From positions 1 to 33,242 of the forward strand of contig QIHT01000163.1 of assembly GCA_003229115.1 (NCBI GenBank): DNA of 33,242 nucleotides. Direction: 5' to 3'. The position numbers and the translations under genes were made by a program. Below are positions 1-33,242 of this stretch, piece after piece. Source of the stretch: Gammaproteobacteria bacterium. GTDB lineage: Bacteria > Pseudomonadota > Gammaproteobacteria > SZUA-229. The stretch's first letter is position 1; each line of letters opens with the position of its first letter. The notes under the pieces were generated by a model. The model was not told where the DNA came from. It did not search any database and saw only the letters and a program-made list of their open reading frames with translations.

Positions 1-3000
1 CGCTTTCTACAAATTCAGCAATCGTCTGTATACCCATTACGTGACCAATCTGGTTAATGGCTGCAACCATGGCATGATCAATTTTATTACTCACCATATC
101 ACGTACAAAGCAACCGTCGATCTTCAGGTAATCAACCGGTAAGTTCTTAAGATATTCAAATGATGACAGGCCGCTACCAAAATCATCCAGTGCAAACAGG
201 CAACCAAGCGATTTTAAATCATCCATTAGTCGTTTAGCCATGTGTAGATTAGTAATGGCGGCGGTTTCAGTAATTTCAAAACAGATATTTGTCGCGTCTA
301 TTTTGAATTCATCAAGTTTTTCTTTTATATATTGTGATAGATATTCATCATTAAGTGAATTTCCGGATAAATTTATCGAATAGCAAATATTGTCACCTGT
401 TTCGCTATTTCTTGATGCAACAAATTTAAAGGTATCGTGAATGATATGTTGGTCAAGTTTTCCCATCAGGTTAAATCGTTCGGCTGCAGGTATAAAAGAG
501 TTGGGAGGTATTAATGTACCATCGTCATCTTCTATGCGAACAAGAATTTCAAGGTGCGTACGCCCGCGGCCATCTTTAGTGATTGGGCAAATAGATTGTG
601 CGTGCAGGCGAAGGCGTTTATTGTCCAGTGCATTTTGAATCCGGGTAGCCCAATGCATTTCCTCCTGACGTCGTATCATCTCAGTATCTTTGTCTTTATA
701 AACGCAGACGCGGTTTCTGCCAAGGTCTTTTGCAGTGTAACAGGCAAGATCAGCTTGTTTCATCACTTCTGTTGCATCGTCAGTTTCTTCAGTTAGTGTG
801 ACTAATCCTATGCTGACACCGATGCTAAAAGTTTTATCATCCCACATAAATTGATGACTACTTATTTCATTAGTGATTTTTTTGGCAATAGTTTCAGCAG
901 CATCGTGTGGACAATTTTCAAGAATAAGACCGAATTCATCTCCGCCAAGTCTGCCCAGAATATCACCACCACGGATGCAGGAATGTAACAGTGTGGTGAT
1001 TTGCTTAAGTAGTTCATCACCCGCAGCATGCCCCGAGGTGTCATTTACCAGTTTGAAACGATCAAGATCCAGATAGCATAGTGCGTGAGACCGTCCATAA
1101 TTTTTGGCATCATAAATATGTTCGGTGAGCTGCCTGTCAAATTCGTTACGATTGGTGAGGCCTGTAAGTGCATCGTGAGTTGCCTGGTGCATGATGACAT
1201 GCTCCATGTGCCGGCGCTCGGTTTCATCATGGAATACAATAACTACACCATCCGGCTTGCTGCCGAATTGCAAAATAGGTGACATAGAGCTTTCGATTTC
1301 TTTTTCAGAACCGTCCTTCGAAATTAATGATGTCATGCTCTTGTGTATAGAAGTGCTGTCTTCAAGGCAGGCGTCAATAAGGTTGTGCATGGGTTCTCTT
1401 GTATCCCTGTCAAGAATTCTGAAAACGGCTTGTATGGGTTTGTTTTTAACTTCGGGTAATTGCCAGCCTGTGAGTTGTTCGGCGATATGATTCATGTACT
1501 CAATATCACCGTTTACATTGGTTGTAATAACAGCATCAGCAATTGAGTGTAATGTGATTTCTGCGCGCTCTCTTTCTGACTCAATATCGTTAAGAAGTAG
1601 CATGTTCATTACAGCCATTCGAACATTTTGACTAAATTGTGTAAGCAATCTTTCATCCACGGTATCAAAAGCCGATTTTCTACGGAAGACAACGATTGCG
1701 CCATAAGCCTGATTTTTTAATACGATAGGTGTTACTAACGCGCTTTTAATCTCGAGTTTATCAACCAGGTGTAGTTGTTTTTGAGCTCGAATGTCCTGTG
1801 CGACATCATCAAGTCGAAGGTTTGATTTGTTAAGCATGGACCATGCGCAGATGCCGCCATCGTTAACGGACATTTCCATTTCGGCCAGTATATATGCATT
1901 GTGTCCTGTTGTAGCAATAAAGTGGTAAGAGCCATCGTCCTTGTGAAGAATGGGTAGTGCGCAAAGGCTTGCATTGGTAATTTCCTGCGCTGCGAGACAT
2001 GCGTTTTCGAAAAATACTTTTCTGTTGGCACCTGACGATATAAGACGTGCAGTCCACTGGTCTATTAACTCAAGACCATCCTGATATCGCTTGCTTTCGT
2101 GCAGGGCTAGTTGTTTAAGGAGTTCAGTGCTGGCACGGGATGATGCAAGTGCAACAATGCTTTCAGCCAGGTTCGTGTTTTCAATAGGTTCATCATGCGC
2201 AATGGCAAGCAGGCCTTTTATATTATTGTCGGCATCAACCATGGTGACGCCAATATAGCTTTCAGCCTGAGGCATACTTGAGTTGCTCCAGTCCGGAAAA
2301 TATTTTAGTAAGTCTCTGTTATAGACGAGACGTCCTCGCCGAAGGACCTCTTCGCCGGGACTGTTTGTAAGGTCACATGTAATGTTGGTTTTATATTGGC
2401 CGCTATCAATGTGTCCGGCGATAACAGTTTCATCGCCATCTAACACAGATATCAGGCAGGCGTATCGTACGTTAAGGGACTTACATAGTGAGTTTAAAAG
2501 AACGTATATACTGTCGTCATCGTTTTCGGAGCTGGCTTGCACAAAAGAGTACAAGGTGGCTTCTGTTTTTATTCTTTCGTTAACTTCGCTGTTTAGTTTG
2601 AGGTTGGCTGTGGCTAGTGTGTTTTTGTTGCGCTGTAATGAAACGAAAAGAAAAACAATATAGCTAATAAGATAAAGCAGGCAAATAAACAGTAGTGAGT
2701 TAAAAATTCGTGCGTTTTGTTCGTGAGCATGCATTACATCACTTATCTTATTTTTTATACTGATGATTTGCTTCTCGGTATCCAGTGAATTGAATGAATT
2801 GATAATGACGTCAATTTCAGGGAGGCGCTCGATAATCATCAAGCTATGATTAATAAGTGAATTCACTTCTACAGAGGGATCGACATTCAGTGAGTCAATA
2901 ATTGGAAAAATCTTTAATGCTGTTTCATGTTCAGGATGTATGGCGTATTGCAGGATGAGTGCTGAAAGCTTACCCAGTGTCTCTCGCGATACCCCAGGGT

Positions 3001-3433
3001 TTTTGTTTTTTGAGCCTTTACCGTAAAACTCCTCACTCATTCTCGAATAATAGGTGATTGAGTTTTGCAGAATTGAATAGTGTGTTTTGAAGTCTTCGAC
3101 CAGATTTTCCTGGCGATCAATTGTAGTATTTAAATGTGCAATTGCTTTTGCAATATCTGAATGTTCAGGTGGGATACTTGTAAACCTGAGGTCCTGGTTG
3201 GCTATTTTTACCCGTTGTGATATTTCGTTAAGAGAGTCGTACTGGTGCATGCGACTATTACGGTACTGTAAAATATCTCTATGCATTTTAATTTGCAAAG
3301 CCAGAAGATTTTCTACGGTGTCCAGTGTCCCTTTGAATGGCAGTTCATTGATAATGCTTTTGTAAAAGAAGAAGCTCAATACCACAAGTAGTATTGAAAG
3401 CCCGATCCAGTGATTTATTTTTTTGATGATCAA
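1..3433 (-). CDS. Membrane-anchored GAF-PAS-GGDEF-EAL cyclic-di-GMP enzyme (3' end beyond window)
   Basis: I translated 1144 codons on the minus strand; the frame is still open at base 1. Visible parts: one membrane segment near residues 7-24, a mostly helical periplasmic stretch (about 25-238), a second membrane segment (about 240-262), two GAF-like regions (about 295-440 and 455-600), a PAS domain (about 615-725), a GGDEF domain and an EAL domain. The cyclase motif GGDEF is intact at 830-834, and an RGGD inhibitory site lies five residues before it. In the phosphodiesterase half the EAL motif reads EIL (E962); [21 protein letters not shown] and AEFVE are present, so both activities look possible. 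About 40-50 C-terminal residues are missing. The start is inferred as TTG at 3433, because no ATG occurs before about residue 57 and an in-frame stop lies just upstream. It overlaps the peroxidase stop as TTGA, which suggests translational coupling. Confidence 0.88.
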
Positions 3434-4440
3434 GAGCTTTCTTCTTCGAGTTTTTTGCCCTTGTACTCACCAGTGAGGGTTTTTAGAAACATAATGAGCA
3501 GATCAACTTCTGATGGTTTTATTTCCCGCCCCAACTGCGTTCTCCCCATAATAACGATAACGTCTTCAAGAGTTTTTGCATTTCCATCATGTAAGTAAGG
3601 TGCGGTGACTTCTATATTTCTCAGGGTTGGCACTTTGAATACATGCATGTCTGATTGTCTCTCGGTTACATTCATACGTCCGTAATCGGCGTGCTGGATA
3701 TTTCCTCTTGATGCGAAATAGTTATAGAAAATACCTAGTTTCTGGAACAGGTTGCCTCCGATATTAATGCCCTGATGGCAGGAAATGCATCCTAAATCCT
3801 TGAATAGCTGGTAGCCCTGTTTTTCTTTATCGGTAATGGCGTTATTATCACCTCTCAGGTACTGATCGAATCGTGCATTTGGTGTTACCAGTGATTTTTC
3901 AAATTCGGTAAGAGCATCAACATAGGTGTCCCGGCTAAGGCCTTCGGAATATACACCGGAAAAACGTTTGGACATTTTAAAATCCTGGCGTAATTCGCTT
4001 ATGAGCTCGCTCCAGTTGGTATTGGCTTCCAGATGACTGTGAACGACTTTATCTATTTGTCCGGCAAGGGTTCGGGTTGAGCCATCCCAGTTTTGTCGAA
4101 AATTGTAGCGACTGTTGAAAACTGTCGGGGTATTGATGACGTGCATGCCGCTGTTGTTAGCATCGTGGGCGATGCCGATTTTTTGGTTGTCATCACCACC
4201 TGCGTCAAGTTGATGGCAGGTTGCGCAAGCAATCTTGTTGTTCAAGGAGAGCCGAGGGTCGTTAAACAGTAATTCACCCAGGGCTACTTTGTCCTGATTC
4301 AGGTTTGAAGTGAGCGGAATCGGTATAATCGGCTCGTTATAAAGCGCGCCTTCTGCAGAAGCAGTAGGTACTATGGGTGCTATGCCAAACATAAGCACTA
4401 TCAGCAACGCAACGGATGCGTTGTTTGGTATCATTCTCAT
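3430..4440 (-). CDS. Periplasmic di-heme cytochrome c peroxidase (CcpA/MauG family)
   Basis: 336 residues with a clear signal peptide (hydrophobic residues 9-27, cleavage likely after TASA). There are two covalent heme sites, CATCH at 72-76 and CISCH at 218-222, and the family tail FKVPTLRN...TAPYLHDG at 268-286. The family reduces hydrogen peroxide with electrons from small cytochromes, or oxidises other substrates in the MauG branch; length and motifs fit the bacterial CCP group. The start ATG has AAGG six bases upstream. The stop overlaps the start of the GGDEF-EAL gene, so the two are almost certainly co-transcribed and perhaps functionally linked. I cannot tell peroxidase from MauG-like activity from sequence alone. 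Confidence 0.92.
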
Positions 4441-4466
4441 TTGGGGCCTTGGAATTCACTTAATAT

Positions 4467-4480
4467 TGCATAAAAATGCA
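4467..4480. promoter_or_regulatory. Small inverted repeat in the peroxidase/pentapeptide divergent spacer
   Basis: TGCAT-AAAA-ATGCA is a perfect 5-base inverted repeat in the middle of the 68-bp divergent spacer, where it could serve as an operator for either gene. No regulator is identified, and a match this short can occur by chance. Confidence 0.25.
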
Positions 4481-4508
4481 TCTGGACACATAGGATTTTA
4501 GTAAAAAA

Positions 4509-5303
4509 ATGACAGAAAACACTGATAAACCGGTCACAAACTCCATAACATGGCCATTTTTTTTGGTAGTCAGCATGATGGCCTGTTTGTCTGTGGGTCT
4601 GCCCTCAACAGGTTTTGCGGCCTGTGACGATATTGCGGCTCCAGGGGTTAACTGGAGTGGTTGTGATAAAAGTGGAATTAATCTTAAAAATCAAGACCTT
4701 AGTGGCGCTATATTCACCGGAATCAAGCTAAAAAACGCCGACCTTTCAGGCGCACGTCTGGTGAATGCCGAGCTGAATTTTTCAGATGTGAGTGGCGCTA
4801 AATTTGATAATGCACGCATGGCTGGCAGCCGTTTAGTCGCTGTACATGGTGTGGGGGTTTCCTTCAGGAATGCGGTACTGGATCGTGCCAGTTTTAGTCG
4901 TTCAAATCTGGAAAATGCTGATTTTAGCTCCGCAAGGTTAAACGGGGCAAAATTTTACGAGGCGAAGGTGGCAAACTCGAATTTCACACAGGCCGGGCTC
5001 AAAGATGCCAGCTTTGAGCGAGCCGGTCTTAACGGGGCTGTTTTTGACGAAGCAAAAATGGCCTCGGTAAGTCTGGAAGCGGCCAGTTTAGAGTATGCCA
5101 GCCTGAAAAAAGCGGATTTAACCAAAGCAAACCTCAACAGGGCTGATTTACAGGGCGCTGATTTCTCGGGGGCTGATCTAAGTAAAGCCACATTACGCGA
5201 TGCGGTGATTGACGATGCAGTATTTGAAAATACGAAGCTGAGTGGTGCTACCTGGGTTACCTATAAGCGTTGTCGTTCGGGTTCGGTCGGAATATGTCAG
5301 TAA
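4509..5303 (+). CDS. Exported pentapeptide-repeat protein
   Basis: 264 residues. The N-terminus has a hydrophobic segment (about 15-36) followed by GFAACDD, a plausible signal peptide. From about residue 50 to 245 the chain is built of A(D/N)LXX-type pentapeptides (examples: ADLSG, ADLTK, ANLNR, ADLQG, ADFSG), which fold as a right-handed quadrilateral beta-helix. The end, TWVTYKRCRSGSVGICQ, is a cysteine-containing cap common in exported members. No enzymatic motif is visible and the function is unknown. It is transcribed divergently from the peroxidase, and the start has only a distant AGGA. Repeat number varies in this family, so the length of 264 says little. Confidence 0.85.
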   Translation: MTENTDKPVTNSITWPFFLVVSMMACLSVGLPSTGFAACDDIAAPGVNWSGCDKSGINLKNQDLSGAIFTGIKLKNADLSGARLVNAELNFSDVSGAKFDNARMAGSRLVAVHGVGVSFRNAVLDRASFSRSNLENADFSSARLNGAKFYEAKVANSNFTQAGLKDASFERAGLNGAVFDEAKMASVSLEAASLEYASLKKADLTKANLNRADLQGADFSGADLSKATLRDAVIDDAVFENTKLSGATWVTYKRCRSGSVGICQ

Positions 5304-5448
5304 GACCATGCATTGTCGATGCGGGATGGGAAAATTTTGATTCCTTTGTATTCGCTGCATGTTTGCGGTGAAAGTTTTGATTTTGTTTTGCGGTTTTAGT
5401 ATTTGCCAGCACGCGTAATGTGAAATCTGTATTAACTGAAAATGAAAC

Positions 5449-5472
5449 GGCGACCCTTGGGTCGCCTTTTTT
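5449..5472 (+). terminator. Rho-independent terminator
   Basis: GGCGACCC-TT-GGGTCGCC followed by six T residues. It lies about 145 bases after the pentapeptide gene and is the only strong plus-strand stop signal there. On the minus strand no T tract follows, so it should act in one direction. Confidence 0.85.
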
Positions 5473-5512
5473 AATCTCAACGGATTTAGTTTCCTTACTA
5501 TTTATAGCGAAA

Positions 5513-5582
5513 TTTGTAGGAGCGGCTTTAGCCGCGATAGCTATGGCAGTATGTCATTCGCGGCTAAAGCGGCTCCTACAAA
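5513..5582. repeat. REPIN-like pair of GTAG-footed hairpins (GTAGGAGCGGC family)
   Basis: The arms at 5513-5537 and 5558-5582 are a perfect 25-base inverted repeat around a 20-base centre. Each arm starts with GTAG on its own 5' side and contains its own palindrome GCGGCT-TT-AGCCGC. That is the layout of REP elements and of REPINs, which are REP pairs mobilised by RAYT-type transposases. No RAYT gene lies in this window. Confidence 0.8.
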
Positions 5583-5684
5583 ACATGCCTATCCGCTTGT
5601 GGGGAGGTCATTTGTTTTGTGTAAATGTCGGTCTTTCTTTGCGCCTCTGCGGTGAAAGTTTTTGATGTTGTTTTTTTAAACTAA

Positions 5685-5888
5685 TCAGTAGTGCGGCGGT
5701 GGCGTTTCATCTTTTTCATCAGCAAGCTGTGATTCTGTTGCTGATTTCAGTTTTTTCTCAAGAATCGATATTTGAAGCTTCAGTCTGTCAATATCAACTT
5801 GTTGGGTAATGATAGTTTTGTCCAGTACATCAATAGTGACCTCCATGTGTGTCAGACGTATTTCCAGTTCGGTTGCGCGTGCTTCCAT
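5685..5888 (-). CDS. slyX: SlyX family protein
   Basis: 67 residues, almost entirely a heptad-type coiled coil (about residues 3-50), with the C-terminal tail PPPHY that is diagnostic of SlyX. The molecular role of SlyX is not established. Its ATG begins immediately after the cysZ stop codon, so it is the last gene of the queF-kinase-cysZ-slyX group and probably translationally coupled to cysZ. Normal length for the family. Confidence 0.88.
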   Translation of the reverse strand: MEARATELEIRLTHMEVTIDVLDKTIITQQVDIDRLKLQISILEKKLKSATESQLADEKDETPPPHY

Positions 5889-6605
5889 TTAAATACCTCG
5901 AATTTTTGTAGTGAGTCTGGTTGCGCCAGCGACGGCAACCGGCATAGCCAGGAAGTTGATGAAAGGTATGCTGGTCATTATGAAAATACCGGTGCCCAGA
6001 CCTAGCGCTCGCATCCTGTTGATACGATTGTACTGTCTGATATCTTTGAACAACATGCCGTGATTAGCAAGCGGATAATCCATGTATTCCAGTGAAAATG
6101 ACCATGCGGCGAATATAAACCAGAGAAAGGGTGCAACAATATTCACCACAGGGATGAATGTCAGGATAACTAAAGGAATTAGCCACTTGATAAAATAAAG
6201 TAGTTTGTGAATTTCAGAAGCAAAACTTCGCAGTGCGATTTTCCACATTTTTTCACTACTGATGTGTTCAGGTTTTTGACCGGTTAAGTGTGTTTCGATG
6301 CGTGCGGCCAGCAAACTGTTGAATGGTGCTGCAATCAGATTGGCGACGAGGGTAAAAGTGTAGAACACCAGTAATAAAATCGTTATGTAAAAAAGTGGCA
6401 GGATAATCCATTCAAGCCATGATAACCAACCGGGTAACAAACTTTCCAGCCAGCTATCCATCTGTTGCTGGATCAGGTAAAACGCTGTGCCGAATAAACT
6501 GATATTAATGAACAGGGGTATGACAACATATTTTTTTACGCCGGATTCAAGTATAAGACTGAAGCCAGAGAAGAAATCGCCAAAACCTTTTATATATGAG
6601 AACAA
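5889..6605 (-). CDS. cysZ: CysZ sulfate permease
   Basis: 238 residues beginning with the CysZ-type sequence FIKGFGDFFSGFSLI-like (here YIKGFGDFFSGFSLI). Hydrophobic segments near 24-45, 58-92, 128-165 and 200-228 match this inner-membrane family (the EI24/CysZ superfamily). CysZ carries sulfate into the cytoplasm for assimilation. The upstream kinase ends 14 bases before this start. cysM, the other sulfur-assimilation gene in the window, is about 16 kb away, so the two are not one operon. Size is usual for the family (about 250). Confidence 0.88.
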   Translation of the reverse strand: MFSYIKGFGDFFSGFSLILESGVKKYVVIPLFINISLFGTAFYLIQQQMDSWLESLLPGWLSWLEWIILPLFYITILLLVFYTFTLVANLIAAPFNSLLAARIETHLTGQKPEHISSEKMWKIALRSFASEIHKLLYFIKWLIPLVILTFIPVVNIVAPFLWFIFAAWSFSLEYMDYPLANHGMLFKDIRQYNRINRMRALGLGTGIFIMTSIPFINFLAMPVAVAGATRLTTKIRGI

Positions 6606-6619
6606 AGTAGTGAACCTGT

Positions 6620-7903
6620 TTAAGTGTTTGTAAGGTAGCCCTGTTGTGCGAGCAGTGCGACGCCATAACTCGCCTCTGTGTGCGAAGCGGTTAAAACGGG
6701 GATGCCCATCTTTTGTTCGCGTATTTTAGCCCATGCAGCGTTACAACTGCCTCCGCCTGCTGTAAAAATTTTTTCAGGAAAGGGTGCACCCAGACGGGCG
6801 AGCTGTTTATAGGCTTCAAGCTCAATATTGGCGATGCCTTCGAGCATGCCCTGAAAGAAGTGCAGATCATTTTCCGGCCTGGGGCTTAAGCGGTTTTGCA
6901 AACCTGGATCGTTTGTCGGAAAGCGTTCGCCGGTTGCAGGCAACGGGTAATAGTTCAGACCGGTGGCTTGTTCGGGTTGGAGTCGGGGAGTCATTTGTCT
7001 TATCTGTTGTTTGGTGAAATGTTGCGAAAGTACCCGGCCGCCACTGTTGGAAGCGCCACCGGCTAGCCATAACTTACCGAGTCGGTGACTGTAGATGCCA
7101 TATTCCGGGGCAAACACGGGTTTGTCCGAGATGATTTTGAGTACCAGTGTGCTGCCCAGAGAGGTCACGGCTTCGCCGGGGTTTTTGGCACCGGTTGCGA
7201 TGAAAGCGGCGATACTGTCGGTGGTGCCGGCGATGATTTTGCATTGCAGGCTCAATCCCAGATCTTCAGCGACCTCTTTAAGCACGCGGCCGATAACTGA
7301 TCCGGGTGTTTGCACTTTGGGCAGGGTTGCTGGCGCAATATCCAGTTTGGATAACCAGTCTGGCCAGGCGTTATTGATCAGGTCATAACCCAGCTTCAGG
7401 CAGTTGTTTTCATCGCTGATGTCGTATCGTCCGGACAATGTGCCCGCTATCCAGTCTGCCTGATGGCAGATGTGGCTGGCATCTGCATGTTGTTCCAGCA
7501 AGTGCATGGCTTTCGCCAAAGACGAGGTGGCACCGTGAGCTGCACAGTTTTCGGGGGCGATGGCGGCGATTTTTATCGACTCATGCTGACGGCTTTGGTC
7601 GTTGTACATTAAAGCCGGTGAGAGCGGGTTGCCCGACGTGTCGCAGACCAGAACGGTGCTGGAAGTGCCATCGATTGCGATGGCTGCAATCTGGCGTGGT
7701 TCTATCTGCTGGCTTAGGTGGCTGATTATTTCATGAACGGTTTGTTTCCATATATCAGGGTGTTGCTGAATATTGTTGCCACGGATTGTAGGTAGTTCGA
7801 GGGGCTTTTGAAACGCGGCCAGTTGTTTACCATCAGAATCAATGCAGCAGCCGCGAACACCCGAGGTGCCGACGTCGATGCCCAGAAAAACGGGGTTTGT
7901 CAT
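6620..7903 (-). CDS. FGGY-family kinase, D-ribulose kinase-like (cyanobacterial/plant XK-1 type)
   Basis: 427 residues from the ATG at 7903. A longer open frame to 8008 runs into queF, and its first 35 codons do not look like this family, so I reject that start. Recognisable motifs: the phosphate-binding start LGIDVGTSG (D10, T13), IAIDGTSSTVLVCD, SLAKAMHL, LKLGYDL, IIAGTTDSIAAF with the presumed catalytic base D229, EAVTSLGSTLVLK, GLNYYPLPATGERFP, RPENDLHF and FTAGGGSCNAAW. This set matches the Synechococcus elongatus and Arabidopsis XK-1 branch, reported to phosphorylate D-ribulose, rather than classical xylulokinase XylB. It starts 19 bases after the queF stop and lies in the queF-cysZ-slyX group with no sugar-catabolism genes nearby. 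The family is strong; the substrate is inferred from remembered similarity. Confidence 0.82.
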   Translation of the reverse strand: MTNPVFLGIDVGTSGVRGCCIDSDGKQLAAFQKPLELPTIRGNNIQQHPDIWKQTVHEIISHLSQQIEPRQIAAIAIDGTSSTVLVCDTSGNPLSPALMYNDQSRQHESIKIAAIAPENCAAHGATSSLAKAMHLLEQHADASHICHQADWIAGTLSGRYDISDENNCLKLGYDLINNAWPDWLSKLDIAPATLPKVQTPGSVIGRVLKEVAEDLGLSLQCKIIAGTTDSIAAFIATGAKNPGEAVTSLGSTLVLKIISDKPVFAPEYGIYSHRLGKLWLAGGASNSGGRVLSQHFTKQQIRQMTPRLQPEQATGLNYYPLPATGERFPTNDPGLQNRLSPRPENDLHFFQGMLEGIANIELEAYKQLARLGAPFPEKIFTAGGGSCNAAWAKIREQKMGIPVLTASHTEASYGVALLAQQGYLTNT

Positions 7904-7922
7904 GCAGTGCCGATAGCAATTT

Positions 7923-8312
7923 CTAGGGAAGCTGAACTGGCGTTGGTGCCTGCCAGTTATCGTCCCGGTGCTCGGCAACCACCGAGGTGTAAATACCGCC
8001 ACGGACATTGAATTCAGCCGTCAGCCGCATGAAACGTGGCGAGCAGGTGGCGACCAGGTCGGCGAGAATTTTATTGGTGACGGCCTCATGGAAAGCGCCT
8101 TCATTTCGGTACGACCAGACGTACATTTTTAGTGCTTTGAGTTCGATGCAGGACTGGTCGGGCACGTACTCGATATCCAGCGTGGCAAAATCAGGCTGGC
8201 CGGTTTTCGGACACAGGCAGGTAAACTCCGGAATGCTGATACGGATGGTGTAGTCCCTGTCAGTTTGTGGATTATCAAAGACTTCCAGCTGTTTTGAAGG
8301 TTGAATCGACAT
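7923..8312 (-). CDS. queF: NADPH-dependent 7-cyano-7-deazaguanine reductase (preQ0 reductase)
   Basis: 129 residues, the single-domain (type I, YkvM-like) form. Catalytic C34 lies in [11 protein letters not shown] with D41 seven residues on, and the family signature is IELKALKMY (56-64), followed by EGAFHE. QueF reduces preQ0 to preQ1 for the queuosine tRNA modification in the cytoplasm. It is the first gene of a four-gene minus-strand group and is divergent from smc, with a TATAAT-type -10 in the spacer. No other queuosine gene is in the window. Confidence 0.93.
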
Positions 8313-8340
8313 AGCTATTTTTCAAGTGTAAAAAAAGGTA

Positions 8341-8346
8341 ATTATA
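8341..8346 (-). promoter_or_regulatory. Probable -10 box for queF
   Basis: The minus strand reads TATAAT here, 28 bases before the queF ATG. No convincing -35 box is seen at the usual distance, so the call rests on the perfect -10 and its position. Confidence 0.45.
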
Positions 8347-8375
8347 CAAGCGAAATTGAACAAATTCCCTGTCGA

Positions 8376-8399
8376 TTTTCACAACTGCTGCTGTATACT
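8376..8399 (+). promoter_or_regulatory. Possible smc promoter
   Basis: TATACT at 8394-8399 is a good -10 about 50 bases before the smc ATG. The only -35 candidate with an 17-18 base spacing is weak. A clear ribosome site AGGA lies six bases before the smc start. Confidence 0.35.
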
Positions 8400-8448
8400 T
8401 AGCGCTAAAATTTAGGTCAATAACAATAACAGGACACCAGGATCTTCA

Positions 8449-11400
8449 ATGCGCCTGAGCAAGATTAAACTCGCCGGCTTCAAGTCTTTCGTTGACCCCA
8501 CCACGCTTAATTTACCCAGTAATCTCACCGGCATTGTCGGCCCTAACGGCTGCGGCAAGTCGAATGTGATTGATGCGGTACGCTGGGTAATGGGTGAATC
8601 ATCCGCCAAGCACTTACGCGGCAGCTCGATGGAAGATGTCATTTTTAATGGTTCATCTTCGCGTAAGCCGGTAGGCATGGCGCAGGTTGAGCTGGTTTTC
8701 GATAATAGTGAACTCGAGGGCAAGGTCGGTGGCCAGTTTGCTGAGTACGATGAAATTTCAGTCAAGCGCCAGGTAAGCCGAGACGGCCAGTCCAAATATT
8801 CACTCAATGGTACACGTTGCCGTCGCCGTGATATTGCTGATCTGTTCCTCGGCACCGGTTTAGGGCCACGTAGTTACGCGATTATCGAGCAAGGCATGAT
8901 TTCACGCCTGATCGAAGCCAAACCTGAAGAATTACGCGTTTATATTGAAGAGGCAGCGGGCATCTCCAAATATAAAGAGCGCCGTCGGGAAACCGAGAAC
9001 CGGATTCGCCATACTCGCGATAACCTGGATCGACTGGATGATCTGCGCGAGGAAATTGACAAGCAGCTATCTCATCTGCAGCGTCAAAGTCGTGCGGCTG
9101 AACGTTATAAAGAACTCAAACAGGAAGAACGCAAGTTAAGAGCAGAGCTGCTGGCTTTACGTTGGCAGGAACTCAAGGGCGAACTGGATGGTCGCGACAA
9201 AAAAATCGCCGAGGCCGAAACCCGTTTGCAACAGATTATTGCAGAGCAGCGTGCTACCGAATCAAAAATTGAAGAACAACGTCGGCAACATAGCGAGTCC
9301 AACGATGCCCTGAATGAAGTGCAGGGGCAGTATTACAGTCTGGGTGCGGACATTTCCCGTGTTGAACAAAATATAAAACATCAACAGGATTTGCAGCAAC
9401 GTCAAAAGACCGACCTTGAACAAATCGAAACCGCGCTTGAAGAAGCCGCATTAGCATTGCAGGCCGATCGCAGTTCGATTGAAGAAATAGAAATCCAGCT
9501 TGCTGCTGATGCTCCCGAGCTGGAAAGCCTGAAACTGGATGAACAAAAAATTGGCGAGCATTTTCAGACGTCCGAGACAGCCATGCAGTCATGGCAGCAG
9601 TCATGGGATGAAGTTAACCGTGACTTTTCCGAGGCGAGTCAGAAAGCACAGGTTGAACGCTCGCGTATGGAGCAACTGGAGAAACATATAGCTCAGCTGA
9701 AGCAGCGTCTGGATCGTATTGATGTAGAACAACAAACTTTGCGCGGCGAAGACATTGAAGCGCAGATTGTAGAGCTCAAACAAAAGCTGGCTGAAGTCGA
9801 GCAGAAAAAAATGGCGCAGGAAGGCCAGTTATCCTCGGTATTGTTATCGATTCGTGAAACCCGTGACCAGATTGTGCTTACTGAGCAGAAATCAGCTGAA
9901 CAACGTCGCAGCATCAACGACAGTCAGGGCCGTTTGTCATCGCTGGAAGCTTTGCAGCAATCGGCATTGGGTAAAACCGATCAGGCAGTTAACCAGTGGC
10001 TGGATCGGCAGGGTCTGGCTGGCCAGGCGCGTTTTGCCGAGCAACTGGAAGTCAGTAGCGGTTGGGAAACGGCTTTGGAAACGGTGTTGGGTGATACGCT
10101 GGAAGCGGTGTGTGTTGATCAGATTGATCGTTTGTGCTCAACCTTTGCTGAACTTGAAAAAAGCAATCTTTCACTCGTAGAAACAAAATCCACAGTAACT
10201 TCCTCCAAAAGCGGTTCTGGTTATTTACAGGAGAAAGTGACGTCATCGATTGAGTTAGGCCAGTTTCTTCACGGTATTCGCACCGCGGATTCGCTGGATG
10301 CTGCTTTGAAATTACGTAGTTCGTTGGCGGAAAATGAAAGTGTGGTAACTCGCGATGGTGTCTGGCTGGGCAAAAACTGGCTAAGAATTACCAACGATAA
10401 AGAAGCCCGTCAGGGTGTGCTTGCGCGTGAAACGGAAATACGTGAGCTTCAGCAACGACTTGAAGAACTGGAGAAACAGGCAAATGCTTTGAGTGCGGAA
10501 CTGGTTCAGCAGAGAGAGGAACTGCATTCAAAAGAACAACAACGTGAAGAAGCCCAGACGACATTGAATAATGTGCATACTGAGCTCAGTGAATTGCAGG
10601 CACAGATCAGCGCACGTGAAACGCGTCAGGACCACATCAGCCATCGCGGGCAGAACCTCGATAAAGAAAAAGAAGAAACTGAACAGTTAATCAGTGATGA
10701 TGCTGCTGCGATAGAACAGGCAACCCTGAGCCGTAATGAATCGTTGCAACAAATAGAAAAAATTGGTAGTGAACGCGAAAAACTTGAGGGGCAACGCGAG
10801 ACTTTAATTGCCCAGTTACAGCAACATCGTACCGCATTGCAGCAGCAACAGGAAAAAGCCCATGAGCTGGCTATTCGTATTGAAGGTTTAAACACACGAA
10901 AGCTGAGCCTTGAACAGAACACGGAGCGCATGGAAAAAAGCCAGCAACTACAGGTGCAGCGCAAACAGGAACTGGAAGGTTTGTTAACAAAAACCACGGA
11001 ACCGGTTGAAGAGCTTGAGCAACAGTTAAGTGTGTTACTGGAAGAACGTCTGACGACTGAGAAATTACTGGCAGATGCTCGACGCGGAGTTGAAACTATA
11101 GCGCAATTGCTAACAACGCTGGAACAGCAACGAACAGATCATGAACAACAGGGTCAGGATGCTCGTTCACAGCTTGAGCAGATGAAACTGGATAGTCAGG
11201 AAATTCGAGTGCGCAGCAAAACCACACTCGAACAGCTGGCCGAGGCCGGTTTTGAAGCAGAGCCATTGCTTAAAGAAATAGAGCAAGATGCCAGCAGTCA
11301 CATCTGGGATGAAAAGGTCACCGCAGTAGGTAAGCGCATTTCCAGATTGGGGCCGATCAACCTGGCAGCTATTGATGAATACCAGGAGCAATTAAAGCGT

Positions 11401-11961
11401 AAAATATATCTGGATGAACAGCATCATGATGTTGTGTCAGCTCTGGATATACTCGAAGAGGCTATGGCAAAAATTGATAAAGAGACCCGTACTCGTTTCA
11501 AGGACACTTATGACCACATCAACAGTCGCCTGAAAGAAATGTTCCCGCGCTTGTTTGGTGGTGGCACTGCCTATCTGGAAATGACAGGTGATGATTTATT
11601 GAGTACAGGTGTAACGGTGATGGCAAAACCTCCCGGCAAACGTATTTCCAATATTCACCTGATGTCAGGTGGTGAAAAAGCATTGACGGCGGTAGCTCTG
11701 GTGTTTGCGATTTTCGAGCTGAATCCAGCGCCTTTTTGCATGCTCGATGAGGTTGATGCGCCACTGGATGAAGCCAATGTTGGCCGTTTTAGTCAGCTGG
11801 TCAAAGAAATGTCTGAAAAAATTCAGTTTATCTACATCACTCACAATAAGACCACGATGGAAGTTTCCGAACACCTCAGCGGTGTCACCATGCGTGAAGC
11901 CGGTGTTTCCAGACTGGTATCAGTAGATGTTGCTGAAGCCGCTACCATGGCTGCAGTCTAG
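8449..11961 (+). CDS. smc: Chromosome segregation ATPase SMC
   Basis: 1170 residues, the full length of the family. The N-terminal head has the Walker A GPNGCGKS at 31-38. A long Q/E-rich coiled coil follows on each side of a hinge around residues 505-650. The C-terminal head has the ABC signature LMSGGEKAL (SGGEK at 1073-1077) and Walker B FCMLDEVDAP with catalytic E1101. SMC dimers bind and organise chromosomal DNA near the origin, normally with ScpA and ScpB, neither of which is here. The start is set by a good AGGA ribosome site. zipA follows 15 bases after the stop, the usual smc-zipA arrangement. Nothing looks broken. Confidence 0.97.
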   Translation: MRLSKIKLAGFKSFVDPTTLNLPSNLTGIVGPNGCGKSNVIDAVRWVMGESSAKHLRGSSMEDVIFNGSSSRKPVGMAQVELVFDNSELEGKVGGQFAEYDEISVKRQVSRDGQSKYSLNGTRCRRRDIADLFLGTGLGPRSYAIIEQGMISRLIEAKPEELRVYIEEAAGISKYKERRRETENRIRHTRDNLDRLDDLREEIDKQLSHLQRQSRAAERYKELKQEERKLRAELLALRWQELKGELDGRDKKIAEAETRLQQIIAEQRATESKIEEQRRQHSESNDALNEVQGQYYSLGADISRVEQNIKHQQDLQQRQKTDLEQIETALEEAALALQADRSSIEEIEIQLAADAPELESLKLDEQKIGEHFQTSETAMQSWQQSWDEVNRDFSEASQKAQVERSRMEQLEKHIAQLKQRLDRIDVEQQTLRGEDIEAQIVELKQKLAEVEQKKMAQEGQLSSVLLSIRETRDQIVLTEQKSAEQRRSINDSQGRLSSLEALQQSALGKTDQAVNQWLDRQGLAGQARFAEQLEVSSGWETALETVLGDTLEAVCVDQIDRLCSTFAELEKSNLSLVETKSTVTSSKSGSGYLQEKVTSSIELGQFLHGIRTADSLDAALKLRSSLAENESVVTRDGVWLGKNWLRITNDKEARQGVLARETEIRELQQRLEELEKQANALSAELVQQREELHSKEQQREEAQTTLNNVHTELSELQAQISARETRQDHISHRGQNLDKEKEETEQLISDDAAAIEQATLSRNESLQQIEKIGSEREKLEGQRETLIAQLQQHRTALQQQQEKAHELAIRIEGLNTRKLSLEQNTERMEKSQQLQVQRKQELEGLLTKTTEPVEELEQQLSVLLEERLTTEKLLADARRGVETIAQLLTTLEQQRTDHEQQGQDARSQLEQMKLDSQEIRVRSKTTLEQLAEAGFEAEPLLKEIEQDASSHIWDEKVTAVGKRISRLGPINLAAIDEYQEQLKRKIYLDEQHHDVVSALDILEEAMAKIDKETRTRFKDTYDHINSRLKEMFPRLFGGGTAYLEMTGDDLLSTGVTVMAKPPGKRISNIHLMSGGEKALTAVALVFAIFELNPAPFCMLDEVDAPLDEANVGRFSQLVKEMSEKIQFIYITHNKTTMEVSEHLSGVTMREAGVSRLVSVDVAEAATMAAV

Positions 11962-11976
11962 CCGCTTAGCTTTCTC

Positions 11977-12669
11977 ATGGAATACCTGCGCTGGATTCTA
12001 CTTGTTGCCGGTTTGGCTTTCGTTTTCGTTATTTATCTGATTGGCAAAAAGCGTAAGCGTCAGGACACTTACAGCGACTACGATCTGGATGATGATGCGC
12101 CAGAATTTGGTGCTAATGACTGGGATGAGATTGACGATGGTGTCGGTGATGTCCGTATCGTAGCTCGCGAGAGCAGTGACTATGATGACACTGATGACGA
12201 AGAACTTTCCGAGGCTGATACTGTAGATGAGCAGCCGGATGATCAGTTATACGATCAACAACCCGTTGCGGATGAAGTTGAGCCCGAGCAGACAAACACG
12301 GATCAGGATGTCATCGTACTGTACATATTAGCTCGCTCATCTGGCCAGATGGCAGGTGATAAAATAAACAGCGCGGCACAGGCCAATGGTCTGGAATTTG
12401 GAAAAATGGATATTTTCCATCGACTGGATGATGCAGGGAAATCTGTTTTCAGTCTGGCGAACATGGTAGAGCCCGGCAGTTTTGATGCTGATGCCATGCA
12501 CGAAATAAAAACACCTGGAATAATCTTTTTTTTACAAATTTCCTCTGTTGCAGACCCATCCAATGCCTTTGACGATATGCTTGAATGTGCTTACCACATA
12601 TCTGAAATGCTGGATGCGCAATTATGCAACCACAAACGTCAACCGACCGCTGACACAAAACGATGCTGA
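11977..12669 (+). CDS. zipA: Cell division protein ZipA, C-terminal tail frameshifted
   Basis: 230 residues. An N-terminal membrane anchor (about 5-23) is followed by basic KKRKR, then a very acidic linker (about 30-105; ZipA linkers are more often Pro/Gln-rich), then the FtsZ-binding ZipA C-terminal domain (about 105-220: VIVLYILARSSGQMAG, GLEFGKMDIFHRLD, FSLANMVEPGSFD). ZipA tethers the FtsZ ring to the inner membrane. The last residues PTADTKRC do not look like ZipA. Removing one copy of the tandem ACCG at 12642-12649 restores the ending RQPLTQNDAEQYRELVDADT and moves the stop to 12701-12703 (240 residues). So the normal final helix appears lost, or the base call is wrong. The domain core is intact, so partial function is possible. 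Confidence 0.87.
   Translation: MEYLRWILLVAGLAFVFVIYLIGKKRKRQDTYSDYDLDDDAPEFGANDWDEIDDGVGDVRIVARESSDYDDTDDEELSEADTVDEQPDDQLYDQQPVADEVEPEQTNTDQDVIVLYILARSSGQMAGDKINSAAQANGLEFGKMDIFHRLDDAGKSVFSLANMVEPGSFDADAMHEIKTPGIIFFLQISSVADPSNAFDDMLECAYHISEMLDAQLCNHKRQPTADTKRC
12642..12649 (+). repeat. 4-base tandem duplication (ACCG x2) shifting the zipA frame
   Basis: ACCGACCG inside the zipA tail. With one unit deleted, the reading frame continues through 12703 with a ZipA-like C-terminus. This is either a replication-slippage mutation or a sequencing or assembly error. Confidence 0.75.
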
Positions 12670-12726
12670 GCAATACCGGGAGTTGGTTGACGCAGATACT
12701 TAAAACTGAGCCTGATTAATAAAATT

Positions 12727-14691
12727 ATGTTTGACAAGAAACAAAAAAAAATTCTAAAGCATTCGAAGATAAAATTAATAAAGTTGACGGAAAAAAAGGT
12801 ATTTGAGATTGCTGAGAAAAATGTAAATGAGGGTGTGTTGTCAGATGCGGAACTTATGGAGTTTTTAGAAGTGGCTAATGGGCTTTACCGCGGTGGCGAA
12901 CAGATAATTAGTGATGCTGAATATGATTTTACGTTTATTGCAGAATTAGAGAGACGGCATCCGAATCATCCATTCTTACAATCAGTTGAACCTGAGGTGG
13001 CATTTGTTGGGAAAACAGTTGAGTTGCCAGTTCGCATGTTGTCTACCGAAAAAGCATACAACGATGAAGGAATTAATAAATGGGTAAATAGAATAAAGAA
13101 GGCTGCAAAAGATATTAATAAAAATTTTGATAACCTTTTATTTAGAGTGACCCCTAAGTTAGATGGTTACGCAGCATACTATGATGGTGAGAGGCTTTTT
13201 ACGAGAGGTGATGGGAAGCGCGGCACTGATATTACCCGCGTAATTAAGCGTGGTTTGACTATTAAAAATGGTCGAGACCGAGGCCTTGGTGCGGGTGAAA
13301 TAGTTGTGTCTAAAAAATATTTCAAGAATAATCTTTCAAAACACTTCGAAAACTCAAGAAACTTCCAAGCCAGTGTGGTCAAAGAAAAGGAACTTGAGAA
13401 ACATGCCGCTAAAGCAATTAAAGATAAAGCTGCGGTGTTTTATCCGTTTTCCACACTTCCATCATGGAATGGTACGTATAAAGAACTGGAGGCTGATTAC
13501 AATACGATTATTAATGATGCATGGAATTCCGTTGACTACGATGTTGATGGGGTAATAATTGAAATCATAGATGACGAGCTAAAAGAATACATGGGTGCGA
13601 CACTTCACCATCATCGTTGGCAGATTGCGTTCAAAGAGAATGTTGAGAAAGCTCATGTTAAAGTTTCAGGTGTTATATTGCAGACATCTCGAACTGGACG
13701 TGTTAACCCTGTTGTAGAAATCGAGCCGATACGCCTCAGTGGTGCTCTTATACAAAGGGCATCCGCTCATCACTATGGCATGGTTGAAAAAAACGGTATA
13801 GGTGAAGGGGCAATCATTGAACTGGTTCGGAGTGGAGAGGTGATTCCGAAGATTGTGAGTGTTATTAAATCTGTTGAGATTGAAATTTCTAGTGACGAAA
13901 AAATTTGTCCTAGCTGTGAAGAAAAACTTGTGCGGGATGGTGATTATCTTTTCTGTACAAACAACATTAAATGTCCTGCACAAATCACGCATACAATAGA
14001 GCATTTTTTTAGTGTGCTTGGAAACATTGATGGTTTTGGGCCTGCGACAATCGAAAAATTGTACGAGCATAATGTTAGAACTTTGCCAAAAATATACCAA
14101 TTAAAGGCTAGTGGTTTTCAGAAGAAAGGTTTTGGTCCTAAACAAGCTGATAATCTTTACAAGCAGCTTGTAAGAAGTCGGACAGAACAGATTGAAGATT
14201 GGAGATTTCTGGCTGCATTCGGTGTTTTCCGCATGGGTGTTGGGAATTGTGAAAGGTTGCTGAAGCACTACCGACTTGAAGATGTCTTTTCCTTAAAAGT
14301 TAAAGATATATTATCTGTTGAAGGTTTTGCAGAAAAGACTTCGAAAGTTGTTGTTCATGGCTTAAAGAAGATACATCATACCTTCGACAAAATTTATAGG
14401 TTGGGTTTTGAGCTTGAGCAGACTTTGCTTGTATCTGAGCAAATAAGGTCTGGTGAATTAAGTTTTATTTCAGGAAAATTGATTGTTTTTACTGGATCTA
14501 TGAAGCATGGGAGTCGTACAAGTATGCAGGCTGAAGCAAAGAAACTAGGTGCAAAAGTTGGTAGTGCTGTAACCGGGAAGACAAGTTACCTGGTGGCTGG
14601 CGAGAATGTAGGCGCTGCTAAAATTAATGCTGCTAAAAATAAAGGAGTCGAAGTATTAACTGAGGATGAATACCTTTCACTGATACGATAA
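12727..14691 (+). CDS. Divergent NAD+-dependent DNA ligase (LigA domain order)
   Basis: 654 residues with the complete LigA domain order. There is an Ia-like start ending ISDAEYD (about 60-68), a nucleotidyltransferase domain with adenylated lysine K144 in KLDGYA and RGDGKRGTDITR, an OB fold, a zinc finger C394-x2-C397-x12-C410-x5-C416, helix-hairpin-helix repeats, and a C-terminal BRCT domain (about 580-654). It joins nicks in DNA using NAD+. It sits where ligA normally follows zipA, but it is much more divergent than its neighbours and by eye clearly AT-rich and lysine-rich. In domain Ia, the Tyr-His pair of E. coli LigA that contacts NMN aligns with LYRGG, i.e. His replaced by Arg. I infer acquisition by transfer. 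A second, conventional ligA could exist elsewhere. Confidence 0.85.
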   Translation: MFDKKQKKILKHSKIKLIKLTEKKVFEIAEKNVNEGVLSDAELMEFLEVANGLYRGGEQIISDAEYDFTFIAELERRHPNHPFLQSVEPEVAFVGKTVELPVRMLSTEKAYNDEGINKWVNRIKKAAKDINKNFDNLLFRVTPKLDGYAAYYDGERLFTRGDGKRGTDITRVIKRGLTIKNGRDRGLGAGEIVVSKKYFKNNLSKHFENSRNFQASVVKEKELEKHAAKAIKDKAAVFYPFSTLPSWNGTYKELEADYNTIINDAWNSVDYDVDGVIIEIIDDELKEYMGATLHHHRWQIAFKENVEKAHVKVSGVILQTSRTGRVNPVVEIEPIRLSGALIQRASAHHYGMVEKNGIGEGAIIELVRSGEVIPKIVSVIKSVEIEISSDEKICPSCEEKLVRDGDYLFCTNNIKCPAQITHTIEHFFSVLGNIDGFGPATIEKLYEHNVRTLPKIYQLKASGFQKKGFGPKQADNLYKQLVRSRTEQIEDWRFLAAFGVFRMGVGNCERLLKHYRLEDVFSLKVKDILSVEGFAEKTSKVVVHGLKKIHHTFDKIYRLGFELEQTLLVSEQIRSGELSFISGKLIVFTGSMKHGSRTSMQAEAKKLGAKVGSAVTGKTSYLVAGENVGAAKINAAKNKGVEVLTEDEYLSLIR

Positions 14692-14745
14692 CGTTGTTAA
14701 CGAAAAATTACTGGAAGATGGTCCAAGGACGTAGGCTTGTATAAA

Positions 14746-14803
14746 GTAGGTTGCAGGCAGCGCTGAGAATTCCGGGAACAGCAATAGCCTTATCCCGGCC
14801 TAC
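14746..14803. repeat. GTAG-footed palindromic element
   Basis: 58 bases starting with GTAGG and ending with CCTAC. An internal inverted pair CCGGGA (14772-14777) / TCCCGG (14793-14798) lies inside. The feet match the other GTAG elements in the window, but the body is a different sequence family. Confidence 0.55.
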
Positions 14804-14840
14804 AGCTACTGAACAAAAATATTTAAAAGAAAAAACAATT

Positions 14841-15207
14841 TATCCACAGATGAACGCAGATAAACACAGCTAAAATGTAGTAGCTCAAACTTGAACTGAC
14901 AGTTATCGTCAAAGAGTGTGGCATAAAAATACAACTTTTAGCTACAGAGAACTCAGAGGAAATCAAGGTTAATAGAGCTAAAATTATGTCATCCCGAACG
15001 AATGTGAGGGATCTTGTACTTCAATGCAACAGATCCCTCACATTCGTTCGGGATGACAGACTAAACAAACTCTGTGTGCTCTGTGACCTCTGTGGCAAAT
15101 AATAGGTAAGACAGTATTGAAACTTGTCCGTATTTCCGTCAGGTCAAGTTTGAGCTACTACAGGTAAGAATGTTTTAAGCTTATAAACATCTGCGTTTAT
15201 CTGTGGA
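14841..15207. repeat. Four concentric (nested) inverted repeats
   Basis: From outside in: (1) TCCACAGATGAACGCAGAT at 14843-14861 against 15189-15207, 18 of 19 matching. (2) A 25-base arm beginning TGTAGTAGCTCAAACTTGA at 14876-14900 against 15138-15162, 24 of 25. (3) A degenerate CACAGAG-type arm near 14941-14960 against about 15070-15096. (4) A perfect 27-base arm at 14988-15014 against 15031-15057. The order on the right is the exact mirror of the left. The layers have different sequences, as if palindromes inserted one inside the loop of another. Confidence 0.85.
14988..15057. repeat. GTCATCCCGAACG palindrome, copy A
   Basis: The 27-base arms 14988-15014 and 15031-15057 are perfect reverse complements with a 16-base loop. 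Each arm can also fold alone through ATCCC (14991-14995) and GGGAT (15008-15012). Copy B, with paired changes, is at 31869-31946. Confidence 0.9.
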
Positions 15208-15265
15208 CTTAAGGGTTTTTTTGAGTTTTTTGTGTCTTTCGCGGTAAGTAGTATTTTTAATTATT

Positions 15266-16282
15266 CTATTTCGCGATGTGTTTTTTCTGTGGATGCTGGT
15301 TCAGATATTCCTCAAGCCCGGGGAAATTTCTTGTACCGTAATTTTCCGGTGGTTTTCTTCTCAGTAAATCAAAATCTTCGTTTTTCAGTATCTTTTTCAG
15401 GTAAGCCTGATTCTGTCCGAGCGCATGGATGTAATTACTTTGGCCGTCAAAATGCACCTGTTCATAGCTGTAGACTTTTTTGAACAGGTTGTTGAGTCGG
15501 TTTTCAACTTCGTGTTCGTAGAAAGACGGTGTTTTTCTCAACATGTCTTCTGCTGATTCGTAAATGACATGTTCCTTGCCGTCTTTATCGACTTGAATCG
15601 CAAGGCCACCCAGCACAAATTCCGGATAAAGGCGGTCACGGCATTTTTCCAGGTAACAACGATCTGACATCTGGGCAATCAGGTCAGCTGTACCTAACAT
15701 GTATCCCACCAGATGAGTTTTTTCATCGGGTAGACGTATCTGCGAAGGGCAGACTTCAAGGCCAGTGTAATGCACCATCTGGCCGGAAATTTGTGCGTGT
15801 TTTCCGAGCTCAAGCTTGTGGAAATAGCGTTTAAGGTATTCTGAGCTACGGTTAACGTGAATCAGGGTATATTCGGCACCGTTGTGATGACGGTGATCGT
15901 GGATACTGCGTAAATAGCCTGAATCGTGATACAGCGCTGTGACCACACCAATCAGGGCTCTTTCAGCACCGATTCGCTCTGATTTTGACGCGGTACGCTC
16001 GTGGCCGTTAATCAGGCGTGCTAATGCCAGCGTCATATCCATGGTGTGCTGTTTATCGTGATATAGCGTATCGCAGGGCAGGTAGTCGGGGTTTTCTCCC
16101 TCAAACAGTTTGTAACAGTCCTCAAAGGCTTTTTTCAGGGCGCTGCGGTTGAATTTTGGATAGACATCAGCAAAAATTTCCAGCACGGATGCCAGTACGT
16201 CAGGGACTTCAGAGACGTCTACCTGATTGGTGACGTCGTATTGTGATCGTCTATCTCTCATAGAGCCTGGTTGGCATTTCAT
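15266..16282 (-). CDS. HD-domain metal-dependent phosphohydrolase, PDE-like
   Basis: 338 residues, soluble. The HD metal site is visible as YHDKQHTMDM (H75, H79), ALYHDSGYL (H119, D120), a later HYTGLE (H171) and GTADLIAQ (D200). YHxxxHxxD followed by HD is the spacing used by the catalytic domain of cyclic-nucleotide phosphodiesterases, although the canonical HDxxHxG is not conserved. It lies just downstream of, and on the same strand as, a CHASE2 adenylate cyclase, so a role in cAMP breakdown is an attractive inference. A putative terminator and a separate promoter lie between them, so it may be transcribed on its own. An alternative start, M8 at 16261, also has an upstream AGG. Family call firm, substrate unknown. 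Confidence 0.75.
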   Translation of the reverse strand: MKCQPGSMRDRRSQYDVTNQVDVSEVPDVLASVLEIFADVYPKFNRSALKKAFEDCYKLFEGENPDYLPCDTLYHDKQHTMDMTLALARLINGHERTASKSERIGAERALIGVVTALYHDSGYLRSIHDHRHHNGAEYTLIHVNRSSEYLKRYFHKLELGKHAQISGQMVHYTGLEVCPSQIRLPDEKTHLVGYMLGTADLIAQMSDRCYLEKCRDRLYPEFVLGGLAIQVDKDGKEHVIYESAEDMLRKTPSFYEHEVENRLNNLFKKVYSYEQVHFDGQSNYIHALGQNQAYLKKILKNEDFDLLRRKPPENYGTRNFPGLEEYLNQHPQKKHIAK

Positions 16283-16299
16283 GCCTTGTTGTTCATTCT

Positions 16300-16329
16300 T
16301 TTATAGCTGAAATAGAGTGTTTTGCACAA
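16300..16329 (-). promoter_or_regulatory. Likely promoter of the HD phosphohydrolase gene
   Basis: On the minus strand, TTGTGC (16329-16324) and TATAAA (16305-16300) are separated by 18 bases, 17 bases upstream of the ATG. Confidence 0.5.
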
Positions 16330-16364
16330 ATAGCAGAGTGCCGTTTTGTGAACCAGTTCAAACT

Positions 16365-16389
16365 AAAAATCGGCCATAGACCCGATTTT
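16365..16389 (-). terminator. Putative rho-independent terminator after the CHASE2 cyclase
   Basis: On the minus strand AAAATCGG and CCGATTTT form an 8-base stem with an 8-base loop, ending in TTTTT. It is 25 bases after the cyclase stop. The stem is AT-rich, so its efficiency is uncertain. Confidence 0.5.
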
Positions 16390-16413
16390 GTGATATTAGT
16401 CCAGAAATAGCCG

Positions 16414-18666
16414 TTATTTGGTGGTATGCGTGAAGGAGCCATCCCAGTCATCCGGGGGTGGGTTTTCACGAAATTTCATGATTCTATCGAGGTAGATCTG
16501 GTAGATTTTTCGGTCCTTATCGAGTGAGCTTAAGGCGAAAATTTCGCGTTCAGCCTCGTCCCAGTGTTGGGCCCGGTAGTGCTTAAGCCCAAGGTGGAAG
16601 CGTTTGAGGTCTTTGCGAACCGATTTGTCGACTTTCTCGAGCAAGCCCAGGGGTTCGAATATGGCAACGGGCTTGTCTTTACCTTTGACTTTTACCCGGT
16701 CCAGTTCGCGGTATTCATACTCCGGAACCTCGAATTTTGTCGATTCGCCAACAATAATATCGACACCGTAAACTTTTGTCAGGCCTTCCAGTCGTGAGCC
16801 CAGGTTTACGGCATCACCAAGTACGGTGTAATCTACGCGGAATTCTGAACCCTTATTGCCGACATTCATCTCACCGGTGTTAACACCGACACCGACCTTG
16901 ATTTCAGGCCAGCCTTTGGCCTTAAATTCTTCACCCAGCGTTTGCATGCGCTCGATCATTAATATGGCGGCATTCATTGAGTGCAGGGCATGTTGGGGAT
17001 CATCAAGCGGCGCGCCCCAGAACGCCATTACTGCATCACCCATGTATTTATCGATGGTGCCACGCTGGTGGTGAATCACTTCCGTAATCGGGGTTAAAAA
17101 TCCGTTAATAAAGTCTGTCAATTCTTTGGGTTCCAGGCTCTCTGAAATGGTGGTGAAGCCACGTACATCAGAAAATAGAACAGACATGTTTTTGATTTCG
17201 CCATCGGTGTTGATTTCTTCCATCTGCCCGCTCATTTCATCCACCAGTTCGGGGGGTACGTACTGCCCGAAGAGGTGAGCTAACTGACGTTTACCGCGTG
17301 ATTCGATAAAGTAGCCGTAAATCATTTGCAGGGTAAACAGTAATGCCGTTAGTAATACAGGTGTTGCTATGGGTAAAACCAGCTGGTAGCTGGTCCAGGC
17401 AACCAGGTTGGAGATAATCAATAAAGTTGCCATGGAAAGGCAAACAATGATACCCCAGAGCGCTGATAAAACAGGTAACAGGAAAGTGAGTAGCAGTCCA
17501 AGCACCACCAGCAAAAGAAACTCGAAGCCCTTTGTATAGCCAGGTTTATGCATGACTCTCTGATCCAGAATGCCCTGGATAATATTGGCGTGTATCTCGA
17601 CACCCGGGTAAGCGGTTTCTATGGGTGTGGTACGCAGGTCGAGCAAACCGGGCGCAGAAGAGCCGAAAAGTATGATTTTTCCTTTTAACCTGGCAGGGTC
17701 GGCTGTTTTATTCAGTACATCAGTGCCGGAAATATAGTCAAAACTTTTTTGACCACCAATGTAAGGCACCAGTACATCGCCATGTTCATCAACCGGGATA
17801 TAGATGTCACCGATTTTTACCCATTCGAGGAACAAATCATTTTTGTTGTCAGCGCTGGTTTCAACGATTAGCTCGATCTTGGGTGAGCCCAGTGCAGTGC
17901 GTGCGAGTGCGAGTGCGAGCGATTCATGTAACTGACCGTCATATTGCTGTAGTAGCGGAACACGACGAAACACACCGTCATCATCCAGTGAGGGGTTGTC
18001 AAAAAATCCACCCCCATAGGCTGACTTTTGTAGTAACTCGAGATTGGCGGTGTAACCGTTTGGTGTATGAAACGGTATGCGATCCTTCATGGCGTCGTCC
18101 AGACGGGCAATGGGTTCGGGTAATTGACCCTTGAATTCATCGGCTGAGTCGTTGCGGAAAACAACGCCCATGATGGTTTTTCTGTTCTCCAGACTTTTGG
18201 CGAATATCTCGTCACGTTGTAACGAAGCGATAATTTTCCTGTACTCCTGTTGAAAAATTTCGTCGTCCTTCAACGAACCTTTCGACATTTTTTCCAGCAA
18301 TTTACCGCCTTCGTCAATGTCAGCTTCTGCGAAAACAATATCGAATCCAATGGTTTTTATTTTGTAGTAGTCAAACAGGTTGTCATTAATTTCTGCCATC
18401 ACGTTACGGTTCCAGGGCCAACGACCTATTTCAGCTAAACTTTTTTCGTCGATATCGACCACCACCACCTGATTTTCCTGCCTGGGAGGCAGGGTTAACT
18501 TGAGGCGTGCATCGTAAGCCTGATTTTCCATGGTGCTAAATGCGGGAATGGTTAGTTTTCCACCGACATGTAGCAGGAATACAGCGGTTAGCGCGATGCT
18601 TAAGGCGTATCTGATGTAGCGTTGGATTTCTTGCATGAGGTTCCATAAGCAGGCAAGCTGCTTCAT
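16414..18666 (-). CDS. CHASE2-domain class III adenylate cyclase
   Basis: 750 residues. An N-terminal membrane segment (about 18-36) precedes a periplasmic CHASE2 sensor (about 45-375; VVVVDIDEKSLAEIGRWPWNR, FDIVFAEAD, IILFGSSAPGLLDLR), then three close membrane helices (about 378-455), then the cyclase domain (about 490-670). Both metal aspartates are present (FSDVRGFT D500, MGDAVMAFWG D544). The purine-specifying positions read K in DKYMGD and D in YTVLGD, the adenylate pattern. About 80 helical residues follow. It should make cAMP in response to an unknown periplasmic signal. The Ser/Thr kinase at 27.2-29.9 kb carries a related CHASE2 sensor. An alternative start at M11, with GGAA upstream, is possible. 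The HD phosphohydrolase follows on the same strand. Confidence 0.92.
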   Translation of the reverse strand: MKQLACLWNLMQEIQRYIRYALSIALTAVFLLHVGGKLTIPAFSTMENQAYDARLKLTLPPRQENQVVVVDIDEKSLAEIGRWPWNRNVMAEINDNLFDYYKIKTIGFDIVFAEADIDEGGKLLEKMSKGSLKDDEIFQQEYRKIIASLQRDEIFAKSLENRKTIMGVVFRNDSADEFKGQLPEPIARLDDAMKDRIPFHTPNGYTANLELLQKSAYGGGFFDNPSLDDDGVFRRVPLLQQYDGQLHESLALALARTALGSPKIELIVETSADNKNDLFLEWVKIGDIYIPVDEHGDVLVPYIGGQKSFDYISGTDVLNKTADPARLKGKIILFGSSAPGLLDLRTTPIETAYPGVEIHANIIQGILDQRVMHKPGYTKGFEFLLLVVLGLLLTFLLPVLSALWGIIVCLSMATLLIISNLVAWTSYQLVLPIATPVLLTALLFTLQMIYGYFIESRGKRQLAHLFGQYVPPELVDEMSGQMEEINTDGEIKNMSVLFSDVRGFTTISESLEPKELTDFINGFLTPITEVIHHQRGTIDKYMGDAVMAFWGAPLDDPQHALHSMNAAILMIERMQTLGEEFKAKGWPEIKVGVGVNTGEMNVGNKGSEFRVDYTVLGDAVNLGSRLEGLTKVYGVDIIVGESTKFEVPEYEYRELDRVKVKGKDKPVAIFEPLGLLEKVDKSVRKDLKRFHLGLKHYRAQHWDEAEREIFALSSLDKDRKIYQIYLDRIMKFRENPPPDDWDGSFTHTTK

Positions 18667-18710
18667 TTTTATTATTTATAACACGGAAAATAGCAAAGAT
18701 AAGCCATGAA

Positions 18711-18731
18711 AGCTATGAAACGGGCATAGCT
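18711..18731. promoter_or_regulatory. Inverted repeat in the cyclase/pdxJ divergent spacer
   Basis: AGCTATG-AAACGGG-CATAGCT, a perfect 7-base inverted repeat with a 7-base centre, about 45 bases from the cyclase start and 38 from pdxJ. It could be an operator; no binding protein can be named. Confidence 0.3.
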
Positions 18732-18768
18732 TATGTAATATTCGCGTATTCGTGAAGAGGGGGATTTT

Positions 18769-19506
18769 GTGGGCCAGATTGATCTTTTATTGGGGGTAAA
18801 TATCGACCATGTGGCGACATTGCGTCAGGCACGCGGCACGCTATATCCGGATCCACTGCATGCTGCGCTGCAGATCGAGCAAGCAGGCGCAGACAGCATC
18901 ACCCTGCATTTGCGAGAAGACAGGCGACACATACAGGATAGAGATATTTACCTGCTGAAGCAGCGCATGTTGACTCGAATGAATCTCGAAATGGCAGTGA
19001 CTGATGAAATGGTCAGTATTGCTGTGGATGTAAAGCCTGATGATTGCTGTCTTGTGCCTGAGAGTCGTGAGGAACTCACCACCGAAGGCGGTTTGGATGT
19101 GATTGCCCATGAATCCCAGATTAGAGATGCCTGCACAGCATTATCGGAAGCAGGTACCAGAGTGTCGTTGTTTATTGATGCCGATAAAAAACAGATTGAT
19201 GCGGCCAAAGCGACCGGTGCGCCTGTCATCGAAATACATACCGGGCATTACGCGGATGCAATAAACACAAAACAGCGTGAGCAGATATTTAACCAGATTT
19301 CAGAGTCAGTGGACTATGCGCACAGCATTGGTTTACAGGTAAATGCTGGTCACGGCTTGAATCGACAAAACATCCAGCCCATCGCTGCGCTCACATCGAT
19401 ACGTGAATTGAATATTGGTCATGCGATTATTGCGGATGCCGTTTTTATGGGGCTGGAAAAATCAGTGCGCGAGTACAAACGTTTGATGCATGAGTCTCGA
19501 TTATGA
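18769..19506 (+). CDS. pdxJ: Pyridoxine 5'-phosphate synthase
   Basis: 245 residues from a GTG start chosen for its position 6-10 bases after GAAGAGGGGG and because [17 protein letters not shown] begins normally. Other family motifs: [44 protein letters not shown] and NAGHGLN. The enzyme condenses 1-deoxyxylulose 5-phosphate with 3-amino-2-oxopropyl phosphate to give pyridoxine 5'-phosphate, the last ring-forming step of the DXP-dependent vitamin B6 route. Its stop overlaps the acpS start (ATGA), the common pdxJ-acpS pair. Confidence 0.96.
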
Positions 19507-19880
19507 TTGTTGGTACCGGCGTAGATATTGTAGAAATTGATCGTATTCAGAAAATAGTAGATCAGTATGGAGATGCGTTCGCAAAACGAATTTTGTGTGA
19601 AAACGAACACGAAAATTATGAAAAGCAAAAGTTCCCGGTTCGTTTTATTGCGCGTCGGTTTGCTGCTAAAGAAGCAGTAGCAAAAGCACTGGGCACCGGT
19701 TTTCAGGCAGGTATCACAATGCATATGATTTGTGTGGCGCATGATGAGTTCGGGCGACCGATAATTAAACTCTATGACAGGGCAAAAGAAAGAGCTGATA
19801 GCCTGGGTGTTGAAAATTTATTGATTAGTATTTCTGACGAAAGGCATTATGCGATGGCTTTCGCGGTGATGGAAAAATAG
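19503..19880 (+). CDS. acpS: Holo-[acyl-carrier-protein] synthase
   Basis: 125 residues, the standard AcpS size. The metal and catalytic residues are visible: D8 in [12 protein letters not shown] and E57 in [17 protein letters not shown]. AcpS moves the 4'-phosphopantetheine arm of coenzyme A onto apo-ACP for fatty acid synthesis. Its ATG overlaps the pdxJ stop by four bases, so it is translationally coupled. It converges on barA and shares the long palindrome at 19888-20015 as a likely two-way terminator. Confidence 0.96.
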
Positions 19881-19887
19881 GGAAGTC

Positions 19888-20015
19888 AAAAACTTTTACC
19901 ACAGAGGTCACAGAGGTGCACAGAGAAAAGATTTTCTATTGTTAGTTACGCCTACGGCGAAGCTAACAAAATAAACCCCCTGTGTACCTCTGTGACCTCT
20001 GTGGTAAAAGTTTTT
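19888..20015. terminator. Long palindrome (CACAGAGGT family), likely bidirectional terminator
   Basis: Arms 19888-19922 and 19981-20015 match at 34 of 35 positions, beginning AAAAACTTTTACCACAGAGG on each side. Inside lies a second hairpin, GTTAG...CTAAC with CGCC-TAC-GGCG (19941-19967). T runs follow the stem on both strands, between the convergent genes acpS and barA. Confidence 0.75.
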
Positions 20016-20022
20016 TAGTTTT

Positions 20023-22788
20023 TTACACGCTTAAGGAATCAGGTTCTGAATCAATCAGGCGGTCTATTTCATGTATCAGTAGATTAACGCCGTTTTCACA
20101 ATGATCTATCGAGTCACTGTCTATAGCATTTTCCAGTTGGTCGGCTGCATACCTTAATGCGGGTGTGCCACAACAACGGCTGGCGCCATGTAATTGATGC
20201 GTATGGTTTTTCAGGTGGGTTTTGTTATGAGTTTCAAGGAATTTTCTTATCTCTGAACGATACGTGGGTAATTCAGCAATTAACATACTGGTGAGTTCAT
20301 TGGCAAGTTGTTTGTTGCCAGCGGCAAGTTCTTTAGCTTCTTCTTTTGAAAACATTTCAAGTGAGTTTGCACTTGTTACCTGAATATTTTCTTCGCCTGA
20401 TTCAGTTTTGTTAAATAGCCATTTATTTACAATGTCCTGCATAAGGCTTTCACTAATGGGTTTAATGAGCAGGTCATCCATTCCATTTTCCAGTACTTTT
20501 GATTTCTCTTTAGATATGGCATTGGCAGTCAATGCAATAATAATAGAGCCTTTGTCATGCTCAAGCGCACGCATGCGTTGTGTTGTTTCATAACCGTCAA
20601 GACCAGGCATTTGTAAATCCATAAAGATAAGGTCAAAAGACTTCTCTTTTATGTGCTTAATGCCTTCTTTCCCTGATCTGGCGGTGGTGACCTGGGCTTT
20701 GTTCTTTGTGAGGATGATTTTTGCCAATTTCAGATTGATATCGTTGTCATCAACAACAAGTATTTTAATGCCTGACCAGTCATATTTATTTTCGGTTTCA
20801 GTAATCTCGCTAGAGGTGGATTCATCAGGATTGGTGGTGTCGAAAAATCTTAATAAGGCTTGTTGTATGACTGTCCTTGTGGATGACCGAAATACAGCAT
20901 CTGCAAAGCCAATATCCCTGATATTTTTAATATCTTCGTAAGAGCGGGTACTGCTTATGGCGAGAGAGGGTGTTTTTTTATCGGTGACTTTAGGCAGATA
21001 GGATTCCAGTTTTCTACTGTGCATATCAGCTCGACATATACTGACAACGTGCGCGTCAAACTCCACAGAGCTTTTTGAATTTTCAAAGTCATCAAATTTT
21101 TCTTTAGAGAAATCAGTCACTGTACAGCCCCATGATTCAAACATGGATTTTATGGATTTCCTGCACAATTGATGATCATCAATTAATGCGATTTTCCTGT
21201 TTTTTAATAGTTGAGGTGGCCTGGCCGGGATTTTGTCTGATACCTCCACCGGGACGGTAAACCAGAAGGTCGAACCTTCACCATAGGTGCTGTCGAAGCC
21301 TATAGTGCCGCCCATTAAATGAGTCAGTTTTCTTGAGATAACCAGACCTAGACCGGTACCGCCAAAACGACGTGTAATCGAAGTATCGGCCTGTGTGAAT
21401 GCATCAAATAAAGTCTTTTTATGTGTTTGATCCATGCCAATGCCGGTGTCTGAAACCGTAAACTTGATGCCTGTACCTTCATGATTGACGTTATCGTGTT
21501 CAACCTGGAGATAAACATAACCTTTTTCAGTAAATTTGACGGCATTACCAATCAGGTTGGTAATTATCTGACGGATACGAACAATGTCTGTATTAATCAA
21601 CCTTGGCGTGTTTACATTCAAGTGATAAAACAACTCGATATTTTTTTCATAGGCAACAGGTATTAACAAATCAATAACTTCTTCAATCACATTGAGAATA
21701 TCAAATTCTTCTTTGGTAATATTCAGTTTGCCTGATTCAATTTTTGACAGATCCAGTACGTCATCAATAATGGTTAGAAGATTAGTCGCTGATTTTTTAA
21801 TAGTTTCAGCGTAGTCATGTTGCTGTTGTTTGAGTTCAGTATTTCCGAGAAGCTCCGAGAAGCCAAGAATACCGCCGAGAGGTGTTCTTATTTCGTGACT
21901 CATATTAGCCAGGAATTCAGATTTTGCCTTGTTGGCCTGCATGGCATTAGAGCGTGCAATATCAAGTTCTGCATTTCTTATTTCAAGTTCTTCAAGAGTT
22001 TGTTGTAACTCGTTGGTGAACTCATCGATACGCGCCTCCATGTCATCACGTGCGATATGAAGTTGTTCGGCCATAATGTTGACACAGGCTTCGAGCGTGC
22101 CTAGCTCTGTTGGTGCATCTTCTTCAATCCTTATTTCGTAGTGGCCGGATGAAATAGCCTTAACCGCACTTGTCAGGGTTTGTACAGGTTGTGCAATTTG
22201 TTTGCTTATTCTCAGCGCAATAAAAGTATTTATAAATAAAATTATAAGAGCAAGTAGTGTGCCTCTTATCAAGGTCTGTAATTTTTTTTCGTTACTGCTA
22301 TTAGAGCTTAGTAGTATCTCAACATAACCAATGACTTCTTCTTTAATATCGCTTTCCCAGGTGGTTGGTTTTTCTCCATCTAAAAACTCTTTGAAGTGTG
22401 CTTCGCGTGTTGTTATGGCGGCATTGAACGAAAGCAGACTGTCCGATAAAAAATGTTTCCAGAATGACTCCTTCTCATATTCATGGCTCAGGTCATGAAG
22501 GGAAATCAGTGATTCGTCATTGGTGTTAATTATTCGTATCGAAATAATATCCGGATCTTCCAGTATTTTTCTCAAGGTGGGAGCTAGTTGTTCAATATTA
22601 CCTGTGGTGACAGCATCTACGGCGACCGGTGCTATCTGGTTTGCAATTGAACGGCCATGCCATTCCAGTGATTCCTGAATGTATTGCAGTTGTGTGTAGG
22701 TGTAATAACCGGTGAGGGTGGTGGCAACCAGCAATACCGGCAACATGGCCAGTATTATAAGTTGTCTTCTGATTCCCCATTGACGCAT
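20023..22788 (-). CDS. barA: Hybrid sensor histidine kinase BarA/GacS
   Basis: 921 residues. Membrane segments near 12-31 and 172-192 flank a periplasmic sensor. HAMP (about 193-250) and a coiled coil follow, then a kinase core with phospho-acceptor H298 in NMSHEIRTP and N/G boxes ([24 protein letters not shown]). A receiver-like domain (about 520-640) lacks a normal phospho-acceptor Asp, a second receiver is intact (MDLQMPG, D724), and an HPt domain has H864 in [11 protein letters not shown]. BarA/GacS passes phosphate to UvrY/GacA, which controls Csr/Rsm small RNAs. The neighbours cysM-rlmD and acpS-pdxJ are the classical barA context, which supports the name over other hybrid kinases. The partner regulator is not in the window. 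Confidence 0.92.
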
Positions 22789-22947
22789 GTTTTTGTGCCT
22801 GTGATCTTATGATCGTGTTTGTCGCGCAGCTTGATCACTAGTAAAAGTGTTATAACTGGATGGCAAGATGGTGCTACTGATATATACTGCCGCATCCTGA
22901 AGTTATTATAGTGACATAAGCGCTGATCGCCACATAACAAGTTGATT

Positions 22948-23847
22948 ATGAAAGATATTAATTACAAATCTCTGTCAGATTATATCGGTAATACGCCGTT
23001 GGTGCGTTTGCAGAGATTGCCGGGACAAACCACTAATGCCTTGCTGGTGAAGCTGGAAGGCAATAACCCGGCGGGATCGGTGAAAGACAGGCCAGCCTTG
23101 AACATGATTTTACAGGCTGAAAAACGAGGTGATATTCAACCGGGTGATACGCTTATCGAGGCCACCAGTGGTAATACCGGCATCGCCCTGGCGATGGCCG
23201 CCGCTGTTATGAATTATCGTATGGTATTGATTATGCCGGATCACATGAGTGAAGAACGTCGCGCAGCCATGAAAGCTTATGGTGCAGAGCTGATTCTGGT
23301 GACCAAACAGCAGAGCATGGAAGGTGCTCGTGATCTTGCGCTGCAAATGCAGGATGAGGGTAAGGGCAAGGTACTTGATCAGTTTAATAACCCTGATAAT
23401 CCGGATTCGCATTACACCGGCACCGGCCCCGAGATATGGCAGCAAACGGGTGGCAAAATCACGCACTTTGTCAGCGCCATGGGAACAACCGGCACGATTA
23501 TGGGTGTGTCGCGTTATCTCAAGGAAAAAAATCCGGAAATACAGATTGTTGGCGTTCAGCCTGAAGAAGGTGCCAGCATCCCTGGTATTCGCCGATGGCC
23601 CGAGGCTTATTTGCCCGGTATTTTTGAAGCCGCCCGCGTCGACCGTACGCTGGACGTAAGTCAGGCAGATGCCGAGCAAACCACCCGCGAGCTGGCAGCT
23701 AAGGAAGGTATCTTTTGTGGAATCTCATCAGGTGGTGCGGTGGCGGCTGCGCAGCAACTGAGTCGTGAAGTCGAGAACGCGGTGATTGTCTCAATCATCT
23801 GTGACCGTGGTGATCGCTACATGTCTACCGGCGTTTTTCCTGCCTGA
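22948..23847 (+). CDS. cysM: Cysteine synthase B (O-acetylserine sulfhydrylase B)
   Basis: 299 residues from the ATG at 22948; a TTG two codons earlier is possible but less likely. The PLP lysine is K46 in NPAGSVKDRPA, with ATSGNTGIALA as the phosphate/substrate loop and GISSGGAVAAA near the end. The RRWP sequence in GIRRWPEAYLPG is a CysM hallmark, associated with use of thiosulfate as well as sulfide and absent from CysK. It makes cysteine (or S-sulfocysteine) from O-acetylserine. It is divergent from barA and upstream of rlmD, a conserved order. Confidence 0.95.
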   Translation: MKDINYKSLSDYIGNTPLVRLQRLPGQTTNALLVKLEGNNPAGSVKDRPALNMILQAEKRGDIQPGDTLIEATSGNTGIALAMAAAVMNYRMVLIMPDHMSEERRAAMKAYGAELILVTKQQSMEGARDLALQMQDEGKGKVLDQFNNPDNPDSHYTGTGPEIWQQTGGKITHFVSAMGTTGTIMGVSRYLKEKNPEIQIVGVQPEEGASIPGIRRWPEAYLPGIFEAARVDRTLDVSQADAEQTTRELAAKEGIFCGISSGGAVAAAQQLSREVENAVIVSIICDRGDRYMSTGVFPA

Positions 23848-23896
23848 TATTTAATTTGTCTGTGGCAAAAAATGGTTTTATTCATGTTCCAAGTAC

Positions 23897-23947
23897 GTAG
23901 GTCGGGCATTGCCCGGCATGGGTGATGGTGGACAATGCCCACCCTAC
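23897..23947. repeat. REPIN-like GTAG hairpin pair, copy 1 (GTAGGTCGGGC family)
   Basis: 51 bases: GTAG + GTCGGGC-ATT-GCCCGGC, a short spacer, then on the other strand GTAG + GGTGGGC-ATT-GTCCACC. Copy 2 at 32062-32112 differs at two positions only. Confidence 0.8.
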
Positions 23948-23954
23948 GAATTGG

Positions 23955-23990
23955 CTCTCCTCTGTGTGCTCTGTGACCTCTGTGGTAAAA
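23955..23990. repeat. Single right arm of the CACAGAGGT repeat
   Basis: Reads CTCTGTGTGCTCTGTGACC then TCTGTGGTAAAA, matching the right arms at 15070-15096, 19981-20015 and 31977-32010. No matching left arm is found here. It follows the REPIN directly, as it also does at 32121-32158. Confidence 0.7.
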
Positions 23991-24049
23991 AAAATCTTTT
24001 GTTTCGTGTTGATTGGCTACACTATGCGATCAAGTAGTATTTATTACGC

Positions 24050-25393
24050 ATGAATACATCACGTCGAGCAAGGCGGAAAAAGCGTCTGCCTGAAGAACCT
24101 GTAGAAGTACAAATTGAAGCGCTGTCTGCCGAAGGCAGAGGTATTGCGCACGTCGATGATAGAACGGTGTTTATCGATCAGGCGTTAGCCGGCGAACGTG
24201 TGCTTTTTAAATATACCCGGCTGAAAAAAAACATCGCTGAAGGTAGAGCGATAGAAATTCTTCAGCCATCACCTGATCGTGTTGTTGCCAAATGCAAGGC
24301 GTTTGAAATGTGTGGTGGTTGTTCATTGCAGCACATGGCAACGGATGCGCAACTGCAACTCAAGCAAAAAACATTCCTCGAACATCTTGAGCATATTGCA
24401 GGCGTTGCGCCCCGCAATATATTGAAACCAGTCACAGGCCCGGTCTGGTCATATCGTTATAAAGCGCGGCTAGGTGTGCGTTATGTCCATAAAAAAGAAA
24501 AAGTGCTGGTTGGTTTTCGCGAGCGTGGTTCATCTTTTATTACCGATACCGAGCATTGTGAAATATTGCATGAGAGTGTGGGTTTAATCATTAATGATCT
24601 TGCCCAATGTATTGGCAATATGGAGTTAAAGCGACAAATACCACAAATAGAAGTAGCGATAGGTGATAACCAGACGGTACTGGTTTTTCGTCATCTTGAA
24701 GCTATGGCAGAGGACGACAGAAAATTATTGCGTGAATTAGCGATGAAACACGAGCTTGTGATTTATTTACAGGCCGGCTCACCCGACGAGCTAGAACCTT
24801 TGTGGCCGGATCAACCCGAAATTTTATTTTATGAATTGCAGGAACACGATGTTCGAGTTGAATTCCAGCCTGCAGATTTTACTCAAGTTAACCCTGTCAT
24901 CAATCGAAAGATGCTGGACGCAGCCATTGGATTTTTGCAGCTCGAAAAAGATGATCAGGTACTGGATCTGTTTTGTGGGCTGGGTAACTTCTCATTGCCG
25001 ATGGCGAAACGTTGTGCTCATGTGACTGCTGTTGAAGGTTCAGTGGCCATGGTAAAAAAAGGCCGTGATAACGCGATTAAAAACAGCATCGGGAATGTCG
25101 AGTTTGTTCATGCTGATTTATATAACGATGACATTGCAACAGCGCCCTGGCTCAATAAAAAGTACAACAAAATCTTGCTCGATCCGCCACGTTCGGGAGC
25201 GGATGCGGTGCTAAAGTATTTGCGAAAGATGAAGGCTGAAAAAGTTGTTTATGTTTCCTGCCATCCGGCAACACTGGCTAGAGATGCAGGCGTGTTGGTG
25301 AATGAGTTAGGTTATACGTTAACCGATGCCGGTATTATGGATATGTTCCCGCATACTACGCATGTGGAGTCTATGGCTGTATTTACCAGATGA
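24050..25393 (+). CDS. rlmD: 23S rRNA (uracil(1939)-C5)-methyltransferase RlmD
   Basis: 447 residues. An N-terminal TRAM RNA-binding domain (about 14-72), an iron-sulfur cluster site C82-x5-C88-x2-C91 plus C170, and a SAM-binding domain with LDLFCGLGNFSLP, LLDPPRSG and the catalytic cysteine C404 in VSCHPATLARD. The general-base glutamate lies in TTHVES. It methylates U1939 of 23S rRNA. It lies downstream of cysM in the conserved barA-cysM-rlmD block, where relA would often follow but does not here. The 202-bp gap to cysM holds repeats, so it may have its own promoter. Confidence 0.95.
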   Translation: MNTSRRARRKKRLPEEPVEVQIEALSAEGRGIAHVDDRTVFIDQALAGERVLFKYTRLKKNIAEGRAIEILQPSPDRVVAKCKAFEMCGGCSLQHMATDAQLQLKQKTFLEHLEHIAGVAPRNILKPVTGPVWSYRYKARLGVRYVHKKEKVLVGFRERGSSFITDTEHCEILHESVGLIINDLAQCIGNMELKRQIPQIEVAIGDNQTVLVFRHLEAMAEDDRKLLRELAMKHELVIYLQAGSPDELEPLWPDQPEILFYELQEHDVRVEFQPADFTQVNPVINRKMLDAAIGFLQLEKDDQVLDLFCGLGNFSLPMAKRCAHVTAVEGSVAMVKKGRDNAIKNSIGNVEFVHADLYNDDIATAPWLNKKYNKILLDPPRSGADAVLKYLRKMKAEKVVYVSCHPATLARDAGVLVNELGYTLTDAGIMDMFPHTTHVESMAVFTR

Positions 25394-25401
25394 AAGACAA
25401 A

Positions 25402-25437
25402 TTATCCACAGATGAACGCAGATAAATACAGATAAAA
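25402..25437. repeat. Single arm of the ATCCACAGATGAACGCAGAT repeat
   Basis: ATCCACAGATGAACGCAGAT is identical to the left outer arm at 14842-14861. No inverted partner is seen in this gap, so it is a solo half-element. Confidence 0.7.
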
Positions 25438-25451
25438 AACAAAGGCTTTAT

Positions 25452-25550
25452 GCCGCGAAGGACGCAAAGGGCGCGAAAAAAACAAACTGCTTAGCTCATG
25501 TTTTAACCAAAGATTTTATCTTTTTTCGCGCCCTTTGCGTCCTTCGCGGC
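25452..25550. repeat. Perfect 30-base inverted repeat (GCCGCGAAGGACGC family)
   Basis: Arms 25452-25481 and 25521-25550 are exact reverse complements, beginning GCCGCGAAGGACGCAAAGGG, with a 39-base centre. It lies between the convergent genes rlmD and the FHA gene, and could end transcription from both, although no T run follows directly outside the stem. Confidence 0.9.
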
Positions 25551-25570
25551 AAAAGGTTTTGCTTTGGCTT

Positions 25571-25595
25571 GTTCCCGCGCGGGAGCACGGGAATC
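25571..25595. repeat. Short GC-rich hairpin
   Basis: TTCCCG...CGGGAA with an internal perfect CCCGCGCGGG. It lies 25 bases beyond the FHA gene stop and may end that transcript, though the T run is poor. Confidence 0.45.
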
Positions 25596-25619
25596 AGATA
25601 ACAACGAGAAGTTTCTAGC

Positions 25620-26333
25620 TTAGCCGGAATAAAACCCCATCTTCACGCCAGCTACTTCAATCACATCTTTGTCAGTCAGTGGTTGAGCCTGGGTGCCTAC
25701 TTCCTGGTCATTTACCGTGGGACGGTTGCAGTTTTTGCCCGCGTCAACAACAATCAGGAAGAAACCTAGGGGTCGGCGCGTGATGGCAGCAATCTGTACA
25801 CCGGGTTTGCCAATGGTGGTGAGAATTTTTGTCAGTTTAAGTTCTTTGCCGCTGTTGGAACCACTGAGCAGTTCCAGATGCGCGTCGGCCGGGCCTTCTG
25901 AACCGGCAGCACCGGCTGAAGCGAGTTCAGAGGCGATTTTGCCGATAGATTTTTCGAGCTTGCCTTTGTCTTCTGCGGATACTTTTTCATTCGCGTCCGG
26001 GCGGATAATCATGGTCTTTTCGAATTCGCCTTCATCGGCTTCTGCCGCTTCGTTGATGTACTCCAGCGTGTGTTTACCAATCTGAACCTTGTCGCCATTG
26101 GACAGGGCATACTTGGTTATTTTTTTGCCATTGATGATGGTGCCGTTAGTGCTATTCAGATCTTCAATGAATGAATCATTGAGAATGGTGAGAATTTTGG
26201 CATGGGTACCACTGACGGCCAGGTTATCGACATGAATATCGTTGCCAGGTTTGCGACCGATAGTGACAATCTCCTGATCCAGTTCGAATTCTTTTACAGG
26301 GCTACCATCAAAGCTGAGTATTATTTTTGCCAT
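25620..26333 (-). CDS. FHA-domain phosphothreonine-binding protein
   Basis: 237 residues, no membrane segment. The N-terminal FHA domain (about 20-92) is canonical: TIGRKPGNDI, VSGTHAKI, EDLNSTNGTIINGK. A linker has FEKTMIIRPD (about residues 103-112). The C-terminal half (about 150-236) looks like a second, degenerate FHA fold (TIGKPGVQIAAITRRPLGFFL, PTVNDQEV) in which the S/H-A signature is lost. FHA domains read phosphothreonine. Located after the PP2C gene and the CHASE2 kinase on the same strand, it is likely the reader or substrate of that kinase. AAGGA six bases before the ATG sets the start. Confidence 0.88.
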   Translation of the reverse strand: MAKIILSFDGSPVKEFELDQEIVTIGRKPGNDIHVDNLAVSGTHAKILTILNDSFIEDLNSTNGTIINGKKITKYALSNGDKVQIGKHTLEYINEAAEADEGEFEKTMIIRPDANEKVSAEDKGKLEKSIGKIASELASAGAAGSEGPADAHLELLSGSNSGKELKLTKILTTIGKPGVQIAAITRRPLGFFLIVVDAGKNCNRPTVNDQEVGTQAQPLTDKDVIEVAGVKMGFYSG

Positions 26334-26357
26334 TTTAATTCCTTAAGCACTTTATTA

Positions 26358-27182
26358 TTATGAGAATAAATCAAAAAATCGAGAAAACAAGCTATTTCTA
26401 GCAGGAAACGGTTTTAAAGGCCTGGCCAGAATCACCGAAATATTGTCTTTACCGCCATGTTCATTGGATTCACGAATGATTTCTGACGCTGCTTTTTCCA
26501 GATTTTTGCTGTTTGTTTTGAGGATTTCATGAATCAATTCATCCTCAATCATGTCGGTAACGCCATCGGAACAGAGCATGTAAATATCACCGGTTTGTGT
26601 GACATCTTCCTGTATATCGATTTGAACGCTCTCTTCGATACCAACAGCTCGTGTTACCAGATTCTTGTTGAGTGATTTTCTGGCCTGTTCCGGTGTATAG
26701 AAACCGCGGTCGATCAACTCCTGCATTAAACTGTGGTCACGTGTAATTTGTTCCAGCACACCGTCGCGAAGCCGGTATAAGCGTGAATCGCCAACGTGAG
26801 CCACGGTGAAACGATTATCGTAAAATAGTACCACGACAAGCGTGGTACCCATGCCGCGATATTGGGTATTTTCAGTGGAGGCGTTATAAACGTTGGAATT
26901 AGCCAGCGCTGCCGCTTCATGCACCGCGATACTTTCGAGGCTGTAGCCGGTTTCTTCGTCGGTGGAGCCATCTTTAATCTTTTTGAGCCGCTTGCTCAGC
27001 GTTTCCAGTACGGTGCTGATAGTAATGGCGCTGGCCACCTCGCCACCGCGGTGCCCACCCATGCCGTCAGCGAGTACCGCAAGCCCGAGTGTTTCACTGG
27101 TGCTGATGGCATCTTCGTTGTGATCACGCACGGAACCTACGTCAGTAAGTCCGATGATCTCGATTTTACCTTTCAAACTCAT
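26358..27182 (-). CDS. PP2C-family serine/threonine phosphatase
   Basis: 274 residues, soluble. The PP2C metal-site motifs are complete: GSVRDHNEDAI, LADGMGGHRGGEVAS (D39), VGDSRLYRLRDG, QITRDHSL, LCSDGVTDMI and GGKDNISVI. It removes phosphate from Ser/Thr residues, and in this context should oppose the kinase whose stop lies 8 bases before this start. The FHA gene starts 24 bases after its end. Kinase-phosphatase-FHA operons are well known in bacteria, from mycobacterial PknB/PstP to type VI secretion PpkA/PppA/Fha; no secretion genes are here. Confidence 0.93.
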   Translation of the reverse strand: MSLKGKIEIIGLTDVGSVRDHNEDAISTSETLGLAVLADGMGGHRGGEVASAITISTVLETLSKRLKKIKDGSTDEETGYSLESIAVHEAAALANSNVYNASTENTQYRGMGTTLVVVLFYDNRFTVAHVGDSRLYRLRDGVLEQITRDHSLMQELIDRGFYTPEQARKSLNKNLVTRAVGIEESVQIDIQEDVTQTGDIYMLCSDGVTDMIEDELIHEILKTNSKNLEKAASEIIRESNEHGGKDNISVILARPLKPFPARNSLFSRFFDLFS

Positions 27183-27190
27183 AGAGCGAC

Positions 27191-29878
27191 TCAGGTTTTA
27201 CTTTCGGCTTCTATTATTTTGAGGCACTTGCCAATATCTGAGGCCATAATTTTTCCATCCTGATAACGATCCTCTCTGTTTTTAGCCATGGCGCGATTGA
27301 TAATAACGCTGACACAGCCAGGTAGATCCGGGTTAATTTCGGTCGGATCGATATGGTCTTCGTTGGTAATCTTGAACATGAGTGCGGCCATGGAATCACC
27401 TTTGAAAGGCAGCTGGCCGGTGACCATCTGGAACATCATCACGCCGAGCGAGAACAAATCAGACTGGCCTTCGACTTTTTTACCCGCCAGTTGCTCGGGT
27501 GACATATAAGAAGGCGTACCCAGTACCATGCCGGTTTTGGTTTTGCTGGAATCGGTAATACGGGCAATACCAAAGTCAGTAATTTTTACCACGTCTGACT
27601 GAGGGTCCCACATGATATTCGCCGGTTTGATATCCCGATGCACAATATTGAAACCATGGGCATATCCCAGGCCGTCAGCGGTTTGTTGAATCAGCGACAG
27701 AACTTTGGTGAGTGGCAGCAACTTGTCTTTCTTGATGTATTTTGAGAGATCACCGCCTTTGAGGTATTCCATGGCGATATAAGCCAGATCGTGTTCTTCG
27801 CCGGCATCAAAAATGGTGACAATGTTGGGGTGATTAAGACGGCCTGCGGTTTCAGCTTCGCGGAAGAAACGTTCCTTAACTTCTTCGAGTTCGTCATCCT
27901 CAAACTCCTGCGCCAGTGCCATGGTTTTGATGGCCACAACGCGAGAGATTTTAGGGTCTTTACCGAGATACACTGAACCCATGGCACCTTTGCCCAGTTC
28001 TTTTTCTATCTCATAGCGACCCAGCATGGGTTTTTCGATATTGCCATCGTCAAGAATGAGGGTGCCGCCGGGTGATGAGCCACCGCCGCCACCAAGGATA
28101 ACGGTTTCTTCCATCGCGGTAGCACGGTTAGCACGGGTTTTGATGTCGCGGAATTTAGGATCTTCAGCCAACATCGTGTCATACACAGATTTGGCTTTAT
28201 TAAACTGGCGTTTACGTTCGTAATCCAGTGCCAGGTTGTACAAAAGCTCAAGCACAGATTTGTCCATCGGCAGCTTGCGGAATTTTTCAAATGCCATATC
28301 CAGCTGGCCCTGTCCCTGCATGGAAAGCCCCAGCATGCGATTGCTTTCGGCGGATTCGATATCGAGCCGGGCTTTGCCTTTTTCGGTGAGCAGGAAGCGT
28401 TTGGTGGTGAGTAATATATGCCCCGCCGCGAGTAACAATGATGGCGTCATCAATTGAATCCACATGCCCTGGGTGGTCATCATGATGTAGTGGGTCATGA
28501 AGAAAGCGATGAGTAATAGGGCAGTGATAACAAAACCCACCGCTGCGTTAAGCCGGGGCAGTAACAACATCAGGTAAAGTGCAACCAGCGCTAAAATCCC
28601 CAGTTCTGCATAACCGGCCCATTCAGGTTGAATGAAAAAATCTTCGTTCAGGATACTCGATACTGAATGTGCGAGCGTTAACACGGGTGCCATGGCAGGA
28701 TCAATCGGCGTCACCATGGTGTTGCCGACACCAAAGGCGGTCGCGCCGATGAGTACGATTTTATCTTTGTACTTGCTGACGGGAATTTTGCCCTGAATAA
28801 CATCAAAGAAGGAATCGACAGGGAAAGCGCCATCGTAAGAATCACTGCTGTAGAAGAAAGTTTTCATCTGTGATTCTTTATCTGTTTTTATAGTCAGACG
28901 CCCCAGTTGAACGTCTGAGCTCATGGTGATCTTGATGTCATCAAGCCCCAGATTCAGGCTTTTAGCGGCGAGAATCAAAGCGACGGAAGGGTAGTAATCG
29001 TCGTAGTAATCGATAACCAGTGGTTCGCTGCGAATACCGCCATCGACATCCAGTACGCTCACCAGGGCACCGATATTTGTCGCATTCTCACCGATAGCGG
29101 GGATGGGTGCCAACGTATCTACCATGGGCAGGGGGTACCAGCCCTCAGGGTTGGTGGCGGGGCCATCAATGATATTTTCTTCCGAGAGCTTGTTACGTAA
29201 TACATAATCGGGCAGGTCTTCGTCGGGACGGCCCAGAGGTTCACCCATAATAAAAGGCATGGCGAGCACAACGTTATTGGCAAGCTGCATGCTTTCGGCA
29301 AGTATTTTGTCGGTGTCGAGAGCGGTTTCGGCGGAAGCAATGTATTGCAGGTAGGCGGCCAGCTCTTCACCCACCTGAACCTGCAAGGGCGAGTTTTCGA
29401 GGAATTCCGAAATTTTGTTGATGGCAGCGCGGCCATTTTTATCGCGTTTGTTTTTGACCAGTTGACGAGAACTTTCTATCACCAGATTGAGTTCATCGAC
29501 CTGTTCAGGAACGCTGGCAATACTGCTTTCTTCAAACGCCTGTTTCAGCTCACGAATAAATTGAAGTCCAGGATCGAGTTGTGGTTCAGCGAAAAGCACG
29601 GTCTGAGCTACGGCTTTCGCACCGGCTTCAGCCAGCAGGGTATGCATTTCGGCGTGGATATCACGTGACCAGGGCCAACGACCAATATTTGCAATACTTT
29701 GGTCGTCAATCGCAATGATGGCGATTTTGTCGCTGGGGATGCGGGTTGAAGACTGTACGCCGAAGTCATAAGCATCACGTTCAATGCTTTGTATAAAATC
29801 GGAATGCATGAAAATCAGAAAGACAAGCGTGATCAGGAGTCCAACGAACCAGTCGCTTTTCCAGAACACTTGCTTCAT
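27191..29878 (-). CDS. CHASE2-TPR-serine/threonine protein kinase
   Basis: 895 residues. An N-terminal membrane segment (about 10-25), a periplasmic CHASE2 sensor (about 30-410; KIAIIAIDDQSIANIGRWPWSR, KIVLIGATAFGVG), three close membrane helices (about 415-495), a cytosolic TPR-like helical region (about 515-600), then a Pkn-type kinase domain (about 621-885). Kinase motifs are intact: GKGAMGSVYLG, VAIKTMA, HRDIKPANIM, ITDFGIAR and GTPSYMSPEQLAG. The linker just before the kinase has ETVILGG and GTLILDD, candidate autophosphorylation or FHA-docking threonines. Kinase placement at the C-terminus, behind the membrane, reverses the PknB layout. First gene of the kinase-PP2C-FHA set; signal unknown. 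Its sensor is related to that of the cyclase at 16.4-18.7 kb. Confidence 0.93.
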   Translation of the reverse strand: MKQVFWKSDWFVGLLITLVFLIFMHSDFIQSIERDAYDFGVQSSTRIPSDKIAIIAIDDQSIANIGRWPWSRDIHAEMHTLLAEAGAKAVAQTVLFAEPQLDPGLQFIRELKQAFEESSIASVPEQVDELNLVIESSRQLVKNKRDKNGRAAINKISEFLENSPLQVQVGEELAAYLQYIASAETALDTDKILAESMQLANNVVLAMPFIMGEPLGRPDEDLPDYVLRNKLSEENIIDGPATNPEGWYPLPMVDTLAPIPAIGENATNIGALVSVLDVDGGIRSEPLVIDYYDDYYPSVALILAAKSLNLGLDDIKITMSSDVQLGRLTIKTDKESQMKTFFYSSDSYDGAFPVDSFFDVIQGKIPVSKYKDKIVLIGATAFGVGNTMVTPIDPAMAPVLTLAHSVSSILNEDFFIQPEWAGYAELGILALVALYLMLLLPRLNAAVGFVITALLLIAFFMTHYIMMTTQGMWIQLMTPSLLLAAGHILLTTKRFLLTEKGKARLDIESAESNRMLGLSMQGQGQLDMAFEKFRKLPMDKSVLELLYNLALDYERKRQFNKAKSVYDTMLAEDPKFRDIKTRANRATAMEETVILGGGGGSSPGGTLILDDGNIEKPMLGRYEIEKELGKGAMGSVYLGKDPKISRVVAIKTMALAQEFEDDELEEVKERFFREAETAGRLNHPNIVTIFDAGEEHDLAYIAMEYLKGGDLSKYIKKDKLLPLTKVLSLIQQTADGLGYAHGFNIVHRDIKPANIMWDPQSDVVKITDFGIARITDSSKTKTGMVLGTPSYMSPEQLAGKKVEGQSDLFSLGVMMFQMVTGQLPFKGDSMAALMFKITNEDHIDPTEINPDLPGCVSVIINRAMAKNREDRYQDGKIMASDIGKCLKIIEAESKT

Positions 29879-29960
29879 GATGGTTACCCGCTTTGTTGTT
29901 ATTTATTGTTATAGACAGGCTTTGTGTCTGTCCGTAGAAACCTGGCTTACATCCAAGCGT

Positions 29961-30098
29961 TTACATTATCATCAATTGTATAGCTGAAAATCGTTTGCTT
30001 AGCTCGGGATTATTATTATTTTTATCTCCTATGTCCTTGAAAGAAGCGCGATTTCTGCCGAGCATAACGTATTCTTTATCACTTGTCCCGCCATCCAC
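29961..30098 (-). CDS. Possible small protein in frame after the sppA stop
   Basis: 45 codons from GTG at 30098 to TAA at 29961, in the same frame as sppA and only one codon (CCC) beyond its TGA. The translation begins MDGGTSDKEYVMLGRNRASF and has no hydrophobic segment; an ATG lies 11 codons in. There is no clear ribosome site. I do not recognise it. It may be noise within the kinase leader, a coupled small gene, or a readthrough tail of SppA. Confidence 0.2.
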   Translation of the reverse strand: MDGGTSDKEYVMLGRNRASFKDIGDKNNNNPELSKRFSAIQLMIM

Positions 30099-30101
30099 GG
30101 G

Positions 30102-31043
30102 TCAGTACAAATGGGGCAAGGTTGTTTGCTGAATCAGGAGTGAGGCCATGGTTGCACCCATGCGTTTGGCTAGCCTGTCGAGAACGTTATCGGTGGGTGT
30201 GAAATCTACAATCTCTTCTTCTCCGATGACTTCTCTGGCAACATGGCCTGCGCTGGCCAGCTCATCAACCAGGCCGATTTCCAGGCTTTGTTCGCCTGTC
30301 CAGATCAGGCCCGAGAACAGGCCGTTTATATCCTGCTTCAGTTTGTCACCACGGCCTTTTTTAACAGAATCGATAAATTGTTGATGGATGTTTGTCAGCA
30401 TGGCTTGCAGGTGTTTGTTTGCGTTTTCGTTCACCGGGGAGAATGGATCCATCAAGGCTTTATTTTCGCCGGCAGTCAGCGTGCGACGTTCCACGCCCAG
30501 TTTTTTCATGGCATCAACAAAACCGAAGTTGTCCATGCGCACGCCGATTGAACCGACGATGCTGGCTTTATCGGCGTAGATTTTGTCGGCTGCGGAGGCG
30601 ACGTAGTATCCGCCCGAAGCACACATATCGCTGATCACAGCATATAGTGGTGTGTCCGGATATTTTTCTCGTAAACGAATAATTTCGTCGTAAATGTAGC
30701 CTGCCTGAACCGGTGTGCCGCCGGGGCTGTTGATGCGAAGAATAATGCCTGCGGTATTTTCATCTTTGAAAGCATTGCGCAATGCGGCCACAATATTATC
30801 CGAACTGGCCAGTTCGCCTTCGGCGATCATGCCGGTTAAGTTAACCAGTGCGGTATGTTTTGATGAGAGTTTTGAAGGTGATATGCCACTGTCGGCGAAG
30901 GCAATAAATAAAACAATCAAATAACCCAGGGTGGCTAGCTTGAAAAAAATCCCCCAACGGCGCGCCCGTTTTTGCTCGCGCAGGCTGGATTCGGCAAGGT
31001 TGGTCAGGAGTTTTCTTTCCCAGTTTTGATCTTGTTCGCTCAT
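30102..31043 (-). CDS. sppA: Signal peptide peptidase SppA, S49 family (short form)
   Basis: 313 residues, the half-length SppA type. An N-terminal membrane anchor (about 33-52), then the protease domain with INSPGG (105-110), nucleophile S143 in MCASGGYY and the general-base lysine K195 in TAGENKALMDPF. It cleaves leftover signal peptides in the inner membrane with its active site on the periplasmic side. On the same strand and after rluC and the HAD gene, a frequent gammaproteobacterial order. HAD ends 36 bases before this start. Nothing unusual in the protein; see the in-frame extension beyond its stop. Confidence 0.93.
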   Translation of the reverse strand: MSEQDQNWERKLLTNLAESSLREQKRARRWGIFFKLATLGYLIVLFIAFADSGISPSKLSSKHTALVNLTGMIAEGELASSDNIVAALRNAFKDENTAGIILRINSPGGTPVQAGYIYDEIIRLREKYPDTPLYAVISDMCASGGYYVASAADKIYADKASIVGSIGVRMDNFGFVDAMKKLGVERRTLTAGENKALMDPFSPVNENANKHLQAMLTNIHQQFIDSVKKGRGDKLKQDINGLFSGLIWTGEQSLEIGLVDELASAGHVAREVIGEEEIVDFTPTDNVLDRLAKRMGATMASLLIQQTTLPHLY

Positions 31044-31078
31044 ATTATTATCCGGTGTCTTGTTACTGCTGATTCTGG

Positions 31079-31747
31079 TTAGCTATTATGCGACAAAAAA
31101 TTTGATAAATCTGTGATCCTTTCCAAACATATCAGTGGTTTGTGAGTGAGTAAAACATCAGCCCGCTGTACGCCGTGACTGACAGCGATAGCTTTTACCT
31201 GTGCGTTATTGGCCATCATCAGGTCATGTTCACTGTCACCGATCATCAATGCTTGCGCGGAGGGAGTGTCGAGCTCTTTTAATATCTCAAGTAACATTTC
31301 AGGGTGTGGTTTTGAGAGGTTCTCTCCGGCACATTTTGTGCTGACGAAATAGTTTTCCACGGAATGTTCCTGCAACGAGCGCGTTAAACCCGGCCGGCTT
31401 TTGCCCGTGGCGATAGCAAGTTGGTATCCGTATTCGGTGAGTTCGTCGAGCATGTCGGTCACGCCTTCAAACAGTTTAGCCGGTATCGGATTTTCATATA
31501 AGTAATGTTGTTTGTAAGCGGCGGAAACTTGTTCGATGGTGCTTGCGTCCAGAGCTGGATGCAATTTTTCTATGGCTTCCGTCAATCCCAGTCCGATAAC
31601 GCCGCGAGCCGCATCTTCAGCGACAGATTCACCGCAGACTTTTTTGCTCGCGGTTTGCAGGCTGGTGACGATTTGTTCGATGGAATCAATCAATGTGCCA
31701 TCCCAGTCGAAGACTAATAGTTTGTATTTATCGGGGTTAGTGTTCAT
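31079..31747 (-). CDS. HAD-superfamily hydrolase, phosphoglycolate phosphatase-like
   Basis: 222 residues. HAD motifs: nucleophile D14 and acid D16 in VFDWDGTLIDS, the motif II Thr region AIATGKSRPGL, a later lysine in NLSKPHPEML, and motif IV MIGDSEHDLMMA. A helical cap domain (about 20-85) marks it as subclass I, the Gph/PGMB group. The substrate cannot be read from sequence; phosphoglycolate is a guess by similarity. It lies between rluC and sppA, where many gammaproteobacteria have exactly such a HAD gene. Confidence 0.88.
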   Translation of the reverse strand: MNTNPDKYKLLVFDWDGTLIDSIEQIVTSLQTASKKVCGESVAEDAARGVIGLGLTEAIEKLHPALDASTIEQVSAAYKQHYLYENPIPAKLFEGVTDMLDELTEYGYQLAIATGKSRPGLTRSLQEHSVENYFVSTKCAGENLSKPHPEMLLEILKELDTPSAQALMIGDSEHDLMMANNAQVKAIAVSHGVQRADVLLTHKPLICLERITDLSNFLSHNS

Positions 31748-31778
31748 AGGTTAATTATGGGTTATAAGGATTTTTTTC

Positions 31779-32010
31779 ACCACAGAGGTCACAGAGGTCA
31801 CAGAGGTCACAGAGGAGCACAGAGGAGCACAGAGGAAAACTAAGGTTTGTTACTGCAGTTCATTGTGTTCTGTCATCTCGAACGAATGTGAGAGATCTAA
31901 CTGTCTGACATTCAGAAGATCTCTCACATTCGTTCGAGATGACAGAGTGTAAGAAACTGTAACAACAAACCCTGGTTTTTCTCTGTGCTCCTCTGTGACC
32001 TCTGTGGTTC
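31779..32010. repeat. Concentric palindromes with an expanded CACAGAGGT left arm
   Basis: Outer layer: CACAGAGG units at 31780-31838 against 31976-32008. Middle layer: GGTTTGTT....CAGTT at 31844-31860 against 31955-31972, about 13 of 17 matching. Core: 30-base perfect arms 31869-31898 and 31917-31946. The left outer arm has three to four tandem CACAGAGGT and two GCACAGAGGA units, while the right arm has fewer, which suggests slippage on one side only. Confidence 0.82.
31869..31946. repeat. GTCATCTCGAACG palindrome, copy B
   Basis: Perfect 30-base arms with an 18-base loop. It differs from copy A (14988-15057) by C to T and G to A within each arm, changing ATCCC/GGGAT to ATCTC/GAGAT (31875-31879 with 31892-31896; 31919-31923 with 31936-31940). 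The small stem inside each arm is kept. Confidence 0.9.
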
Positions 32011-32061
32011 AAGGTTTTTTCATGCTCATGTATTCAATGCATCCAAAACACTCTGTAGTAC

Positions 32062-32112
32062 GTAGGTCGGGCATTGCCCGACATGGGTGATGGTGGGCAA
32101 TGCCCACCCTAC
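32062..32112. repeat. REPIN-like GTAG hairpin pair, copy 2
   Basis: 51 bases: GTAG + GTCGGGC-ATT-GCCCGAC, spacer, and the reverse-strand GTAG + GGTGGGC-ATT-GCCCACC. All pairs are Watson-Crick here, whereas copy 1 at 23897-23947 has one wobble in each hairpin. Confidence 0.82.
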
Positions 32113-32120
32113 GACTTAGC

Positions 32121-32158
32121 TTTTCTCTGTGCACTCTGTGCCTCTGTGGTAAAAGTTT
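32121..32158. repeat. Single right arm of the CACAGAGGT repeat
   Basis: TTTTCTCTGTGCACTCTGTG then CCTCTGTGGTAAAAG, directly after REPIN copy 2 and just beyond the rluC stop. There is no separate left arm for it. Confidence 0.7.
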
Positions 32159-32161
32159 TCT

Positions 32162-33112
32162 TCATGTTTCGAGTACATCCAACACACTTTGCAATTCTTT
32201 ATTTAAGGGCGCTTCAATAACTATGGGCTCACTCGATTCGGATTCAAGCGCAGGAATCTCAATACGTGCCGCGTGCAGGAACAAACGTTTGAGTCCGGCT
32301 TGTTTTAGTTCGCGATTAAAAACTTTATCGCCGTATTTGGTATCACCCGCTATCGGGTGACCTGCGTGTGCAGCATGTACTCTAATCTGGTGGGTGCGAC
32401 CGGTATCAATCTTTATACGCATCAATGTTGCCTGCGGAAAATGTTGCAGTGGCTCAAAGTGACTGGTCGCGTGCTGTCCATCATCAATCACTTCAACCAT
32501 GTGTTCACCGCCACGGGTTATTTTTTTGAGAGCAACATCGACAGTGCTGGCCTCTGCCCAATGCCCGGCAACCAGTGCCAGGTAATATTTACCAAGACCG
32601 GTTTCATTTCTTAACAGGTCATGTAAATGAGTCAGTGTGGTTCTGTTTTTAGCGAGTAATAAACAACCGCTGGTTTCACGGTCGAGGCGGTGAGCCAGTT
32701 CAAGAAATTGTTCCGGGTGTTTTGATTTCAATGCTTCGATGATGCCGAACGAGAGACCGCTACCACTGTGCACGGCAATGCCCGAAGGTTTATTGAGGGC
32801 CAGCAGGTTTTTGTCTTCAAACAGAGTGGCTTCATCCAGCAGTTTAAGCACGGAGTCGGGGATAACAGGGTTCTCGTGCTCGGCGGTGCTGACCGGTGGA
32901 ATCCGAACCCGATCGCCTGATTTGAGCTTGTAATGCGCTTTTTTACGACCGCTATTGACCCGCACCTGGCCGCTGCGCAGCAATTTATAAATTCGGCTAC
33001 GTGGTACACCTTTTAAATGGCCCAGTAGATAGTTATCAATGCGCTGTCCCGAATTATCCGGGCCGATTTCGACGGTTTTTACACGGGTTTTACTGGCTGG
33101 GCTTGAATTCAT
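32162..33112 (-). CDS. rluC: 23S rRNA pseudouridine(955/2504/2580) synthase RluC
   Basis: 316 residues. An N-terminal S4 RNA-binding domain (about 20-75; QRIDNYLLGHLKGVPRSRIYKLLRSGQVRVN-type sequence) and an RluA-family catalytic domain with D144 in HRLDRETSG, NKPSGIAVH before it and GRTHQIRVH after it. It converts three uridines of 23S rRNA to pseudouridine. S4 plus this length fits RluC rather than RluA or RluD, and the downstream HAD-sppA order supports it. In many gammaproteobacteria the divergent neighbour is rne, which would lie beyond the right edge. Confidence 0.92.
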   Translation of the reverse strand: MNSSPASKTRVKTVEIGPDNSGQRIDNYLLGHLKGVPRSRIYKLLRSGQVRVNSGRKKAHYKLKSGDRVRIPPVSTAEHENPVIPDSVLKLLDEATLFEDKNLLALNKPSGIAVHSGSGLSFGIIEALKSKHPEQFLELAHRLDRETSGCLLLAKNRTTLTHLHDLLRNETGLGKYYLALVAGHWAEASTVDVALKKITRGGEHMVEVIDDGQHATSHFEPLQHFPQATLMRIKIDTGRTHQIRVHAAHAGHPIAGDTKYGDKVFNRELKQAGLKRLFLHAARIEIPALESESSEPIVIEAPLNKELQSVLDVLET

Positions 33113-33242
33113 GGATAGCAGGCACTATGGTGAAATTGGAGTGTAAAGTTGTTTAGGTTGACCGACAGGCGGTATTTTGACAGACTTAGCCCACTTTATA
33201 CCAGCGTAAGCTATTATAAATATTAGGGATTTTCCTGCCAGA
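33113..33242. other. Upstream region of rluC to the window edge
   Basis: 130 bases without a gene. A TTGACA (33177-33182) and a TATAAA (33215-33220) are present but are 32 bases apart, so they are not one promoter. The region probably holds the divergent promoters of rluC and of a gene beyond the edge, often rne in this context. Confidence 0.35.

Follow-up and report, generated by a model that had tools for sequence, protein, structure and literature searches.

Positions 14,843 to 15,207 of the window, as we call the whole stretch of 33,242 nucleotides analysed, hold four inverted repeats set one inside another between ligA and a convergent gene (Table 1). The window is contig C17 of a draft genome (G000; 2.30 Mb, 252 contigs, 81.8% complete) whose nearest named relatives, as judged from the neighbouring gene, are gammaproteobacterial MAGs. 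A preliminary description of this DNA had noted the four concentric layers, here labelled A to D from the outside inwards; they are present, their centres agree within about 10 bases, and the innermost arms match over 28 positions rather than the 27 first counted. When the strand carrying the stack is folded as RNA it forms a single long hairpin (-167 kcal/mol, z -13.1) flanked by A-rich and T-rich sequence.

Table 1. Features of the nested stack and its surroundings (window coordinates), with C elements of a further loop type at other loci
Feature	Position	Strand	Remarks
ligA, NAD-dependent DNA ligase	12727..14691	+	upstream neighbour
Layer A, left arm TCCACAGATGAACGCAGAT	14843..14861	+	repeat runs on to ~14869
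MITE left flank GCTAAAA	14869..14875	+	candidate decayed 7-bp target duplication
B(C(D)) unit, ends TGTAGTAG...CTACTACA	14876..15162		putative 287-bp IS481-type MITE with REP dimer
Layer B, left terminal inverted repeat TGTAGTAGCTCAAACTTGAACTGACAG	14876..14902	+	arms 14876-14900 and 15138-15162 matching 24/25
Layer C, left arm CTACAGAGAACTCAGAG	14942..14958	+	degenerate
Layer D, left REP arm TGTCATCCCGAACGAATGTGAGGGATCT	14987..15014	+	
Layer D, right REP arm	15031..15058	-	28/28 vs left arm
Layer C, right arm CTCTGTGTGCTCTGTGACCTCTGTGG	15070..15095	-	
Layer B, right terminal inverted repeat	15136..15162	-	
MITE right flank GGTAAGA	15163..15169	+	
Layer A, right arm	15189..15207	-	18/19 vs left arm
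Convergent neighbour, 338 aa	15266..16282	-	function not assigned; synteny marker
C elements with TTGTTAGCGACGCC loop	L078 14575-14974; L089 5766-5864; L112 2807-2914		

Comparison with copies elsewhere in the genome indicates that a single 287-bp MITE accounts for layers B and C, as its terminal and subterminal repeats respectively. On contig C56 the complete B(C(D)) block recurs in inverted orientation with no A arms around it (L114, 9,613-9,911). The alignment runs from TGTAGTAG to CTACTACA, homology ends exactly there on both sides, and the left arm of layer C is better kept in this copy than in the window. A 196-bp element on C40 (L106, 8,295-8,490) has an empty C loop and CTTTAAC on either side. 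Copies of 287, 299 and 196 bp share the terminal inverted repeats, sharp ends and non-coding content by which MITEs are recognised. In two-ended copies the spacers between B and C are unlike on the left and right, but the main copies carry the same two, so that they represent one homologous element. The 7-base flanks match better within than between elements (permutation p 0.003 in the own genome, 8e-5 in the relative G012), and perfect 7-bp target duplications surround the C40 copy and five G012 loci, which characterises the family as a whole; the flanks of the window copy match at 5/7 positions, a value not significant alone. Layer B had seemed unique to the locus in a search allowing up to 3 mismatches, a result overturned by a looser search and by flank alignments that revealed divergent copies elsewhere. 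With up to 5 mismatches, 890 kb yielded 44 matches, compared with 17 after shuffling; those that are real lie 40-70 bases outside C arms with the same polarity. G000 yielded no conserved B shell lacking C.

B-type ends occur in 15 of the 96 genomes searched. At L350 in G050 such ends delimit a 1.2-kb insertion sequence which, between TGTAGTAGCTCAGACTTGATCTGACAG and its degenerate inverse, codes for a 367-residue protein assigned to the IS481-family transposases (NF033577, E 2e-81); G038 encodes a protein 66% identical to it, with similar ends. The ends of the MITE match those of this predicted autonomous IS481-family element in a relative. No IS481 transposase of the B-end type was found in G000, which is 82% complete.

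Two further features of C elements were seen at other loci. The same insert of about 30 bases, CAGGGCTACGTAGTACTTCGCCCATGCAAG, breaks the right C arm at L119 (~6790-6825), L087 (~14400-14435) and L078 (~8040-8070). C elements with the TTGTTAGCGACGCC loop have a different outer shell, TGACCGCTTACGACCC...CTGTCAAAAACTTTAAAAGC, which is possibly a second MITE type around C.

By its motif and arrangement, layer D belongs to the CGTC/TGTC class of REPs and consists of two units placed head to head. It has the form TGTC-ATCCC...GGGAT in head-to-head pairs, and its arm has 43 matches in the genome, in agreement with the published description of this class (CGTC or TGTC tag, AT-starting stem, head-to-head dimers, many copies, intergenic location; PMC3733652, section 6). 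Inspected by eye, the unit has an uninterrupted stem of 5 bp and an interrupted inner part, where the class definition gives an 8-9 bp stem and a loop of 4-5 bases. At C177 (L157 574-1096) a Y1_Tnp gene lies between REPs of family G in inverted orientation, and V REPs lie beside a RAYT-type gene at C10 (L156 1298-1414), probably in the same relationship; both resemble RAYT-associated REPs and REPINs (PMC2817692, 2010). Since such flanking was seen for G and probably V but not for D, beside which no transposase was found, D is not filed as RAYT-associated. Three further Y1_Tnp genes had no recognised REP adjoining them. The arms of layers A and C and of a further family, E, were also considered as REP or REPIN units and rejected, as by eye they consist of 9-10-nt tandem repeats without a tagged end or internal hairpin.

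The loop of the BC element is occupied differently from locus to locus. It is empty at L106, contains Z at L080 and a decayed Z at L075, and holds H inserted in Z at L111; D fills it at L114, L119, L129 and in the window, and G at L085, L118 and L122. C enclosing G stands alone at L083 and recurs inside E with B at L118, the homology covering the C-bounded unit only. Other genera show B ends around a short spacer only (L324, L329), around CACAGAG with a V-type REP dimer (L323), around an E palindrome with a GTAGGTTGGG dimer (L331) and around heptamer repeats with a GTAGGCC dimer (L348), and in G012 they surround CGCAGAG with GTAGGAGCGACTTCAGTCGCGAA. The order of layers is likewise variable: A encloses E and E encloses C in G000, while in G016 C encloses an A-like palindrome, C encloses E, or E and A are outermost. 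A fixed hierarchy of A, E, C and REP as one unit was rejected on account of the other orders in G016. Because contents and layer order vary, a single fixed block cannot explain the stack. From these comparisons, the habit of nesting recurs across a family of uncultured bacteria. Neither CACAGAG nor CGCAAAG was found reported as a bacterial repeat in the literature.

The orthologous junction gives a further view of the locus. In G017, G008 and G024 the gap between ligA and the convergent gene measures about 12-50 bp and contains no palindrome; G016 has a different stack there (its L136 is not perfectly concentric, with one C arm outside and the other inside), and G010 has remnants. As the relatives compared belong to other genera of the family, the time of insertion can be bounded only loosely. 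The preliminary description had named two outcomes that would speak against stepwise nesting, namely arms that never occur separately and a whole block conserved in relatives. The four-layer block is not conserved at this junction, and the layers also occur apart from each other, so that neither outcome was obtained. In the genome the layer A arm has 51 matches (up to 3 mismatches) and the layer C 17-mer 189 (up to 2 mismatches).

Inverted repeats were also detected de novo in 60 stretches plus the window, about 890 kb in all, the stretches having been chosen for matches to A, C or D. The scan returned 360 inverted repeats, and the first 20 stretches gave 165 against 6 in block-shuffled sequence, far above the chance level. 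Nested or overlapping repeats form 44 groups, in line with the earlier suggestion that nesting is a recurrent habit of this genome. A second concentric set proposed at 31.8 kb is real, its two arm pairs both centred on 31907.5. The two-layer set reported at 19.9 kb has its layers but lends little to the case for nesting, because it is one ordinary element, C arms with a TTGTTAG... loop palindrome, found in many similar copies.

We consider it likely, with a probability of about 0.8, that small non-autonomous mobile elements inserted one after another into loops of palindromes already in place and so built up the stack. The four palindromes would be concentric because three mobile elements, one of them with two layers, lie within each other's loops: A is outermost, its loop holds an IS481-type MITE, and the loop of the MITE in turn holds a REP dimer. 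D would have entered an empty BC, and the assembled B(C(D)) would then have been copied, one copy landing in the A loop downstream of ligA. BC was probably moved by an IS481-family transposase acting in trans. Stages consistent with this course are present elsewhere: B(C(D)) without A, an empty BC with a 7-bp duplication, A without BC, and other REPs in the BC loop. Counting against it are the 5/7 match of the window copy's flanks, the failure to find in G000 (82% complete) either a B-end IS481 transposase or a conserved B shell free of C, the imperfect concentricity of G016 L136 and, for the loop statistics, the copied composites and the choice of stretches. The original idea of insertion into hairpin loops thus holds to the extent that layers are separable, the junction is empty in relatives and loops contain an excess of inserts. 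Its four independent insertions do not, given that B and C form one MITE and that B(C(D)) was copied pre-assembled, as the C56 copy indicates.

Of 87 REP dimers in gaps between genes, 24 lie in the loops of outer palindromes, compared with 7.0 expected over all intergenic DNA (p 6e-8), an expectation that is approximate because of the way the stretches were chosen. Within gaps that contain both kinds of repeat, 24 of 34 dimers are in loops against 12.6 expected (p 6e-6), the arms being left out of the expectation. Copied composites enter these figures, for example L083/L118, L085/L122 and two in L084; a hand count leaves about 14 independent loop events, which would still exceed expectation. 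A KS test for central placement of inserts in loops (p 0.002) is not relied on, given the copying of composites and the difficulty of detecting inserts that lie off centre close to an arm.

Loops may be favoured either since insertion there spares the stem or since hairpin tips are better targets. On the former account, to which we give somewhat less than even odds, concentricity is mainly a survivor pattern: insertions into arms or promoters were purged and those into loops kept, insertion itself not being directed at loops. Palindromes at the 3' ends of genes may act as terminators or mRNA 3' stems, and a loop insertion leaves the stem intact, so that selection could yield the observed pattern. 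The density of inverted repeats (88 in 22.8 kb of convergent gaps, 24 in 26.5 kb of divergent gaps) agrees with this, as does the folding of the stack into one long hairpin with its A-rich and T-rich flanks; REPs in general show the same contrast between convergent and divergent gaps (PMC3733652). Moreover, the scan sees loop insertions only, because an arm with an insert escapes detection. Against it, though not decisively, the local excess in loops persists with the arms excluded, and spacers beside palindromes should be just as tolerant of insertion. Selection of survivors bears only on why loops are favoured and is compatible with stepwise build-up. We regard it as possible, but rather doubtful, that loops are instead preferred as sites of insertion by two or more unrelated transposition systems, namely an IS481-type DDE transposase and the enzymes that move REPs. 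Direct targeting of loops is made plausible by ISPsy8, which inserts at the symmetry axis, that is the tip, of REP hairpins (Tobes and Pareja 2006, PMC1525189). If loops are indeed preferred, palindromes would grow from the inside into multi-layer stacks and then amplify as composite elements.

Three other explanations concern the origin of the stack itself. Fold-back or template-switch copying, by which each layer would be made in place from its own other arm, was an alternative in the preliminary description; we find it improbable and not needed at this locus. For A, C, E and D, arms are more alike within than between copies (permutation p <=0.003), which is equally expected if both arms arrive together. 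The arms belong to families scattered over many loci, target duplications occur, and spacers are homologous between copies. Only a palindrome elsewhere, L335 1030-1334 (G012:C69), points to arm copying: it spans 305 bp with 111/111 matching arms, same-type ends and no target duplication, and is a candidate for arm copying or for recombination between two copies. An ancient origin of all four layers as a single conserved element is a still weaker prospect. B(C(D)) is truly one copied unit, and the order of B, a middle palindrome and a REP recurs across genera, but A is missing around the C56 copy, which contradicts a four-layer unit, other genera have other middle and inner layers, and three relatives have no palindrome at the orthologous site. 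Repeats are abundant in the intergenic DNA of G000 and unrelated ones might overlap by chance; this we hold to be extremely unlikely, as both the global and the local expectation are exceeded and the same architecture is present in other genera.

Two-layer arrangements of a REP dimer inside a palindrome are already known. Di Nocera et al. (2013, PMC3733652, section 7) described GTAG and CGTC dimers lying within longer palindromes of A. variabilis, T. roseum and H. neapolitanus, as two layers without further study; target palindromes that were empty were not encountered in A. variabilis or H. neapolitanus (PMC3733652). The likeness lies in the REP dimer within a longer palindrome. The present stacks differ in having up to four layers, interchangeable middles, empty or part-filled stages and an IS481-type shell with target duplications. 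What is new is thus the number of layers, the modular middle across genera, the shell with its duplications and the intermediates; nested palindromes of the multi-layer kind were not found reported in the literature. In the case of ISPsy8 a full insertion sequence interrupts the REP, whereas here REPs and MITEs lie within larger palindromes with the REP innermost. BC resembles the bacterial MITEs RUP, NEMIS, ERIC and Nezha (PMC3733652) in being short and non-coding with terminal inverted repeats and target duplication, and all are presumably moved in trans; it differs from them by a second internal inverted repeat and a loop with REP dimers. Since each layer is younger than the layer enclosing it, or arrived with it, such stacks let the succession of events be read off for intergenic palindromes, the origin of which is difficult to date by other means. 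With empty, part-filled and refilled copies in one genome, the old suggestion that REPs target palindromes becomes directly testable. Before independent events are tallied, nested repeats need to be resolved into their mobile units.

Several minor observations concern the arms and their distribution. The arms of C, A, E and K are built of 9-10-base tandem units (CACAGAGGT, CACAGATGAA, CGCAAAGGG and CGCAGAGGC), for example at 19888-20015, 31780-31830 and 14942-15095 of the window and at many other loci, and look like dialects of one widespread repeat class; the literature yielded no paper in which these units appear as bacterial repeats. In a comparison of G000 with 192 related genomes, the exact C 17-mer has 75 copies in G000, 25 in G058 and 17 in G180, a member of another family, and is absent from most close relatives, a patchy and burst-like distribution. 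Positions 25405-25565 of the window contain a left A arm and, after it, an entire E palindrome, the right A arm being missing; by this layout it is a half-eroded A(E) composite. Near-identical GTAGGTCGGGCATTGCCCG / CCCACCCTACG REP pairs at 23892-23975 and 32057-32140 of the window are each followed by a lone right C arm. Arms of heptamer-like tandem repeats (AAAAGTG, TTTGGTC) are found at L106 14453-14569, L119 5541-5670 and L122 5654-5714.
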